The notes beneath the pieces were generated by a model. That model was not told where the DNA came from. It did no database searches and worked only from the letters and a program-made list of their open reading frames with translations. DNA of 64,000 nt from contig NZ_BCNQ01000012.1 of NCBI RefSeq assembly GCF_001515525.1, positions 1 through 64,000 of the forward strand. Reading direction: 5' to 3'. Below are positions 1 through 64,000 of the stretch, in pieces; position 1 is the first letter of the stretch, and the number at the start of each line of letters is the position of its first letter. The stretch is from Piscicoccus intestinalis NBRC 104926 (GTDB lineage: Bacteria; Actinomycetota; Actinomycetes; Actinomycetales; Dermatophilaceae). Position numbers and translations under genes: made by a program.

Positions 1-390
1 GCCGCGGCCGCCGCCCGCGCCCGCGGCGTCTTCGTGACGATGAACGCCGACGAGGGCCCGCGCCTCGAGGTGATCAAGCGGCTCCTGCCGGCGGTGCTGA
101 CGCTGCTGCCGGAGTCGGTGCGGGTGCGGGTCACGGTCGAGACCCGCACCGACGGGCACCCCCGCGCGAGCATCAGCATCGTCGGCCCGCTCGCTCGGAG
201 CGTCGCGAGCGCGGTCGCGCAGGCCGCCTACGACGCCTGTGCCGCCTGCACCTCCCGTGCCGCCGGCGGCCCCCGCGGCACGGCAACCGTCTGCGAGGTC
301 ACCGCCGACGACCTCACGGTGCTCATCACCCTCACCCCGAAGGCCGCGTGGCCCGCCGGGGCGCCGCGTCACAGCGGGTCGATGACGTAG
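1..390 (+). CDS. Hypothetical protein, 5' end possibly outside the window
   Basis: The reading frame is open from base 1 and ends with TAG at 388-390. Candidate internal starts are GTG at 34 and ATG at 40, so the gene may be whole (about 117 aa) or may begin left of the window. The readable part has an amphipathic start (LEVIKRLLPAVLTLLPESV), then a stretch resembling alternating beta strands and helix, and no membrane segment. I do not recognise the family. It converges on the PTS EIIA gene and their 3' ends overlap by 22 bp, which is tight but not impossible; a spurious frame cannot be excluded. Confidence 0.4.
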   Translation, partial: AAAAARARGVFVTMNADEGPRLEVIKRLLPAVLTLLPESVRVRVTVETRTDGHPRASISIVGPLARSVASAVAQAAYDACAACTSRAAGGPRGTATVCEVTADDLTVLITLTPKAAWPAGAPRHSGSMT

Positions 391-998
391 AGGTGGTCGC
401 CGGTGCTGACCTGGTCGTCGGCGACGGCGGAGGGCGCGCCGAACCGCTTGAAGTTCGTGACGATGACGGGGGTGGTGAGCGAGTAGCCGGCCGCTTCGAT
501 GGCGGCGGGGTCGAACCGCAGCAGCGGGGCGCCGGCCTCGACGGCGTCGCCCTTGGCGACCAGCGTCTCGAAGCCCTGCCCCTTGAGCATCACGGTGTCG
601 ATGCCGACGTGGATGAGCACCTCCGCCCCGGAGTCGGCGCGCACGGCCACCGCGTGCCCCGTGGGGAAGACGAGCATGACGGTGCCGCTCACCGGCGAGT
701 GCACGGTCGTCGACGTCGGGCGGATCGCGATGCCCGGGCCGATCATCGCCTGCGCGAACACCGGGTCCTCCACCTCCGCCAGGGCGACGATCCGCCCGTC
801 CAGCGGGGCGCGCACGAGGGTCTGGGCGACCTCGTCGGCCGGATCCGCGGCGGGAGCCGGCGCCTCGGCCGACTCGACCGAATCGGCTGACTCGACCGTC
901 TCGGCGGGCGTCGGCTCGGTCGGCTGCGTCGGCTCGGCCGCAGGCCGCCCGAAGACCCGGCCGAACCCTCGCATGCTCGTCCGCAGGTGCTTCTTCAC
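369..998 (-). CDS. PTS glucose-family EIIA domain protein
   Basis: Stand-alone EIIA of the glucose family, which passes phosphate from HPr to a membrane EIIBC. After a basic start and an acidic, Ala/Pro/Glu-rich linker (residues about 20-60), the EIIA fold runs from residue 61 to the end. It carries FPTGHAV (His115) and EVLIHVGIDTV (His130), matching the two active-site histidines of E. coli EIIA-Glc; His130 corresponds to the phosphorylated one. The start is GTG at 998, because GGAGTG lies 7 nt upstream; a longer frame to 1061 has no such support. No EIIBC gene is in the window, so the sugar is unknown. The 60-residue N-terminal extension is longer than in free EIIA proteins and may be what remains of a tether. 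Confidence 0.88.
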   Translation of the reverse strand: MKKHLRTSMRGFGRVFGRPAAEPTQPTEPTPAETVESADSVESAEAPAPAADPADEVAQTLVRAPLDGRIVALAEVEDPVFAQAMIGPGIAIRPTSTTVHSPVSGTVMLVFPTGHAVAVRADSGAEVLIHVGIDTVMLKGQGFETLVAKGDAVEAGAPLLRFDPAAIEAAGYSLTTPVIVTNFKRFGAPSAVADDQVSTGDHLYVIDPL

Positions 999-1154
999 GT
1001 GACACTCCGTCCGGTCGCTGGTTCCGGGCCGAGACTCGCGCGGGGGTTCCGCACAGAACACGTGGCGGCCGCGTCCCTACACTCGGTTGACGGCACGATA
1101 GCCACACCCCGGGGAGTTTTCCGGGAAATGTCCCGCTGGGGAGGGGTTTCGCCG

Positions 1155-2075
1155 ATGTCCTTGGTCTCCGAGATCGCCGCTGGCGTCGTCCTGCTCGACG
1201 GGGGCCTGGCCACCCGGCTGGAGGCCCGCGGCCACGACCTGTCCGACTCCCTGTGGTCGGCGCGGCTGCTGCTGGAGCAGCCGCAGGAGGTGCGGGCCGC
1301 GCACGCCGACTTCTTCGCCGCCGGCGCGCGGGTGGCGATCACCGCCTCCTATCAGCTCAGCGAGACGGGTCTGCGGGCCGCCGGCCGCGACGCCGGCGCG
1401 CTCGAACCGGCCCTGCGACGCAGCGTGACGCTGGCGCGCGAGGCGGCCCGAGAGACCGAATCCGACGATCCCCGACCGCGGTTCGTCGCCGCGAGCGTCG
1501 GGCCCTACGGCGCGGCGCTGGCCGACGGCTCGGAGTACCGCGGCGACTACGGCCTCACGGTCGCGCAGCTGCGCGCGTGGCATCGGCCGCGCCTGGAGAT
1601 CCTCGCCGACGCCGGCGCCGACGTGCTCGCCCTGGAGACGGTGCCCTGCCTCGCGGAGGCCGAGGCGCTCGTCGCCGAGGTCGACCGCTTGGGTGTGCCG
1701 GCGTGGCTGTCGATGACCCCCGACGGGGCGCGCACCCGTCTCGGCGAGCCCCTGGGCGCGGCGTTCGCGATCGCCGCGTCGAGCAGGCACGTCGTCGCCG
1801 TCGGCGCCAACTGCTTCGACCCGGGCGGCGCCGCCACGGTGCTGACGGAGGCGGGCCGCGCCGCCCCGGGGCTGCCGCGGCTGCTGTATCCGAACAGCGG
1901 CGAGACCTGGGACGCCCGGGCGCGGCGCTGGACCGGCTCCCCGACGATCGGCGCGGCCGCCGCCGCGGCCTGGGTGGCGGGCGGTGCTCGGCTCGTCGGC
2001 GGCTGCTGCCGCGTCTCCCCCGAGCTCATCGCCGCGATGAAGAAGGGGCTGACCGAGGGGCGACCGAGCGGCTGA
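1155..2075 (+). CDS. mmuM: Homocysteine S-methyltransferase
   Basis: Transfers a methyl group from S-methylmethionine or a related donor to homocysteine to make methionine, in the cytoplasm. The 306-residue length is normal for the MmuM group. The zinc/homocysteine ligands are visible: Cys220 in GANCFDPGG and the pair Cys284-Cys285 in LVGGCCRVSPE. The LLDGGLATRLEARG start is typical of the family. ATG at 1155 is preceded by GGGGAGGGG at a good distance, so the longer frame back to 987 is not used. It stands alone between the divergent EIIA gene and the solute-binding protein; no S-methylmethionine permease is adjacent. Confidence 0.9.
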   Translation: MSLVSEIAAGVVLLDGGLATRLEARGHDLSDSLWSARLLLEQPQEVRAAHADFFAAGARVAITASYQLSETGLRAAGRDAGALEPALRRSVTLAREAARETESDDPRPRFVAASVGPYGAALADGSEYRGDYGLTVAQLRAWHRPRLEILADAGADVLALETVPCLAEAEALVAEVDRLGVPAWLSMTPDGARTRLGEPLGAAFAIAASSRHVVAVGANCFDPGGAATVLTEAGRAAPGLPRLLYPNSGETWDARARRWTGSPTIGAAAAAAWVAGGARLVGGCCRVSPELIAAMKKGLTEGRPSG

Positions 2076-2121
2076 CCGACGAGCCGGTCGACGAGCTCAC
2101 CCGCGGGCCGAGCGCAACGTG

Positions 2122-2160
2122 ATCGAAAGCGCTCGCCAACCCTCCCGCCCGGTTAGGCTG
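2122..2160 (+). promoter_or_regulatory. Possible LacI-type operator and -10 upstream of the solute-binding protein
   Basis: GAAAGCGCTCGC (about 2125-2136) centres on the palindrome AGCGCT at 2128-2133, the core of many LacI-family operators. TAGGCT at 2154-2159 could be a -10 hexamer, which would place the operator over the -35 region. This fits sugar-responsive control of the downstream gene, but no LacI gene is nearby and the outer half-sites are weak. Confidence 0.3.
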
Positions 2161-2254
2161 CGCGCACGAGTCCGGTAGTGGCGCCGAACTTTCCGGCCGT
2201 CTGTGGGGTGGCGGCGCGACGGGTCCGCCGGTCGGGGCGACGTGAGGTATCGAG

Positions 2255-3649
2255 GTGAGGATCGTGCGTCGAGCACTGCGTTGGATCGTGGCCGCCGCGA
2301 CCGCGACCGTTGTCGTCACCGGCTCCGGGCTGGCGGGCGCGTCGACCGATCTGGGCGCCCCGGGCGGGCTCGGCAGCCACACCAGCGCCGAGCAGGAGCC
2401 GGTCACGCTGCGGGTGGCGACCGTCGACAACCCCGACACCGAGCGGCTGCGGGCACTCAGCGACGTCTTCACCCAGGCGAACCCCGACGTGCACATCGAG
2501 TGGACGACCGCCACCGAGAATTCGCTGCGGCAACGGGTCTCGACCGACGTCGCGACGGGGGCGGGCCGCTACGACGTCGTCTCCGTCGGCGCCTACGAGG
2601 TGCCGATCTGGGCGCAGCGCGGCTGGCTGCAGCCGCTGCACATGCCCGCGGACTACGCGATCGACGACATCCTGCCCTCGGTGCGGGCCGAGCTCTCCCA
2701 CGACGGGCAGCTGTACGGCGGCCCCTTCTACGGCGAGTCGACGTTCACGATGTTCCGCACGGACCTGTTCGCGCAGGCCGGGCTGCAGATGCCCGCGCAA
2801 CCGACGTGGGAGTGGCTGGGGCAGGCCGCGCAGCGCATCCGCGAGACCGGCACCGACGTCAACCCGATCTGCCTGCGCGGCCAGCCCGGGTGGGGCGAGA
2901 ACGTCGCGCTCGTCACGGCCATGGCCAACTCGTTCGGGGCGCGGTGGTTCGACCTGCAGTGGCGCCCGCATTTCGACGGCCCGCAGTGGGCGCAGGCGCT
3001 GAACACCTACGTCGCCCTGCTGCGCGGCTACGGCCCGCCGAACGCCGCCGACCTCGGCTACCAGGACAACCTCGATCTGTTCCGCAAGGGGCGCTGCGCG
3101 ATCTGGGTCGACTCCACCGCGGCGGCCTCCACTCTGGTCAACCCGAACGCCTCCGCGGTCTCCGCGCAGGTGGGGTTCGCACCGGCTCCGGGCACGGGCG
3201 GCCCGAAGCGCAGCAACTGGCTGTGGGCGTGGTCGCTCGGGATCTCGCGCAACTCGCGGCATCCGCAGGCGGCCCAACGCTTCGTCGCGTGGGCGACCTC
3301 CCCGCAGTACGCGCAGCTCGTCGCGACCGCCTACGGCTGGGCGTACGTGCCGCCCGGCACCCGCGCCTCGCTGTACCGCGACCCGCGCTATCTGGCGGCG
3401 GCCCCGTTCGCGCCGCTGGTGCTCGCTGAGATCCAGGCGGCCAACCCCGACGACCCGACCGCCGAGCAGGTGCCCTACCGCGGCATCCAGTACGTGGCGA
3501 TCCCGCAGTTCCCCGGCATCGCGGGGGCCGTCGGGTCGCGCTTCGCCAAGGCCGTCGCCGGCGAGATCACCCCGCAGGAGGCCCTGGCGAACGCCCAGTG
3601 GGTCACCACGCAGGTCGTCGGGCGCGCGCAGTTCATCCAGCAGGACTAG
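2255..3649 (+). CDS. Extracellular solute-binding protein, sugar (family 1) type
   Basis: Periplasmic-binding-protein fold of the sugar/polyol ABC type: LRVATVDNPDTERLRALSDVFTQANPDVHIEW begins lobe 1, and later WAWSLGISRNSRHPQAAQRFVAWATS is the usual hinge/lobe motif. The N-terminus is a Sec signal (basic MRIVRRALR, hydrophobic core, AGAS) with no lipobox cysteine, unusual for a Gram-positive binding protein, which is normally lipid-anchored. GTG at 2255 has GTGAGG 7 nt upstream; GTG at 2264 is an alternative. No ABC permease or ATPase adjoins it. Instead the next gene, 15 bp on, is an NCS1-like permease, so the partner of this protein is an open question. Confidence 0.82.
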   Translation: MRIVRRALRWIVAAATATVVVTGSGLAGASTDLGAPGGLGSHTSAEQEPVTLRVATVDNPDTERLRALSDVFTQANPDVHIEWTTATENSLRQRVSTDVATGAGRYDVVSVGAYEVPIWAQRGWLQPLHMPADYAIDDILPSVRAELSHDGQLYGGPFYGESTFTMFRTDLFAQAGLQMPAQPTWEWLGQAAQRIRETGTDVNPICLRGQPGWGENVALVTAMANSFGARWFDLQWRPHFDGPQWAQALNTYVALLRGYGPPNAADLGYQDNLDLFRKGRCAIWVDSTAAASTLVNPNASAVSAQVGFAPAPGTGGPKRSNWLWAWSLGISRNSRHPQAAQRFVAWATSPQYAQLVATAYGWAYVPPGTRASLYRDPRYLAAAPFAPLVLAEIQAANPDDPTAEQVPYRGIQYVAIPQFPGIAGAVGSRFAKAVAGEITPQEALANAQWVTTQVVGRAQFIQQD

Positions 3650-3664
3650 GTCGAAGGGACAGTC

Positions 3665-5452
3665 GTGACGACCATCGAGCCGGGCGAACCGGACCTCACG
3701 AGGCGCATCGCCGCGATGGATCCCGAGCAGCTGCCGGTCGCCGACCACGAGCTGCACGGCTGGCGGCACTTCGCGGGTCTGTACGCGGCCGAACACGTCG
3801 CCGCCACCGAGTTCGTCATCGGCGCCACGTTCGTGGCGATGGGCGCGGGCGTGCGCGACGTGCTCGTCGGGCTGCTCATCGGCAACGCGCTGGCCGTCGC
3901 CTCGTACTGGCTCATCACGACCCCCATCGCCGTGCAGGCGCGGCTGAGCCTGTTCACCTACCTGCACAAGATCGCCGGCGACTCGATGGCGCGGATCTAC
4001 AACGTCGCGACGATGCTTGTCTTCGGCACGATCGCCGCGGCGATGATCACCGTCTCCGCGACGGCCGTCCGGGTGCTGTTCGCGATCCCCGCACAGACCC
4101 AGGCCTACCCGACGAGCCTGGCGTTCGTCGGGGTGTGCATCGCGGTCGGCGCGATCGTCGTGCTCGTCGCCGCCTACGGCTTCGGCGTGCTCGCCGACTT
4201 CGCCACGACGTGCGCGCCGTGGCTCATGGTGATGTTCACGGTCGGCGGCATGGTGCTCATCCCCGCGCTCGCCGAGTCGCTCACCGGGTACACGACGCTG
4301 TCGGGCTTCTCCGACTTCGTCGACATCGCCGGCGCGAGCGTCTGGACGGGCGTCACCGCCGCCGGCCAGCCCGGAGTCGGTGTGCTCGAGGTCGCCGGAT
4401 ACGCCTGGGCCGCGAACACGTTCTCGCATTTCGGCCTCATCGACATGGCGTATCTGCGCTACGCGAAGAAGACGTCGTACGGCCTGGCGACGTCGACCGG
4501 CATGCTGTTCGGCCACTACGTCGCGTGGATCTCGGCCGGGCTCATGGGCGCGGCGACGGCGGCGATCACCGTGCAGAGCATCGCGGTGCTCGACCCCGGT
4601 GAGGTGGCCTATTACGCGCTGGGGGCCACCGGCTTCGTCATCGTCATCGTCGCCGGGTGGACGACGGCCAACGCCAACCTCTACCGGGCGGGGCTGGCGG
4701 CGCAGGCGGTGATGCCGCGCCTGTCGCGCTCCCGCGTGACGCTCGTGGTCGGCATCGTCGTCGTCATCGTCAGCTGCTTCCCGGTCGTCTTCCGCAACTA
4801 CCTGCCGCTGGTCACGTGGTCGGGGCTGCTGCTCGTGCCGGTGGGCGGCATCGTCTTCGCCGAGCACCACGTGCTGCCGCGGCTGGGCATGACCCGGTTC
4901 TGGGCCAGCTACCAGGGGCCGCGGCACAACGTGCCGGCGCTGGGCACGTGGGCGCTGGCGATCGTGTTCGCGGTGGGGCTCAACCTGCTCGGCGTCATCC
5001 CGTACGTCTTCTTGTTCCTGCCGACGTGGGCGCTCGCGATCGTCGTCTACACGCTGTGGGCGCGGGCCCGCGGGGCGGGCCGCGACTACCGCGAACAGGA
5101 GGCCGCCGAGCGCGACTTCACCGACGCGGTGCGCGACTACCAGGCCGAGCAGGCCCGCGCCCGCGGGTACGTCGGGCAGCCCAGGGACCGCTCGGCGCTG
5201 ACGATCGCGATCCGCACGATCTGGGTGCTCGCGCTGGTCATCCCCGCGATCCTCGGCTGGCGGGTGCTGTTCGACTCACCGGAGCTGTACACCTACTTCG
5301 TCAACCGCGAGCTGTTCTACGACGTGACGATCTGGTGCACCGTGGTCTACTTCGTCTTCGCCTGGTGGGACCTGCGCCGCGGCATCGCCCTGCGCCGCCG
5401 CCACGAGCGCACCCAGCGCCTCGAGCAGGCCGAGCGCCGCGTGTCGTACTGA
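3665..5452 (+). CDS. NCS1-like purine/cytosine permease family transporter
   Basis: A 595-residue polytopic membrane protein with about 12 hydrophobic segments in the core and, after a charged stretch (REQEAAERDFTDAVRDYQAEQ, near residues 475-500), two more C-terminal segments. The core resembles the nucleobase:cation symporter-1 group: FAGLYAAEHVAATEFVIGATFVAMGAG at the first helix and repeated Gly-rich helices. NCS1 members move nucleobases, hydantoins or vitamins with H+ or Na+. The GTG start follows GAAGGGAC and is 15 bp after the solute-binding protein stop, so the two are probably co-transcribed. The extended C-terminus is longer than in typical members (420-500 aa). Substrate not inferable. 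Confidence 0.78.
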   Translation: MTTIEPGEPDLTRRIAAMDPEQLPVADHELHGWRHFAGLYAAEHVAATEFVIGATFVAMGAGVRDVLVGLLIGNALAVASYWLITTPIAVQARLSLFTYLHKIAGDSMARIYNVATMLVFGTIAAAMITVSATAVRVLFAIPAQTQAYPTSLAFVGVCIAVGAIVVLVAAYGFGVLADFATTCAPWLMVMFTVGGMVLIPALAESLTGYTTLSGFSDFVDIAGASVWTGVTAAGQPGVGVLEVAGYAWAANTFSHFGLIDMAYLRYAKKTSYGLATSTGMLFGHYVAWISAGLMGAATAAITVQSIAVLDPGEVAYYALGATGFVIVIVAGWTTANANLYRAGLAAQAVMPRLSRSRVTLVVGIVVVIVSCFPVVFRNYLPLVTWSGLLLVPVGGIVFAEHHVLPRLGMTRFWASYQGPRHNVPALGTWALAIVFAVGLNLLGVIPYVFLFLPTWALAIVVYTLWARARGAGRDYREQEAAERDFTDAVRDYQAEQARARGYVGQPRDRSALTIAIRTIWVLALVIPAILGWRVLFDSPELYTYFVNRELFYDVTIWCTVVYFVFAWWDLRRGIALRRRHERTQRLEQAERRVSY

Positions 5453-5520
5453 GGTCTGCCGGTTTCACCGGGGGCCCTCGGGCTCCTCGGGCCCCCTCGG
5501 GCCGGGCCCGGCGACGGTCG

Positions 5521-5631
5521 AGACGAAAGTGGCATACATACTCGCTTCCCGGGCGGTCGAGCTCCGGCATCACCGCAGGTCAAGAGGGTGCCGGAAAAGC
5601 TCGGATCCGAGTGTGTAAGCCACTCTCGTCT
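5521..5631. repeat. Family A inverted-repeat element, copy 1 (111 bp)
   Basis: Intergenic element with 24-nt arms at 5521-5544 and 5608-5631, complementary at 21 of 24 positions, enclosing 63 bp. Arms begin AGACGA and meet the interior at ACTCG/CGAGT. The interior holds CCGCAGGTCA at offset 53-62. Same total length as copies at 37781, 52207 and 52449. Here the core motif is inverted relative to arm asymmetry when compared with the other three. It lies between the NCS1 permease stop and the convergent AEC permease stop. Confidence 0.8.
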
Positions 5632-5641
5632 TCGGGGCCGC

Positions 5642-6625
5642 TCAGGCGTGCGCCGGGCCGACGACGAGGAGCGCGACGGACAGGGAGACGAGGGAGAGCA
5701 GCGTGGTCGCGAAGGCCGCGGCCGAGACGAACTCCTCCTCGTGGTGGCGGGCCGCGAGCAGCGGCAGGATGCTCATCGTCGGCGCCGACGCGGAGATGAC
5801 GGCCGCGGCGGCCAACACCGGCTCCAGCGGCGGCAGCCCCAGGCGCGGCACGAGGCCGGCGGCGCCGTACACGAGGACGGCCACCGCCAGCGGGTGCGCG
5901 ACGAGCTTGCCGACGAGCAGCGGGGCCACCTGCAGCGCCCGCCCGCCCAGGCTCTGGCCGACGAGCAGGCCGCCGATGACGAACAGCGCGGGGGCGGTCG
6001 CCGAGCCGGCGACCATGCTCAGCGTGCGATCCAGCGGCTCGGGCAGCGGCAGCCCCGACGCGGAGTAGGCCACGCCGAGCACGATCGCGATGACGAGCGG
6101 CTGGCGCACCAGCCGGGCGGCGATCTGGCGCGACAGCGCGAGCCGGCCCTGACCGTCTCCGGCGGCGCGCTCCGCGAGCACCAGGCCCAGCGGGATGCTC
6201 AGCAGGTTCTCGACGAGCACGTTCATGCCGAGCACGTGTCCGGCCTGCGCGGGCATCACGGCCTGCACGACGGGGTAGCCGACATAGCCCGTGTTCGACA
6301 CCGCCGACCCCTGCCCGATGTACGCCGCCCGCAGCCGTGCCCGCACGGGCGGCGCCGTGCGCTGGGTGAGCAGCGTGAGCCCGTACCCCACGGCCATCGC
6401 GACGAGCGACCCGAGCGCGTAGGAGAGCACGTACGTGGGCCGCACGACGTCGCCGAGCGGGTTGCGCGCGAGCACCCCGAACAGCAGCGCGGGCAGTGCG
6501 ATGTTGATGACGTAACCGCCCACGACGGCCAGCCCGGAGGCCGGGAACACCCCGGTGCGCACGGCGAGGTAGCCGATCGCCACGGTGAGATAGATCGGCG
6601 CGACGACGCCGAGAACCTCGTCCAC
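5642..6625 (-). CDS. AEC (auxin efflux carrier) family permease
   Basis: A 327-residue integral membrane protein with about ten hydrophobic segments in two halves, typical of the AEC/MleP group that exports or imports small carboxylates. Recognisable parts are PIYLTVAIGYLAVRTGVFP at the N-terminus, NTGYVGYPVVQAVM in mid-protein (the conserved N-x-G-x-x-G-x-P motif) and SASAPTMSILPLLAA near the end. GTG at 6625 lies 7 bp after the yqeY stop, so the two genes form an operon. Substrate cannot be told from sequence. Confidence 0.85.
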   Translation of the reverse strand: MDEVLGVVAPIYLTVAIGYLAVRTGVFPASGLAVVGGYVINIALPALLFGVLARNPLGDVVRPTYVLSYALGSLVAMAVGYGLTLLTQRTAPPVRARLRAAYIGQGSAVSNTGYVGYPVVQAVMPAQAGHVLGMNVLVENLLSIPLGLVLAERAAGDGQGRLALSRQIAARLVRQPLVIAIVLGVAYSASGLPLPEPLDRTLSMVAGSATAPALFVIGGLLVGQSLGGRALQVAPLLVGKLVAHPLAVAVLVYGAAGLVPRLGLPPLEPVLAAAAVISASAPTMSILPLLAARHHEEEFVSAAAFATTLLSLVSLSVALLVVGPAHA

Positions 6626-6632
6626 GGATGCG

Positions 6633-7088
6633 TCAGCGGGCCGCGAGGACCTTCTTCACCGCCGCGGCGACCCGGCCGCCGTCGGCGCGGCCGGCGACCT
6701 GGGCCTGCGCGGCCTTCATGACCTGACCCATCTGCTTCATGCCGGTCGCGCCCACCTCGTCGGCGGCGGCCGCCGCGATCGCGTCGAGCTCGGCGTCGTC
6801 GAGCTGCGCCGGCAGGTACGCCTCCAGGATCGCCAGCTCGGCGTTCTCCCGGTCGGCGAGCTCCGGCCGGCCGGCGTCGGCGTACGCGCTCGCCGACTCC
6901 TTGCGCTTCTTGGCCTCCTTGGCGAGCACCTTGAGCACCTCGTCGTCGCTCAGCTCGTGCGCCGCCGTGCCTGCCACCGAGGCGGTCTGGATGGCGGTCA
7001 GCGCCATCCGCAGCGTCGCCGAGCGCACCTGGTCGCGCTCGCGCATCGCGGTGTGCAGGTCGTGCTGGATCGTGTCCTTCAGGGTCAT
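6633..7088 (-). CDS. yqeY: YqeY/GatB C-terminal-like protein
   Basis: A 151-residue soluble protein of the YqeY family, which resembles the C-terminal tail domain of the GatB amidotransferase subunit. It opens with MTLKDTIQHDLHTAMRERDQVRSATLRMAL and has LEAYLPAQLDD plus MGQVMKAAQAQVAGRADGGRVAAAVKK, all family hallmarks. The family is thought to bind tRNA, but its role is not firmly known. It is first gene of a probable two-gene operon with the AEC permease. Confidence 0.92.
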   Translation of the reverse strand: MTLKDTIQHDLHTAMRERDQVRSATLRMALTAIQTASVAGTAAHELSDDEVLKVLAKEAKKRKESASAYADAGRPELADRENAELAILEAYLPAQLDDAELDAIAAAAADEVGATGMKQMGQVMKAAQAQVAGRADGGRVAAAVKKVLAAR

Positions 7089-7647
7089 GAGCCCATCCTC
7101 TCGCGTCGCCCCGCGCGGCCTCCACGCGATATCGGCCGCCGCCCTCGGGCCAGCTCGGGCCCCTTCGACCCCCTCGGATCGCCTCGGTCCCCCGCGTGCC
7201 CCCGCGAAACCCCGCCCGAACCCCCTCGTGCCCCTTCGTGCCCCCTCGTGCCCCCGGCCGGCCGTTCACCCCCGAAGACGGTGGTAAATCCCGCCGCGCA
7301 GACGCGGCAGATTTACCACCCTGTTCGGGCTCCCGACACGCCGCCGGCGGGCACCTCCATCTTGCCTGCGCGACACTCACGTTTACCGAGTCTCGGCTCG
7401 GCACGAAAACGTCTGTCCGGGACCCGGTTCCACGCCCGCCACTAGCCGGTCGACCGGCGTTCACGAACGTTCGACCTGCAGTTTTACGAATCGATGAAAA
7501 GTTCTTCTCCACAACGTTATTCATCGTTGGCCGGGACGTGATCGACCGCGATCTACCCTGGAGTAGTGAGCCGCTGAGGGCGGCGCTCACCGGCGCCCGG
7601 AGTCGCCGGGCGCCATGGGACCAGCGTGCAGGGCGGGGTGAACCGGG
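7089..7647. other. Intergenic region with low-complexity tract and hairpin
   Basis: Non-coding spacer between divergent yqeY and the LytR_C gene. 7140-7260 is low complexity, built of CCCTCGTGCCCC-like units. The family B hairpin follows at 7271-7329. 7480-7560 is locally richer in A+T and is the likely promoter zone for the LytR_C gene, though I cannot assign a -35/-10 pair. Confidence 0.6.
7271..7329. repeat. Family B hairpin, copy 1
   Basis: Left arm 7271-7298 and right arm 7303-7329 pair almost completely around a 4-nt loop; the outer parts are CCCGAA and TTCGGG and the inner parts GGTGGTAAATC and GATTTACCACC. Copies at 16759-16820 and 50920-50977 share GCAGACGCGGCAGATTTACC on one strand or the other. 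Intergenic in all cases. Confidence 0.8.
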
Positions 7648-8541
7648 GTGTCCAGGTTGAGCAGGTGGTGGCTGCGGAGGGCGAGCACGCCCTCGAGTCG
7701 TCACAAGAGACGGCGGGTCGTGTCCCGGCGTCGCCAGCGGGTGCGCGGCATCGCGATGTTCGTCACCCTGCCGGCCGCTCTCCTGGGCACGGCGACGATG
7801 GCCGGCGCCTACGGGGTCGCGGTGATGAGCCGGCCGACCACCGTGCAGTGCGCGCCGCAGGTCGTCGCCGCGCCGGGTCGCGGCTCGTTCGACGTGCGCG
7901 TCTTCAACGCCTCGGGCATCAACGGGGTCGCCGGCGACATGACCAAGCAGCTCACCAAGCGCGGCTTCACGATCAAGGAGACCTCGACGATCTCCGCGCT
8001 GGCCTCCTCCGGCCCCGCGACGATCCAGCACGGCTCCGCGGGCCTGGACCAGGCCCTCCTGCTCGCCCAGCAGGTGCCCGGCTCCAAACTGCGCAACGAC
8101 GGCCGCCAGGGCACCGGGGTCGCGCTCATCATCGGCGACCACTTTTCCGGCCTCGTGGCCGTGCCGCCGCCGATCCCGCCGCGCCCGGAGAAGATCCAGG
8201 TCGACGTGTACAACACGACGTTCCGCTCCGGCCTGGCCGGTGACGCCGGGGAGCAGCTGTCGCAGCGCAAGTTCAACATCGGTCGCACCGGCAACGACCC
8301 GCAGCTGAGCTTCCTGCCCGACGACGTCGCGGTGATCCGCTACGGCGAGGACGGCTTCGACGCCGCCAAGGTGCTCGCCCAGCACGTGCCGGGCGCGCGC
8401 CTGGCCAAGGTCGACCGCACCGGCGCCAAGCTCGACCTCGTGCTCGGCAACCACTACCAGGCGCTGACCCCCGCCGAGCAGGTGCCACCGCCTCCGGTCG
8501 AGCCGCCCAAGCCCAAGGAGACCGTCGAGCGGCCCTGCTGA
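7648..8541 (+). CDS. Two-domain LytR_C protein
   Basis: Basic N-terminus, one membrane helix (about residues 34-58, GIAMFVTLPAALLGTATMAGAYGVAVM), then two extracytoplasmic LytR C-terminal domains: FDVRVFNASGINGVAGDMTKQL (near 81-150) and VDVYNTTFRSGLAGDAGEQLSQR (near 180-270). A Pro-rich tail ends in a cysteine. LytR_C domains occur at the C-terminus of LCP wall-polymer ligases and in stand-alone proteins thought to act at the cell wall. There is no LCP catalytic domain. The GTG start at 7648 follows a G-rich stretch; other GTG or TTG codons nearby are possible. Confidence 0.85.
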   Translation: MSRLSRWWLRRASTPSSRHKRRRVVSRRRQRVRGIAMFVTLPAALLGTATMAGAYGVAVMSRPTTVQCAPQVVAAPGRGSFDVRVFNASGINGVAGDMTKQLTKRGFTIKETSTISALASSGPATIQHGSAGLDQALLLAQQVPGSKLRNDGRQGTGVALIIGDHFSGLVAVPPPIPPRPEKIQVDVYNTTFRSGLAGDAGEQLSQRKFNIGRTGNDPQLSFLPDDVAVIRYGEDGFDAAKVLAQHVPGARLAKVDRTGAKLDLVLGNHYQALTPAEQVPPPPVEPPKPKETVERPC

Positions 8542-8557
8542 GGGGTGCCGAGCGCGC

Positions 8558-9592
8558 TCAGCGCTCCTCGGCGTACACCTCCCCGATCTGGCGGCGAGCT
8601 TCGTCCATGATCGCCATCGTCTGCACGGAGTCGGTCAGGGTGCGCAGCGGGGAGGCGGTCTCGCCGGCGGCGACCCGGCGCGCCAGCTCGGCGGCCTGGT
8701 AGTGCAGGCCGCCGGTGTGCGCGACCTTCGGCTCGGTGTACCGCAGCGTGGCCCCGGTGTGGTCGCTGACCGTGAAGTCGCCGGGGATGTAGAAGTCGGG
8801 GTCGAACGTGATCATCGCCTCCTCCCCGCAGATCGCCGCGGTCGTGGGGGTCGGGGAGACGACGCTGGAGTGCAGCAGCGCCTGGGCGTCGCCGGGGTGG
8901 GTGAGCATGATGGCGGTCTGGCCGGTGACGCCGGTAGGCGCCCACGTCGTGCGGGCGATGGCCTCGGTCGGTTCGCCGAGCACCCAGTGCGCGAACGACG
9001 CCGGATAGGTCATGAGATCGAGCATCGGCCCGCCCGCGAGGTCGGGGCGCAGGATGCGGTGATCACCCTCGAAGTACTGGCCGTGGTCGGCGAGCACGGT
9101 GCGCAGCGACCCGAGCACGCCGTCGGCGAGCAGCTGCCGCACGACGTCGAACTTCGGCAGGAACAGGGTCCACAGCGCCTCCATCGCCATGACGCCGGCG
9201 CGAGCCGCCTCCGCCTCGATCTCGCGCGCCTGGTCGGCGTTGAGCGCGATCGGCTTCTCGATGAGCACGTGCTTGCCGGCGCGGATCGCGCGCAGCGCGT
9301 CGGGGTGGTGGAAGTTGTGCGGCGTCGCGACGTAGACGACGTCGACGCCTTCGTCGGCGACCAGCGCGTCGTAGGAGCCGTGCGCGGTCGGCACCTCGAA
9401 GCGGTCGGCGAACGCGGCGGCCGACTCGGTCGAGCGCGAGCCCACGGCGGCGACCCGCTGGGTCGTGTGCTCCCGCAGCGCCTGGGTGAACTGGGAGGCG
9501 ATCCAGCCGGTGCCGAGAATCCCCCAGCGCAGCGGCGGCGCCTGCGTCGGGTCGGGCGTGCGGGCAGCGGGCAGGGATGTCGGAAGAGCCAT
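8558..9592 (-). CDS. Gfo/Idh/MocA family oxidoreductase
   Basis: NAD(P)-dependent sugar or polyol dehydrogenase-like enzyme of 344 aa. The Rossmann motif GILGTGWIAS is at residues 24-33, and KHVLIEKPIAL (EKP at 112-114) holds the family's catalytic-region lysine. The C-terminal half is the alpha/beta substrate domain with DLMTYPASFAHWVLG. ATG at 9592 is chosen: CAGTAT sits 7 nt upstream as a -10 of a leaderless promoter; ATG at 9601 or an upstream GTG are alternatives. It is convergent with the LytR_C gene and divergent from the decarboxylase. Substrate unknown. Confidence 0.87.
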   Translation of the reverse strand: MALPTSLPAARTPDPTQAPPLRWGILGTGWIASQFTQALREHTTQRVAAVGSRSTESAAAFADRFEVPTAHGSYDALVADEGVDVVYVATPHNFHHPDALRAIRAGKHVLIEKPIALNADQAREIEAEAARAGVMAMEALWTLFLPKFDVVRQLLADGVLGSLRTVLADHGQYFEGDHRILRPDLAGGPMLDLMTYPASFAHWVLGEPTEAIARTTWAPTGVTGQTAIMLTHPGDAQALLHSSVVSPTPTTAAICGEEAMITFDPDFYIPGDFTVSDHTGATLRYTEPKVAHTGGLHYQAAELARRVAAGETASPLRTLTDSVQTMAIMDEARRQIGEVYAEER

Positions 9593-9811
9593 GCGCCCCA
9601 TACTGGCCCGATCGCGCGGGCGAGAGTCCTCAAACCACGCGCCTCGGCACCAGCCGCGTCCGCGCCGGAGATTTGACCCGAATGCACCGCTTGGTACCCC
9701 GACCCGGGAGGAAGAGCTGAATCCGGGGGCCATCTAGGGGGTCGCTGCGGCGTCGGCGCGGTCAAAATACTGACCACCCCGGTCCCCCACACAGCGAGGC
9801 GAGACGAGCGA

Positions 9812-12544
9812 ATGCAGATCCACCATGACCTCCCCCGCCGATTGCAGGTCTCGGCGCTGGCCGCGATGGCCAACCCGTCGTCGCAGCGGCTCGACAACTG
9901 GCATCTGCTCGACGACGCGACCCAACAGCTGGCCGCGGTGCACCGGGGCGGATTGGACTACACGAAGGAACGGGAGCGGGTGCGCCGGCTGCTGGAGCGG
10001 CTCGGCTCCTACGAGCGGTTCTGGCTCTACCCCGGACCCAAGGCCCTGGAGGAGCTCACCGGGCTGCTCAACACCATGGACACCGCGTGGCTGTCGCGCA
10101 AGACCTCCCTGTACGTGCGGCTGCTGGCCGAATACGGAGACCGTGCCGCCCTGTTCGACCCCGACCGCAACCTGGAGGACCAGGAGCTCGCCGCCCGGGC
10201 GGCCAACCAGCAGTTCTTCACGGTGTTGCTCGCCGACGACTCCCCGGTCACCGCGCCGGAGGGGCTCGCCGGGGCCCTGCGGGCGCTGCGCCGCCCCGAC
10301 GATCCCGTGATCTACGAGATCCTCGTCGTCCCCAGCGTCGAGGACGCGATCACCGCGGCCGCCCTCAACGGGGAGATCCAGGCGGCGATCATCCGGCACG
10401 ACCTGCCGCTGCGCTCGCGCGACCGGCTCCCGATCATGTCGTACCTGCTCGGTCCGTCGCCGACCGCCGTGGCCACCGATCGCACCTACGACTGGGTGGA
10501 GTGCGGGCAGTGGCTCTCGGAGCTGCGCCCCACCATCGACCTCTATCTGCTCACCGACGAGTCGTTCGTCGTCAGCCACGACGAGGTCGGCAACCGCTAC
10601 GACCGCACGTTCTACCGGCTCAACGACGTCACCGACCTGCACAGCACCGTGTTGCACGGGATCCGCGAACGCTACACGGCGCCGTTCTTCGATGCGCTGC
10701 GCGAGTACGCCGCCTCCCCGATGGGGCAGTTCCACGCGTTGCCGGTGGCGCGCGGCGCGAGCATCTTCAACTCCCGCACCCTGCGCGACATGGGCACCTT
10801 CTACGGCCGCAACATCTTCATGGCCGAGACCTCGTCGACCTCCGGCGGGCTCGATTCGCTGCTCGCGCCCCACGGCACCCTGCGCCAGGCGATGGACAAG
10901 GCCGCCAAGACGTTCAACTCCGACTCCTCGTACTTCGTGACGAACGGCACGTCGACGGCCAACAAGATCGTCGTGCAGTCGCTGACGAATCCCGGCGCGA
11001 TCGTGCTCATCGACCGCAACTGCCACAAGTCCCACCACTACGGGCTCGTGCTCGCCGGCGCCCAGCCGGTCTACCTCGACGCTTATCCGCTGGAGAAGTA
11101 CGCCTTCTACGGCGCGGTGCCGCTGGTGCGCATCAAGGAGGCGCTGCTCACTCTGGAGGCCGAGGGCCGGCTCGACCAGGTGAAGATGCTGCTGCTGACG
11201 AACTGCACGTTCGACGGCGTCGTCTACAACCCGATGCGTGTCATGGAGGAGGTGCTGGCGATCAAGCCGGACATCTGCTTCCTGTGGGACGAGGCGTGGT
11301 TCGCGTACGCGGCCGCCGTGCCGTGGATGCGGCAGCGCACCGCGATGGTCACCGCCCAGCGCCTCGAGGAGAAGCTGAGCAGCGCGGAGTACGCCGAGCA
11401 GTACCGGCTCTGGAAGGAGTCGATGGAGGGCGTGCCGCGCAGCGAGTGGCTGAACCGGCGGCTGCTGCCCGACCCGCGGAACGCACGGGTGCGCGTGTAC
11501 GCGACGCACTCGACGCACAAGTCGCTGTCGGCGCTGCGGCAGTCGTCGATGATCCACGTGCGCGACCAGGACTTCAACCGGCTCGTCGCCGAGCCCTTCG
11601 AGGAGGCCTTTCTCACGCACACCTCGACGTCGCCGAACCAGCAGCTGCTCGCTTCCCTCGACCTGGCTCGTCGGCAGGTCGACATCGAGGGCTTCGACAT
11701 GGTGCGCCGGGCGTACATGATGGCCATGGCGTTCCGGCAGCGGGTGGCCACCGACCCGCTCATCAGCAAGTGGTTCAGCATCGTCACCGAGAGCGAACTC
11801 GTGCCGCCGGACTATCGGGAGTCGATGCGGCCGGGGCCGGGACGGCCGCCGACGCAGATGGGCCGCTGGAACCTCGCGCTGCAGCACGACGAGTTCGTGC
11901 TCGACCCGACTCGGGTGACGCTGTTCGTGGGCCGGACGGGCATGAGCGGGTACGACTTCCGCGAGAAGATCCTCATGCGCGAGTTCGGCATCCAGATCAA
12001 CAAGACGTCGATCAACTCCGTGCTGCTCATCTTCACGATCGGCGTGACGTGGAGCAGCGTGCACTTCCTGCTCGACGCGCTGCGCCGGGCCTGCGAGCAG
12101 TTCGAGCACGAGCGGCAGGCGGCGAGCCGGGCCGAGCACGCGCTCATCGACGCCCGGGTGCAGCGGCTCACCGGTGACCTGCCGGCGCTGCCCGATTTCA
12201 GCAGCTTCGACCCCGCCTTCCAGGTGGGGCACAACAGCCACGACGGCGACATCCGCAAGGCCTTCTACGCGGGCAACGTCGAGGCCGACCGCGAGTACGT
12301 GCCGCTCAGCGAGGCCGCGGCGGGTCCGCGCGACGGGAGGCGGTTGGTCTCCACGACCTTCGTCGTGCCCTACCCGCCCGGGTTCCCGGTGCTCGTGCCC
12401 GGCCAGGCGATCTCGCCCGAGATCGTCGACTTTCTCCTCGGCGTCGACGTGCACGAGATCCACGGCTATCAGCCGAACCTCGGTCTGTCGGTCTTCACCG
12501 AGGAGTCGCTGGTCCGGCGCGAAGCCAACCCCTCGATGCGCTGA
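9812..12544 (+). CDS. Long Orn/Lys/Arg decarboxylase-family PLP enzyme
   Basis: Fold-type I PLP enzyme of 910 aa, longer than the usual 490-760 aa of bacterial Orn/Lys/Arg decarboxylases. The PLP site is clear: FVTNGTSTANK (from residue 375), WDEAWFAYAA with Asp493 to bind the pyridine nitrogen, and STHKSLSALRQ with Lys570 for the Schiff base. The C-terminal part (VPYPPGFPVLVPGQ) matches the decarboxylase C-domain. The first about 330 residues include a region (VIYEILVVPSVEDAITAAALNGEIQAAIIRHDL) reminiscent of a wing/regulatory domain. The reaction is probably amino-acid decarboxylation, but substrate is not certain. The gene stands alone and ends at a hairpin shared with gltS. Confidence 0.82.
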   Translation: MQIHHDLPRRLQVSALAAMANPSSQRLDNWHLLDDATQQLAAVHRGGLDYTKERERVRRLLERLGSYERFWLYPGPKALEELTGLLNTMDTAWLSRKTSLYVRLLAEYGDRAALFDPDRNLEDQELAARAANQQFFTVLLADDSPVTAPEGLAGALRALRRPDDPVIYEILVVPSVEDAITAAALNGEIQAAIIRHDLPLRSRDRLPIMSYLLGPSPTAVATDRTYDWVECGQWLSELRPTIDLYLLTDESFVVSHDEVGNRYDRTFYRLNDVTDLHSTVLHGIRERYTAPFFDALREYAASPMGQFHALPVARGASIFNSRTLRDMGTFYGRNIFMAETSSTSGGLDSLLAPHGTLRQAMDKAAKTFNSDSSYFVTNGTSTANKIVVQSLTNPGAIVLIDRNCHKSHHYGLVLAGAQPVYLDAYPLEKYAFYGAVPLVRIKEALLTLEAEGRLDQVKMLLLTNCTFDGVVYNPMRVMEEVLAIKPDICFLWDEAWFAYAAAVPWMRQRTAMVTAQRLEEKLSSAEYAEQYRLWKESMEGVPRSEWLNRRLLPDPRNARVRVYATHSTHKSLSALRQSSMIHVRDQDFNRLVAEPFEEAFLTHTSTSPNQQLLASLDLARRQVDIEGFDMVRRAYMMAMAFRQRVATDPLISKWFSIVTESELVPPDYRESMRPGPGRPPTQMGRWNLALQHDEFVLDPTRVTLFVGRTGMSGYDFREKILMREFGIQINKTSINSVLLIFTIGVTWSSVHFLLDALRRACEQFEHERQAASRAEHALIDARVQRLTGDLPALPDFSSFDPAFQVGHNSHDGDIRKAFYAGNVEADREYVPLSEAAAGPRDGRRLVSTTFVVPYPPGFPVLVPGQAISPEIVDFLLGVDVHEIHGYQPNLGLSVFTEESLVRREANPSMR

Positions 12545-12559
12545 CCCCACCCCACCACT

Positions 12560-12633
12560 GGCCGAAGGCTGCCCTCTCAGTCGGGGGCTAGGGTTGCGGC
12601 ACGAGCCCTCGACCGAAAAAGCAGCCTTCGGCC
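12560..12633. terminator. Inverted repeat between convergent genes, probable bidirectional terminator
   Basis: GGCCGAAGGCTGC at 12560-12572 pairs perfectly (13 bp) with GCAGCCTTCGGCC at 12621-12633, with a 48-nt spacer. It lies between the stops of the decarboxylase gene and gltS. GAAAAA precedes the right arm. There is no long T-tract, so termination is inferred from position and stem. Confidence 0.55.
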
Positions 12634-12647
12634 GTGTGGTTTCGCGG

Positions 12648-14096
12648 TTAGACGGACTCGCGCTCGGCCTCGCGTTCGGCGGCGGCGGCCTGTTTCATGC
12701 GGCGGCCGAAGATCAGCAGGCCGGAGGCGACCGCGACGACGAACACGACGGCCATCGCGATGAACAGCGGCCACGGGCCGGTCGCGTAGATGATCGGGAT
12801 CGCCGCGGCGGTGACCAGACCGCCTCCGAAGAAGGGCTCGAAGACGAGCTGCTTGTAGCCGAACGCCTCGAACGCCGGCGACTTGGCCTCCGGGTCGGTG
12901 ATGCGCATGAGGATGAGGCCGGTGGCGGTGACGCCCATCGACTGGCCGAAGTCGCCGATGCCGCGCTCGAACCAGTAGCGCGGGATGATCCGCGGCGCGA
13001 GCCACCAGAACATCGCGCAGTTGAACAAGATTCCGGCGATGGCCAGGATGATGAACGGACCGATGTTCTCGCCGATCGCCTGCAGCGACAGGGTGGCCAG
13101 CGCGCTGACGATGAGCGCGTCGAGCGCCAGCCCCTGGATCCGCAGCATGATCTGGTGGTCGATAAGGTAGTCGACACCCAGCTTGACCGCGATGATCTGC
13201 AGGATGACGCCGCCGAGCAACGCGAGCGGGAACAGCGGCACGTGCTCGAACAGCTCGAACGTCTGCGCGTACGTCTGCTGCTCGATCCACTTCAGCGACT
13301 CCAGGATGCACCAGCCGATGAGGATCGCCACGCAGACGATCGCGGCGTGCAGGCTCAGCGGCTCGATCGAGGAGGGGCGGCTGGTCATCTGGCCGGCCGG
13401 GTAGTTCTCGTCGTGGCGGAACAGGCCGCGCTGCTCCTCCAGAGACATCGTGGCGTCGCCGGAGATGAATTCCGTGTGGCCGCGCCGGGCCCCGATGTTG
13501 ATGAAGATGATGCCGAGGATCACGCCGGAGACGATGCCGACGGTGGCCAGTCCGAGCGCGAGGTCGGCGCCGGTCTCGAAGCCGAGGCTCTCCATCGAGC
13601 CGCGCATGCCGGCCGCGGTGCCGTGGCCGCCCTCGAAGCCGATCTCGATGAGCGCGCCCGCCATCGGGGTCATCGAGAACACCGGCACGAGCACGAGGAT
13701 CGCCAGCAGCAGCCCGACGACGTACTGACCGGAACCGAACGCGACACCGAGCGAGAGCTGCGGCCCGACGAGCGTGGCCGCGCGTTTGGGAGTCGGGATC
13801 TCGTGACCGAGGAACAGGGTCGCGAAGACGACCGTGATGAGCAGCCCCGGCAGGGCCGACCACGTGTCGAGCATCGCCTCGGTGAACAGCCCCGCCTCTG
13901 CGAACCCGTCGAAGCCGGCCCGGGCGGCCAGCGCCCCGAAGACCTGCGGGCCGAGCATCAGCAGGATGAACCCGGCGACGATCGAACTGGGCAGGAACAG
14001 CCGTTGCACCCAGCGCGTCTTGACGCGGATGTACTTACCGAGCAGCAGGAACAGGCCCAGGATCAGCAGGGCGAAACCGACCGCGTCCGGACTCAT
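12648..14096 (-). CDS. gltS: Sodium/glutamate symporter (GltS family)
   Basis: A 482-residue polytopic membrane protein of the glutamate:Na+ symporter family, importing glutamate with sodium. Two inverted halves are seen, each with a Gly-rich re-entrant motif: GFEGGHGTAAGMRGSME in the first and IGDFGQSMGVTATGLILMR in the second. It is longer than E. coli GltS (401 aa), partly from a loop with charged residues in mid-protein and a charged C-terminus (EREAERESV). ATG at 14096 has GAAGGGAGATCCCC upstream. It is a single transcription unit. Confidence 0.88.
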   Translation of the reverse strand: MSPDAVGFALLILGLFLLLGKYIRVKTRWVQRLFLPSSIVAGFILLMLGPQVFGALAARAGFDGFAEAGLFTEAMLDTWSALPGLLITVVFATLFLGHEIPTPKRAATLVGPQLSLGVAFGSGQYVVGLLLAILVLVPVFSMTPMAGALIEIGFEGGHGTAAGMRGSMESLGFETGADLALGLATVGIVSGVILGIIFINIGARRGHTEFISGDATMSLEEQRGLFRHDENYPAGQMTSRPSSIEPLSLHAAIVCVAILIGWCILESLKWIEQQTYAQTFELFEHVPLFPLALLGGVILQIIAVKLGVDYLIDHQIMLRIQGLALDALIVSALATLSLQAIGENIGPFIILAIAGILFNCAMFWWLAPRIIPRYWFERGIGDFGQSMGVTATGLILMRITDPEAKSPAFEAFGYKQLVFEPFFGGGLVTAAAIPIIYATGPWPLFIAMAVVFVVAVASGLLIFGRRMKQAAAAEREAERESV

Positions 14097-14242
14097 GGGG
14101 ATCTCCCTTCGAACGAGTTCCCCTCACACTCCCAGCGGTCGCGTGCGGCGGGCATTCCGTCCGCACACCCAAACCGGGCGAACCGACACCCACCTGGGGG
14201 TGGATGCCTCAACCCGAAGGCCCGTGGCGGGCGGCGCGGCCG
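14097..14242. other. Intergenic, no recognised feature
   Basis: Short spacer upstream of gltS and downstream of ybaK. It holds the gltS ribosome-binding site (near 14100-14110) and probably its promoter; I see no repeat or further gene. Confidence 0.5.
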
Positions 14243-14764
14243 CTACCCCTGGTCGGCGGCCACCTGCGCGACGGTGCCGCCGGTGAGCGCGACGAGTTCG
14301 TCGAAGGTGAGGCGGCACATCGCGGGCTTGATCCCGGCTCCGGCCCACAGCTCGCCGTAGCCAGCGAGGTCGGCGTCGACGACGGTGCGCAGCGGGGCGG
14401 GGTGGCCGACGGGCGCGCAGCCACCGACGACCTGCCCGGTGGCGGCCTGCACGGTCGCGGCGTCGGCGCGCCGCAGCCGGTCGACGCCGAACAGCGCGCC
14501 GGCGCGGGCCACGTCGACCCGGTGCGCGCCGCTGGCCAGCACGAGCACCGGCTCCCCGTCGGCGGTGAACACGAGGCTGTTGGCAATCGCCCCGACCTCG
14601 CAGCCGAGCTTGTCCGCGGCGGCGACCGCGGTCGGCACCTCGTCGTCGAAGACGACGATCCGGTCGGTCAGCCCCGCCGACTCCAAGACCTCTCGCACCC
14701 GCCCCAGCGCCGCATCGCCAGTGTCGCCGGTGTCGTGCGTGTCGTGCGTGTCGTGCCCACCCAT
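14243..14764 (-). CDS. ybaK: YbaK/EbsC family aminoacyl-tRNA deacylase-like protein
   Basis: The core (residues about 20-173) is the YbaK/EbsC fold, which hydrolyses mischarged aminoacyl-tRNAs such as Cys-tRNA-Pro: CEVGAIANSLVFTADGEPVLVLASGAHRVD and GQVVGGCAPVGHPAPLRTVVDADL with the conserved Gly-rich GGxxPxGH motif. The first 18 residues are a tandem repeat (GHDTHDTHDTGDTGD) reflecting a 9-bp DNA repeat, not part of the fold. ATG at 14764 has GGAGGCGGAA upstream. It lies 39 bp after the amylase-like gene, so the two may be co-transcribed. Confidence 0.87.
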   Translation of the reverse strand: MGGHDTHDTHDTGDTGDAALGRVREVLESAGLTDRIVVFDDEVPTAVAAADKLGCEVGAIANSLVFTADGEPVLVLASGAHRVDVARAGALFGVDRLRRADAATVQAATGQVVGGCAPVGHPAPLRTVVDADLAGYGELWAGAGIKPAMCRLTFDELVALTGGTVAQVAADQG

Positions 14765-14803
14765 GCGTTCCGCCTCCGCGTCGTCGGTCGTACCGCGGGC
14801 AGA

Positions 14804-16057
14804 CTAGCCGCCGTGCGAGAAGTGCACCTCGTCGCCGCTGCTCACCCGAGCGGAGCCGGTCGCGGCGTCGAGCTCGACGAGCACCCGGCCGGGGCCGTCG
14901 GGGTCGCTGACCGTGTAGGCGATCTGCTCGTTGCTCAGCTCGCCCACCTCGATGCGGCCGCGGTGCAGCCACGGCTGGCGCCGGCGCAGGCCGATGAGGT
15001 GGCGGTGCACGTGCAGCATCCAGGGGGCGGTACCGCCTCCGTCGGGCAGGTCGGCCGGGGTGGCGGGGTATTCGGGGCGGATCTCGTCGTCGCCGCCGAT
15101 GCGTTCCTCCTTGATGCCGGTGAGCCCGCGCTCGTCGCCGTAGTAGACGCACGGGATGCCCGGCAGGGTCAGCAGCACGGTCGTGGCCAGCACCGCCGCC
15201 TGCGGACCGACCCGGGAGACGATGCGGGTCACATCGTGGTTGCCGATGAACGTCGTCGGCTCGAAGTGCGCGCAGAACTCGCCGTGCCGCTTCAGGGCGT
15301 GGGCCAGCTCGAAGAAGTTCGCGTCGTTCAGGCTCGACCAGATCGCCTTCCACAGCTCGTACTGGGTGAGGGAGTCCCAGCCGCACTGGCGCACGAGGTC
15401 GACGTAGTCGCCGTGGATGACCTCGCCGAAGACGAACGCCTCCGGGTGGCGTTCGCGCACCCGCGCCATGACCGGCGCCCAGAACTGCGGCGGCACGGCG
15501 TAGGCGGCGTCGAGACGCCACCCGTCGGCGCCCCGGTCGAGCCAGTACGTCATCGCGTCGGCGACGAACTCGGCGGTCTGCGGGCTGTCGTGGTTGAGCG
15601 AGACGAGGTCGCCGTGACCCTCGAAGACGTGTGGAGCCGGGCCGTCCGGCGCGTCGAAGTCGATGCGGAACAGGCGGGCGGCGTCGCTGTCGGGCCCCTG
15701 CTCGAGGGCCGCCCGGTAGGCGGGGTGCGCGGAGCCGACGTGATTGAAGACGCCGTCGAGGACCAGCCTGATGCCGCGGTCGTGGCACTCGCGCACGAGG
15801 ATGTCGAAGTCCTCGTCGTCGCCGAGCCGCGGGTCGATGCGGCGGTGGTCGGTGGTGTCGTAGCCATGGCTGGTCGAGGCGAAGATCGGCCCGAGCAGCA
15901 GCACGTTCGCGCCGAGCTCGATGACGTAGTCGAGCCACGGCACGAGGTCACGCAACCGCCGATGCGGAGTCGGGTCGGCCGGCACGTCGCGCACGGGCGC
16001 CCCGAGGAACCCCAGCGGGTAGACGTGCCAGCAGATCGCATGCTCGGTCCAGGTCAT
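14804..16057 (-). CDS. GH13 alpha-amylase family glycosidase
   Basis: Cytoplasmic (no signal peptide) 417-aa glycoside hydrolase family 13 enzyme. All catalytic residues are present: region II GWRLDAAYA with nucleophile Asp183, region III VFGEVIHG with acid/base Glu212, region IV FIGNHDVTR with Asp275, and region I DGVFNHVG at 101-108. It is short, with few additional domains, similar to intracellular oligo-glucosidases. ATG at 16057 (MTWTEHAICWHVYPLGF) is chosen because the fold's first strand starts immediately after; an upstream frame to 16102 exists. Substrate not determined. Confidence 0.87.
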   Translation of the reverse strand: MTWTEHAICWHVYPLGFLGAPVRDVPADPTPHRRLRDLVPWLDYVIELGANVLLLGPIFASTSHGYDTTDHRRIDPRLGDDEDFDILVRECHDRGIRLVLDGVFNHVGSAHPAYRAALEQGPDSDAARLFRIDFDAPDGPAPHVFEGHGDLVSLNHDSPQTAEFVADAMTYWLDRGADGWRLDAAYAVPPQFWAPVMARVRERHPEAFVFGEVIHGDYVDLVRQCGWDSLTQYELWKAIWSSLNDANFFELAHALKRHGEFCAHFEPTTFIGNHDVTRIVSRVGPQAAVLATTVLLTLPGIPCVYYGDERGLTGIKEERIGGDDEIRPEYPATPADLPDGGGTAPWMLHVHRHLIGLRRRQPWLHRGRIEVGELSNEQIAYTVSDPDGPGRVLVELDAATGSARVSSGDEVHFSHGG

Positions 16058-16212
16058 CCCCCCATGGTCCCCTACCCGTCCGCGTCCCGACACCCACCCC
16101 AACCGACGCGTCGCCTTCGCTCGACGTCTCGACAGCTGCTCAACGTCGCACGCCGTCCCTCACCGCCACCCCGCTCGAAACTGCACGCGCCTCCGGACGT
16201 CACGACCCTCAA

Positions 16213-16272
16213 AACTGCGTGTCGTGGTGAAGACTGCGACATGAACCGCAGTCGCGACCACGACACGCAGTT
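16213..16272. repeat. Family C nested-hairpin element, copy 1 (60 bp)
   Basis: AACTGCGTGTCGTGGT at 16213-16228 pairs perfectly with ACCACGACACGCAGTT at 16257-16272. Inside is a second stem, GACTGCG (16232-16238) with CGCAGTC (16247-16253). A second copy of the same 60-bp length is at 27427-27486, and both are followed by GCGAGGGGTCG. It lies between the GH13 gene's start and the convergent-side DUF2237 stop. Confidence 0.8.
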
Positions 16273-16312
16273 CTCAGCGAGGGGTCGGCGGGGTTCGGCG
16301 GACGCTGTGGGG

Positions 16313-16708
16313 TCAGCTCAGCAGGGTGGCGGGGTCGTCGGGCACGTCGACGGCGTAGGGCCGCAGCACGTCGAGGGAGACGACCTCGAGGGCCTGGGCG
16401 TTGGTCGCCGCGAGCACGACGGGCGCCGCGCGCCCCTCCTGATGCGCCTGCAGCCAGCGGACCGCGACGACGCACCAGCGGTCCCCCGGCTGCAGTCCCG
16501 GGAAGCCCCACTGCGGCCGCGGGGTCAGCAGATCGTTGCCGACCCGGTATTGGTGCTCGAGAAACTCGGCCGTCGCCACCACGCAGATCGTGTGGCTGCC
16601 GATGTCGTCCGGGCCCCACGTGCAGGAGCCGTCGCGGTAGAAACCGGTGACCGGTTCGGTGCCGCATTGCTCCAGCGGCCCGCCGAGCACGTTGCGCTGC
16701 GCCGTCAT
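16313..16708 (-). CDS. DUF2237 family protein
   Basis: Small soluble protein (131 aa) with the family pattern NVLGGPLEQCGTEPVTGFYRDGSC at its start, then GSHTICVVATAEFLEHQYRVGNDLLTP and FPGLQPGDRWCVVAVRWLQA. DUF2237 proteins have no established function. ATG at 16708 is chosen because TACGTT lies 7 nt upstream, consistent with a leaderless promoter; the earlier ATG at 16717 overlaps that hexamer. Confidence 0.85.
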   Translation of the reverse strand: MTAQRNVLGGPLEQCGTEPVTGFYRDGSCTWGPDDIGSHTICVVATAEFLEHQYRVGNDLLTPRPQWGFPGLQPGDRWCVVAVRWLQAHQEGRAAPVVLAATNAQALEVVSLDVLRPYAVDVPDDPATLLS

Positions 16709-16758
16709 ACGCCCCAACGTAGCGGCGGCGGCCGCTCCCGGCTGGGCGTCGGCGAGAC

Positions 16759-16820
16759 CCCCGAAGAGCGTGGTAAATCTGCCGCGTCTGCCCGGGCGAA
16801 TCTCCCACTATCTTTCGGGG
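16759..16820. repeat. Family B hairpin, copy 2
   Basis: Begins CCCCGAAGAGCGTGGTAAAT and ends TTTCGGGG; the arms pair imperfectly around the middle. The reverse complement contains GGCAGACGCGGCAGATTTAC, shared with copies 1 and 3. Intergenic, just upstream of the DUF2237 gene and downstream of the SRPBCC gene. Confidence 0.7.
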
Positions 16821-16892
16821 TCCCGACCCCGAAGCCGCTGACCCCGGCGAGACCCCGCCGCAGACCCCTGCGAGACCCCGGCGGTGCGCGGC

Positions 16893-17363
16893 TCAGCGGG
16901 CTTCGACGAGCGCGGCGAGGCGATCGATCGAGGCGGCGAGCGTCTCGGGCGTGTTGCGCCGGGCGCGCTCGAGGCGGGTCTCGTCGGTCAGCTGCGACCA
17001 GTCGTAGGTGTGCCGCACCAGCGTGCGCTCACCCTCGAGCGGCTCCAGCTCCCAACGCCACAGGTGCCCGGGCTGAGGGCGTCCGACTTCGCTGGGGCGC
17101 CAGGCGATTCGGCGGCCCTCCGCGAACTCCTCCACGTGGTTCTCGCGCACGGCGCCGGTGGTCAGCGTCATCGTGAAGACGTCGCCGACGGCCCGCACCC
17201 GCTGCCCGGAGTCGGCCGTCGCGAGGTTGTCGTTGCCGTCCCACTCCGGTTGCCGGGCGGGGTCGGCGATGAGGTCGAAGATCGCGGCCGCGGGCGCGTC
17301 GACGACGCGTTCGGCGCTGACCACTCGCGGCGCGGAGCCGCTCGAGGCTGATTCATCGGTCAT
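16893..17363 (-). CDS. SRPBCC/START-like protein (polyketide cyclase family)
   Basis: A 156-residue protein of the Bet v1-like SRPBCC superfamily: VSAERVVDAPAAAIFDLIADPARQPEWDGNDN at the start, then a run of beta strands and a C-terminal helix TPETLAASIDRLAALVE. These proteins form a hydrophobic pocket and bind or modify lipophilic ligands; no specific role can be set. ATG at 17363 is chosen over the longer frame to 17450, whose extra residues are non-homologous. It lies 43 bp after the serine hydrolase stop and may be co-transcribed with it. Confidence 0.85.
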   Translation of the reverse strand: MTDESASSGSAPRVVSAERVVDAPAAAIFDLIADPARQPEWDGNDNLATADSGQRVRAVGDVFTMTLTTGAVRENHVEEFAEGRRIAWRPSEVGRPQPGHLWRWELEPLEGERTLVRHTYDWSQLTDETRLERARRNTPETLAASIDRLAALVEAR

Positions 17364-17406
17364 GACGGCATCCTCACACGGCCCGCCGACACCGCCGCGC
17401 CGGAAT

Positions 17407-18825
17407 TCAGCGCAGCGGCTGGGTGACCCACGACATCCGGGCGCCGTCACCGGTGATCGTGACCGTCAGCGCGTGCGGCGACTCGACGTAGACGACGCGC
17501 ACGCGGATCCCGTCGGCGCCCGCCTCCCCGGCCACCGCGACCGCCGGCGGGAACGACCACGGCGAGGGCAGCTCTCCGCGCAGCCAGGCACCCACGCCGA
17601 CCGGGGTCTCGTGGTCGGCGCCGTCCGCGCGCCAGGTCATGACGAACCCGCCGTCGCGCCGCGAGATCCGCACCGACTCCACCCGCCCGAGCAGGGGCGC
17701 GGACTCGACGACACGGTGGTCCACGTCGAGCAGCCCGACCACCGATTCCGGGCGCCGCACGAGCCGCGGCGGCGGTTCGAGCCGCAGCGCCGCCAGTTCC
17801 CGTTCCAAGGCCTCGTCGGCCTGCGCCGTGCCTCCTCCGGATTCCAGCGCCGGCAGCAGGTGTTCCCACACGAGGTCGAGTTCGCGCTGCATGAGTTCGG
17901 TCTGCGCGGTCACCGCGACGACCGCCTCCTGCTCGGGCAGCACGAGGCACAGCTGCCCGAACGCACCGTCGCCGCGGTACCCGTGCCGGCTGCGCCACAC
18001 CTGGAAGCCGTACCCGCGCTGCCAGTCGGGCTCGGTGTGTCGACCGACGTTGTCGACCTGGGTGGAGCGGGCCGCCTCGAGGTAATCGCGTGGCACGAGT
18101 TGCTCCTCGCCCCACCGGCCCTCGCGGCGCCACAGTTCCCCGAGGGCGGCGATCGCCGCGGTGGTCACCTGCGCGCCGCTGAAGCCCTGCTCGAGCCCGG
18201 CGCCGGTCGGTCCGGTGAGGCCGGGCATCGGGGTCCACGCGATCCGGTCGATGCCGAGCGGCTCCAGGAGCCGGGGTCGCAGCCAGTCGAGCAGACGCTC
18301 GCCGGTGACGCGGGCCAGGATCGCCGCCAGCGTCAACGTGCACCCCTGGTTGTAGGTGAACACCTCGCCGGGGGCATGCTCGGCGGGCAGCGTGAGAAAT
18401 GTGGCCAGCGGGTCGTGCCCGGCGACGACCGCGGCCATCATCGCCTCGAGCCCGTCGCTCTCGTGACCGCTCGACATCGCGAGCAGGTCGCGCACCCGGG
18501 CCCGGTGCACCCACGGCGCGGCCCGAGCCGGCGCCTGATCACCCAACGCCTCGGAGACGGTGGCGTCGAGGTCGACCAGCCCCTCCCCGACGGCGATGCC
18601 CACCGCGGTCGACGTGAGCATCTTCGACAGCGAGTAGACGAGCGCGGTGCCGTCGGGGGTGTAGGGCTCCCACCAGCCCTGCGCGACGACGGCGCCGCCG
18701 CGCACGATCATGAGGCTGTGCAGTTCGAGGCCGGAGTCGGTTGCGGCGCGGACGAAGTCGCGCACGCCCTGCGCATCGACCCCGGCGGCGCTCGGCGTGG
18801 AACGTGGCAGCATGCCTTCGATCAT
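17407..18825 (-). CDS. Serine hydrolase, beta-lactamase class C family
   Basis: A 472-residue protein of the class C beta-lactamase/esterase/DD-peptidase fold. The nucleophile motif SLSK is at residues 65-68 (Ser65, Lys68) and a YNQ motif (FTYNQG) supplies the tyrosine. There is no clear signal peptide, so it may be a cytoplasmic esterase rather than a wall enzyme. The C-terminal about 110 residues form a lipocalin-like extra domain. It is divergent from the APC permease; its start at 18825 and the permease start at 18921 share a 95-bp spacer. Confidence 0.85.
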   Translation of the reverse strand: MIEGMLPRSTPSAAGVDAQGVRDFVRAATDSGLELHSLMIVRGGAVVAQGWWEPYTPDGTALVYSLSKMLTSTAVGIAVGEGLVDLDATVSEALGDQAPARAAPWVHRARVRDLLAMSSGHESDGLEAMMAAVVAGHDPLATFLTLPAEHAPGEVFTYNQGCTLTLAAILARVTGERLLDWLRPRLLEPLGIDRIAWTPMPGLTGPTGAGLEQGFSGAQVTTAAIAALGELWRREGRWGEEQLVPRDYLEAARSTQVDNVGRHTEPDWQRGYGFQVWRSRHGYRGDGAFGQLCLVLPEQEAVVAVTAQTELMQRELDLVWEHLLPALESGGGTAQADEALERELAALRLEPPPRLVRRPESVVGLLDVDHRVVESAPLLGRVESVRISRRDGGFVMTWRADGADHETPVGVGAWLRGELPSPWSFPPAVAVAGEAGADGIRVRVVYVESPHALTVTITGDGARMSWVTQPLR

Positions 18826-18920
18826 CGCCGATCGACGTCGTTCGGGTCGGCGCTGCGGCGCGAACGGCCCGATCCGGATCGCGCCGCCGGGCGTTCACCT
18901 GCGACCGGCAGGATGGGCCC

Positions 18921-20180
18921 ATGAGCGAGCATCCCCGCATGCAGCGGCGACTCGGCCGCAACGACGCCGTCGTCATCGGACTCGGCTCCATGATCGGAGC
19001 CGGGGTGTTCGCGGCGTTCGGCCCGGCGGCCGCGGCGGCGGGCTCGGGCGCCGGGCTGTTGGTGGCGCTGGCTCTCGCGGTGGGGGTCGCCTGGTGCAAC
19101 GCGACGAGTTCGGCGCAGCTGGCCGCGCAGTACCCCGACTCCGGGGGCACATACGTGTACGGGCGCGAGCGCCTCGGGGCGAGTTGGGGATTCGCGGCCG
19201 GCTGGTGCTTCGTCGTCGGCAAGACGGCGTCCTGCGCGGCGATGGCGACGACCGCCGCGGTGTACGCCGTCGGTCAGCCCGGCCCGTTCGCGCGGCTCGC
19301 GGCCATCGGCGCTCTCGCGGCGCTCACCGGCGTGCTGCTGCGCGGGATCACGAAGACGGCCCGCACCGCGCGGGTGCTGCTCGCGGTGACGCTGGGGATC
19401 CTCGCGGTGACGCTGCTGGGGCTGTTGATCGCGCACTCCGGCCGACCCGACCCCCCGCCGGGGCCGCCGGCGGGCGCCTACGGCGTGCTGCAGGCCGCCG
19501 GGCTGCTGTTCTTCGCGTTCGCGGGGTACGCCCGGATCGCGACGCTCGGGGAGGAGGTCCGCGACCCGCAGGAGACGATTCCGGCGGCGATCACCCGGGC
19601 GTTGGCGCTGGTCGTCGTCGTGTACACGGCGGTGGCGGCGGTGCTGCTGGTCGTGCTCGGGCCGGTCGACCTCGCCGCCTCCGCGCTGCCGCTGGCCGAC
19701 GCGGCCCGCGGCCTGGGGCTGGAGCCGGTGGCGGTGCTGGTGCGCGTCGGCGCGGTCGTCGCGTGTCTGGGTGCGCTGCTCGGACTGCTCGCGGGCGTCT
19801 CGCGCACCATGCTCGCGATGGCGCGCCGCCGCGACCTGCCGCCGGCGTTGTCGCGGCTCGACGCGCGCCACGACGTGCCGGCGCTCGCGCAGGTGTGCGT
19901 CGCGGTCGCGGCCGCTGCCCTGGTGCTCGTCGCGGACCTGCGGCACGCGATCGGCTTCTCCTCCACCGGGGTGCTGCTGTACTACGCGATCGCCAACGCC
20001 TCCGCGTGGACGCAGTCGGCGGAGCATCGCCGCTGGTCGCGGGCAGTGCAGGGCGCCGGACTCGTCGGCTGCCTCGCGCTCGTGGCCACCCTCCCGTGGG
20101 AGTCGGTGCTGCTGGGGCTGCTGGTCGTCGCTCTCGGCGTCGGCGGCCGCGCGTGGCTGCGGCGGGGCGCCAGCGCGTAG
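18921..20180 (+). CDS. APC family amino-acid permease
   Basis: A 419-residue membrane protein with about 12 helices. The first helix has the APC Gly-rich motif VIGLGSMIGAGVFAAFGPAA, and NATSSAQLAAQYPDSGGTYVYGRERLG follows, where the YPxSGGxYxY stretch is characteristic. Likely a cation-coupled amino-acid transporter; substrate unknown. ATG at 18921 is chosen over upstream in-frame codons because it opens the family fold and CAGGAT lies 6 nt upstream, consistent with a leaderless start. Confidence 0.87.
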   Translation: MSEHPRMQRRLGRNDAVVIGLGSMIGAGVFAAFGPAAAAAGSGAGLLVALALAVGVAWCNATSSAQLAAQYPDSGGTYVYGRERLGASWGFAAGWCFVVGKTASCAAMATTAAVYAVGQPGPFARLAAIGALAALTGVLLRGITKTARTARVLLAVTLGILAVTLLGLLIAHSGRPDPPPGPPAGAYGVLQAAGLLFFAFAGYARIATLGEEVRDPQETIPAAITRALALVVVVYTAVAAVLLVVLGPVDLAASALPLADAARGLGLEPVAVLVRVGAVVACLGALLGLLAGVSRTMLAMARRRDLPPALSRLDARHDVPALAQVCVAVAAAALVLVADLRHAIGFSSTGVLLYYAIANASAWTQSAEHRRWSRAVQGAGLVGCLALVATLPWESVLLGLLVVALGVGGRAWLRRGASA

Positions 20181-20258
20181 GGGAGGCGCCGGCGCGAGCC
20201 TCGCTTCTCGGTGGGCTGGACCGATGCAACGGGTCTCAGCCCGGCAGCTGTTCGTGTC

Positions 20259-21527
20259 TCAGCCCGACAGCGAGCTGCGCCGGGTCAGCCGGGGGCCTCG
20301 CGGGAGTCGGGGTCGTCGCCCGAGCAGCCCGCCGCTGGTGGCCCCCACCGGTTCCGGAGGCGCGTCATGGGCACCGGCATGCGCCGCGGCCTGGACCGAC
20401 GCGGCAGGCACTGGTGCGGCAGGCACCGAGGCGGCATGCGCGGCGGGTTCGAGCGGCTCGGCAGGCGGCGAAGGCTCGACGTCCTCGACGCCCTCGGGAA
20501 CCGCGGCAATCGGGTCGGACTCGGCCTCGGCCTCCTCGCGTTCGCGCGCGCCGGCGACCGTCTCCGCGGCGGACGAGTTCCACCACCGCACCACGTTGCC
20601 GGTGAGCAGGAAGGCGGCGAGGGTGCCGCTCAGCACGGCGGCACCGACGAGCACGGGGTAGTCGAAGGCGGTGCGCACGTCGGCGCGCGGTAGCACGGCA
20701 ACGCGGGTGTGCGGCAGCACCGCCGCGAGACCCAGCCCCCACAGCACGAGCGCGGCCGGGCTCAGCCGCGCGGTGGCGCGCATCAGCAGCCCGCCGCCGA
20801 CCAGACCGAGCGCGCCGAGAGCGAGCCCGACGAGGTCGAGCGGCTCGAGCCGCAGCGGCCCGCCGACGGGGACGGCGGTGGCGACGAGCAACAGCAGACT
20901 GAGTCCGGCGCACGCCAGCCCGATGCCGAGCAGGCCGTCGGCGAGCCGGTTCGGCCCGCCCTGGCCGCCGAGTCCGCCCAGCCCGCGCAGGAGGTCGACG
21001 AGCACCCCGGCGCACAGTGCCAGGCCGGTCAGCAGCACGATGAGCCCGAGCGCCGGCGGGGTGCGCACGCCGGTGAGCAGGTCGGGCACCGCGGTGAGCA
21101 GCGGACCGACTCCGCCCGGCAGCGTGAGGAGCGCGTAGAGGCACACGCACAGGAGCAGCCCGCCGATGAGCGCGACGCCGAGCCGGATGATGAACCGGCC
21201 GGCGAGGTCACGGCTCGCCATCGTCAGGCCGACGCACCACTGCGCCAGGATCGCCAGCGGCGCCGAGCCGCCCCAGCCGATGCTGCCGGCCGCCACCGCG
21301 CTGACCCAGTACGCCGCGATCGCCGCGACGGCGAGGAGGCGCACGAGCAGGGCGCCACGCCGCCCGGAGTCGGTCCAGGCACCCGACGGCACAAGGAACA
21401 GTTCGAGCAGCGCGAGCGCGGTCGGCGCCCACAACCACAACGGCGCGTCGGGGCCGCCCATGTGCGCGACCGCGTCGATGCCGATGCCCCCCAGCAGTGT
21501 GCCGACAAGCCACGCGAGTGGTGTCAT
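20259..21527 (-). CDS. Polytopic membrane protein of unknown function
   Basis: About 422 residues with roughly nine to ten hydrophobic segments across the first about 330 residues (WLVGTLLGGIGIDAVAHMGG at the start; LGLIVLLTGLALCAGVLVDLL in the middle), then a cytoplasmic-looking C-terminal tail of about 100 residues rich in Ala, Glu and Pro ending in a basic RRPRLPRGPRLTRR. I do not recognise the family. ATG at 21527 or GTG at 21530 is likely; the latter has CAGACT 7 nt upstream. Convergent with the APC permease and divergent from the Nudix gene. Confidence 0.7.
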   Translation of the reverse strand: MTPLAWLVGTLLGGIGIDAVAHMGGPDAPLWLWAPTALALLELFLVPSGAWTDSGRRGALLVRLLAVAAIAAYWVSAVAAGSIGWGGSAPLAILAQWCVGLTMASRDLAGRFIIRLGVALIGGLLLCVCLYALLTLPGGVGPLLTAVPDLLTGVRTPPALGLIVLLTGLALCAGVLVDLLRGLGGLGGQGGPNRLADGLLGIGLACAGLSLLLLVATAVPVGGPLRLEPLDLVGLALGALGLVGGGLLMRATARLSPAALVLWGLGLAAVLPHTRVAVLPRADVRTAFDYPVLVGAAVLSGTLAAFLLTGNVVRWWNSSAAETVAGAREREEAEAESDPIAAVPEGVEDVEPSPPAEPLEPAAHAASVPAAPVPAASVQAAAHAGAHDAPPEPVGATSGGLLGRRPRLPRGPRLTRRSSLSG

Positions 21528-21658
21528 CACGGCCGCCAGTCTGACGCGTCGACGTCGACCTTCCTGGCAGACACGACGACTGGCCCCCACAGCGGCTGCG
21601 TGGACGAGGGCGGGCCCACCCCTGGGCCACCGCCCGCCGAGGTGACACCCTGGGGATC

Positions 21659-22225
21659 GTGCCCTACCCCGACATCCGCTTCTGCCGCCTGTGCGGCACT
21701 CCCACGCAGCAGCGCATCCCCCCGATGGAGGACCGGCTGCGGGCCGTGTGCCCCGCGTGCGATTACGTCGACTACATCAACCCGGCGAACGTCGTCGGCA
21801 CCGTGCCGATCTGGCACGGGGAGCCGGACGGCCCGCGAATCCTGTTGTGCCTGCGCAACATCGAGCCCCGTCGCGGGTACTGGACGCTGCCCGCCGGGTT
21901 CTTGGAGTACGGCGAGACGGCCGAAGCCGGCGCAGCCCGCGAGACGATGGAGGAGGCGGGCGCCCGCGTCGAGATCGAGGGTCTGCACGCGGTCTACGAC
22001 GTGGTGCACGCGGGGCAGGTGCACCTGTTCTACCGGGCGCGGCTGCTCGACCTTGACCTGGCACCCGGGCCGGAGACCATCGAGAACCGGCTCGTGCGGA
22101 TCGAGGAGATCCCCTGGGGCGAGCTGGCGTTCCGCACGGTGCGCGCCGCGACCCGCGCGTGGGTCGACGACTACACCGCCGGCGAGCAGGTCATGCACAC
22201 CGCCTCGATCACCCCGACGGGGTGA
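21659..22225 (+). CDS. Nudix hydrolase with N-terminal zinc ribbon
   Basis: A 188-residue enzyme hydrolysing a nucleoside diphosphate linked to another moiety. The Nudix box spans residues 80-102 (GFLEYGETAEAGAARETMEE followed by AGA). An N-terminal zinc ribbon uses Cys9, Cys12, Cys31 and Cys34, as in NudC-type and related ADP-ribose/NADH pyrophosphatases. The stop overlaps the start of the HAD gene, so the two are translationally coupled. Substrate unknown. Confidence 0.9.
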   Translation: MPYPDIRFCRLCGTPTQQRIPPMEDRLRAVCPACDYVDYINPANVVGTVPIWHGEPDGPRILLCLRNIEPRRGYWTLPAGFLEYGETAEAGAARETMEEAGARVEIEGLHAVYDVVHAGQVHLFYRARLLDLDLAPGPETIENRLVRIEEIPWGELAFRTVRAATRAWVDDYTAGEQVMHTASITPTG

Positions 22226-22863
22226 GGGTCGTGCCGCACAGCGATCTCGGCCGTGTCGAGGCGCTGCTCGTCGACATGGACGGCACCCTCGTCAACTCCG
22301 ACGCCGCGGTCGAACGCCGATGGACCGCCTGGGCGCTCGCACACGACGTCGACCCGTCCGCGGTGATCGCCACGTGTCACGGCGAGGCCACCGGGGCGAC
22401 CATGCGCCGGTTCCGCCCCGACCTGCCGGAGGCGACGATCGAGGCCGACGTGCAGGCGCACATGCGCGCGGAGACGTCCGACGTCGAGGGCGTCGTGACG
22501 GCCGTCGGGGCGGACGAGTTCCTCGCCGCCGTGGGCCGGCTCGGCCTGCCGTGGGCGGTCGTCACCAACGCCGACCGGGCGCTGGCGCTGGCCCGGTTGG
22601 GCGCCGCGGGCGTCGAGCCGCCGTCGCTGACGACGGTCGAGGAGGTGCCGGCGGGCAAGCCCGACCCCGCCTCCTACCGGCTGGCCGCCGATCGTCTCGG
22701 CGTGCCGATCGAACGCTGCCTCGTCGTGGAGGACAGCGGCTCCGGAGTCGCGGCCGGGCTGGCCGCCGGCGCGGTCGTCGCGGCGCTGGGCCGCGACGAC
22801 GGCCACCTGCGGATCACCGACCTGCGCGAACTCGCCGACCTGCTGCTCGCCGCCCGCGGCTGA
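22222..22863 (+). CDS. HAD family phosphatase (subfamily IA)
   Basis: About 213 residues with all four HAD motifs: LLVDMDGTLVNSD (nucleophile Asp18 and Asp20), VVTNAD (motif II), GKPDPASYRLAADRLGV (motif III lysine) and VVEDSGSGVAAGLAAG (motif IV). It resembles sugar-phosphate phosphatases. The start is GTG at 22222, overlapping the Nudix stop, or GTG at 22231; both are compatible with coupling to the Nudix gene. Confidence 0.88.
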   Translation: MRVVPHSDLGRVEALLVDMDGTLVNSDAAVERRWTAWALAHDVDPSAVIATCHGEATGATMRRFRPDLPEATIEADVQAHMRAETSDVEGVVTAVGADEFLAAVGRLGLPWAVVTNADRALALARLGAAGVEPPSLTTVEEVPAGKPDPASYRLAADRLGVPIERCLVVEDSGSGVAAGLAAGAVVAALGRDDGHLRITDLRELADLLLAARG

Positions 22864-22943
22864 GGGCGGGAACCGGCCCGGCTGGCGAAGCCGACCCGAC
22901 CGACCGATCAAGCCATTCCGGCCGGCCAAGCCTCGGGTCGTGG

Positions 22944-23489
22944 TCAGCCGGCGAGCTTGGCGGCCATGCCCTCGAGCTGGCCGAAGAGGGTGTCGAGCTC
23001 GCCGTCCCGGCGATCGAGCAGCGCGAGGCCGTCGTCGCCGAACTCGGTGAAACGCGACAGGGCGACCTGCTGGCGCACCCCGAACATGTGGAAGTTGGCG
23101 ACGATCTGGCGCCAGTGCTCGACCGCGCGCACGCCGTTGTCGGCTCCGTAGGAGACGAAGGCGACCGGCTTGTGGGCCCACTCGGAGCCCAGGCTGTCGA
23201 AGGCGTTCTTGAAGGCGCCCGGCACGCCGTGGTTGTACTCGGGGGTGACGAAGATGTAGCCGTCGAGGGCGTCGATGGCCTGGCTCCAGGCCGTGACCTG
23301 CGGCGAGTCGTACTGCTTGTTGGCCGCGCCGGGCACGGTCGCGCTGGTCAGCAGCGGAACGTCGAAGTCGGCGAGTTCGAGGACCTCGTACTCCGCCTCC
23401 CGGCCCTGCGCCCGCTCCAGCACCCACTGCGCGACGGCGGTACCGGCCCGGCCCTCGCGGATCGACCCGACGATGATCCCGATCTTCAT
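22944..23489 (-). CDS. NADPH-dependent FMN reductase
   Basis: Flavodoxin-fold oxidoreductase of 181 aa: KIGIIVGSIREGRAGTAVAQWV (FMN phosphate loop GSxRxGR) and FVTPEYNHGVPGAFKNAFDSL (PEYNxxxPGxxKNA, the classical motif of this family). It reduces FMN, quinones or azo compounds with NADPH. ATG at 23489 is preceded by GGAG, whereas the longer frame to 23528 is not. It may respond to redox stress, but no regulator is adjacent. Confidence 0.9.
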   Translation of the reverse strand: MKIGIIVGSIREGRAGTAVAQWVLERAQGREAEYEVLELADFDVPLLTSATVPGAANKQYDSPQVTAWSQAIDALDGYIFVTPEYNHGVPGAFKNAFDSLGSEWAHKPVAFVSYGADNGVRAVEHWRQIVANFHMFGVRQQVALSRFTEFGDDGLALLDRRDGELDTLFGQLEGMAAKLAG

Positions 23490-23565
23490 GTGCTCCAAAC
23501 CCCTACTGCGATAAAGGTGACGTGTCATTTGTCGATGTCAGACTATCGCAGCGGAGCCCGGTCCC

Positions 23566-23618
23566 GTGACACTCGAGCCGCCGTGACACTCGAGCCGCCC
23601 GTGACACTCGAGCCGCCC
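23566..23618. repeat. Tandem repeat, three 17-18-bp units
   Basis: GTGACACTCGAGCCGCCC occurs three times in succession (23566-23582, 23583-23600, 23601-23618), the first lacking one C. It contains the palindrome CTCGAG. It is followed by GGAACACCnGGGnCC-type repeats up to about 23660. It lies between the upstream end of the FMN reductase gene and the stop of the nuclease gene. Confidence 0.85.
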
Positions 23619-23660
23619 GGAACACCGGGACACCAGGGCCCCCCGGAACACCAGGGCCAC

Positions 23661-24581
23661 CTACCAGCGCACGGCGTACGGATCGTCGACGAGCTCGGCG
23701 CTGGGGCGAACCCCGGCGCCGAGGCGGTCCGCGGCCAGCAGTTCCGGCCCGAAGAGCAGGTCGGTGCGCTCCTGCAGGTCACCCAGCGGCACGCCGTGGA
23801 TGAGGTACTCCTCGTCGAACGTCACCGGCTCCAAGCCGTCGAGCGATTGCGTGAGGATAAAGGCGCGGCAGCGCAGCTCACCGTCGACCCGGTAGGCGAG
23901 CACCTTCCAGAACGACAGCGGCACGCGCACCCCGCGATACTCCGGGTCGTCGGCGGCGAGCACGGGGCCGCCGAACGCGCTGACGCGTGGGAGCGCCGTG
24001 GCGCGCACGTACTCGGCGAGCGAGTTCTCCAGCAGCCCCCACTGACCCTCGCGCCCGGACTGGTTGAAGGAGTCCATCTGCGGAGTGATGTTCGGAAAGT
24101 AGAACGACTCGCGGTTGGCCCGCTCGACCTCGACATCGTCGGCGCCCCACAGCAGGTCGGCGCGGCGGGCGATGTGCCCGCGATCGAGGCGGTTGCGCGC
24201 ATAGACGTCGTCAAGGGTCTGCGCCTCGGCGGGAATGCGGGGATCGGCGCGAAACGGGATCCCGGACCGACTCACGTCGTCTCCCTCGCGCAGGGTCTGC
24301 ACGTCGATGTTCCAGGCCACCTGGCGCGCGAGGCGGCGCGTGCGCGACAGCATGACGGCGAAGTGCTCGTACGGCAGCCACGGCTGTCCGTGCAGCAGCA
24401 CGGCGTCGTCGGAGTCCGAGCCGGGGCGGGGCTCGGCCGGGGCGAGGCGCGGCCCGAGGAAGCCGGGGTCGTAACCGCGCCCCAGCGGAGCGGCCCCCTC
24501 GTTCAGCTCCGAGGTGTTGGGCAGATCGATTGTGGCAGTAGCGCGCTCGTGCGTGACAGACTCATCGGAGGAGGCGTTCAC
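23661..24581 (-). CDS. DNA/RNA non-specific endonuclease (NUC1 family)
   Basis: About 306 residues with the NUC1/Serratia nuclease signature: RNRLDRGHIARRAD (DRGH at 133-136, His136 the general base), then SFYFPNITPQMDSFNQSGREG with Asn173 (metal ligand) and WGLLENSLAEYV with Glu185. These enzymes cleave DNA and RNA without sequence preference and are usually secreted. Here no signal peptide is visible in the 80 residues before the domain. GTG at 24581 is the best start I can see, but its ribosome-binding site is weak; the frame extends to 24722. No inhibitor gene is adjacent. Confidence 0.8.
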   Translation of the reverse strand: MNASSDESVTHERATATIDLPNTSELNEGAAPLGRGYDPGFLGPRLAPAEPRPGSDSDDAVLLHGQPWLPYEHFAVMLSRTRRLARQVAWNIDVQTLREGDDVSRSGIPFRADPRIPAEAQTLDDVYARNRLDRGHIARRADLLWGADDVEVERANRESFYFPNITPQMDSFNQSGREGQWGLLENSLAEYVRATALPRVSAFGGPVLAADDPEYRGVRVPLSFWKVLAYRVDGELRCRAFILTQSLDGLEPVTFDEEYLIHGVPLGDLQERTDLLFGPELLAADRLGAGVRPSAELVDDPYAVRW

Positions 24582-24796
24582 GGCGAGCAGGTTAGCGGGA
24601 CACGGCTCACTGGGGCAGCTGTCGGCGTTGGCGACTTGCGCGCTTCGGGACCCGGGGGCGTTTCCGGGATCGGACAGATCGGGATGAGCGGCGCACCAGT
24701 CCCCCCGAGTGGCGCCGATCACAACGCCCGTTCATGTCCGTTTGCGCGGAATCAGCTCAGAACCCAATCACTTATGCCATGCCCTGGACGCTTAGA

Positions 24797-24812
24797 GTTA
24801 CTGAAAAGTAAC
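24797..24812. promoter_or_regulatory. Palindromic operator candidate
   Basis: GTTACTGAAAAGTAAC: perfect 6-bp half-sites separated by GAAA, in an A+T-richer patch. TTACT..AGTAA is a common shape for TetR-type operators. It lies 215 bp upstream of the nuclease start; no regulator gene adjoins. Confidence 0.35.
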
Positions 24813-25265
24813 CGATCGGGGAGATTTCTCCATCGAAAGGCTGAGCGAACTACGCCTCACACGCGCTCCGCGGGCGTTGCCACGCAGGCGCCGTCGAGCC
24901 CTCCCCGCGACGCAGGGACCAGTGGACGCAGCCCCTCGACGCACCGCACGTCCGGCCCACCCCTGTGCACCCGGCGTGGAACCCCATGCGCCAGGCCACG
25001 TCCCGGCTCCCGGAATCGGCATGCTGACTTCCCTGCGCGGCGCGACAGGCGTCGAGCGGCGCCCCGCGAGAGGACGGGAACGGCCGCCCGCCGGCGCCGC
25101 CCAGGCTCGCCCACAGGCCCTCGGCGGGCAGCTGCGCGAGACCGCCTCGAGCGCCCGGCCGCGGCCGCGAACCGCCTGTGGGGCGCGCCGGGAGGCCCCC
25201 ACGCGAAGCCGGATAACCGCGTGCGCGTTAACCGCGTAGATGCCCGATCGGACAAGGCCGCGTGG

Positions 25266-25302
25266 CGTCGACCATCCCGGAATATTCCGGGGATGGTCGA
25301 CG
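25266..25302. repeat. 37-bp near-perfect palindrome downstream of HU
   Basis: Arms CGTCGACCATCCC (25266-25278) and GGGGATGGTCGACG (25289-25302) flank the self-complementary GGAATATTCC (25279-25288); only one extra G breaks symmetry. With essentially no loop it could extrude as a cruciform or bind a dimer. It lies 56 bp past the HU stop and could also be its transcription terminator, though no T-tract follows. Confidence 0.7.
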
Positions 25303-25357
25303 GGCTCGATTGAAAGACACCGTAATTCGGAGCATTCTGAGCTCCCTGTGGCGATGG

Positions 25358-25696
25358 TCAGGAGGCCTGATCCGTCGCTCGCGGACGCCGGCGCGCGGCG
25401 GGACGTCCGCGCGGAAGCGTCTCCGGCTCCGCCACGTACTGGCGGAAGGTGTCACTGGGGCGGAACCGCGGCACCGCCACGGGAGGAATCGGCACGTCGG
25501 CATTGGTGCGCGGGTTGCGACCCCGGCGGGCCGAGCGGTTCGCGCGCTCGAACACCCCGAAGCCGTGGACGCGCACATCCTTTCCGTCAGCGACCCACCG
25601 GATGATCAAATCCGTCAGGGTCTCGACCGCCAATTCGGCCTGTCGCTTGCTCCCCAGTCGCAATGCCAGTTCGTCAACAAGATCCGTCTTGTTCAC
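25358..25696 (-). CDS. hup: HU family DNA-binding protein
   Basis: About 112 residues: the 90-residue HU fold (NKTDLVDELALRLGSKRQAELAVETL, VHGFGVFERANRSARRGRNPRTN with the DNA-intercalating R-x-N-P-x-T motif) plus a short basic tail RGRPAARRRPRATDQAS. It bends DNA non-specifically and compacts the nucleoid. The tail is far shorter than in mycobacterial HupB. GTG at 25696 is chosen since GGAGGTGGGC lies upstream. The gene stands alone. Confidence 0.92.
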   Translation of the reverse strand: MNKTDLVDELALRLGSKRQAELAVETLTDLIIRWVADGKDVRVHGFGVFERANRSARRGRNPRTNADVPIPPVAVPRFRPSDTFRQYVAEPETLPRGRPAARRRPRATDQAS

Positions 25697-25906
25697 CGGC
25701 CCACCTCCGATCGCGTTGCGCCACAACGTAGGTCAAATGTTGGTAAAGCGCTCGCGTGTGGGTCGGGCACAGCCGGGCATTTACGGATGTCCGGTTTCAG
25801 TGTCCGGAGACGAGTCGGACGTGACCCCACGCCCGACCATGTCACCCGGCGCATCGCGCGCCCAGGCATCTTCAGCGTAGCCAGTCGCCCCGCCTCAGGC
25901 TCCTTC

Positions 25907-26602
25907 TCACAGCGAGGCGCACTGGCCTTCCTTGTTGCCGTTGACGCGGTTGCCCGAGCCGCTCGGAGCCGGTGTGTTGCCCTCGCACTGCAGGTTGCCG
26001 TCGATGGTGTTGCCGGTGAAACGCTGAGCGCCGGTGTTGCGCTCGGCCTGGAGATCGCCGTCGATGCGCACGCGCTCGACGGTCGCGGCGTCGCCGGCCT
26101 CGAGTTGGATGTTGCCGTCGACCTGCCCGCCGGAGACGGTGACGGCGGCGTGCCCCTGCCCCTGCACGTCGCCGTCGATGCGGGCGTCGACGAGGCGCAC
26201 GGTGCCACCGGAGGCCACCTTGACGTCGCCGTCGACGCGGGTGCCCTCGAGCACGCACGTGGCGCCGGACGCGACCGTGATGTCGCGGGTGATGGTCAGC
26301 GCGCCGACGGTGCTCGCGCAGGCTCCCCCGGCGAACTCGGTGTCGGTCGGCTGGTCGGTCGGCTGGGCGGTCGGGTCGGTGGCGGTGCCCGGTTGCTGGG
26401 TGGCGTCTCCCGGCGGCGGAGCCTGGTCGGTCGCGCCGGTGGCTTCCGGCGTCGGCGTCGGGGAGGCGGGGTTCGGCGGGGCGGGCGCTTCAGGCGCGGC
26501 GGGCTGCTCCGCCCCGTTGCCGCAGCCGGCGATCGCGAGCCCGATCGCGAGGGTGGCGGTCAGCGGGAGGGACCTGGCGAAACGGACAGATCGTGTCATC
26601 AT
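25907..26602 (-). CDS. Secreted lipoprotein with beta-helix-like repeats
   Basis: About 231 residues. A signal peptide ends in the lipobox LAIAGC (Cys27), so the protein is lipid-anchored outside the cell. Residues 30-90 are a Pro/Thr/Ala/Gln-rich linker. From about 100 onwards, a turn of form [IV]DG[DN] recurs at residues 123, 142, 161, 180, 200 and 220, a period of 19-20 that is typical of a small right-handed beta-helix. There are Cys pairs (94, 116, 206, 228). Start ATG at 26602 follows TACCGT by 6 nt (leaderless type). Function unknown; perhaps a surface scaffold. Confidence 0.78.
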   Translation of the reverse strand: MMTRSVRFARSLPLTATLAIGLAIAGCGNGAEQPAAPEAPAPPNPASPTPTPEATGATDQAPPPGDATQQPGTATDPTAQPTDQPTDTEFAGGACASTVGALTITRDITVASGATCVLEGTRVDGDVKVASGGTVRLVDARIDGDVQGQGHAAVTVSGGQVDGNIQLEAGDAATVERVRIDGDLQAERNTGAQRFTGNTIDGNLQCEGNTPAPSGSGNRVNGNKEGQCASL

Positions 26603-26807
26603 GTCTCGACGGTAGGGCGCCGCGGGAGGGTCTGCGAGCCGCACATGTCGTCGTGCAATCTCGGGCGGCTTCGGCCCGATTCGCTGGTCGGGATGTCATG
26701 CTCGGCCGATAGGTGCGCATCACAGATCGGTCACCCGCTATTGCCGGGGCGGTCGGCCTGGGGGCAAGCTTGCGATTCACCTCTGGTGCACGGCGAAGGA
26801 GGCGGTC

Positions 26808-27359
26808 ATGAGTGAAGATGCACGTCACAGCGAGGAATCCGCGGGGCAGGACGTCGAGATCGCGCCGCTGGAATCGCGCGGAACGCTGTGTGGCTTTCTG
26901 CTGCTGGGCCGGTGGCCGGAGAACACCGTCGAGTGGGCGAAGTTCCTCGTGCTCGCCGTGCGGATGGCGGCCGTGCCCGGGTTGCTGCCGACGAGCACGG
27001 TGTACGCGGTGCACGACGAGCTGACCGACCGGCCGCATCCCAAGGCGGTCGGCATCATCACCGCCGCCGGCCAGGTCGTCGGCAAAGACGCGCTGAAGCC
27101 GGGCGCGCTCGCGGCGCCGCGGCCGCACGGTCTCGTCGTGCTGCACCCGCCGTCGCACACGATCCCGTCGGACCCGGGGTTCGACACCGCCTCCGGGTGC
27201 GTGTTCCTGCCGGGCCTGCCGCACCTGGGCCTGGACCACCGGGCGGCGTGGGCGCAGGCCGCCGTCGACGGCACCGTCACCCAGCTCGTCAGCCGCGGCC
27301 GCATCGACCCCCTCACCGACGCCGACACCGCCGCCCTCTCCGCCTTCATCGCCGCCTGA
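26808..27359 (+). CDS. Hypothetical protein
   Basis: Soluble 183-residue protein with a good ribosome-binding site (GGAGG before ATG at 26808). The sequence is proteobalanced and codon use looks genuine: RGTLCGFLLLGRWPENTVEWAKFLVLAVRMAAVPGLLP, and later GLVVLHPPSHTIPSDPGFDTASGCVFLPGLPHLG. I recognise no family and see no membrane helix or catalytic motif. It is followed by the family C element and then a mycothiol-type gene. Confidence 0.7.
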   Translation: MSEDARHSEESAGQDVEIAPLESRGTLCGFLLLGRWPENTVEWAKFLVLAVRMAAVPGLLPTSTVYAVHDELTDRPHPKAVGIITAAGQVVGKDALKPGALAAPRPHGLVVLHPPSHTIPSDPGFDTASGCVFLPGLPHLGLDHRAAWAQAAVDGTVTQLVSRGRIDPLTDADTAALSAFIAA

Positions 27360-27426
27360 CAACCTCCCGAACGACCCGCGAACGACCCCGCCAACGTCCC
27401 CGAACACACCCGCCAACGTCCCTGAA

Positions 27427-27486
27427 AACTGCGTGTCGTGGTGAGAACTGCTGTTCGTGTCGCAGTCCTGACCGCGACACGCAGTT
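27427..27486. repeat. Family C nested-hairpin element, copy 2 (60 bp)
   Basis: AACTGCGTGTCGTGGT at 27427-27442 pairs with ACCGCGACACGCAGTT at 27471-27486 (one G-T pair). Same total length and outer arms as the copy at 16213-16272; the 28-bp interior has diverged. It is followed by GCGAGGGGTCG as in copy 1. It sits 38 bp before the next gene's start. Confidence 0.8.
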
Positions 27487-27524
27487 TCGAGCGAGGGGTC
27501 GAGGGCCCCGCCTACGGTGGGGGC

Positions 27525-28085
27525 ATGAGCGACACAACGACCCTTTTCGCCGAGGGCCTCGACCTGGTGAGCGAGCAGGTGGAGGCGACCACCGACTGGC
27601 GGGCCGCCTCTCCGTGTGAGCTGTGGACCGCCCTCGACGTGCTGGCCCACGTGACCGGCACCGTGCAGAAGGCGCTGACGGCCATGGGAGGCGGTGACTA
27701 CGCCGGCACGCCCGCCGACGCCGCGGGCGACGGCGGCGAGGCCGAGACCGTGGCCCGCTGGCACGACACCGCCGCCCGCGCCGCGGACGCGATCATCAGC
27801 GCCGACCCCAGCCAGGTGGTGTCCTCGCCGCGCGGCGAGCTGCCGTTGCCGCAGGCCCTCGCGCTGCCCATCGCCGACCTCGCCGTGCACGCCTGGGATC
27901 TGGCCGCCTCCAGCGGACGCGCCCTCGATCTGCCCGACGAGCTGCTCGCCCACGTCGAGAACCTCGTGCGCAGCATCCCCGAGGAGCAGCTGCGGTCAGG
28001 GCCGTTCGGGCCCGCCGTCGAGCCGCCGCCCGGCGCGAGCGAGACCGACCGGCTCATGGCCTACCTCGGGCGCACCCGGGCCTGA
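27525..28085 (+). CDS. TIGR03086-type mycothiol/DinB-fold metal-binding protein
   Basis: 186 residues of the DinB/maleylpyruvate isomerase helical bundle. Metal ligands are His42 in LDVLAHVTGTV and His122 with Asp125 in DLAVHAWDLA, the family's pattern. Such actinobacterial proteins are thought to use mycothiol or bacillithiol in isomerase or transferase reactions, but the substrate here is unknown. ATG at 27525 is preceded by TACGGT 6 nt upstream, suggesting a leaderless transcript. The longer frame would run through the family C repeat and is rejected. Confidence 0.87.
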   Translation: MSDTTTLFAEGLDLVSEQVEATTDWRAASPCELWTALDVLAHVTGTVQKALTAMGGGDYAGTPADAAGDGGEAETVARWHDTAARAADAIISADPSQVVSSPRGELPLPQALALPIADLAVHAWDLAASSGRALDLPDELLAHVENLVRSIPEEQLRSGPFGPAVEPPPGASETDRLMAYLGRTRA

Positions 28086-28138
28086 GCGCCGAGCACGTCG
28101 AGTGCCGGGCCGGCGCCCGGCCGCCCTGAAGAAGGCCG

Positions 28139-29023
28139 CTAGCGAGCGGCCCGCAGCCCCGCCCGGGCGGCGCGGTGCACGGCCTCCCCGAGCCGGGTGG
28201 TGCGGGCCGAGCCGAGGCGCCAGCTCTGCCAGGCCAGGTGCACGTCGAGGTGCTCGCGCGCGCCGCCGAGGCGGGTGAGGGCGCCCGTGGCCAGGGCGTC
28301 GCCGAGCTGCGCCTCCGGCAGCAGCGCCCAGCCCAGCCCGCGGCGCACCGCGAACGCGAACGCCTGCGACGACGGGATGCGGTGCTCCGTGTGCGCCGCG
28401 GCCACGCCGTGCCGGGCGAGCAGCCGGTGCTGCAGGTCGTCGCGGTCGCTGAAGCGCACCATCGGTAGCGCAGCCCAGTCGGGGTCGCCCGCCCGCTGCC
28501 CGTGCCGGTCGAGCAGTTCCGGTGTGCACACCGGCAGGTAGCGCATGACCCCGAGCGGCTCGACCGTGCAGCCGGGCACCGGCGCGGGATCGGAGGTCAC
28601 CGCGCCCACCGTCTCCCCGGTGCGCAGGTGCGCGGTGCCGTGGTCCTCGACCTCGATGAGCAGCTCGAGCATGCAGTCGTCCCACGTCGCCGCCTCCGCG
28701 AGCACGGCGGCGAACCACGTGGCGAGCGAGTCGGCGTTGACGACCACCGGCAGCCGGCGCCGGCCCGCGCCGTCGGGGTCGAGCTGGGCCGACGCGTCGG
28801 CCGCCAGCTCGGCGACCTGCCGCGCCAGCCGCAGCAACACCTCCCCGTCGGGCGTCGCCACGCACGGGCTGGTGCGCACGACGAGCACCCGCGACCACGC
28901 CCGCTCGAGGGCCTTGACCCGCTGGCTCACCGCCGACGGCGTGATGCGCAGCTCCCGCGCCGCCGCCTCGAAGGAGCCGGTGTCGACGACCGCCACGAGC
29001 GCCGCCAGCTGATCCGGATGCAT
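28139..29023 (-). CDS. lysG: LysR-family regulator of the ArgP/LysG group
   Basis: 294 residues. The N-terminal winged helix is clear (MHPDQLAALVAVVDTGSFEAAARELRITPSAVSQRVKALE), followed by the effector domain. ArgP/LysG proteins sense lysine, arginine or histidine and activate the divergent exporter lysE, exactly the arrangement here. TAGAAT lies 6 nt before ATG at 29023, so it is probably transcribed without a leader. The 70-bp spacer shared with lysE contains repeated ATTC/GAAT half-sites. Confidence 0.93.
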   Translation of the reverse strand: MHPDQLAALVAVVDTGSFEAAARELRITPSAVSQRVKALERAWSRVLVVRTSPCVATPDGEVLLRLARQVAELAADASAQLDPDGAGRRRLPVVVNADSLATWFAAVLAEAATWDDCMLELLIEVEDHGTAHLRTGETVGAVTSDPAPVPGCTVEPLGVMRYLPVCTPELLDRHGQRAGDPDWAALPMVRFSDRDDLQHRLLARHGVAAAHTEHRIPSSQAFAFAVRRGLGWALLPEAQLGDALATGALTRLGGAREHLDVHLAWQSWRLGSARTTRLGEAVHRAARAGLRAAR

Positions 29024-29029
29024 GAAGAG

Positions 29030-29086
29030 ATTCTAACGAATCCCAAGAATCATTCGCTGGCCTTCACAGCATGGCGGGCCTAGCGT
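29030..29086. promoter_or_regulatory. lysG-lysE divergent promoter region with LysG half-sites
   Basis: ATTC and GAAT half-sites lie at 29030-29033, 29038-29041, 29047-29050 and 29052-29055, including ATTCTAACGAAT. The -10 of lysG is TAGAAT (reverse strand) and that of lysE is TAGCGT at 29081-29086. This is consistent with LysG binding between the two start points. Confidence 0.5.
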
Positions 29087-29093
29087 CGAAGCC

Positions 29094-29705
29094 GTGCTCA
29101 CCTCGGTCCTGCCTACGGCCGCCGCCGGATTCGCCACCGGCGGCTCGCTGATCCTCGCCATCGGCGCCCAGAACGCCTACGTGCTGCGGCAGGGGCTGCG
29201 CCGGGAGTTCATCGGCCTCGTCATCGCGATCTGCGCGATCAGCGACGCGATCCTCGTCAGCGTCGGGGTCGCCGGCATCGGCGCCATCAGCACCCTGCAC
29301 CCGGCCGCGCTGACCGGCCTGCGCTACGCCGGCGCGCTCTACCTCGCCTGGTTCGGGGTGCGCAGCCTGCTCTCGGCGCGCCGCTCCAGCGGCCTGCACG
29401 CCGGGGAGACGGTGGCCGCCGGCTCCGTCGTCGCGACGACGCTCGCGCTGACCTGGTTCAACCCGCACGTCTACCTCGACACCGTGCTGATGCTCGGCAG
29501 CATCGCAAATCAGCACGGCCCGCAGGAGCGCTGGTGGTTCGGCGGCGGCGCGATGGTCGCGAGCCTCGTGTGGTTCACCGCCCTCGGTCTCGGCGCCCGG
29601 GCCCTCGCGCCGCGCCTGGCGCACCCGCGCACCTGGCAGATCATCGACGTCGTCGTCGGCGTGACGATGCTGACGATCGCCGCGCTGCTGGCGCTCGGCG
29701 GCTGA
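29094..29705 (+). CDS. lysE: Amino-acid exporter LysE/ArgO
   Basis: 203 residues with six hydrophobic helices. GSLILAIGAQNAYVLRQGLRREF is the family's N-terminal signature (GxQNxxVxxQG), and ALTWFNPHVYLDTVLMLGS its central N-P-H motif. It exports L-lysine and/or L-arginine. The GTG start at 29094 lies 7 nt after TAGCGT, so the mRNA is probably leaderless. Partner of the divergent lysG. Confidence 0.94.
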   Translation: MLTSVLPTAAAGFATGGSLILAIGAQNAYVLRQGLRREFIGLVIAICAISDAILVSVGVAGIGAISTLHPAALTGLRYAGALYLAWFGVRSLLSARRSSGLHAGETVAAGSVVATTLALTWFNPHVYLDTVLMLGSIANQHGPQERWWFGGGAMVASLVWFTALGLGARALAPRLAHPRTWQIIDVVVGVTMLTIAALLALGG

Positions 29706-29793
29706 GCGCCGGGGGCCGCTGAGCCTTGATGCCCCGAGATCCGGGAGCGCGGGAGCCCCGAGAGCCCCGGCGCCGACCGCCTAGGGTGGGCCC

Positions 29794-30678
29794 ATGGCGA
29801 CGATGCCCGACCTCATCCGGCTCTGGGACGACACGGCCACCGCGACGCTGGCGGTCGCCCGCGGCCTGGGCGACGACGACTGGAGCCGCCCGACCGCCCT
29901 GCCCGGCTGGACCGTGCGCGACCTCGTGGCCCACCTCGCCCACCTGGAGAGCGAGGCCGCCGTCCTCCCCCAGCCCGCGGGCGGCACCGTCGAGGTCAGC
30001 CCTTCGCGGCGCAACGGGCCGATGCCCACCGAGGTCACGCACGCCGGGGTCACCGCCCGCCGTGACGCCAGCCCGGCCGCCCTGCTCGAGGAGTTCGCGG
30101 CCGCCTGCGCCGCCCGCCCCGACGCGCTCGCCGACCTCGACCTTTCCGACCCGAAGGCCACCGCCCCCGGCCTGGCCGGCGCCCTCGACTGGGACCTGCG
30201 CACCTGGCTGACGAACCGGCCCATCGACCTGTGGATGCACGCGCAAGACCTGCGCCGGGCCGTCGGAGCCGGTGTCGAGACCGAGTCGGCCGGCGCCGCG
30301 CACGTCGCCGGCGTGTTCGCCCGGGCGTTCCCGATCGCGTTGCGGCGGCTGCCGCCGGGCACCACCGTCGTCCTACGCGTCGACGGACCGCAGGGCCGCG
30401 TGCTCGCCGCGCGCGTCGGCGACGACGGCCGGGCCGCCCCCGTCGAGCCGCCCGAGCCCGGCTCCCGCCAGGCGTCCGACGGCGCCACCGAGCCCGACAC
30501 CGAGCAATCCGAAGCCCACTCCCCCGTGGTCACGCTCGCGACCGACGACGTGACCTGGCTGCTGCTCGCCTCCGGACGGCTCGCCCCGCAGCACGCGGAC
30601 GTGCGCGTCGAGCCCGACTCCGGGCCGGCCCGGGAGACAGCCGATCGGGTGCTGCGGCAGCTCAACGTCGTGCCGTAA
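29794..30678 (+). CDS. Maleylpyruvate isomerase family mycothiol-dependent enzyme
   Basis: 294 residues. The N-terminal DinB-fold domain has the metal ligands DLVAHLAHLE (His47 region) and IDLWMHAQDLRRA (His149, Asp152 region), and the C-terminal SCP2-like domain is split by an acidic/polar insert rich in Glu and Ser (about residues 215-245). The family includes mycothiol-dependent maleylpyruvate isomerase; the true substrate is unknown. TAGGGT lies 6 nt before ATG at 29794, giving a leaderless start. Convergent with the PBP gene. Confidence 0.85.
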   Translation: MATMPDLIRLWDDTATATLAVARGLGDDDWSRPTALPGWTVRDLVAHLAHLESEAAVLPQPAGGTVEVSPSRRNGPMPTEVTHAGVTARRDASPAALLEEFAAACAARPDALADLDLSDPKATAPGLAGALDWDLRTWLTNRPIDLWMHAQDLRRAVGAGVETESAGAAHVAGVFARAFPIALRRLPPGTTVVLRVDGPQGRVLAARVGDDGRAAPVEPPEPGSRQASDGATEPDTEQSEAHSPVVTLATDDVTWLLLASGRLAPQHADVRVEPDSGPARETADRVLRQLNVVP

Positions 30679-30741
30679 CCCGCGCCGAGACCGCCGCCGA
30701 GCCAGCGAACCCGGCCAACCGCGGCCGACCCCAGCGAGCCG

Positions 30742-32544
30742 CTACCGCGCGACGCCGCGCAGGAACCGCTCGAGCAGCGGTCCGGCGGTGCCGGAACCGC
30801 TCTTCCCGTCCTCGACGAAGACGGAGACGGCGAGGTCGCCCTGCACGCCGATCATCCACGCGCGGGTGCGCGGCGGGTCCTCGGTGCCGTACTCGGCGGT
30901 GCCGGTCTTGGCGAGCACCGGCTCCCCGGGCACGTCGCGCAGGAACGACGCGGTGCCGCCCGCGACGACGCCGCGCATGATCGAGGCCAGTTCCGGCCCG
31001 CTCGGCACCGGCGGTCCCGACGGGGTCGGTGACGGAGACGGCGAGGGCGACCCGGTCGCGGTCGCTCCGGGGCTGACCGTCGGCGCCGGCCCCTCGGCCT
31101 CCTCCGCCTCCTCGGCAGGCAGCATGAGCACCGGCGTCACCGTGTGCATCGCGCCGACCGAGGCTGCGACGGTGGCCATGCCCAGCGGGGAGGCGAGCAC
31201 GTGGCCCTGGCCGATGAGACCGGCTCCGTGCTGGGTGGAGTTGACGTCGGTCGGGAACTGACCGAGGTAGGCGAGCGTCCCCAGCGACGGCTCGGCGAGC
31301 AGGCCGAGCGCGGTGGCGGCGGCGGTCATCGCCTGCGGGGTCGCGACGTCGGCGGCGTTGATGAGCGCGGTGTTGCACGACTCGGCGATGGCGGTGCGCA
31401 GCGGGATCGTGCCGAGCCGGTACGGCGGGTAGTCGCTGTAGTTGCGAAACGGCCACCCGCCGGCGGTCGCCGTCGGGGTGCAGTGCACCGGGGAGTCGGG
31501 CGTCATGCCGCTGGCGAGCAGCGCCTCGGCGGTGACCATCTTGAACGTCGAGCCGGGCGAGTACTGCCCCAGCGTCGCCGTCGAATAGCCCTGGCTGCCG
31601 GGGCCGCTCGCCGCCGCGAGCACGTGCCCGTCGCTGGGGCGGATCGCGACGATCGCCGACGCCGGCCCCACCGCGGCGAGCACCCGCTCGGCAACCTCCT
31701 GCACGCGCCGGTCGAGACTGACCCGCACATCGGTGCCGTCGACGGGGTCGACGCGGTGCAACTCGCGCGCCGAGGTGTGGCTGCCGGCGCCGCCGTCACC
31801 GGCCCCGCCGGTGGCTCCGTCGCCGTCGTCGACGGCACGCACGGCGTAGCCGACCGCGCCCGACAGCGTCGCGTCCTGCGCGGCCTGCAACCCGGACAGG
31901 CCGGTCGTGTCGCCCTCGTGCACCCGGCCGCCGGAGGCGTCGGCCACCTTCTTGGTCGCGGGGCCGACCCTGCCGAGCAGCGGCCGGGCCAGCGGCTCCT
32001 GCGGGTCGAAGACCTCGTCCCCGACGCCGAGCACGCGACCGCGCTGGCCCTGCAGGCGCTCGGCGCTCAACCGCTCGGTCGCGCCCAATCCCGGAGCCAG
32101 CACGGCCGGGTCCCACGCGAGCCGCCAGCCGTCGTCGGTCCAGTCGAGGTGGGCGGTGGTGCGGTAGGTCCACGGCGGCTTGTCGGCCTGCACCCGCCAC
32201 GTGTGCCGCAGCCCGATCTGGGCGACGTCGCCGCCGTTCGTGAGGTCGACGCCGTCGGCGGCCACCTCGTGCGGGATCGACCCCATGCCCGCCAGCACGC
32301 GCGACAGGTCGTCGGGCGGCTCGACGACACCGGCTCCGGCACCGTCGGGGACCCGTCCCGCGGTCAGCGCCGCGGCCACCGCCTGCGCGTCGGCCCGGGC
32401 CTGGGACACCCGCTCGGCGAACCGGCCCGACACCCACCAGCCGCCCGCGGCGATGGCCACCGCCAGCGCGATGCCGAGGATGCCCGCCCAGACCTTGTTC
32501 ACGGGGTCAATCTTGACGGATGGCCGCCGCCCACTCGTCGGCAC
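30742..32544 (-). CDS. Class B penicillin-binding protein with MecA-type N-terminal domain
   Basis: 600 residues. One N-terminal membrane helix (about 18-40), then an NTF2/MecA_N-like domain (about 45-155), a dimerisation/hinge region and a transpeptidase domain. The active-site motifs are intact: STFK with Ser332 and Lys335, SCN at 389-391, and KTG at 546-548. It cross-links peptidoglycan outside the membrane. A Pro/Ser/Thr insert (residues about 480-515) interrupts the transpeptidase domain before KTG, which is unusual. A Gly/Asp-rich loop is at 238-256. The GTG start at 32544 has GGAG upstream. Confidence 0.9.
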   Translation of the reverse strand: MPTSGRRPSVKIDPVNKVWAGILGIALAVAIAAGGWWVSGRFAERVSQARADAQAVAAALTAGRVPDGAGAGVVEPPDDLSRVLAGMGSIPHEVAADGVDLTNGGDVAQIGLRHTWRVQADKPPWTYRTTAHLDWTDDGWRLAWDPAVLAPGLGATERLSAERLQGQRGRVLGVGDEVFDPQEPLARPLLGRVGPATKKVADASGGRVHEGDTTGLSGLQAAQDATLSGAVGYAVRAVDDGDGATGGAGDGGAGSHTSARELHRVDPVDGTDVRVSLDRRVQEVAERVLAAVGPASAIVAIRPSDGHVLAAASGPGSQGYSTATLGQYSPGSTFKMVTAEALLASGMTPDSPVHCTPTATAGGWPFRNYSDYPPYRLGTIPLRTAIAESCNTALINAADVATPQAMTAAATALGLLAEPSLGTLAYLGQFPTDVNSTQHGAGLIGQGHVLASPLGMATVAASVGAMHTVTPVLMLPAEEAEEAEGPAPTVSPGATATGSPSPSPSPTPSGPPVPSGPELASIMRGVVAGGTASFLRDVPGEPVLAKTGTAEYGTEDPPRTRAWMIGVQGDLAVSVFVEDGKSGSGTAGPLLERFLRGVAR

Positions 32545-32632
32545 GCCGACTCCGGCGGCCCTGACCAGCGGGCCGGCGGCGCATTCGGCGCCGTGGCCGG
32601 GGCGGGGAGCCGACCCCGCCGCGAGCGACCCG

Positions 32633-33988
32633 CTACGCGACGAGCGCGACGGCGAGCACCATCGGCAGCGACACCATGGAGGCGATGATCGTCACCATCG
32701 TCAGGGTCTTCAGCGCCCCCTGGGTCGACAGGCCGAGCAGCGCCTTGAACATCCAGAAGAAGTTGCTGTTGACCTGCAGCGCGAACAGCGAACCCGAGGC
32801 GATCGCCAGGCCGATCGCGACCGGCGCGACGTCGATCGAGTGCAGCACGGGCGCGATGATGCCGCCCGCGGTGATCGCCGCCACCGACACCGACCCGATG
32901 GCCAGGTGCAGCACGGCGGCGATGAACCACGCGAGCAGGATGCTGATGATCAGCGGCGCGCCGGCGTCGGCGGAGAACAGGTCGGCGAGGGTCTTGTCGA
33001 GGCCGGTGGCCTCGATGACCGCGCCCAGCGAGCCACCGACTCCGGTGATGAGGAGGATCTCACCGGTCGTGTGGAAGCCCTCGGACATCGCCTCGCCGGT
33101 GCCCTCGGCTCCGATCGCGCGGCGCGCCATGACGTAGGCGCCGAGCAGACCGACGAACAGCGCGACGTTGGCGTTGCCGAGGAAGTCGATGAACGGGTTG
33201 GTGAACTCGAACAGTTCGGCGAAGGCGCCGAACCCGATCATGAGCAGCGGCACGACGATCGGCAGCATCGAGATCAGCAGCGACGGAGTGTGCCCCTCGT
33301 CGCCCGCCGCCGCGGCCTCGGCGGCCTTGGCCTCCTGCTCGAGCATCGCCTCGTCGGGCTCCTCGTCGACCTCGGGCTTCCAGTACCGCGTGCGCAGCAT
33401 CATCCGGAAGATGAACACCGTGAGCAGGGCCGCCACCGGGCCGATGACGATGCCGAACAGCAGCCACGTGCCGAGCGGGATGCCGAGCAGTCCGGCGATC
33501 GAGATCGCGGCCAGGCCGGGGATGACGAACACGTAGCCGCAGAAGATGCCGGTGCCCAGCGCGCCCGCCATGAGCGGCAGCCCGCGGTCGCCGATGTGCG
33601 GGGCGGTCGAGCGGGCCACCGGGGAGGCGAGCACCACCTGCACGTCGACGTAGATCGAGGGGAAGATCGTCGACATCGCCACGGCCATCGCGTACGGCAG
33701 CTTGCCCGCGGCCACCGCTTTCAGCAGCGCCCGCACCATCGCGCGGAACGCGCCGGTGGCGTAGAGGAGTGAGCCGATGAGCACTCCGAACCCGATGAGA
33801 AGACCGACTTTCGCCATGATCTCCCCGAAGCCCGCGGTGATCGCTTCGACCGTCTCCACGAAACCCACCCCGGAGGCGAGCCCCAGGTACAAACAGGCCG
33901 TGACCAGCGAGATCACGGGATCGACCTTGAAGCGGATGATGAGCAGAACAACCAGGACGATGGCGATAGCGGTGTGTAGTGCGACCAC
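32633..33988 (-). CDS. GntP family permease (gluconate/organic acid:H+ symporter)
   Basis: 451 residues with about 12-14 hydrophobic segments. Hallmarks are GFGVLIGSLLYATGAFRAMVRALL in the first half and VAAITAGGIIAPVLHSI...SGSLFALQVNSNFFWMFKALLGLS at the end. A charged loop with EEPDEAMLEQEAKAAEAAAAGDEGH lies mid-protein. GTG at 33988 has GGGGAG 7 nt upstream. GntP members take up gluconate and other sugar acids. No sugar-acid kinase adjoins; the DenD-like dehydrogenase is 17 kb away. Confidence 0.88.
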   Translation of the reverse strand: MVALHTAIAIVLVVLLIIRFKVDPVISLVTACLYLGLASGVGFVETVEAITAGFGEIMAKVGLLIGFGVLIGSLLYATGAFRAMVRALLKAVAAGKLPYAMAVAMSTIFPSIYVDVQVVLASPVARSTAPHIGDRGLPLMAGALGTGIFCGYVFVIPGLAAISIAGLLGIPLGTWLLFGIVIGPVAALLTVFIFRMMLRTRYWKPEVDEEPDEAMLEQEAKAAEAAAAGDEGHTPSLLISMLPIVVPLLMIGFGAFAELFEFTNPFIDFLGNANVALFVGLLGAYVMARRAIGAEGTGEAMSEGFHTTGEILLITGVGGSLGAVIEATGLDKTLADLFSADAGAPLIISILLAWFIAAVLHLAIGSVSVAAITAGGIIAPVLHSIDVAPVAIGLAIASGSLFALQVNSNFFWMFKALLGLSTQGALKTLTMVTIIASMVSLPMVLAVALVA

Positions 33989-34037
33989 GAGCAGACTCCC
34001 CTCACACGCGTGAGCGGGCCACCCGCTCCATCGAGGC

Positions 34038-34670
34038 ATGTCTGCGAAATGTAGCGCTCCTGAGCACTCATTCAGTGGGGTAATAGCCCAAGATGTATCT
34101 TCCTCATCCCTCGCGCCGGCCCGGCATCTGCCCGGGCAGAGTCGCCGCGCTTCTACCTACGCTGAGGCGAAGACCGCTCGCCTGCTCATCGTCCATCACT
34201 CCCCGTCGGCGTCGATGCGCGAGCTCACGGAGGCGGTGACCACCGGAGCCGGTGACGACCTCATCGAGGGCGTCGAGGTCGTCGTGCGGCCGGCGCTGGA
34301 GGCCGACGCCGACGACGTGCTCGCCGCCGACGCCGTGCTGCTGGGCACCCCCGCGAACTTCGGGTACATGTCCGGGGCGCTCAAGCACTTCTTCGACTCC
34401 ACGTTCCTGCGCATCGGCGGCGCTCTCGGCGACGACGGCGGCGCCGCCGATTCCGGCTCGGGCGGCTCTGCCAGGGCGACCCCGTACGGCCTGTACGTGC
34501 ACGGCCGGTACGACACGACGGGCGCGGTCCGCTCGGTGCAGACGATCGCGGGGGCGTTGCCGTGGCGGCAGGGGTTCGACGTGCTCGAGGTGCTCGGCGA
34601 CGTCACCGACTCCCACCGGGAGGCCGCCTATGAACTCGGCGGCACGCTCGCCGCGCTCGCGCTCGAGTAG
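34038..34670 (+). CDS. Flavodoxin-like NAD(P)H-dependent oxidoreductase
   Basis: 210 residues; the flavodoxin fold begins only near residue 45: RLLIVHHSPSASMRELTEAV (FMN loop) and LLGTPANFGYMSGALKHFFDSTF (typical active-site helix). The first about 44 residues show no homology; ATG at 34038 is simply the first start in frame, and no ATG/GTG/TTG lies nearer the domain. The start could be a non-canonical codon. Convergent with the ApbE gene; divergent from gntP. Confidence 0.72.
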   Translation: MSAKCSAPEHSFSGVIAQDVSSSSLAPARHLPGQSRRASTYAEAKTARLLIVHHSPSASMRELTEAVTTGAGDDLIEGVEVVVRPALEADADDVLAADAVLLGTPANFGYMSGALKHFFDSTFLRIGGALGDDGGAADSGSGGSARATPYGLYVHGRYDTTGAVRSVQTIAGALPWRQGFDVLEVLGDVTDSHREAAYELGGTLAALALE

Positions 34671-34703
34671 CCGGAGCAGCGGCCGGCCCGGCCGTCGGAG
34701 CCC

Positions 34704-35620
34704 TTAGTAGCGCGCAACGCGCCACCCGGGCTCGGCGCGCAGTTGCGCCTCCAGCGACAGGGGTCCGACGAACAGGGCGGCGGCCCACACGTCGGACCAC
34801 AACACCGACGGGCCCCACACGCTGACGCTGCCCGTCCACGGCACGGGCTCACCGGTGGCTGGGTCGAGCAGGTGCGCCCCGCGGGCGGCGGTGCCGGAAT
34901 GGCCAACCCGCCGTAAGTCAGCTCGACGACTCGGGCGACGCGCCCGGGCACGTGCGGGTCCTCGACGGCCAGCCGCCACGGCCGGTCGGCCGCGCCGCCC
35001 TCGCGGCCGCCGACCGCGATGTCGCCGCCGGCGTTGAGGCAGAACGTGAGTCCCTCGCCGACGCCGGCGAGTTCGGCGAGCACGGTGGCGGCCCGCTCGA
35101 TGGCCCAGCCCTTGACGAGCCCGGTCGGCTCGATGAGCAGCTGCCCGGCTGACTCCGGGTCGGAGCCGGGCGCCGGCCACAGCCAGCGGAACGCGCCCTC
35201 GGTGCACCGGGACGCCTCCTCGCACAGCGCGAAGACCTCCTCCATCGCGTCGGCCGCCGCCGGGTCGTCGATGCGCAGGTCGGTGACGGTCAGCTCGCCG
35301 CGGCGAATCCGCGACAGCGGGCTGTCGGGCTCCCACAGGCTGAACGTCTCGTCGACCCAGACCAACTCGGCGAACGCGGTCTCGACGATCGCCTCGACGC
35401 GATGCTGCCAGCGGGGGTCGCGGGCCTGCGGGCCGCGCACGTGGATGCTGATCGGCATGCCCATGATCTGGCGCACGAACGCGCGCTTGTCGGGGGCTCC
35501 GGCCGGGACGGGAGCCGGTGTCGAGACCGGGGCCGACCAGGCCGCGGCGGGCACCGTCGTCGGGTCGGTCGGGCCGGCAGCAGCCACCGGGCGCACGGGG
35601 ATCTCCATCGTCGCGCTCAT
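34704..35620 (-). pseudogene. apbE: FAD:protein FMN transferase (ApbE) interrupted by an apparent -1 frameshift
   Basis: ApbE transfers FMN from FAD to threonine in partner proteins. The first about 240 codons read normally (GMPISIHVRG, VWVDETFSLWEPDSPLSRIRRGELTV, LCLNAGGDI-like motif). Then at 34894-34904 one base seems missing: the frame after ELTYGGLA switches to a non-homologous one, while the correct C-terminus (SGTAARGAHLLDPATGEPVPW, WSDVWAAALFVG) continues in the next frame to a stop at 34704. This may be a true mutation or a base-calling error. ATG at 35620 overlaps the FMN-binding gene's stop. Function depends on which is right. Confidence 0.72.
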
Positions 35621-36150
35621 CACAGGTTCGCCTGGTCGAGCGCGGACTGCAGCGAGGTGATGTAGCCCTGGCTGGTGAAGGTGGCGCCGGAGACGCTGTC
35701 GATGGTCGCGCCCTGAGCCTGCACGGTCTCGTCCTCCAGCACCGGCACCGCGCGGCTGTTGATCATCGCGTCGTGCCCGTCGGTGTTCGGGTACTCGACC
35801 GCGGTGGCCGCCGTGATCTTGCCCCCGGAGACGGTGATCTGCACCTGCACCGGCCCGTACCGCGTGTCGACGGCCTCGCCGGTGTAGGTCTGCTCCGAGC
35901 TGCTCGACGAACTCGAGCCCGTCGAGCCCGTCGAGCCGGTCGACCCCGTCGAGCCGCTCGAACCGGTGCCGCCGGCCGCGGAGGCCGAGCCCGACCCGGA
36001 GGCGGCGCTCGGGGAGCTCGCGGAGGCGGTGCCGGTGGCGGCGGTGCCGGCGGCGGCGTTGTTGCCGGCGTCGAAGCCGAAGGCGAGCATCGCGATCGAC
36101 GGCGTGCTCATTCCCACGAACACGTTGCGCTTGAGGCGTTTGTCGGACAT
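35620..36150 (-). CDS. Membrane-anchored FMN-binding domain protein
   Basis: 176 residues. An N-terminal hydrophobic anchor (about 9-28), a Ser/Gly/Thr-rich linker (30-87) and an FMN-binding domain (88-176). The flavinylation motif DSVSGAT is at 151-157, with Thr157 the likely FMN attachment site for ApbE. Domain-family members such as NqrC/RnfG use this covalent FMN for electron transfer on the outer face of the membrane. AGGAGAACA precedes ATG at 36150. Overlaps apbE and follows the ferric-reductase-like gene by 41 bp: one operon. Confidence 0.86.
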   Translation of the reverse strand: MSDKRLKRNVFVGMSTPSIAMLAFGFDAGNNAAAGTAATGTASASSPSAASGSGSASAAGGTGSSGSTGSTGSTGSTGSSSSSSSEQTYTGEAVDTRYGPVQVQITVSGGKITAATAVEYPNTDGHDAMINSRAVPVLEDETVQAQGATIDSVSGATFTSQGYITSLQSALDQANL

Positions 36151-36191
36151 TGCTGTTCTCCTGAAGAGTCGGTCGAAAGGTCGGGTCGCCG

Positions 36192-37628
36192 TCAGTAGGC
36201 GAAGCGTTCGAGGTGCACGTGGTCGGCGTCGACGCCGAGGTCGGCGAGGGCTGCGGTGACGCGGTCCATCCACTCGGGGGCGCCGCACACGTAGACGTCG
36301 GCGTCGCGGATGTCGGGCGCGAGGGTGAGGATCGCCTCGGCGTCGCCGAGCTGCGCGGCCCACTCCTGCGGGAGCCAGGAGTCCCGCCCGGTGGCGCGGT
36401 GGCCGGCGACCAGCCGCAGCTGCGCGCCGCGGTCGGCGGCGGCCCGGCTCACCTCGGGCAGCAGCGGCACGTCGTCGCCGGCGCCGGCGCGGTAGACGAG
36501 GGTCACGTCACCCGGAGCCTGTTCCAGGCCCTCGAGCAGCGACTTCATCGGCGCGACCCCGATGCCTCCGGCGAAGAGCACGACGCGGCGGCGGGTGCGC
36601 ACGCCGGGGTGCATGCGGCCGTAGGGGCCCTCGATGGCGACCCGGGTGCCCGGCTCCAGGTCGGCCAGTTCGCGGCTGCCGTCGCCGACGGCGGCGACGC
36701 TGATCTGCAGCGTGCGGCCGTCGGGCGCGGCCGACAGCGAGTAGGGGTGGGCGCGAGTCCACCCCGGCCGACCGAGGAAGCGCCACTGGAAGAACTGCCC
36801 GGCCTGCGCGTGCAGCCGGTCGAGGCGGCGGCCGGTCATCGTCACGGTCGTGACGGCGCCTCGGGTGCGCACGCCGGTCACGACGAGGCGGTGGCGGCGG
36901 GTGCGGTACAGCGGCACGAGCACCCGGAAGAGCAGCATCGAGCCGGCCGCGGCGATCCACAGCGCCCACCAGTAGGCGGAGGCGACCGGCGAGTTCTCGA
37001 AGTCGGTGCCGCTCCACAGCTGGTGCGGCACGGCGAAGAACACGCCGAGGTAGGCGTACAGGTGCAGCAGGTGCCACGTCTCGTAGCGCAGCCGCGAGCG
37101 CACGGCGCGCACCGAGGTGACCAGCACGAGCAGCAGGCAGGCGGTGCCGAGCGCGGCCATGAGCATGCCGGGCCAGGTCCAGATCATCGTCCACAGCGTG
37201 GAGAGGACGGTGCTCGTCGAGCCGGCCTCGCCGGCGACGGAGAGCGCGATGTGGGCGCCCATGAGCGTGACCGAGCTGATGCCGAGTTCGGCGTGCGCTC
37301 GGGCCAGGTCGTCCTGGCCGAAGACGCGCTCCACGAACGGGATCCGCGCCATGAGCAGCGTCTGGATGAGCAGCAGGTCGGAGGCCAACAGGGCGGTGAG
37401 CCGGCCGGAGGTGCTCAGCACGTCCCACACGGTTGTCAGCCCGACCAGGCCGCCACCGGCCAGCCACAGGGTGACGACGACGAGCAGGCTGGCCCACACC
37501 AGGGCCTGACAGGCCACCGGCCACCAGGCCGGCACGTCGTGCGAGCGCGGGCCGTCGAGGTGAGACGGCGGGGCCGGGGTGAGGACCGGGCGGTCGGTCG
37601 GCCGCGTCCGGGTCTGCGTATCTGACAT
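36192..37628 (-). CDS. Ferric-reductase-like transmembrane protein with FNR domain
   Basis: 478 residues. About six helices (36-250) form a ferric-reductase-like haem-binding domain with candidate ligands His112, His126, His186 and His189. An FAD-binding barrel (FNR type, RAHPYSLS at 292-299) and an NAD(P)-binding domain follow, with GGIGVAPMKSLLEGL and the closing YVCGAPEWM motif. It would pass electrons from cytoplasmic NAD(P)H through FAD and haem outward, here most plausibly to the FMN-binding protein encoded next. First gene of the operon with the FMN-binding protein and apbE. Confidence 0.86.
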   Translation of the reverse strand: MSDTQTRTRPTDRPVLTPAPPSHLDGPRSHDVPAWWPVACQALVWASLLVVVTLWLAGGGLVGLTTVWDVLSTSGRLTALLASDLLLIQTLLMARIPFVERVFGQDDLARAHAELGISSVTLMGAHIALSVAGEAGSTSTVLSTLWTMIWTWPGMLMAALGTACLLLVLVTSVRAVRSRLRYETWHLLHLYAYLGVFFAVPHQLWSGTDFENSPVASAYWWALWIAAAGSMLLFRVLVPLYRTRRHRLVVTGVRTRGAVTTVTMTGRRLDRLHAQAGQFFQWRFLGRPGWTRAHPYSLSAAPDGRTLQISVAAVGDGSRELADLEPGTRVAIEGPYGRMHPGVRTRRRVVLFAGGIGVAPMKSLLEGLEQAPGDVTLVYRAGAGDDVPLLPEVSRAAADRGAQLRLVAGHRATGRDSWLPQEWAAQLGDAEAILTLAPDIRDADVYVCGAPEWMDRVTAALADLGVDADHVHLERFAY

Positions 37629-37943
37629 GCCTACAGGCTCCGACCGGCCGCTATGCCGGCCCTACCGCGAAGCTATGCGGTTCCTGTGTACCCGTCGCCG
37701 CCCGGCACGTCACGTCCGTCAGTGACCGACCCCGCGCCCGAGCCTCGTCCGCGCTGGAGCGCCGCCCCAGCGGCGGCTGAAGACGAAGTCGGCTGACACA
37801 CTCCTCACCTGGGCCGCGGAACGGCGGCATCACCGCAGGTCACGCGCAGGCTCCGGGCGCCGCGATCGGAGTATGTCAGCGATTCTCGTCTCCAGGCCTC
37901 GGGTGACACCCGGAAGCTCGGGCGAGGGGCCGGGCGACGTGCC
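37629..37943. other. Intergenic region with family A element
   Basis: Upstream region of the electron-transfer operon and downstream of the protease. The family A element occupies 37781-37891. The remaining 150 bp upstream of 37781 hold the operon's promoter, which I could not assign. Confidence 0.5.
37781..37891. repeat. Family A inverted-repeat element, copy 2 (111 bp)
   Basis: Arms at 37781-37804 and 37868-37891 pair at 18 of 24 positions. The interior has CCGCAGGTCA at offset 53-62, as in copy 1. Arm asymmetry (ACACACT left, AGTATGT right) is opposite to copy 1. Confidence 0.75.
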
Positions 37944-39218
37944 CTAATTGACCGGGCTCGCGCCCAGGGTGACGGTCGTGGTGTGCGACCGGCCCGCTGC
38001 GTCGGTCCACGCGACCGTCACCTGCTCGCCGGGCTCGTGGGCGGACACGGCCTCCTTGAGGGCGGAGGCGTCGGCCACCTCGGTGTCGCCGATGGCGGTG
38101 ATGCGGGCGCCCGCGGTGATGCCCGCGGCGCGCGCCGGGCTGTCGTCGGCGAAGTCGGCGACGACCACTCCGCCGCTGCCGCGCTGTGAGGAGACGGTGA
38201 CGCCGAGCGCCCCAGTGGGCCCGACCCGCACGGTGCCGCTGTCGTGCCCGCCGCGGATCACGCCGACGATCGACTCGGCACGCTCGATGGGGATCGCGTA
38301 TCCGTCGGGGTTGCTGCCCGTCGACGCGGCGGTCGTCATGCCGACCATCTCGCCGGCGTCGTCCAGCAGCGGCCCGCCGGAGTAGCCGCGGATCACGTCG
38401 GCGTCGGTGCGAATGAGGTTGCTCAGCTTGGAGGAGGTCATCGACATGAGGCTGTCGCCGACCTCGATCGAGTCGTCGGTGGCGGTGACGGTGCCGGAGA
38501 CCTGGTAGAGCCGGTCGGAGCCGGAGGGGTTGCCGTAGGCGGTGACGGCTTCGCCCACCGAGACGCCGTCGGTGTCCATTCGCATCGTCGTCAGCCCGGA
38601 GGCGCCCTGCAGCTGCAGCAGCGCGACGTCGTGGGTCTTGTCGGCGCCGAGCACCGTGGCCTCGTAACTGTCTCCGGTGTCGGCGACGGTGACCTGCACG
38701 TTCGTCGACTCCTCGACCACGTGGTAGTTGGTCAACACCTGGCCGTCGGCGGTGAGGATCGTGCCGGTGCCGGCCGACTCCCCCTGCGCGAGCGTGGAGG
38801 TGATGAGCACGACGCCGGGCGCCGAGTCGACCCGCGCGCCGAGCCGCGCGTTGGCCTGCTCGGCGGGCCCGCCGGAACCCGGGTCACCCCAGGCGGGAGG
38901 CGACGCAGGGTCGGAGCCGCCCGATCCACCGGAGATGTCGGGGTGCCCCGGGGGCAGACCGGGCACGCGACCACTGGAGCCGTTGGAACCCTCGGAACCC
39001 GAGCCGCCCTCGTCGGAACGGTCGAGGAACGGCAGCCAGCGCCCGAGGTCGAAGGGAGAATCCTGCGAGTCGGCCTGCTGACCGATGGTGGCGCCCTCGC
39101 CCGGGGCGGCGAGGGAGGAGGGGGCGAGGGCTGCGGCGGGGGCCGCGAGCGCGACGACCACGGCGACGGCACCCCAATACCGCGCCCGCGGGCGCCTGTG
39201 CTGGATGCGACGCGACAC
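37944..39218 (-). CDS. Secreted trypsin-like serine protease with PDZ domain (HtrA-like)
   Basis: 424 residues. A signal peptide (basic RRIQHRRPRARYW, hydrophobic core, AAPG), then a Gly/Ser/Pro-rich linker (68-120). The protease domain has the full triad: TNYHVV with His166, THDVALL with Asp197, GYSGGPL with Ser280. A C-terminal PDZ domain (about 335-415) includes ALGVTVSS and DSPARAAGITAGARITAIGD. It probably handles damaged or unfolded exported proteins. GTG at 39218 has AGGAGGAGAA upstream, settling the start. The region upstream carries three 11-bp direct repeats (39332-39364). Confidence 0.9.
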   Translation of the reverse strand: MSRRIQHRRPRARYWGAVAVVVALAAPAAALAPSSLAAPGEGATIGQQADSQDSPFDLGRWLPFLDRSDEGGSGSEGSNGSSGRVPGLPPGHPDISGGSGGSDPASPPAWGDPGSGGPAEQANARLGARVDSAPGVVLITSTLAQGESAGTGTILTADGQVLTNYHVVEESTNVQVTVADTGDSYEATVLGADKTHDVALLQLQGASGLTTMRMDTDGVSVGEAVTAYGNPSGSDRLYQVSGTVTATDDSIEVGDSLMSMTSSKLSNLIRTDADVIRGYSGGPLLDDAGEMVGMTTAASTGSNPDGYAIPIERAESIVGVIRGGHDSGTVRVGPTGALGVTVSSQRGSGGVVVADFADDSPARAAGITAGARITAIGDTEVADASALKEAVSAHEPGEQVTVAWTDAAGRSHTTTVTLGASPVN

Positions 39219-39331
39219 TTCTCCTCCTGAGGCTGCTGCACGACGGGCACGGTCGGCCTGTGAACCGCAGTTCACCGGAGGCGGGTGTGTCGGAAATCTG
39301 TCTAACCTGTGCTGAGCCTGTGCCCTGCACG

Positions 39332-39364
39332 GTTGACTCGTCCTTGACTGGCCCTTGACTCGCC
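39332..39364. promoter_or_regulatory. Three 11-bp direct repeats (PHO-box-like)
   Basis: GTTGACTCGTC, CTTGACTGGCC and CTTGACTCGCC follow one another with exact 11-bp period (39332, 39343, 39354). Such 11-nt direct repeats with a conserved 7-nt part are the design of Streptomyces PhoP boxes and some other response-regulator sites. They lie between the divergent protease (start 39218) and hydrolase (start 39495) genes. Confidence 0.5.
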
Positions 39365-39494
39365 CCCCGGAATGTTCCATCGTCCTCCGAAATCGTCGAT
39401 AACGCGAGACAGTGAGTGATACGGCTTACACACGAGGGCGTGCCGGCACGGCGATGTCAGCCTCGTCCGCGAGCGGTATTCGAAGGACGCCACC

Positions 39495-40088
39495 ATGGCC
39501 GAGCTGCTGCTTTTCCATCACGGACACGGATTGACCGAGGGTGTGCGGCAATTCGCGCACACCGCGCGGGAGGCGGGGCACACCGTGCACACCCCCGACC
39601 TGTTCGAGGGTCGGGTGTTCGACGACCTGTCCGAGGGCATGGCCTATGTCGACAACATCGGGCTGCGGGCGGTGCTGCAGCGCGGCGCGGTCGCCGCGCG
39701 CGAGGTGTCGCCGGCCGTCGTCTACGCGGGTTTCTCCCTCGGGGTGTTGCCGGCGCAGCAGCTGGCGCAGACCCGTCCCGGCGCCCGCGGCGCTCTGCTG
39801 TTCCACTCGTGCGTGCCGGCGGCGACGTTCGGAGCCTGGCCGGCCGGGGTGCCGACGCAGGTGCACGCGATGGAGGACGACCCGTGGTTCGTCGGCGACG
39901 GCGACATCGACGCCGCCCGCAACCTGCTGGCCGTCAGCCCCCGCGCCGCGCTCTTCCTCTACCCCGGCGCCGGTCACCTGTTCGCCGACCCCGGGCTGCC
40001 CGACTACGACGAGGCCGCCGCCGAGCAGCTGACCCGCCGCGCCCTCGGTCTCCTCGCCGCCGTCGACCTGTGCGACCGCAGCGGGTGA
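39495..40088 (+). CDS. Dienelactone hydrolase family protein
   Basis: 197-residue alpha/beta hydrolase. The nucleophile elbow GFSLGV has Ser81 (dienelactone hydrolases often have Cys here). The acid is in MEDDPWF and the base in PGAGHLFAD. The enzyme lacks a lid domain. Probably hydrolyses a small ester or lactone. ATG at 39495 lies near GAAGGACGCC; upstream 276 bp is shared with the protease. Confidence 0.85.
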   Translation: MAELLLFHHGHGLTEGVRQFAHTAREAGHTVHTPDLFEGRVFDDLSEGMAYVDNIGLRAVLQRGAVAAREVSPAVVYAGFSLGVLPAQQLAQTRPGARGALLFHSCVPAATFGAWPAGVPTQVHAMEDDPWFVGDGDIDAARNLLAVSPRAALFLYPGAGHLFADPGLPDYDEAAAEQLTRRALGLLAAVDLCDRSG

Positions 40089-40152
40089 GTCGCGCACACG
40101 GCGGGTGCGGCGGCGCTGCGGGCGCGCGGTCGGCGGACTAGCATTACGGCCC

Positions 40153-41163
40153 GTGACCGACTCCCCCACGAGCGACTCGCGGCGCTCGTCCACCTCCGAT
40201 GCCTCGGCCGACACGTCGCTGCCGACTCCGCCGGACACCGGCTCCGCGGGGCTGCTGACGGTGCTCATCGCCCTGGCCGCCAACGCGCTCATCGCGGTGG
40301 CCAAGACGGTGGCCGCGGCGATCACCGGGTCGGCGTCGATGGTCGCGGAGGCGGCGCACTCCTGGGCGGACACCGGCAACGAGGTCTTCTTGCTCGTCGC
40401 CGAACGCCGCAGCGAGATGCCCGCCGACGACGCGCACCCGTTCGGCTACGGCCGGGCCGCCTACGTCTGGGCGATGGTCGCCGCGTTCGGGCTGTTCACG
40501 GCGGGGTCGGTGCTGTCGATCAGCCACGGCATCGGCCAGTTGAACGCCCCGGAGGCGGAGACCAACTACCTCGTCGCCTACCTCGTGCTCGCCATCGCGT
40601 TCGTGTTGGAGGGCACCTCGTTTCTGCAGGCCGTGCGGCAGACCCGCCACCAGGCCCGGCACTACGGAATGCGTCCGCTGCGGTTCGTCATGAACACCTC
40701 CGAGACCACGCTGCGAGCCGTGTTCTTCGAGGACTTCTCCGCGCTCATCGGCATCCTGCTCGCCGGCGGCGGCATCCTCGCGCACGAGCTCACCGGCAAC
40801 GCGATGTACGACGCGATCGGCTCGATCCTCGTCGGCGTGCTGCTCGGGGTCGTCGCCCTCATCCTCATCATGCGCAACGCGCAGTTCCTCGTCGGCCAGG
40901 CCGCCCGGCCCGCGCTGCGCCGGCAGGTGCTGCAGTCGCTGCGCTCGCACCCCGACGTCGACCGCGTGACGTTCCTGCACCTGGAGTGGGTGGGGCCCTC
41001 GAAGCTGTTCATGGTCGCGGCCGTCGACCTCTCCTCCGACGACCGGGAGTCGGTGCTGGCCGTGCGCCTGGAGGAGCTCGAGGATCAGCTCAACGGGCAC
41101 GATCTCATCGAGCGCTGCATCCTCACCCTCACCGGCCCCGGCGAGAAGGACGTCACGGCCTGA
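40153..41163 (+). CDS. Cation diffusion facilitator family transporter
   Basis: 336 residues with six helices and a C-terminal cytoplasmic domain. Metal-site signatures are EAAHSWADTGNE in the second helix (HxxxD) and AHPFGYGRAAYVWAM. CDF proteins export divalent metals, mostly Zn2+, Fe2+ or Mn2+, in exchange for protons. GTG at 40153 is 8 nt after TAGCAT, consistent with leaderless initiation. Its 3' end overlaps the convergent TetR gene by 11 bp. Confidence 0.88.
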   Translation: MTDSPTSDSRRSSTSDASADTSLPTPPDTGSAGLLTVLIALAANALIAVAKTVAAAITGSASMVAEAAHSWADTGNEVFLLVAERRSEMPADDAHPFGYGRAAYVWAMVAAFGLFTAGSVLSISHGIGQLNAPEAETNYLVAYLVLAIAFVLEGTSFLQAVRQTRHQARHYGMRPLRFVMNTSETTLRAVFFEDFSALIGILLAGGGILAHELTGNAMYDAIGSILVGVLLGVVALILIMRNAQFLVGQAARPALRRQVLQSLRSHPDVDRVTFLHLEWVGPSKLFMVAAVDLSSDDRESVLAVRLEELEDQLNGHDLIERCILTLTGPGEKDVTA

Positions 41164-42028
41164 GCGGGTGCGCCCGCCGCGGCCCCCCACCGGTCTCGTC
41201 GGCGCGGCCCGCCTCGAGCGCCGCGATCACCTCGTCGAGCCGCTCCTTCGTCTCGCGCCAGCGGGCGGCGTCCCAGACGACGTCGGGGTCGAGCTCGAGG
41301 TGCGCGAGCAGCACCCCGACCAGGTGCAGGGCGGGCAGCGTCCAGTCGGCCGGCCGCGACGACCCGAACGGCGCGAGCCGGATCGGGGCGGGATCGGGGC
41401 CGGCCGCGGCGGTGACGAGCAGCCCGGTCATCATCGCCCCGGAGGCCGAGGCCATGATCGTGAACCCCTCCGGCGCGGTCAGCGGCGCGACGAGCCGGTA
41501 ACCGAGCAGCCCGGGCAGGCGCGCGTAGACCTGCGCGCGGTGCTCGACGAAGCCCGCCTCGGCCTGGGCGAGGGCCGCCCGAACGTCGTCGCGCAGCGGC
41601 CCGGGCGGCAGGCCCCGGCACGTGGCGGTGATGGCCAGGTACGTCTGCCACTGCGGCGAGGCCCGCATCCGGTCGACGTCGGCCTGGGCGGTGCGCCGCA
41701 GCGCCTCGACGACGAGGTCGCGGCGGCCCTGCGCCGTGCGCAGCCCGTCTCCCGCCTCCTGCAGCAGCCGGGTGAGGTCGGCCAGGTCGGTGGGGGTCTC
41801 GCCGACGAGACGGGTCGCGCGGACCGTCTCCACGAGCACCTCGCGCAGGAAGTCGGCCTTGTTCGGCCAATGCCGGTAGGCCGTCGCGCGGCTGACCCCG
41901 GAGTCGGCGATGACGCCCTCCAGGCTCAGGTGATCGAGGCCGACCGTCATGCCGTCGCGGCGGATGCGCTCCACGGCCACCGCGATGAGCCGGTCCCGCG
42001 CGGACGGGCGTTGACGAGACGGCGACAT
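41153..42028 (-). CDS. TetR/AcrR family transcriptional repressor
   Basis: 291 residues; helix-turn-helix near the N-terminus: GLDHLSLEGVIADSGVSRATAYRHWPNKADFLREVL. The C-terminal ligand domain is unusually long for TetR. ATG at 42028 lies inside a TGAGAC...GTCTCA palindrome, and a second such palindrome lies 19 bp further upstream, so the gene is almost certainly autorepressed and controls the divergent Ddn-like gene. Ligand unknown. Confidence 0.9.
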   Translation of the reverse strand: MSPSRQRPSARDRLIAVAVERIRRDGMTVGLDHLSLEGVIADSGVSRATAYRHWPNKADFLREVLVETVRATRLVGETPTDLADLTRLLQEAGDGLRTAQGRRDLVVEALRRTAQADVDRMRASPQWQTYLAITATCRGLPPGPLRDDVRAALAQAEAGFVEHRAQVYARLPGLLGYRLVAPLTAPEGFTIMASASGAMMTGLLVTAAAGPDPAPIRLAPFGSSRPADWTLPALHLVGVLLAHLELDPDVVWDAARWRETKERLDEVIAALEAGRADETGGGPRRAHPLRP

Positions 42029-42063
42029 GAGACGTAGTGTCTCATGTGAGACATGATGTCTCA
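42027..42063. promoter_or_regulatory. Twin TetR operators
   Basis: ATGAGACGTAGTGTCTCAT (42027-42045) and TGAGACATGATGTCTCA (42047-42063) share half-sites TGAGAC and GTCTCA with 5-bp centres; their centres are 19 bp apart, nearly two turns. The first includes the repressor's start codon. They lie between the divergent TetR and Ddn-like genes. Confidence 0.85.
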
Positions 42064-42089
42064 ATCCCTCTCGTCGGGAGGAGACTCCG

Positions 42090-42602
42090 ATGCTCAACGC
42101 CTACTCCGGCCGCCGGGCGGCGCAACTACGCGCGATGTACCGCACGGGGCGCGGCAACCGGGTCGCGCGCGAGCTGGCGCGGCTGTGGGCCTGGGTGTTC
42201 GCGCACACCCCGCTCGGGCGCCGGTGGGTGACGCTCGAGGTCGCCGGCCGACGCTCCGGGGCGCCGCGACGTTTCCCGCTCGGAATGGCCGACCTCGACG
42301 GGCGGTGGTATCTCGTCTCGATGCTCGGCGAGTGCGCGTGGGTGCACAACGTGCGAGCGGCCGGCGGCCGGGCGGCGCTGCTGCGCGGCGGGCAGCGGCG
42401 CGCGGTGCGGCTCGTCGAGGTCGACCCGGGTCGGCGCGCGCCGATCCTCGCCCGGTACGTGCAGACGGTGCCGGGCGGGCGTCCGCACATCCCGGTCGAC
42501 CCCGGCTCCCCGGTGGGGGAGTTCGCGGCCGTCGCCGACCGCTACCCCGTCTTCGAGGTGCGCGATCAGTCGCCGAGCAGCGCGGCCAGCGCCGCGCGGT
42601 AG
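42090..42602 (+). CDS. Deazaflavin (F420)-dependent oxidoreductase, Ddn-like
   Basis: 170 residues of the nitroreductase-like deazaflavin family (Ddn/FDOR-B): NRVARELARLWAWVFAHTPLGRRWVTLEVAGRRSGAPRRFPLGMADLDGRWYLVS and WVHNVRAAGGRA, which match the split-barrel core. Such enzymes use reduced F420 to reduce quinones, nitro compounds or other ligands. Strong ribosome-binding site (GGGAGGAGACTCCG). Expression is probably controlled by the divergent TetR via the twin operators. Its last 37 bp overlap the convergent regulator gene. Confidence 0.85.
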   Translation: MLNAYSGRRAAQLRAMYRTGRGNRVARELARLWAWVFAHTPLGRRWVTLEVAGRRSGAPRRFPLGMADLDGRWYLVSMLGECAWVHNVRAAGGRAALLRGGQRRAVRLVEVDPGRRAPILARYVQTVPGGRPHIPVDPGSPVGEFAAVADRYPVFEVRDQSPSSAASAAR

Positions 42603-42880
42603 GTCGCGAAGGCCGCCCGGCCCTGGTCGGTGGCCTGCGCCGTCGTGAGCCGTCCCTCCTTGCGGGTGCGCACATAGCCGGCGTCGTCGAGCCGGCGCAG
42701 GTGCGTGATGAGGTTGCCGGCGGTGAGGCCGAGCAGCTCCTGGAGCCGGGCGAACGACATCGTCGACCCCGGCGGCAGCTCGGTGAGCACGACCATGAGG
42801 CGCAGGCGCGCGGGCGCGTGGATGACGGGGTCGAGGTCGGCGGCCACCGCCGCCTCCTCGCCCGGGCTCAGCGAGGGCAT
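42566..42880 (-). CDS. Winged-helix transcriptional regulator
   Basis: 104 residues with a single winged helix-turn-helix: IHAPARLRLMVVLTELPPGSTMSFARLQELLGLTAGNLITHLRRLDDAGYVRTRKEG, then ATDQGRAAFATYRAALAALL for dimerisation. Resembles the short ArsR/MarR-like HTH_34 regulators that are coupled to membrane proteins. Last gene of an overlapping three-gene operon; it most likely represses its own promoter through the CTTTG-type palindromes at 44145-44183. Confidence 0.88.
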   Translation of the reverse strand: MPSLSPGEEAAVAADLDPVIHAPARLRLMVVLTELPPGSTMSFARLQELLGLTAGNLITHLRRLDDAGYVRTRKEGRLTTAQATDQGRAAFATYRAALAALLGD

Positions 42881-43494
42881 CGCGACCGCACGGCCCGCAG
42901 CCACGCGGCGGTGGCCAGGAAGGCACCGCCTCCGAGCACCGAGCCCGCAAGGGTGGCGGTGACCGGGCCGGCGAACCCGACGCCCGCGGCGAGCACGAGG
43001 AGCCAGCACCCGAGCACACCCATCGGGCGCACCCCCCACAGCGCCGCGCCGAACAGGTACATGAGCCCGACGACGAGCAGGGCACCGGTCACGCCGAGGA
43101 TGCCGAGCACTCCCGGCGTGGCACCGGCGTTGCCGAGGGCGCCGAGCAGGCCCCACAACGCGGCGAACCCGAGCCCCCAGCCCGCGCCGTACAGGCTGCC
43201 CTGACGCCCCGCATCGCCCCCGATGCCGCTCGTCGCGCTCCACGTGAGGCGGCCGGTCACGACCCCGACGAGCGCGAGCAGCGCGGCGAACACGATGGCG
43301 GCGGCCGGGCCGGGGCCGACGTAGGGCTGCTGGCCACGCACCTGGAGCCAGATCGCCCCGAGACCGACGAACCGCGCCAGCCCCCACGACGCCAGCTGCT
43401 CCGGCAGGCGCACGTCGAGGGCCTGCCGCACCGTGCGCTCCTGCGCCCCCAGGAGCCATCGCGCCTCGGCCGGGTCGAAGCGGTCGTCGCTCAC
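42868..43494 (-). CDS. Polytopic membrane protein of unknown function
   Basis: 208 residues with an N-terminal cytoplasmic helix (DPAEARWLLGAQERTVRQALDVRLPEQL) and about five hydrophobic segments. Overlaps the regulator start by 13 bp and the upstream gene stop by 4 bp, so translation is coupled. Family not recognised; it may be the sensor or transporter partner of the regulator. Confidence 0.8.
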   Translation of the reverse strand: MSDDRFDPAEARWLLGAQERTVRQALDVRLPEQLASWGLARFVGLGAIWLQVRGQQPYVGPGPAAAIVFAALLALVGVVTGRLTWSATSGIGGDAGRQGSLYGAGWGLGFAALWGLLGALGNAGATPGVLGILGVTGALLVVGLMYLFGAALWGVRPMGVLGCWLLVLAAGVGFAGPVTATLAGSVLGGGAFLATAAWLRAVRSRCPR

Positions 43495-44120
43495 GAGAGC
43501 CCCCGAGTCGTGTCGACGGGGGGTGGGTCGGCCGGAAGCAGGTCGGCCTCGGGCTCGTCAGCCGGACACGTCGCCGCCCGAGACTCGCCGAGCGGGCGCA
43601 TGCCGAGCACCCCCGCTGCCAGCAGCACCGCGCCGCCGAGCAGGCCGGCCAGGGTCGGCGCCGGAGCCCACCCGAGCACCTGCGCGACGAACGCGAGCGC
43701 GGCCGCCGCCAGGCTCGCGACGGCGGCGCCGACGAGCAGCGGCATGCGAAACGCGCGGGCCAGCGGCAGGAAGTGGCCCCCGACGACAGCCAGGGTCCAC
43801 ACCGGGATGAACTCAGGCCGCTGCGCCCGGCCCAGCAGCATCGCGCCGCCGACGATGAGCACGATCTCGACGAGCACCCACGTCCAGTACGTGCGCCGCA
43901 CCCCCGGGTCGACGGACATCGTCGGAGCGCCCGGCGCGCACCGCAGCCGGCCGATCGCGACCAGCGTGGCGAACACCGCGACCAGCGACCCGAGGCCCAG
44001 CACCGCGCCGATGCGCTCGCCCTGCTGCCCCCAGCCGAACCAGGCCACCGCGGCCACGCAGAAGATGACGGCGCAGATCGCCCGGTCCTTCGCGGCCGAT
44101 CCCACAGCGTTCTCGCTCAT
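43491..44120 (-). CDS. Polytopic membrane protein of unknown function
   Basis: 209 residues with about six hydrophobic segments in two groups (residues 15-65 and 82-170) and an acidic, Pro-rich C-terminus. First gene of the regulator operon; the ATGA overlap with the next gene is direct evidence for it. I do not recognise the family. ATG at 44120 is chosen; the longer frame starting at 44162 runs through the operators. Confidence 0.8.
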   Translation of the reverse strand: MSENAVGSAAKDRAICAVIFCVAAVAWFGWGQQGERIGAVLGLGSLVAVFATLVAIGRLRCAPGAPTMSVDPGVRRTYWTWVLVEIVLIVGGAMLLGRAQRPEFIPVWTLAVVGGHFLPLARAFRMPLLVGAAVASLAAAALAFVAQVLGWAPAPTLAGLLGGAVLLAAGVLGMRPLGESRAATCPADEPEADLLPADPPPVDTTRGLS

Positions 44121-44144
44121 GTCCGCCCCTGTCGACACGCCCAA

Positions 44145-44187
44145 CTTTGTACGACAAACCATGCGGCACTTTGCGAGGCAAAGTCAA
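44145..44187 (-). promoter_or_regulatory. Operon promoter with two CTTTGY-nnn-RCAAA operators
   Basis: On the reverse strand, TTGACT (44187-44182) and CATGGT (44163-44158) are spaced 18 bp and can be a -35/-10 pair. The palindrome CTTTGCGAGGCAAAG (44169-44183) lies between them; CTTTGTACGACAAAC (44145-44159) lies just after the -10. Both share CTTTG[CT]-NNN-[GA]CAAA, with centres 24 bp apart, so bound repressor would cover the promoter. Confidence 0.6.
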
Positions 44188-44212
44188 GGGTGCGAGCGTG
44201 GCGCGGCGACGG

Positions 44213-44325
44213 GCTCAGGCCGTCTCGTGGGCGGGCGCGAGCCCGGCGAGGCTCAGGCCGTCTCGTGGGTGGGCGCGAGCCCGGCGAGCTCAGGCCGTCT
44301 CGTGGGCGGGCGCGAGCCCGGCGAG
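44213..44325. repeat. Tandem repeat extending the MarR 3' end (38, 38, 37 bp)
   Basis: Three copies of GCTCAGGCCGTCTCGTGGGC-type units at 44213-44250, 44251-44288 and 44289-44325. The third is the last 12 codons of the MarR gene with its stop; the other two repeat that tail downstream. Units differ by one base (C/T at position 20). Confidence 0.85.
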
Positions 44326-44760
44326 GAGCTTGCCGAGGATGCGGTCGAGGTCGGCGACGTCGGCCTCGTCGAGCCGGTCGACGAAGAGCCCGCGCACCGC
44401 CCGCACGTGCGCCGGGGCGGCCGCCTCGATGGCGGATCGGCCGGCCGGGGTGAGCAGCACGACGGCGCCGCGTCCGTCTTCGGCGCATTCACCGCGCTCG
44501 ACGAGCCCCCGCTTCTCCATGCGCGTGAGGTGATGCGACAGCCGGCTGCGCTCCCACTGCAGGCCCTTGGCCATGTCGCTCACGCGGATGCGTTCGGTGG
44601 GGTCGTCAGTGAGGAGCACGAGCACCTCGAAGTCGGGCAGGGACAGACCCGCGTCGGCCTGCATCTGGCGGTGCAGCTGGGCGGTGAGCCGGGCGTTGAC
44701 CTGCAACCAGGCCCGCCAGACCCGCTGCTGGTGGTCATCGAGCCACGGCACATCGGTCAT
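44290..44760 (-). CDS. MarR family transcriptional regulator
   Basis: 156 residues: winged helix DMAKGLQWERSRLSHHLTRMEKRGLVERGECAEDGRGAVVLLT is the MarR DNA-binding fold. TACGAT lies 6 nt before ATG at 44760, consistent with a leaderless transcript. Divergent from the P450 gene with a 155-bp spacer; it may regulate it, but no clear palindrome is obvious there. The 3' end has been copied twice downstream. Confidence 0.9.
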   Translation of the reverse strand: MTDVPWLDDHQQRVWRAWLQVNARLTAQLHRQMQADAGLSLPDFEVLVLLTDDPTERIRVSDMAKGLQWERSRLSHHLTRMEKRGLVERGECAEDGRGAVVLLTPAGRSAIEAAAPAHVRAVRGLFVDRLDEADVADLDRILGKLLAGLAPAHETA

Positions 44761-44915
44761 TCCCCCATCGTAGGTGAATTAGTGACGCATCAAGAACCGA
44801 TTCCAGGACGCTCGTCACACTGGCTCGCGCTCAGGCCGGTGTGATCTGCGCCGAGTGGACAGGCGGGCGCTGACCAGCGCGTATACGCTCCAGAGAGGAC
44901 TAGGGGAGGGCAACG

Positions 44916-46133
44916 ATGACCCAACAGACACGATGTCCGGTGCCGCACGGCGCCCGGAAAACTTCTCGTGGAGACGATGCTTCTTCTCCCGCAGTAGAAC
45001 TCATCGGCGACACGTGGCACGTGCGGGGCCACGACGCGGTCCGTCAGGTGCTGCGCTCGGCCGAGGTGACCCAGGCCGGGTTCGCCGCGGAGACCGTTCG
45101 CCGCAGCCAACCGCGGGCCCGGCGCCCGGTGCTGTACAACGACGGGCCCGAACACCGCGACCAGCGCCGCAAGATCGCCCGCTACTTCGCGCCGGCAACC
45201 GTCGGCAAGAAGTATCGCGAGCTCATGGAGGAGCGCGCCGATGCCCTCGTCGCCGACATCGCCGCGCGCGGCCGCGTCGACCTGCGCCCGGTCACCATGC
45301 GGTACTCCGTCGACGTCGCCTCCCAGGTCGTCGGCCTGACGAACTCCGATCGCGACGCGATGGCCAAGCGCCTCGAGGCGTTCTTCGACTCGACCGGGCT
45401 GCCTCCGATCGAGAGCGGCGGACCCGCCGGACGCTTCGGGATCATCGTGTCCGCGCTGCGCAACGTGCGCACGATGGCGCCGCTCATGCGGTTCAACCGG
45501 CGGGACGTCAAACCCGCGATCGCCGCGCGGCGCACGCATCCGCAGCAGGACGTCATCTCGCACCTCATCGAGTCGGGGTACTCCGACGAGGAGATCCTCA
45601 TCGAGTGCGTCACCTACGGCGCCGCGGGCATGGTCACCACGCGCGAGTTCATCTCGATGGCCACCTGGCACCTGCTGCAGAACGACTCCGTGCGCGCGCA
45701 GTACCTCGCCGGCGACCAGGCCGAGCGCTACCGCATCCTGCACGAGGTGCTGCGCCTGGAGCCGGTGGTCGGGCACCTCTACCGGCGCACCCGCACCACG
45801 GTCGAACTCGACGACGGCACCCGCATCCCCGCCGGCTCGCTCGTCGACCTCTACATCCGTGGGGGCAACGCCGACGAGCAGGCGGTGGGCACCGACCCGC
45901 TGTCGCTGTGCCCGCACCGCGAACTCGCCGACGGCGTGCGCGAGGAGGCCCTGTCGTTCGGAGACGGAAGCCACCGCTGCCCCGGCAACGCCATCGCCAT
46001 CCAGGAGAGCGACGTCTTCCTCACCCGGCTGCTCGCGCTGCCGGTGCGGCTCGCCTCCAGCCCGCGCATCGAGTGGGACGAGCTCATCAGCGGCTACTCC
46101 GTGCGCGACATCGTCGTCGAGGTCGCGCGCTGA
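44916..46133 (+). CDS. Cytochrome P450
   Basis: 405 residues, soluble bacterial class. Haem-thiolate motif FGDGSHRCPGNAIA with Cys355; ExxR in HEVLRLEP (Glu277, Arg280); I-helix oxygen-activation motif AGMVTT at 237-242. Cys355's neighbourhood lacks the usual FGxGxHxCxG second Gly spacing only slightly (HRCPG). It needs ferredoxin and reductase partners, none of which are here. RBS GGGGAGGG before ATG at 44916. The substrate is unknown. Confidence 0.9.
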   Translation: MTQQTRCPVPHGARKTSRGDDASSPAVELIGDTWHVRGHDAVRQVLRSAEVTQAGFAAETVRRSQPRARRPVLYNDGPEHRDQRRKIARYFAPATVGKKYRELMEERADALVADIAARGRVDLRPVTMRYSVDVASQVVGLTNSDRDAMAKRLEAFFDSTGLPPIESGGPAGRFGIIVSALRNVRTMAPLMRFNRRDVKPAIAARRTHPQQDVISHLIESGYSDEEILIECVTYGAAGMVTTREFISMATWHLLQNDSVRAQYLAGDQAERYRILHEVLRLEPVVGHLYRRTRTTVELDDGTRIPAGSLVDLYIRGGNADEQAVGTDPLSLCPHRELADGVREEALSFGDGSHRCPGNAIAIQESDVFLTRLLALPVRLASSPRIEWDELISGYSVRDIVVEVAR

Positions 46134-46137
46134 GTTC

Positions 46138-46195
46138 GCTGTCGGCGGCGCGCCATCGGCGTGTGGGAGCGCGTCATCGGCTCGCCGCCGACAGC
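46138..46195. terminator. Inverted repeat between convergent P450 and TSUP genes
   Basis: GCTGTCGGCGGCG (46138-46150) pairs perfectly with CGCCGCCGACAGC (46183-46195) across a 32-nt spacer. Same layout as the repeat at 12560-12633. No T-tract; bidirectional termination is inferred. Confidence 0.55.
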
Positions 46196-46206
46196 GCCGG
46201 CGCAGG

Positions 46207-46968
46207 TCATGTCAGCAGCAGCCGCAGGCCGACGACGTAGCCGGTGAGCACGACGAGGGCCCGGAAGACGGGGCCTGGCAACCGTCTCCCGACGTGGGCG
46301 CCGAGCCAGCCGCCGACGAACGAGCCGACCGCGACGAGCCCGGCGATCGGCCAGTCGACCGGGCCGAACGCGATGAACACGAGCGCGCCGGCCACGTTGG
46401 CGGCGAGCACGGCGACGTTCTTGAGGCCGTTGACGACGGTCAGCGGCTGGCGCAGCCCGATCGCGAGAAAGCCGACGAGCATGACGCCCTGGCCGGCGCC
46501 GAAGTAGCCCCCGTAGCCGCCGATGACGGTGGAGACGGCCCGCAGCGGCCACGACATGCGCTCGGTGGGGTCGGTGGGCCGGCCGCGGGCCGCGAGGCCG
46601 CGGGAGATCAGCGGCTGCCCGCCGACCAGCGTCGCGGCAAACAGGATGAGCCAGGGAACGGCGGCGTCGAAGACCGACTCCGGGGCCACGAGCAGGAACA
46701 TCGCGCCGACAAGTGCGCCCGCCGCGCTCGTCGCAGCCACCGCCCGCACCGCGGCGCCGTGCCCCGCGAGCTCGCGGCGAAAGCCGAGGCTGCCGGTGAT
46801 GCCACCGGGCACCAGGCCGACGGTGTTCGTCACGTTGGCCGCGACCGGGCTCATGCCGATCGAGAGGAGCATCGGAAAGCTCACGAGGGAGCCGGCGCCC
46901 ACGGCGCTGACGACGAAGCCCGCGCCGACGCCGGCCGCCAGAGCCGTTCCCGCGGTGCCGCCGTCCAT
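46207..46968 (-). CDS. TSUP (TauE/SafE) family sulfite/sulfonate-type permease
   Basis: 253 residues with about eight hydrophobic segments. GAGFVVSAVGAGSLVSFPMLLSIGMSPVAANVTNTVGL and the second-half echo FGAGQGVMLVGFLAIGLRQPLTVVNGLKN are the two family half-repeats. Members carry sulfite, sulfoacetate or related anions. ATG at 46968 is preferred; the frame extends upstream over an unrelated stretch. Convergent with P450. Confidence 0.87.
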   Translation of the reverse strand: MDGGTAGTALAAGVGAGFVVSAVGAGSLVSFPMLLSIGMSPVAANVTNTVGLVPGGITGSLGFRRELAGHGAAVRAVAATSAAGALVGAMFLLVAPESVFDAAVPWLILFAATLVGGQPLISRGLAARGRPTDPTERMSWPLRAVSTVIGGYGGYFGAGQGVMLVGFLAIGLRQPLTVVNGLKNVAVLAANVAGALVFIAFGPVDWPIAGLVAVGSFVGGWLGAHVGRRLPGPVFRALVVLTGYVVGLRLLLT

Positions 46969-47033
46969 TCGCACAGCCTGCCGCACGGTGAGGTGCGGGC
47001 GGCCCGAAGGGTGTCGCCGGTTACGCTGACCCC

Positions 47034-48044
47034 GTGCCACGGGGACAGCACGGAGACGATCGCGCGCGCTCATCACGAGCCGGGGCCGGCCCGATCGTCC
47101 GCACCGCGTCGTTGACCATGGATTTCGGGCGCGTCGTCGCGCTGCGCGATCTCGACGTGACGATCGGAGACGGGGTCACCGGTCTCGTGGGCGCCAACGG
47201 CGCCGGCAAGTCGACGCTCATAAAGATCCTGCTCGGCCTGCTGCGCCCCACGTCCGGCACCGCGCAGGTGCTCGGCCACGACATCGCGGCCGAGGCCCCC
47301 GCGATCCGTCGTGTCGTCGGCTACATGCCCGAACACGACTGTCTCCCACCGGATGTCAGCGCCAGCGAGTTCGTCGTGCACATGGGCCGGATGTCCGGTC
47401 TGCCCGCGTCGGCCGCCCGCGAACGCGCCGCCGACGTGCTGCGCCACGTCGGCCTCGCCGAGGAGCGCTACCGGCCGATGGGCGGCTACTCCACCGGCAT
47501 GAAGCAGCGCGCCAAGCTCGCGCAGGCGCTCGTGCACGACCCCCGGCTCGTCTTCCTCGACGAGCCGACGAACGGCCTCGACCCCGCGGCCCGCGACGAC
47601 ATGCTGCAGCTCGTGCGGCGCATCGGGCACGACTTCGGCATCGCGGTCGTCGTCACCAGCCATCTGCTCGGCGAGCTCGAACGCGTCAGCGACCATGTCG
47701 TCGTGCTCGACGGGGGCCACCTGCTGCGGTCGAGCGCCACGAGCGACTTCCTCGAGGGCACCGGCGCCCTGCTCGTCGAGGTGCTCGGCGGCCACGCCGA
47801 ACGCGACGCGATGGGCCAGGCCCTCGCCGGAGCCGGTCTGGCGTGCCGGGCGCGCGGCGCGATGATCAGCCTCGACCCGCCCGCCGACGGGGTGCCCGTG
47901 CACGATGTCGTGCGCGACACCGCCGAGCGACTCGGCCTCGGGCTCGTGCGCCTGCAGGCCGACCACCGCCGGCTCGAAGACGTCTTCAGCGACCCGGCTC
48001 CCGCGAAACCCGCCGCACTCGACCACGCCGAGGAGTCCCGATGA
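47034..48044 (+). CDS. ABC transporter ATP-binding protein (first)
   Basis: 336 residues. Walker A GANGAGKST at 53-61, signature STGMKQ at 153-158, Walker B RLVFLDEPT at 171-179. It follows the DRI type of ATPase (drug/natural product or gliding motility-like). The C-terminal about 100 residues are a regulatory extension (GGHLLRSSATSDFLEG...). The GTG start at 47034 is 6 nt after TACGCT. Its stop overlaps the next permease (ATGA), and this begins a four-gene ABC-permease-ABC-permease array. Confidence 0.92.
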   Translation: MPRGQHGDDRARSSRAGAGPIVRTASLTMDFGRVVALRDLDVTIGDGVTGLVGANGAGKSTLIKILLGLLRPTSGTAQVLGHDIAAEAPAIRRVVGYMPEHDCLPPDVSASEFVVHMGRMSGLPASAARERAADVLRHVGLAEERYRPMGGYSTGMKQRAKLAQALVHDPRLVFLDEPTNGLDPAARDDMLQLVRRIGHDFGIAVVVTSHLLGELERVSDHVVVLDGGHLLRSSATSDFLEGTGALLVEVLGGHAERDAMGQALAGAGLACRARGAMISLDPPADGVPVHDVVRDTAERLGLGLVRLQADHRRLEDVFSDPAPAKPAALDHAEESR

Positions 48045-48925
48045 GCACCAGTGCGCCCGGCGGGGGCGTCATCCACGACCTGGGCTACCGCGGCTACGAC
48101 GGGCCCCGGCTCGGCACCGGCTCCATCGCCCGGAGCCTGTTCACGCTCGGGCTGCGGCACGCGTACGGGCTCGGGCGCTCGGGGCGGTCGCGGGTGCTGC
48201 CGTTCCTGCTGCTCGCCTTCGCGACGCTGCCCGCGGCGGTGATGATCGGCGTCGTCGCGTTCACCGGCTTCGACATCGGCACCGGCTACGCCGCCTACCC
48301 CGACCAGGTGCAGACGATCATCAGCGTGTTCGCGGCCGCTCAGGCTCCGGTGCTGTTCTCCCGCGACCTGCAGCACCGCTCGATCGTGCTGTACTCGGCG
48401 CGGCCGCTGAGCATCGCCTGGTACGCGGTGGTGCGATGGCTGTCGCTGACGGCCGCGATCGCCGCGTTCATCCTCGGGCCGGTGCTCGTGCTGTACGTAG
48501 GCAGCCTGCTCACCGGGCTCGATCCAGCGCCCCACTCGGCGGCCTTCGCCAAGGCCGCGGCGGGCATGGTGCTGCTCGCGGCGATGCTGGCGGCGATCAC
48601 CGGGGTCATCAGCACCCTGTCCACGCGACGCGGACTGGCGGTGGTCGCCTCGATCGCGCTGCTCGTCTTCGGGCCGGGCGCGGTGGTGCTCGTGCAGCAA
48701 CTCGCGCTGGACCGCGGCGCGGACGCCATCGCGCAGCTCGCGGGTCTGGGCTCGCCGTACTCGATCTACACCGGGGTGCTGCACCTGATCGATCCCGACG
48801 TGGCGTCGTTCGCGCCGCCGGACTCCCCGCTGTTCAACGCCTTGTACGTCGGGGCCGCGGTCGCCATCCCCGTGCTGGGGATCGCGCTGCTCGTGCTGCG
48901 CCTGCGATCGGTGGCCTCCCGATGA
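48041..48925 (+). CDS. ABC-2 type permease (first)
   Basis: 294 residues with about six hydrophobic segments. The N-terminus VIHDLGYRGYDGPRLGTG is a motif of ABC-2 permeases in these dual-ABC clusters. ATG at 48041 overlaps the ATPase stop by 4 bp and its own stop overlaps the next ATPase start by 4 bp. It exports an unknown molecule. Confidence 0.88.
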   Translation: MSTSAPGGGVIHDLGYRGYDGPRLGTGSIARSLFTLGLRHAYGLGRSGRSRVLPFLLLAFATLPAAVMIGVVAFTGFDIGTGYAAYPDQVQTIISVFAAAQAPVLFSRDLQHRSIVLYSARPLSIAWYAVVRWLSLTAAIAAFILGPVLVLYVGSLLTGLDPAPHSAAFAKAAAGMVLLAAMLAAITGVISTLSTRRGLAVVASIALLVFGPGAVVLVQQLALDRGADAIAQLAGLGSPYSIYTGVLHLIDPDVASFAPPDSPLFNALYVGAAVAIPVLGIALLVLRLRSVASR

Positions 48926-49836
48926 GCGCCCTGGTGCTGGACCGCACCTCGCGCTGGTTCGGCAACGTCGTGGCGGTCAACGACGTGTCGATGACGATCG
49001 GGCCGGGCGTCACGGGCCTGCTCGGACCCAACGGCGCCGGCAAGACGACGCTGCTGGGCATGATGTCGGGCTTCCTGCCGCCGAGCTCGGGGTCGGTCGC
49101 GCTCGACGGGGAGCCGGTGTGGCGCCGCACCGGGATCTACCGGCACATCGGGCTCGTGCCGGAGCGGGAGATCAGCTTCGGCTACCTGTCCGGGCGCCGG
49201 TTCGTGCGGGCCAACGCCGAGCTGCAGAAGCTGCCCGACCCGGGCGCGGCGACCGAGCGGGCCCTGGCGACCGTCGACATGGCCGAGCCCGCCGACCGCA
49301 AGATCGGCACGTACTCCAAGGGCATGCGCCAGCGCATCAAGCTCGCCGCGGCGCTCGTGCACGACCCCGCGGTGCTGCTGCTCGACGAGCCGTTCAACGG
49401 CGTCGACCCCCGCCAGCGCGGCCACCTCATGCGGCTGCTGCGCACGATGGGCGAGGAGGGGCGCACGGTGCTGTTCAGCTCGCACATCCTCGAGGAGGTC
49501 GAGCAGCTCGCGCGGCACATCGAGGTCATGGTCGCCGGGCGGCACGCCGCCTCCGGCGACTTCGGCGCGATCCGTCGGCTGATGACCGACCGGCCGGTGC
49601 ACTACACGGTCTCCAGCTCCGACGACCGGGGGCTCGCGGCGGTGCTCATGCGCGCGCAGTGCGTGCGCGGGGTCGCGATGGCCCCGCGCGGCGGCCTCGA
49701 ACTGCAGGTCGATGACCTGGGCGCCTTCGCGGCCGGCCTGCCGGGCTGGGCCCGGGACGCGGGTATCACGATCTACGAACTCGTCCCCACCGACGAGTCG
49801 CTGGAGAGCGTGTTCGCCTACCTGGTGGCGTCGTGA
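48922..49836 (+). CDS. ABC transporter ATP-binding protein (second)
   Basis: 304 residues. Walker A GPNGAGKTT, signature YSKGMRQRIKLA and Walker B VLLLDEPFNG are intact. The C-terminal extension ends LVPTDESLESVFAYLVAS. It is a diverged relative of the first ATPase rather than a recent copy. ATG at 48922 overlaps the permease stop. Confidence 0.92.
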   Translation: MSALVLDRTSRWFGNVVAVNDVSMTIGPGVTGLLGPNGAGKTTLLGMMSGFLPPSSGSVALDGEPVWRRTGIYRHIGLVPEREISFGYLSGRRFVRANAELQKLPDPGAATERALATVDMAEPADRKIGTYSKGMRQRIKLAAALVHDPAVLLLDEPFNGVDPRQRGHLMRLLRTMGEEGRTVLFSSHILEEVEQLARHIEVMVAGRHAASGDFGAIRRLMTDRPVHYTVSSSDDRGLAAVLMRAQCVRGVAMAPRGGLELQVDDLGAFAAGLPGWARDAGITIYELVPTDESLESVFAYLVAS

Positions 49837-50005
49837 GCGCCCCGCCGCTCGATGCCGCGCCCGCCCGGCGCCTCGGCCGGCCCTCTCGGGCTCCGGGCGT
49901 CGGCCGACCCACCCGGCTCCCGCCGCCCGTCGCCAGCTCTACCCGGCTCGCGTCGCGCGTGGGTCGACCCGCCCCGTCCGCCCGCGTCCGACGCGAGGAG
50001 TCGCC

Positions 50006-50713
50006 ATGAACCTCACCATCGCTCGCCTGGCCGCCTCGGCCCTGCTCGGGGCTCGTCGGGTGTGGGCGCTGCTGGCGTTCCCCGGCGCGCTCATCGTGCT
50101 GGCCGTGCTCATGCGGCTGTTCGCCGAGGGCAGCACGAGCGAGCAGCTGGTCACCAACCTCGCGTACCCGATCGTGCTGCCGCTGGTCGCGCTGCTCGCG
50201 ACCTCCTCGGTGCTCGGGCCGGAGGTCGACGACGGGTCGATCGTCTACCTGCTCGCCAAGCCGGTGAACCGCTACGTGGTGGCGCTGAGCAAGTACGCCG
50301 TGGCGTGGGTGGCGACGATGCTCGCGGGCGTGCTGCCGCTGCCGCTCATCGGGTTCGTGCTCGACGGCATGCTGACGCGGGCGACGCAGGCGTGGACGCT
50401 CGGTGGTCTCGTCGCGGGCACGGCGTACTGCGCGCTGTTCCTCGCGCTGGCGGCGATCACCCGCTACGCGGTCGTCTTCGGGTTGCTCTTCGTGCTCATG
50501 TGGGAGGGTGCCCTCGGCCAGCTGCTCAGCGGAATCGCGTGGGTCTCGGTGCGGCAGTGGGGAGCCCGCGTCGCCGAGACCGTCGACAGCTGGGTCTCCG
50601 GCCCCGACCTGCCCCTGGCCTACGCCCTCGCCGCCGCCGCCGTCGTCACCCTCGGCGGCGCCTGGCTCGCCGGCGACCGGCTCCGCTCCTTCACCCTGCG
50701 CGGCGAGGCCTGA
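50006..50713 (+). CDS. ABC-2 type permease (second)
   Basis: 235 residues with about six hydrophobic segments; EVDDGSIVYLLAKPVNRYVVALSKYAVAW is a common segment of ABC-2 permeases. GAGGAG lies before ATG at 50006. A 169-bp low-complexity spacer separates it from the second ATPase, the only gap in the array, but the same transcript is likely. Confidence 0.87.
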   Translation: MNLTIARLAASALLGARRVWALLAFPGALIVLAVLMRLFAEGSTSEQLVTNLAYPIVLPLVALLATSSVLGPEVDDGSIVYLLAKPVNRYVVALSKYAVAWVATMLAGVLPLPLIGFVLDGMLTRATQAWTLGGLVAGTAYCALFLALAAITRYAVVFGLLFVLMWEGALGQLLSGIAWVSVRQWGARVAETVDSWVSGPDLPLAYALAAAAVVTLGGAWLAGDRLRSFTLRGEA

Positions 50714-51053
50714 GCGGGCCTGACTGCCTTCACCCCCGACCCTCGGCCCCCAACCCCCAGCCCCCGACCCCGAGCCGAGCCCGAGCCCCGGAGCCCCGGA
50801 GCCCCGGAGCCCCGGAGCCGAGCCCGACCCCCAAGCCCGACCTCCAACCCCGACCCCTGGCCCCTGGCCCCGAGCCCCGAGCCCCCGAGCCCCGAGCCCC
50901 GAGCCCCGAGCCCCGAGCCCCGAGAGATGATGGGAACTTCCGCCGGGCAGACGCGGCAGATTTACCACGCTGTTCGGCACCCGATCGGTCGCCGAGGCCC
51001 GATCGATCGGGCGGACCGGGCCATGGCCTCGCCAGGCAAGGAGGTCGATCGGC
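50714..51053. other. Intergenic region: low-complexity tract and hairpin
   Basis: About 50750-50925 is built of GAGCCCCGG-like 8-9-bp units, in two runs separated by CCCGACC-type sequence. The family B hairpin follows at 50920-50977. AAGGAGG at about 51039 is the ribosome-binding site of the next gene. Confidence 0.7.
50920..50977. repeat. Family B hairpin, copy 3
   Basis: The right part GCAGACGCGGCAGATTTACC (50948-50967) is identical to copy 1. The left arm CCGAGAGATGATGGGAACTT pairs imperfectly with the right end. It directly follows the GAGCCCC tandem repeats. Confidence 0.7.
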
Positions 51054-52088
51054 ATGCGCATCGTCATCACCGGGGGACACGGGTTCGTCGGCACCGCGCT
51101 GTGGCGGGAGTTGGCCGCGTTGGGCACGTTCGGCTGGCCGGGGCCCGGCCGGCCTGGTGAGCCCGGCGAGCCCGGCGAGTCCGGCGCGATCGACGAGATC
51201 GTGCTGCTCGACCGGGCGTCGCGGCCGACTGCGCCAGCCACCGTTCCGGTGACGACACTCGAGGGCGACCTGACCGACACCCTCGTCCCGGCGTTCGAGC
51301 GGCCCGTCGACGTGCTGTTCCACCTGGCGTCGGCGGTGTCGGCCGAGTGCGAGGCCGACCTCGATCTCGGACTGGCGGTCAACCTCGAGGGCACCCGCGC
51401 GGCGCTGGAGGCCTGTCGCGCGCAGCGCGAGAGTGGCGGACCGCTCGTGCGGCTGGTGTTCTCGAGCAGCGTGGCGGTCTACGGGGCCGACGCGGCCCTG
51501 CCGATGCCGGATCCGGTCACCGAGGCCACCCTGCCGCTTCCCCAGTCCAGCTACGGCGCACAGAAACTCGCGTGCGAGGCGCTGATCGCCGACTACACCC
51601 GTCGCGGCCTGCTCGACGGGCGCGTGGCGCGGCTCATGACGGTGGCCGTGCGGCCGGGCGCGCCGAACAGGGCGGCCTCGGGGTTCGTCTCCGGGATCAT
51701 CCGCGAGCCCCTGGCCGGCGTCGACACGGTGTGCCCGGTGCGCCCCGACCTGCCGCTGGCGATCGCCTCGCCGCGCACGACGGTCGCCGGGCTGCTCGCG
51801 CTGGCGCAGGCCAGCCGCGGGCAAGGCCTCGGCCAACTCATCGGGCGGCTGCCGGTCAACCTGCCGGCGCTGACCGTCACCGTCGGCGAGATGCTCGACG
51901 CCCTGGAGCGCCACGGCGGCGCCGCGGCCCGCGCGCGGGTGACGATCGAGCCGGACCCGGCGATCGACGCCATCGTGCGCTCCTGGCCCAGCCGCTTCGA
52001 CAACGCCCGCGCCGCGGCCCTGGGCATCGCCCCCGACGCCGACATCGACGCTGTCGTGGCCCAATTCGTCGCCGATCACCTCGACTGA
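51054..52088 (+). CDS. denD: DenD-like NAD-dependent epimerase/dehydratase (D-erythronate dehydrogenase-like)
   Basis: 344-residue short-chain dehydrogenase. GGHGFVG (7-13) binds NAD; SSYGAQK gives Tyr167 and Lys171. VRPGAPNRAASGFVSGIIREPLAG and ASPRTTVAG match the DenD group, which oxidises D-erythronate. Residues 27-44 are a Gly-X-Y run (GRPGEPGEPGESG) not found in relatives as I remember them. ATG at 51054 has AAGGAGG upstream. Partner DenK/isomerase genes are not adjacent, so the substrate assignment is moderate. Confidence 0.72.
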   Translation: MRIVITGGHGFVGTALWRELAALGTFGWPGPGRPGEPGEPGESGAIDEIVLLDRASRPTAPATVPVTTLEGDLTDTLVPAFERPVDVLFHLASAVSAECEADLDLGLAVNLEGTRAALEACRAQRESGGPLVRLVFSSSVAVYGADAALPMPDPVTEATLPLPQSSYGAQKLACEALIADYTRRGLLDGRVARLMTVAVRPGAPNRAASGFVSGIIREPLAGVDTVCPVRPDLPLAIASPRTTVAGLLALAQASRGQGLGQLIGRLPVNLPALTVTVGEMLDALERHGGAAARARVTIEPDPAIDAIVRSWPSRFDNARAAALGIAPDADIDAVVAQFVADHLD

Positions 52089-52206
52089 GCCGCTGCGCAG
52101 CCCACCACGGCGAGCACCCCATCGGGACCGCGAAGCCATCCGCCGGGCGCCGGGTAGGCCGGCCGAGCCACCAACTCCACCCCGACGGGCCCCGGTCGAG
52201 ACGCCG

Positions 52207-52317
52207 AGACGAAGTTGGCATACATACTCGCTCCCGCCAGACCAAGGCAACCCTCTGACCTGCGGCTTTGTGACAGCACGGCCAGCGCAGACGCGAGTGT
52301 GTAAGCCAACTTCGTCT
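52207..52317. repeat. Family A inverted-repeat element, copy 3 (111 bp)
   Basis: Arms 52207-52230 and 52294-52317 pair at 22 of 24 positions. The interior has TGACCTGCGG at 52256-52265, the reverse complement of the copy 1/2 core, at the mirror-image offset: this copy is in opposite orientation to copy 2. Confidence 0.85.
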
Positions 52318-52448
52318 TGCCCGCCAAGACGGCAGGCGCGCGTCAGTCCCGCACTGCGAGCACGCCCTGCCGGGGGCGCGCGCCGTGGGCCGGGTGGGCC
52401 GGCCGAGCCACCCCAACTCCACCCCGACGGGCCCCGGTCGAGACACCG

Positions 52449-52559
52449 AGACGAAGTTGGCATACATACTCGCTCCCGCCGGACAACGACAACCCGCTGA
52501 CCTGCGGCTTTGTGACGGCACGGCCGGCGCAGACGCGAGTGTGTAAGCCAACTTCGTCT
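52449..52559. repeat. Family A inverted-repeat element, copy 4 (111 bp)
   Basis: Same arms and core as copy 3, exactly 242 bp further on; a few interior substitutions (e.g. CCAGACCAAGG versus CCGGACAACGA). Part of the tandem duplication. Confidence 0.85.
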
Positions 52560-52584
52560 TGCCCGCCAAAACGGCAGGCGCGCG

Positions 52585-53559
52585 TCAGTCCCGCACGGCG
52601 AGCACGACCTTGCCGGCGACGCGGCGCTGTTCGACGAGGCGCAGCGCATCGGCGGCCCGCTCCAGCGGAAGCACCTGCGCGAGCGGCGGATTCACGAGCC
52701 CTGCCGTGAACAGCTCGGCGACCCGACGCCACCAGTTGGCCGGCGCCTCGGGGTGGTGCGCCGCGTACTCGCCGGTGGCGACGCCGAGCACCCCGAGGTT
52801 GCCCAGCAGCAGCCGGTTGACCTTGACCTGCGGGATGTCCCCCGCGGTGAAGCCGAGCACGAGCACCCGCCCTTCTGGCGCCAGCGACCGCAGCGAATCG
52901 GTGAAGCGATCGCCGCCGACCGGATCGACGACCACGTCGACGCCCCGCCCGCCGGTGAGTTCCCTTGCCGCGTCCTTGAATCCCTCGGCGTCGGCGACAT
53001 CGTGGGCACCGGCCTCGCGGGCCGGGCCGCCGCGGCGGTCGGCCTCGGCCACGACCGCGATGACCCGTGCGCCGTCGGCCGCCGCCACCTGAACGCACGC
53101 GGTGCCGAGGCCGCCGGAGGCCCCGTGCGCGAGCACCGTCTCCCCCGCCCGCAGCGCCCCGCGGTGCTCGAGCGCGAAGACCGCGGTCAAGTAGTTGAGG
53201 GTGACCGCGGCGGCGACGTCGAACGACATCCCCGGCGGCATCGGGAACACGTTGACGGCCGGGCAGGCCACCTGCTCGGCGTACCCGCCGTGCCAGCACA
53301 GCGCCGCGACCCGATCACCGGCGGCCACCCCCGACCCGTCCGGCGCCGACACCACGACGCCCGCCGCCTCCATGCCCGGCGCGAACGGCAGCTCCGGCCG
53401 CCGCTGGTACAGGCCCCGCGTCATGAGCAGGTCGGGAAAGGCGACCCCGGCCCGGTGCACGTCGATGAGCACCTCGTCGCCCCCGGGCACCGGAGCCGGT
53501 AGCTCACCGGCGGCGAGCGCCGCCAGGCCCTCCAGCCGATCGACCACCATCGCACGCAT
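52585..53559 (-). CDS. NADPH:quinone oxidoreductase family (medium-chain dehydrogenase)
   Basis: 324-residue zinc-free MDR protein: VAFPDLLMTRGLYQRRPELPFAPGMEAAGVV in the catalytic domain, AHGASGGLGTACVQVAAADGARVIAVVAE in the nucleotide-binding domain (GxxGxxG). It reduces quinones or enones with NADPH. GGAG precedes ATG at 53559. Its 3' terminal about 20-30 bp are duplicated downstream at 52342 and, decayed, near 52100. Confidence 0.9.
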   Translation of the reverse strand: MRAMVVDRLEGLAALAAGELPAPVPGGDEVLIDVHRAGVAFPDLLMTRGLYQRRPELPFAPGMEAAGVVVSAPDGSGVAAGDRVAALCWHGGYAEQVACPAVNVFPMPPGMSFDVAAAVTLNYLTAVFALEHRGALRAGETVLAHGASGGLGTACVQVAAADGARVIAVVAEADRRGGPAREAGAHDVADAEGFKDAARELTGGRGVDVVVDPVGGDRFTDSLRSLAPEGRVLVLGFTAGDIPQVKVNRLLLGNLGVLGVATGEYAAHHPEAPANWWRRVAELFTAGLVNPPLAQVLPLERAADALRLVEQRRVAGKVVLAVRD

Positions 53560-53672
53560 CGAACCACTCCGCCCGAATCATCCGAACACCGTCGAGGCTC
53601 GAACCTAGCGCGATGCCCTCGCAGGGTGCTGGGTTCGCCCGCGTCGCGAAGGCACCGCGGGGCAACTGTCGC

Positions 53673-56600
53673 TCAGATGTCGTAGACGAGGGAGTCGGCG
53701 TCGGCGGGCGGACCCTGCGGCAGGGAGCGGTCGACGCCCTCGGTGTCGACCCAGATCGGGGAGGTCCAGGCCATCTCACCGTCGACGAGGATGAGCCGGG
53801 CGTAGAGGAACGACGAGGCGCTCGGCGGCGCGTCGTCGGTCCAGGCGGCGTCGAGGCTTGTGACGCCGAGGGATTCGAGGGCGCCGACGCTGGGTTGGAG
53901 CCGCAGGCGGCCGCCTGTTCCCTCGCTGACCTGGCGGCCGGGCGCGTGGGTCACGTCGTCGTCGGGGAGGTCGAGTTCGACGTCGCCGCGCGCGAGCCGG
54001 TCGACCAGCCGGCCGAGCGGACCGCTGACGTCGCGGCCGTTGGTCCGCACGCGCACGCTCGCGTCGCGGGGCCCGACGACGCTGACCTCCACGCAGCCGC
54101 GCTGGGCGCCGTAGGGCTCCCCGAAGCTGAACGTCCGGTGGCTCCACCGCACACTCTTGTGTGAGATGGAATCGACCTCGGGGCCCACGAATTCGGGCAC
54201 GACGAGGCGGGCGCCACCGCTCACGGTCAGCCGGCCGTCCCAGGTGGTGGTCATGTCGGCCTCACCCCACTCGACGCGGAAGTCGGCGCGCACCCACCCC
54301 TCGGGCAGGTCCGCGGCTCCCCCGCGCACGCTGTTCACGACCTGCCCGTCGCGAACGAGATCGAGCCGCGCGATGGGCGCATAGGCCTGCGCGTGCACCC
54401 GATAGGTGCGGCGCGCCCCGGACGGCAGCGTGAGTTCGGAGCCCATCAGATGGTCGTCGAGGCGCAGGTCGAGCACGACGTCGCGGGTGGTGGCCGCGAA
54501 CGTGCGCCGGTTCCAGAGGCCGTCGAAGACGTCGGCCCGACTCAGGCTCCGCGCGAACACCCCGACGTAGCTGGCGCCGTGCCCGTGATCGGAGGAGGCG
54601 ATGAGCCCGAACCGGTGCCCGCGCATGAGCCCGTCGAGAGTGAAGGTGCCCGCGGCGGTGCCGTCGCTGTACTGCCGGAAGCAGTTGATCGACTCATAGT
54701 TGCCGCGGCAGGCCTGGAAGACCTCGACGAGGCGGCTGTAGCGCGGGTCGTGAAAGTCCCAGTCGTTGTAGACCATCGCGGAGCCGGGGTGGTGCGGGAT
54801 CGTGATCGCCGGAAAGCGCGGGTGCGCCGCGAGGCCCTCCCAGAGCCCGGCCGGGTCGTCGGTGCCGTCGGCGAAGGCGGAGAAGATCGGGGCGCCGCGC
54901 TCGACGTCGCCGTAGATGACGTTCTGGTGCCCGCGGGCGGCGGAGGTCCACTCGAAGCCGTAGAGCGGCACGAACCGGCCCGGCACGTGCAGCAGGTCGG
55001 CGATCTTCTGGATGCTCCACCACTGGTAGGCGGTGGAGTTCTCGGCATGGTCGGTGACGGCCCAGAAGTCGTATTCGCAGACGTCCCAGGCGTACCGGTA
55101 GAAGTCCTCGAGGGAGGGCTCGTCGCCGGCGGTGCACCGGCTGACGAGGGAGTGCCGGTGCAGATCCCCCCAGAACAGTGTGTAATCGCCGTCGGCGGTC
55201 TGCGCGGTGTAGCGCTCGCGGGCCACGCCGCCGGAGGCACCCCCAGGGGCACCGGCCCAGCGGCGGGATTCGACGCGGCCGGCGGAGACGACCTCGGAGC
55301 CGACGACGACGGTGGCGCGAGGCGGGCAGGCGGGGCCGACGGAGGCGACGCGCGCGGTGACGACCTGACCGGCTCCGTGCACGCCGTGCCAGATGACCGA
55401 GCCGTGGTGGTCGGCGAGGTAGGGGCATTCGCGGCCGCCGAAGCCCTCGGTCCAGTGCAGGGCGCGTTCGAGACGGCCGTCGCCCTGGGTGGCGATGACG
55501 ACCCCCTCGCCGCTGACGGCGACCGACGGCTCCTCGAGGGTGGCGTCGGTGCCGGTGAAGGTGATCGGCGGTTCCCAGCCGTTCGGCCCGAGCACCTGGG
55601 CGGCGGCCTCCCAGTAGTAGGTCATGAGGGGCAGCTGGCGGTGCACGCGGTAGGCGACGACGAGTCCGCCGTCGGGGGTGGCGGCGAGGCGCGGCATGGC
55701 GGAGGGGACGACGTTGAGGGCGGGCGCGAGGTCGCCGGGGGCCTCGCGCAGCCGCACGCGGCGGCCCTGGTCGGCGGTGTCGTCGATGGCGACGACGCGG
55801 AAGGAGGCGGTGACCTCGGGCAGCAGTTCGGGCGGCACGGAGGCGCCGGGGGCGCGCATGCCGTCCTGGGAGGCGGTGGTGTCGGCGGCGGTGCCGGGCC
55901 GGCGCTTGAGGCGGGTGGGGCCGCTGGCGCCGTGACCGGTGACGGTGATGACGTCGAAGGCGCACCACAGGCGTCCGTCGGTGGTGCTGGCGAGGCTGGG
56001 GTGCAGGGCGTAGTCGGTGCCGCCGGTGATGACGTGCACGGGGCCGAGGCGTTCTGTACCGCGGCGGGCGCCGATGCGGTGTCGGACGGCGACGGCGTAA
56101 CGGCCGTCGATGTATTCGGCCCAGGAGTAGGCGGATCCGTTGGGGGTGGAGGCGACGGCCGGGTCCCAGACGTTGCCGTCGACACCCTCGCTGACGAGCA
56201 CGGACTCGCCCCAGGCGGGATCGTGGCCGGGTCGGTCGTCGGGGTGCAGGCGTCGGGCGTAGATGCCGAACCGGCCCGGATCGCGGGGTTGTTCGTCACC
56301 GTTCTCGTCGGCGTGATCACTGTCGGGGTCGGTGCGGGGCAGGCGGCCCTGCCAGACGACCTCGATGACGCCGTCGGAGTGGGTGATGACCTCCTGGTTG
56401 AAGGAGGGGCCGTCGCTGGTGCTGACGCGCTGCGCGGGCGACCAGCCCTCGGATCCGCGGTGGGTTGCCCAGACGGCGACGTCGTGGCCGTCGCGGCGGC
56501 CGAAGAACACCCACGGGACGCCGTGGGCGCCGAACGCGGCGGTGGGCCGGAAGACGTCGGCGAGATCGGGGAGGACCGACTCGGATTCGCCCGGGGAGCC

Positions 56601-57119
56601 GGGGCCGTCGAGTCGTGCGACGAGCCGGTCGCCCTCGCCCTCGACCCACTCGATCCACGCGATGAGGGTGCCGGCGGTGGGGCTGGTGGCGATGCTCGGC
56701 CGGGCGGCGTGGCTGCTCGGCACGGAGACGGCGGCGCCGCGGGCGTGCCCGGGCAGCGGGGCGGCCTGCTCGAGAACGCGCTCGGCGAGGGCGATCTGGG
56801 CGGGGATGTGACCGGCTCCCTCGTCGACCCACATGTAGCGCAGCGGATCGGGGTCGAGGCTGGCGACGGTGGCGGAGGTGTCGAGGCAGGCGTCGATGGC
56901 GTCGGCGAGGCGGTGGTTGAAGGCGAGCACGAGTTCGAGGTCGGCACGCTGCTGGGGGGTGTAGTCGCCGGTGTGGTGGTCGGCGGAGCAGCCGTGCGCG
57001 TGGCCGTGATGCCCGTGCCCGTGTGAGTGGCCGTGCGAGTGGCCGTGCGAGTGGCCGAAGGTGTGCCCGGCGTGGCTGTTCCCAGCGGGGCCGTGGTCGT
57101 CGTGCGTGTGCTCGCTCAT
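53673..57119 (-). CDS. Large His-rich, propeller-like, DUF3604 (PHP-type metallophosphoesterase) protein
   Basis: 1148 residues. N-terminus (1-50) is a His-rich metal-binding run with five GHSH/GHGH-type repeats. Residues about 130-640 carry six spaced motifs of form PSxA-TxDG-xxxxAW (near 141, 240, 320, 373, 475, 530), suggesting a beta-propeller. From 645 the DUF3604 domain begins: LFWGDLHRHS (His654, His656), AVTDHAE (Asp690, His691), IPHHPGS (His776, His777) and SSDHGHG (Asp844, His845, His847), a full PHP-type metal site. No signal peptide, so the protein should act in the cytoplasm. ATG at 57119 has GGGAGG upstream. Reaction unknown; hydrolysis of a phosphoester is the family expectation. 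Confidence 0.85.
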   Translation of the reverse strand: MSEHTHDDHGPAGNSHAGHTFGHSHGHSHGHSHGHGHHGHAHGCSADHHTGDYTPQQRADLELVLAFNHRLADAIDACLDTSATVASLDPDPLRYMWVDEGAGHIPAQIALAERVLEQAAPLPGHARGAAVSVPSSHAARPSIATSPTAGTLIAWIEWVEGEGDRLVARLDGPGSPGESESVLPDLADVFRPTAAFGAHGVPWVFFGRRDGHDVAVWATHRGSEGWSPAQRVSTSDGPSFNQEVITHSDGVIEVVWQGRLPRTDPDSDHADENGDEQPRDPGRFGIYARRLHPDDRPGHDPAWGESVLVSEGVDGNVWDPAVASTPNGSAYSWAEYIDGRYAVAVRHRIGARRGTERLGPVHVITGGTDYALHPSLASTTDGRLWCAFDVITVTGHGASGPTRLKRRPGTAADTTASQDGMRAPGASVPPELLPEVTASFRVVAIDDTADQGRRVRLREAPGDLAPALNVVPSAMPRLAATPDGGLVVAYRVHRQLPLMTYYWEAAAQVLGPNGWEPPITFTGTDATLEEPSVAVSGEGVVIATQGDGRLERALHWTEGFGGRECPYLADHHGSVIWHGVHGAGQVVTARVASVGPACPPRATVVVGSEVVSAGRVESRRWAGAPGGASGGVARERYTAQTADGDYTLFWGDLHRHSLVSRCTAGDEPSLEDFYRYAWDVCEYDFWAVTDHAENSTAYQWWSIQKIADLLHVPGRFVPLYGFEWTSAARGHQNVIYGDVERGAPIFSAFADGTDDPAGLWEGLAAHPRFPAITIPHHPGSAMVYNDWDFHDPRYSRLVEVFQACRGNYESINCFRQYSDGTAAGTFTLDGLMRGHRFGLIASSDHGHGASYVGVFARSLSRADVFDGLWNRRTFAATTRDVVLDLRLDDHLMGSELTLPSGARRTYRVHAQAYAPIARLDLVRDGQVVNSVRGGAADLPEGWVRADFRVEWGEADMTTTWDGRLTVSGGARLVVPEFVGPEVDSISHKSVRWSHRTFSFGEPYGAQRGCVEVSVVGPRDASVRVRTNGRDVSGPLGRLVDRLARGDVELDLPDDDVTHAPGRQVSEGTGGRLRLQPSVGALESLGVTSLDAAWTDDAPPSASSFLYARLILVDGEMAWTSPIWVDTEGVDRSLPQGPPADADSLVYDI

Positions 57120-57229
57120 CGAACCTCCCGTGACCCGCGGCCTCGCGCCGACGGGTCGGCCACGATCATGGCAGGCGCCTCGAGCGTCACGGACGCGGCC
57201 TGCTCAGCCTCCGCGGGCGGCCACGCGGT

Positions 57230-58852
57230 TTAGAAGGGCGGGGGTTCAAGCTGCTGAGCCAGCGGGGAGCCGGTGGCGGCGTGGCTCGCTCGTTCGGCGG
57301 TGAGTTCGTCTCGGAGGCGGGTGATCTCGTCGCGGAGACGGTTGAGTTCGCGGGGGTGGTTGACGGCGTCGTAGTCGATGGCCTGGAGGTCCGCGGCGTC
57401 GATAAGGACCTTGCGCGCAGGCCGGTCCCCGGGGTGTGCTTCCTCGGCACGTTCGGGGACGGAGGCGGCCGATTCGTCGCCGCGGTCGTCGACGTGGAGT
57501 CCGAATTCGCGGTAGTCCATCGGGAACGTCGGGTAGACCCGCCCGTCGGGTAGCCGCCATTCGACGACGCCGTCGGGGGTGATCCGGGCGGCCCAGTGCC
57601 GTCGGGTCTTCTTCGCGTGATGTCGTTCGCACCCGTCCGCGATGGTGTCGCCCCGGGTCGTGCCGCCGTCACGCACTTCGACGACGTGGTCGAGCTGGCA
57701 CCGCGCCGCCGGTATGGCGCACCCGGGCGCCCGGCAGACCCCGTCACGGTCGCGCACGGCGCGGGCCATCCGCGGCGGCGGCGCATACGACTTGGCGACC
57801 TGTGCCATCGCGTACCCGGTCAGCGGGTCGGCCACCAGCCGCTGCCACGTCGACCCGGCCGCGAACGCCACCTCCCGCACGGTGTCAGCGTCGACGGCGA
57901 CACCCTCGACCGTCCCCGGCTCCTGGTTGAGCCCGGCCAGGGAAGCGAGAGACACGACAACCGAGACCTTCGCGGCCGGCCACCCGCCTTCGCCGGGGTG
58001 GTCCACGGCGGTGGGGGCGTCGGCGTGCGGCTGCCCGAACAGCAGCAGGTCCAACGCAACGTCGGAGCGCAGCTGCGCCAAGGTGCGCGGGTCACCGCCG
58101 GCGCGGGTCGCGCGGGCGATCGCGTCGACCCGGCGGAACGCTCCCAGGCAGCGGGCGTCCGCGCCGCTGACTCCGAACGAAGCCGAACCGTCGTCGTCCA
58201 CCGTGACCCAGGTGTCCCGCTGCCGCACCGCCCGCGCCCGCCGGGCGCGCGTGTTGACGTGCTTGACCATCTCCCGGCGCTTCTTCCGACAGAACGCCCC
58301 CTGCCCCAACGGAGCACCCGTCGCCGCGGACTTCTCGGCCGCATACTCGAGCACCGCGTCGCACACCTTCTGGCCCGCCTCCGCCGTGACCTCGGGCGCG
58401 TCGAGTTCGCGCACCAACGCACACCCTTGGCCGAAAGTGATCGCCCGCGCGGCGACCGCTTCCTTGATCGGCGCGGCGACCGACTCCGGCGCCACCCCGA
58501 GCGCGACCCGACCGTGCCACACACCGGCCGGCCCACCAAGGGTCGCGACCGCGGTGTCGACGATGCAGGCGCGGGCCTCGTCCAACAACACCCCTGCCGA
58601 CTTGCGATACCGACGCGCCAACCGGCCCCGGTCGATCTGTTCGTTCTGCACCGCCAGGTCCGCGGCCGCCTGGGCCTGCGCCAACTCGCCCGCGGCATCC
58701 GAGGCCTGCACATCAAGCTCGTCATACGCCTGCGAAATCTCCCGCAACCGCACCCACCCGCCATTCTCGGGCTGGTCACGCAAATCCCGCGCAGCCGTAA
58801 TCAACCGAGAGATCGCCGCACCATCAGACCGCGGAACCGCCCCCTCAGACAT
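57230..58852 (-). CDS. HNH endonuclease of the 13E12/DUF222 family
   Basis: 540 residues. An N-terminal helical DUF222 domain, including AELAQAQAAADLAVQNEQIDRGRLARRYRK-like helices, then an HNH nuclease (about 365-415): VCRAPGCAIPAARCQLDHVVEVRDGG...CERHHAKKT, with paired Cys and the DH/HH residues. It ends with a short coiled coil (LNRLRDEITRLRDELTAER). The family corresponds to the M. tuberculosis 13E12 repeat, found in many copies per genome and serving as the attachment site of phage phiRv1. ATG at 58852 has AAAGGGG upstream. Only one copy is in this window. Confidence 0.88.
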   Translation of the reverse strand: MSEGAVPRSDGAAISRLITAARDLRDQPENGGWVRLREISQAYDELDVQASDAAGELAQAQAAADLAVQNEQIDRGRLARRYRKSAGVLLDEARACIVDTAVATLGGPAGVWHGRVALGVAPESVAAPIKEAVAARAITFGQGCALVRELDAPEVTAEAGQKVCDAVLEYAAEKSAATGAPLGQGAFCRKKRREMVKHVNTRARRARAVRQRDTWVTVDDDGSASFGVSGADARCLGAFRRVDAIARATRAGGDPRTLAQLRSDVALDLLLFGQPHADAPTAVDHPGEGGWPAAKVSVVVSLASLAGLNQEPGTVEGVAVDADTVREVAFAAGSTWQRLVADPLTGYAMAQVAKSYAPPPRMARAVRDRDGVCRAPGCAIPAARCQLDHVVEVRDGGTTRGDTIADGCERHHAKKTRRHWAARITPDGVVEWRLPDGRVYPTFPMDYREFGLHVDDRGDESAASVPERAEEAHPGDRPARKVLIDAADLQAIDYDAVNHPRELNRLRDEITRLRDELTAERASHAATGSPLAQQLEPPPF

Positions 58853-59270
58853 CACGCGACCCCTTTCCCAATGAGCGAAGTCGAGTTCGATCAACAGTTC
58901 GATTCTAGCATGATAGACAGCAGAAAGCTAGCGTCCACGAAACCGGCGAGCACATCCCTCGGCGTCCTGGGCAGCGGCCAGTCGAGCGAATAAGAAGACC
59001 CTGAATAGGGGCGCACAATACGGGTTAAAAACCCCGGGAAATCTCACCCAGTGAACGGTTTCAGGCAGCGACGAGGAATCTGGCGCAACATAACGCGGCT
59101 CGGCCGGCCGAGCCGGAAGTCGTGCCTGGGCGTCGCCGATGAAGGCCGCTGTCGCGATGTCGCGAGTCATCTGGGCCGAAGCCCATGACGACAGGCAGCG
59201 CGTGAACGCACGACCTTCCAGGCCCTGGAGTCGGAGGCCCCCACGAAGCCGGCGACCTACCCGGCCGACC
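58853..59270. other. Intergenic region upstream of the HNH gene and downstream of the ABC operon
   Basis: Lower G+C than the neighbours near 58900-59060. It includes GGGTTAAAAACCC (59022-59034), a short palindrome. A frame at 58928-59455 overlaps the ATPase and is not supported as a gene. The HNH promoter should lie here. Confidence 0.5.
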
Positions 59271-61085
59271 TCACCGCATCGTGGGCGTGTTCTCCAACAG
59301 CCGCTTGGTGTACTCCTGCTGCGGGTTTTCCATGACGTCGACGACGAAGCCCTGCTCGACGACGCGGCCGGCCTGCAGCACCTGCACGCGGTCGGCGATG
59401 GAGCGCACGAGGGCGAGGTTGTGCGTGACGAACAGCATGGAGATGCCCCGTTCACGCTTGAGCCGATCGAGCATGTCGACGATCGAGCCCTGCACCGACA
59501 CGTCCAGGGCGGAGGTGATCTCGTCGCACACGAGCACCTCGGGCTCCGCGGCGAGCGCCCGCGCGATCGCGACGCGCTGGCGTTCGCCGCCGGAGAGCCG
59601 GCTCGTGCGGTACTTCAGCACCGTCGGCCCGAGCGCCACGGCGTCGAGCAGCTCGACGACCCGGTCGGTGGCCTCCTTGCCCTTGGCCAGACCGAACAGC
59701 TCCATCGGCCGCTTGACGATCTGCTCGATCGTCAGCCGCGGGTTCAGCGACAGGTACGGATTCTGGAAGATGTACTGAATGCGCTTGCGGTCCTCGGCAC
59801 TTCGCTGCCGGGCCCCGCGGGCCAACTCGTGCCCGTCGAGCACGACCTTGCCCTTCCACTCCTTGCTGAGCCCGCCGATGGCGCGCGACGACGTCGTCTT
59901 GCCGGAGCCCGACTCCCCGACGAACGCGAGCACCTCCCCACGCGCGAGGTCGAAGTTGACGTCGAAGACGACCTGTTTGCGCCCGTAGAACACGTCGAGG
60001 TGCTCGACCGCGAGCACGATGTCGCGGTCGCGGCGCGGGTCGGTGTCCGGCACGTCTCCGGTCTCGATGCTCCACGACGGCAGCTCGTCGGCGCGGATGC
60101 AGCGCACCCAGTGCCCGGGCGACACCTCCACCGAACCGATCTCGCGCGCCCCGCACTCCTCGACGGCGAACTCGCAGCGCGTGTGGAACCGGCATCCGCC
60201 CGGCCGACGCCCCGGCCCGGGCGTGCTGCCCGGGATGCCCGACAGCGCCCGCGCCGAGCTCAGGTGCGGGATCGCGTCGAGCAGCGCCCGCGTGTACGGG
60301 TGCCCCGGCGAATGGAAGATCTCTTCGCGCGCGCCGATCTCGGCGATCTGACCGGCGTACATGACCGCCACGCGGTCGGCGAGATTGGCGACCACCGCGA
60401 GGTCGTGGGTGACGTACAGCGCCGCGACGCCGTGCGATTCGCACAACGACTTGACGGTGCGCAGCACGAGTCCCTGGGTCGTCACGTCGAGACCGGTCGT
60501 CGGCTCGTCGAGCACGAGCACCCTCGGCCGGGGCAGGAACGCCATCGCGAGCGCCACCCGCTGCACCTGCCCGCCGGAGAGCTGGTGGGGGTAGCGGGCG
60601 AGAAACTCGTCGTCGTCGGGCAACCCGACCTCGCGCAGCCCCTCCCGGGCCCGCGACAGCCGCTCCGCCGACGTGCCCTCGCCGCGCAGCTCGAGGTACT
60701 CCACGAGCTGGCGGCCGATGCGGATCGCCGGGTTGAGCGCGGCCGCCGGGTCCTGCGGCATGTACGCCACCTCGTGCCCCCGCATCGCGCGCACGCCGCG
60801 GGCGTCGAGCGTGAGGATGTCGCGCCCGCCGAGCTCGACCGTCCCCGCGTCGATGGCCGCCCCGGCCCGGCTGTAGGCGAGCATCGCCGTGCCGATCGTC
60901 GTCTTCCCGGAGCCCGATTCGCCGACGAGCCCGAGGATCTCACCGGGCCGCAGCCGCAGTTCGATGTCGTCGACGACGTCCAGGCCCTTGGTCTCGCGGC
61001 CGGTGAGCACGACGCGCAGGCCGTTGACGTAGACGCCGCCGGACGCGTCCGGCTCGACGGGGGGCGAGGTGGGTTCGGCGCTCAT
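59271..61085 (-). CDS. Dipeptide/oligopeptide ABC transporter, fused double ATPase
   Basis: 604 residues combining DppD- and DppF-type ATPases in one chain. First Walker A GESGSGKTT at 55-63 and signature LSGGQ at 169-173; second Walker A at 390-398 with signature LSGGE. The inter-domain oligo_HPY cysteine cluster (Cys298, Cys304, Cys311, Cys329) closes the first domain. ATG at 61085 overlaps the permease stop. It energises uptake of peptides or nickel by the upstream permeases. Confidence 0.93.
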   Translation of the reverse strand: MSAEPTSPPVEPDASGGVYVNGLRVVLTGRETKGLDVVDDIELRLRPGEILGLVGESGSGKTTIGTAMLAYSRAGAAIDAGTVELGGRDILTLDARGVRAMRGHEVAYMPQDPAAALNPAIRIGRQLVEYLELRGEGTSAERLSRAREGLREVGLPDDDEFLARYPHQLSGGQVQRVALAMAFLPRPRVLVLDEPTTGLDVTTQGLVLRTVKSLCESHGVAALYVTHDLAVVANLADRVAVMYAGQIAEIGAREEIFHSPGHPYTRALLDAIPHLSSARALSGIPGSTPGPGRRPGGCRFHTRCEFAVEECGAREIGSVEVSPGHWVRCIRADELPSWSIETGDVPDTDPRRDRDIVLAVEHLDVFYGRKQVVFDVNFDLARGEVLAFVGESGSGKTTSSRAIGGLSKEWKGKVVLDGHELARGARQRSAEDRKRIQYIFQNPYLSLNPRLTIEQIVKRPMELFGLAKGKEATDRVVELLDAVALGPTVLKYRTSRLSGGERQRVAIARALAAEPEVLVCDEITSALDVSVQGSIVDMLDRLKRERGISMLFVTHNLALVRSIADRVQVLQAGRVVEQGFVVDVMENPQQEYTKRLLENTPTMR

Positions 61086-61909
61086 CACTCGCCTCCCTTT
61101 CCGGCGACCTGCGTGACGCCGTCGGCGAGCAGGTTGGTGCCGATCGTGAAGATGCCGATGACGATGACGGGCAGCACGACCGCCCACGGCTGCACGAGCA
61201 GCGCGAGCCGATTCTCGTTGATCATCTGACCCCAGTCGGCGGCGCCGGGGTTGGTGGAGAAACCGAGGAAGCCGATGCCCGCGACCATGCCGATCGAGTA
61301 CGTCAGTCGCAGGCCCGCCTCCGCGAGCAGGGGCGCGCTCATGTTCGGCAGCACCTCGAAGAGGATGACCCGCAGCCGGGATTCGCCGAGCGCCTCGGCG
61401 GAGGTGACGAAGTCGCGCGGCACGATGCCGAGCGCCACACCGCGGGCCACGCGGGCCACGCGCGGGGCGTGCGAGATGCCGACGATGAGCACGATCATCC
61501 ATGCCGCCGGCTGGTCGACGGCGCTGAGCACGAGCAGCGCGAGCAGGATCTGCGGAAACGCCAGCGCGACGTCGTTGAGCCGCATGAGCGTCTCGTCGAG
61601 CCAGCCGCCGGCGTACGCGGCGATGACGCCGATGAGCACGCCGACCACGATGCCGAGCACCGTCGCCAGCAGCGAGATGAGCAGGATCGAACGCCCGCCG
61701 GCCAGCACCCGGGAGAACACGTCCTGCCCGAGGTAGTCGGTGCCGAAGAAGGAGTCGGCGGTGAACGGCCGGCCGACGATGTCGTACTGGCCGTGCGGGG
61801 CGATCCACGGGCCGACGATCGCGAGCAACGTGATGAGCACGGTGATCGTCAGGCCGACGACGAGTCGGCCGGAACGCAGGTAGGGGCGCAGCCCAGGCGA
61901 CACAGTCAT
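61085..61909 (-). CDS. Dipeptide/oligopeptide ABC permease, DppC type
   Basis: 274 residues with six helices, preceded by the OppC_N-type leader (FGTDYLGQDVFSRVLAGGRSILL). The EAA-type loop ALGESRLRVILFEVLPNMSAPLL contacts the ATPase. It overlaps DppB's stop by 4 bp and the ATPase start by 1 bp. Confidence 0.92.
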   Translation of the reverse strand: MTVSPGLRPYLRSGRLVVGLTITVLITLLAIVGPWIAPHGQYDIVGRPFTADSFFGTDYLGQDVFSRVLAGGRSILLISLLATVLGIVVGVLIGVIAAYAGGWLDETLMRLNDVALAFPQILLALLVLSAVDQPAAWMIVLIVGISHAPRVARVARGVALGIVPRDFVTSAEALGESRLRVILFEVLPNMSAPLLAEAGLRLTYSIGMVAGIGFLGFSTNPGAADWGQMINENRLALLVQPWAVVLPVIVIGIFTIGTNLLADGVTQVAGKGGE

Positions 61910-62985
61910 GACGAGATCGCCGTCCTCGCACGGGGGTTGACCAGGATCGAGAGGATGTCGGCGATGAGGTTCACACCGACGTAGACGCCCGCGATGATCA
62001 TCGCCAGCGCCTGCACCACCGGGAAGTCGCTGTTGCGCACCGCGTCGACGAGGCTGGCGCCGATGCCGGGGTAGGCAAAGAGGTACTCGACGATGACGAT
62101 TCCGCCCGCGAGCCAGGCGAACTGCAGCGCGATCACCTGGATGCCGGGCACGATCGCGTTGCGCAGCGCGTGGCGTCGCATGACGATCGCCTCCGGCACG
62201 CCCTTGAGCCGGGCCAGCTCGACGTAGTCGGAGTCGAGCACCTCCAGCAGGCTGGCGCGCACGATGCGGGAGACGTACGGGGAGACCGCGATGACGAGCG
62301 TGAGCACCGGCAGGATCATCGAGGCGGGGTTGGCCCAGGGGGGCGCACCGCCTCCGGCGATCGTCACGGCGGGCAGCACGTGCAGCACGGTGGTGGAGAA
62401 GACCGCCACGAGCAGGATGCCGACAACGAACTCCGGCAGCCCGGCGAGGGTGAGCAGGATGACCTGGATGACGCCGTCCGCGCGCCGCCCGCGGTAGTTG
62501 GCCGAGATCATCGCGATGACGATGGCCAGCGGGATCATGATCGCGGCGGCGATGAGCACGAGCACCGCCGAGTTGAGCACGCGGCTGCCGATGAGCTCCC
62601 CGACCGGAGTCTGATTGACGACCGAGCTGCCGAGGTTGCCGGTGAGCAGGTCACCGAGCCAACCGAAGTAGCGCATGAGCACCGGCTCGTCGAGGCGAAG
62701 TTGCTCGCGGATCATGGCGACCCGCTCGGGGCTGGTCTCGTAGTCGCGGCCGAGGATCGCGCGCACCGGGTCGCCGAGCGCGGCGGTGGCCAGGTAGACG
62801 ACCAGCGAGCACAGCCACAAGGTGAGCAGGGCCAACAGCAGCCGGCGGCCCAGCCACACGGCCCAGTTCAGCACGCCGGGCCGCCGCGAGGGCCGCTTCG
62901 CGCCACCGGAGGCGGTGGCACCGGCCGGTGAAGAAGCGGTCGTGTCAACGGAATCGGTCATCGTCTCGGTGGGTTTGTCGGTCAT
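61906..62985 (-). CDS. Dipeptide/oligopeptide ABC permease, DppB type
   Basis: About 359 residues; a polar N-terminal stretch (residues 1-40, Thr/Ser/Ala-rich) precedes six helices. RLKGVPEAIVMRRHALRNAIVPGIQVI is the EAA loop of DppB permeases. ATG at 62985 overlaps the binding-protein stop and has GGAGG 4 nt upstream; GTG at 62988 is the alternative. Confidence 0.92.
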   Translation of the reverse strand: MTDKPTETMTDSVDTTASSPAGATASGGAKRPSRRPGVLNWAVWLGRRLLLALLTLWLCSLVVYLATAALGDPVRAILGRDYETSPERVAMIREQLRLDEPVLMRYFGWLGDLLTGNLGSSVVNQTPVGELIGSRVLNSAVLVLIAAAIMIPLAIVIAMISANYRGRRADGVIQVILLTLAGLPEFVVGILLVAVFSTTVLHVLPAVTIAGGGAPPWANPASMILPVLTLVIAVSPYVSRIVRASLLEVLDSDYVELARLKGVPEAIVMRRHALRNAIVPGIQVIALQFAWLAGGIVIVEYLFAYPGIGASLVDAVRNSDFPVVQALAMIIAGVYVGVNLIADILSILVNPRARTAISS

Positions 62986-64000
62986 CACGCCTCCTGCACG
63001 AACGAGACGTTCTTGAAGCCGAACGCGTCACACGGCATGTACCGGTGCGGCTTGAGGCCGGTGGTGAGGTTGGAGTACGCGTCGACCTGGTTGCGGAACC
63101 CCCAGATGATGAATCCTCCTCGGTTCCATTCGATCTCCTGGGCCTGGCGCTGCAGTTCGTAGCGTCGGTTGTCGTCGACCTCCTGGCCGGCCCGGGTGAC
63201 GATGTCGATGAACTCCGGGTCGTTGAAGTGGGTCTCGTTGTAGGGCGAGCTCGGCAGCGACGAGGAGGAGACCTGCGGCAGGTAGTTGCGGGTGTTCCAG
63301 AAGTCCTGCGCGAACGGCCACGACAGGTACTGCTCGCCGTAGAACGTGTTCGGGTCGGCGCGGTTGAGGCGCACGCTGACTCCGGCCTCGCGGGCCTGCT
63401 CGACGAAGAGGTTGGCGGACTCGACGGCGCCCGCACCGACTCCGCTGGAGGTGACGAGCTCGACCTGCAGGTCGGACTGGCCGGCCTGACGCAGCAGCGA
63501 CTTGGCCTGGTCGATGTCGCGGGTGCGCTGCGGCAGGTCGTGGGCGTAGCCGGGGTCGAAGGGTGCGTACAGGTCGTTGGCGATGGAGCCGTAGCCGTTG
63601 AGGGCCTGGTCGATCATCTGCTGGCGGTCGACGATGAGCCGCAGCGCCTGCCGCACCCGCACGTCGCTGAACGGGGCGACGTCGACGCGCATCGTGAACG
63701 GCACCCAGGCCCCGGCCTCGGCGACCAAGGCGGTGGCGCCCTGGTTGCCGATGGTGTGCGCGAGATACGTCGGCAGGTTGTCGACGCTTTGCACCTGACC
63801 CGCGAGCAGCGCGTTCACCTTGGCCGCGTCGTCGGCGAAGTTGTAGACGAACAGCTCGTCGACGAAGGCCGGTCGCTCCCAGTAGTTGTCGTGCCGCAGG
63901 AAGTGCGACAGCTGGCCGGGCACGAAGCGGTCGGCCTTGAACGGGCCGGTGCCGACCGGTTTCGCCAGGTCGAAGTCGGTGGGGATGATGCCGACGGTGT
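62985..64000 (-). CDS. Family 5 peptide-binding protein, N-terminus beyond the window
   Basis: C-terminal about 338 residues of an SBP_bac_5 protein: GTGPFKADRFVPGQL, HDNYWERPAFVDELFVYNFADDAAKVNALLAGQ and RVRQALRLIVDRQQMI are its family motifs. It captures peptides, nickel chelates or similar for the downstream permeases. The frame is open to the right edge. An in-frame GTG at 63923 is internal. Confidence 0.93.
   Translation of the reverse strand, partial: TVGIIPTDFDLAKPVGTGPFKADRFVPGQLSHFLRHDNYWERPAFVDELFVYNFADDAAKVNALLAGQVQSVDNLPTYLAHTIGNQGATALVAEAGAWVPFTMRVDVAPFSDVRVRQALRLIVDRQQMIDQALNGYGSIANDLYAPFDPGYAHDLPQRTRDIDQAKSLLRQAGQSDLQVELVTSSGVGAGAVESANLFVEQAREAGVSVRLNRADPNTFYGEQYLSWPFAQDFWNTRNYLPQVSSSSLPSSPYNETHFNDPEFIDIVTRAGQEVDDNRRYELQRQAQEIEWNRGGFIIWGFRNQVDAYSNLTTGLKPHRYMPCDAFGFKNVSFVQEA

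Follow-up and report, generated by a model that had tools for sequence, protein, structure and literature searches.

The window, a stretch of 64,000 nucleotides, carries on its minus strand an operon in the order reductase gene, FMN_bind gene, apbE. The first gene (36192-37628) codes for a ferric-reductase-like (MsrQ-like) membrane protein with an NAD-binding domain (Pfam PF01794, Ferric_reduct, and PF00175, NAD_binding_1). It is followed by the gene for an FMN_bind protein (PF04205; 35620-36150) with a Ser/Gly/Thr-rich linker, whose hydrophobic N-terminal stretch and positively charged N-flank point to a membrane anchor. Its DSVSGAT sequence, encoded at 35680-35700, conforms to the flavinylation motif [S/T]GA[S/T] described in PMC8238504. 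The start of apbE, which extends over 34704-35623 when both of its frames are counted, overlaps the stop of the FMN_bind gene. Pfam matches and sequence both bear out this composition, as given in the original prediction. On the plus strand, a gene for an NADPH-dependent FMN reductase-like protein (PF03358; 34038-34670) converges on the end of apbE.

Extracellular electron transfer of the Listeria type has dedicated membrane and dehydrogenase genes of its own. Like the Gram-positive, flavin-based system of Listeria (FmnB/PplA), the window operon is built to send electrons through the membrane to an outer protein with covalently attached flavin, but its membrane part is ferric-reductase-like (PF01794). 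The closer match is the MsrQ-like flavinylation system, described from 1797 clusters in 1468 genomes and as broadly conserved in Actinobacteria, in which PF00175 is frequent (1437 of the 1797 clusters) and not obligatory (Meheust et al. 2021, eLife, PMC8238504). Systems of this kind are further expected to have two haem sites, six transmembrane helices and a target gene with a predicted signal peptide or lipidation. The window has a PF01794 protein that also carries PF00175, an FMN_bind protein with the [S/T]GA[S/T] motif and an adjoining, frame-broken apbE. Judged by its domain content, the set is an MsrQ-like flavinylation operon of the kind already described, with the same PF01794 + PF00175 protein, FMN_bind gene and apbE in the cluster; it departs from the published systems in that its apbE is broken (PMC8238504). 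Flavin-based transfer across the membrane, as first proposed for this locus, is thus retained, and the set fits the actinobacterial MsrQ-like system rather than the Listeria-type one.

The electron path would then follow the published MsrQ-like model. The FAD/NAD domain of the ferric-reductase-like protein, on the cytosolic side, would take up electrons from NAD(P)H, and two b-haems would carry them across the membrane. His 112, 126, 189 and 202 are invariant in an alignment of 12 reductases; as candidate haem ligands, these four residues would fit two haems. The next carrier would be the FMN bound covalently to the anchored outer protein, from which the electrons might pass to an acceptor outside the cell, for instance ferric iron. 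Attachment of FMN to the anchored protein would be the task of ApbE.

Frame break and metal site of apbE

The N-terminal frame of apbE (34901-35623, minus strand), assigned by PF02424 and by alignment, reads ...ELTYGGLA up to 34901, and the remainder of the protein, SGTAARGAHLLDP and onwards to the stop (34704-34898, minus strand), starts at 34898 in a different frame. Two bases, 34899-34900, are left over between the frames in place of the Thr codon of the conserved ATSG motif, which is uninterrupted at this position in the aligned relatives. The C-terminal frame on its own (34704-34904) matches positions 207-248 of the ApbE profile with 27.1 bits (cut-off, 25.6). The frame break is therefore confirmed where it had been predicted, at 34894-34904, as is the continuation of the correct C terminus in another frame. 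It is not a product of chance, because the two halves are parts of a single Pfam family, sit in adjacent frames and cover successive profile positions. The PF02424 domain does not lie in a single frame, as it would in a functional transferase. When the N-terminal piece was compared with solved structures, no match was obtained at E 0.01; the ApbE of one relative matches known ApbE structures.

A scan of the 64-kb window for frame switches returned the apbE site as the sole candidate. The scan recovered 35 of 60 simulated deletions, so that other frame switches in the window could go unseen. The break lies outside any long homopolymer, and no slippery run was apparent by eye. As ACT makes up about 2% of the Thr codons in this genome, the two leftover bases are poorly explained by the loss of one base from a usual Thr codon.

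A second defect affects the metal site. In the ApbE of T. pallidum, Mg2+ is held by Asp284, Ala162 and Thr288 (PMC5655446). The alignment is ungapped in this region; the window ApbE keeps the Asp corresponding to Asp284 and has an Ala codon (34779-34781, minus strand) at the position of Thr288, and hence lacks one residue of the Asp/Thr pair expected of a functional enzyme. Thr occupies this position in 56 of the 57 other family rows, the remaining row being a gap at a contig end. With gapped rows dropped, it is also found in all 68 rows from the set of 80 reductase relatives described below, some of whose genomes are shared with the family rows, and in all 25 rows of another apbE lineage. Across the compared sets, Ala at this position is thus restricted to the window. 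The other lineage has Asn (24 rows) or Glu (1 row) at the Asp-ligand position, which indicates that the metal site is not frozen; the Thr is nonetheless kept there. The break is hence a genuine concern, as proposed at the outset, but not the only one, and a frame repaired by resequencing would by itself still leave an abnormal active site.

ApbE genes in related genomes

A PF02424 search of the window's genome, a draft in 336 contigs estimated to be 97.81% complete, found no second ApbE, although given the draft status such a gene could be absent from the assembly. The expectation that FMN attachment would need another ApbE is supported. In our family sample, FMN_bind occurred in 58 of 119 genomes, and all 58 had an ApbE match, that of the window being the broken one; intactness in the other 57 was checked for fetched loci only. 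Two genomes of the same genus (G001 and G002) lack FMN_bind, and their matches to the reductase are weak and confined to its NAD domain; they thus provide no closer copy of the operon for comparison.

We fetched 60 stretches around family apbE matches or relatives and used 53 of them (within L036-L091), leaving aside divergent or contig-cut loci (L086, L090, L092, L094) and those without a match to the window genes (L081, L093, L095). The order reductase, FMN_bind, ApbE is common to these 53 relatives, and apbE is in a single frame in every one of them. Three of four further loci of the same lineage also have a whole apbE, which brings the total to 56 of the 57 family loci examined. The exception, L234, lies on a 3,028-base contig (G085:C546) of a genome that is 68% complete; its apbE is split into three frames at a site different from that of the window, and an intact copy is present in L235 of the same genome.

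The search was widened to relatives of the reductase, with the best 80 of at least 586 records kept. They range from Humibacillus, Knoellia and Phycicoccus to Propionibacteriaceae, Frankiales, Geodermatophilus and Microbacterium. An ApbE match was present in 69 of the 80 loci. One of the 69, L168 (Geodermatophilus sp. TF02-6, 5700-7100), carries an apbE of the same lineage that is frame-broken at a different site from the window's. The other 11 loci, some of them at contig ends, had no ApbE match, and all 11 had the FMN protein. Ten genomes, those of nine of these eleven loci and of L168, were searched for ApbE elsewhere, and all ten had it. Broken apbE copies thus occur in other genomes, each with a spare ApbE, and no such spare was found in the window's genome. 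Reductase-FMN_bind pairs with no adjoining apbE match were seen in L137, L148, L152, L158, L160, L163, L167 and L169; ApbE was present elsewhere in all eight genomes.

Iron control through a DtxR/IdeR-type box upstream of the reductase gene was rejected, as boxes in 55 relatives were no better than in shuffled sequence; in the window, the box had 10 mismatches to the consensus. The commonest additional real-looking neighbour, which we take to be DUF255/YyaL-like, occurs in 30 loci of the set made up of the 53 relatives and the window, and less frequent clusters in at most 17. This neighbour was not seen in the window between 29000 and 43500, and inspection by eye of the 14 neighbour clusters listed revealed no iron transporter.

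Sequence error or loss of flavinylation

We assessed how prone the assembly is to frame errors. Scans of 400 kb each yielded six frame-switch candidates for the window's genome and two for a relative assembled in one contig. Read by eye, four of the six look real and two false, and both candidates in the control look like breaks. The four likely breaks elsewhere in the window's genome lie in L186 (around 7200), L187 (around 6212) and L197 (around 3958 and 19376), and presumably affect an ABC-2 type permease, a CPBP protease and two HNH/DUF222 genes. The 85 ABC_tran matches in the genome comprise 76 nearly whole and 9 partial ones, none with an internal stop, and no complementary ABC_tran parts in neighbouring, different frames were found among the 150 of 161 candidates that were scored. 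The genome is therefore not riddled with frame errors, but its rate may exceed that of the control. Within apbE, conserved sites were changed at 2 of 34 positions in the N-terminal piece and 2 of 21 in the C-terminal piece (the Thr to Ala change and one Ala to Ser). In leave-one-out comparisons, the window ranked 10/54 for the N-terminal piece, 2/54 for the C-terminal piece, 6/54 for the reductase and 54/54 for the FMN protein. General decay of the operon is unsupported by these ranks, the conserved sites being otherwise normal.

On this evidence, which comes from one draft assembly of one strain, we consider a real loss of ApbE moderately probable, and more so than an assembly error. An error of assembly or base calling would mean that the strain has a whole, working apbE. 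Such an error would not be out of place in a single draft of 336 contigs, most conserved sites to either side of the break are normal, and the excess of frame-switch candidates over the control, four of the six looking real, points the same way. However, the Ala at the Mg2+ position does not depend on the frame and is unique in the compared sets, so that one insertion or deletion error cannot account for it; the loss of this ligand lowers the odds of a simple sequencing slip. The absence of long homopolymers at the break and the ABC_tran matches, none interrupted or split between neighbouring frames, also argue against an error, which we regard as unlikely although deserving of serious consideration. 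The break in L234 does not shift this assessment, because it shows that breaks happen, not that they are real.

A real break might also be harmless if another ApbE, encoded in unassembled sequence, did the job. The ten genomes with a missing or broken operon apbE, that of Geodermatophilus L168 included, all carry ApbE elsewhere, and G085 combines a broken copy with an intact one. Nevertheless, no such gene was found in a genome that is 97.81% complete, and we hold this explanation to be improbable. It is very hard to credit that a programmed ribosomal frameshift yields full-length ApbE. Both frames are conserved and their homology is continuous, as such a mechanism would require, but the gene is in a single frame in 53 of 53 relatives, no slippery run was seen by eye, and the Thr to Ala change would strike the active site in any case.

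Loss of ApbE is the reading that we prefer. The enzyme would be inactive in the cell, with its frame broken in the ATSG motif and Ala in place of the Thr ligand of the catalytic Mg2+, and the FMN protein would then lack covalent FMN unless an ApbE gene is present in unassembled sequence. The flavin step of the operon has thus probably been lost, and the loss would be recent since both pieces otherwise resemble ordinary family members. What is new here is the break of apbE in a family where the gene is in one frame at 56 of 57 loci and the one other broken copy has an intact counterpart in its genome, the replacement of Thr by Ala and the finding of no other ApbE. In practical terms, annotation can mark the gene as probably a pseudogene within a system already known, and the strain may serve as a natural knockout of flavinylation.

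Site of ApbE action and a second apbE lineage

In our judgement, the question of where ApbE works and the tiny -GS proteins described below deserve more attention than the frameshift. The stretch preceding the ApbE domain has a median length of 28 residues and is hydrophobic at the threshold used in none of the 53 relatives. By hydropathy, the FMN proteins of 52 of 53 relatives have a hydrophobic N terminus. The anchors of these proteins have a mean net charge of 2.09 on the N-side flank and 0.26 on the flank behind, the former being higher in 43 of 54, and an RR pair precedes the anchor in 48 of 54, the 54 including the window protein, which has none. ApbE of this operon type hence looks cytosolic, with the domain that serves as its substrate outside. 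We treat this as a lead, because hydropathy is no signal-peptide predictor.

According to a 2025 review (PMC12052999), ApbE is as a rule a periplasmic, membrane-anchored enzyme; cytosolic forms also occur, one being that of Klebsiella, which acts on a soluble fumarate reductase. FmnB of Listeria acts outside the cytosol. Like the Klebsiella enzyme, ApbE of the operon type is without a signal peptide, as judged by hydropathy; in contrast to the soluble fumarate reductase, its substrate would be an anchored outer protein. In the literature, surveyed mostly at the level of titles and abstracts, we found no treatment of a signal-less ApbE paired with an outer substrate. Throughout this actinobacterial operon type, a cytosolic ApbE might attach FMN before or during export of the acceptor, a proposal that we advance tentatively and with more doubt than confidence. 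The RR pair in most acceptors would perhaps fit an export route for folded proteins. If the proposal is correct, export of FAD would be unnecessary, and this strain, with its enzyme lost, would offer a natural test of whether an exported acceptor can function when covalent FMN is missing. The combination of a signal-less ApbE with an outer substrate makes the site of ApbE action directly testable.

A second apbE lineage (loci L004-L034, including one in the same-genus genome G001) has a tiny Ser/Thr-rich protein on one side and on the other a short Ferric_reduct protein, the latter matched after apbE in 26 of the 31 loci. The tiny protein is single-pass and encoded just upstream of apbE (at 2439-2852 of L004 in G001). 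Searches of the tiny proteins at E 0.1 gave no family match, either for three of them against NCBIfam or for two sets against Pfam, one of two sequences (L004 and the C-terminal 84 residues of L017) and one of four. Within the family sample, 17 of the 75 ApbE-bearing genomes are without FMN_bind. The C-terminal end of the tiny protein is -GS in 20 of 25 loci examined (L015 left out; three gave nothing). These proteins may represent minimal, so far unrecognised FMN acceptors for apbE genes without an FMN_bind partner. Those of L022 and L012 end in -TGAS and -SGAS, respectively, which correspond to the known [S/T]GA[S/T] motif.
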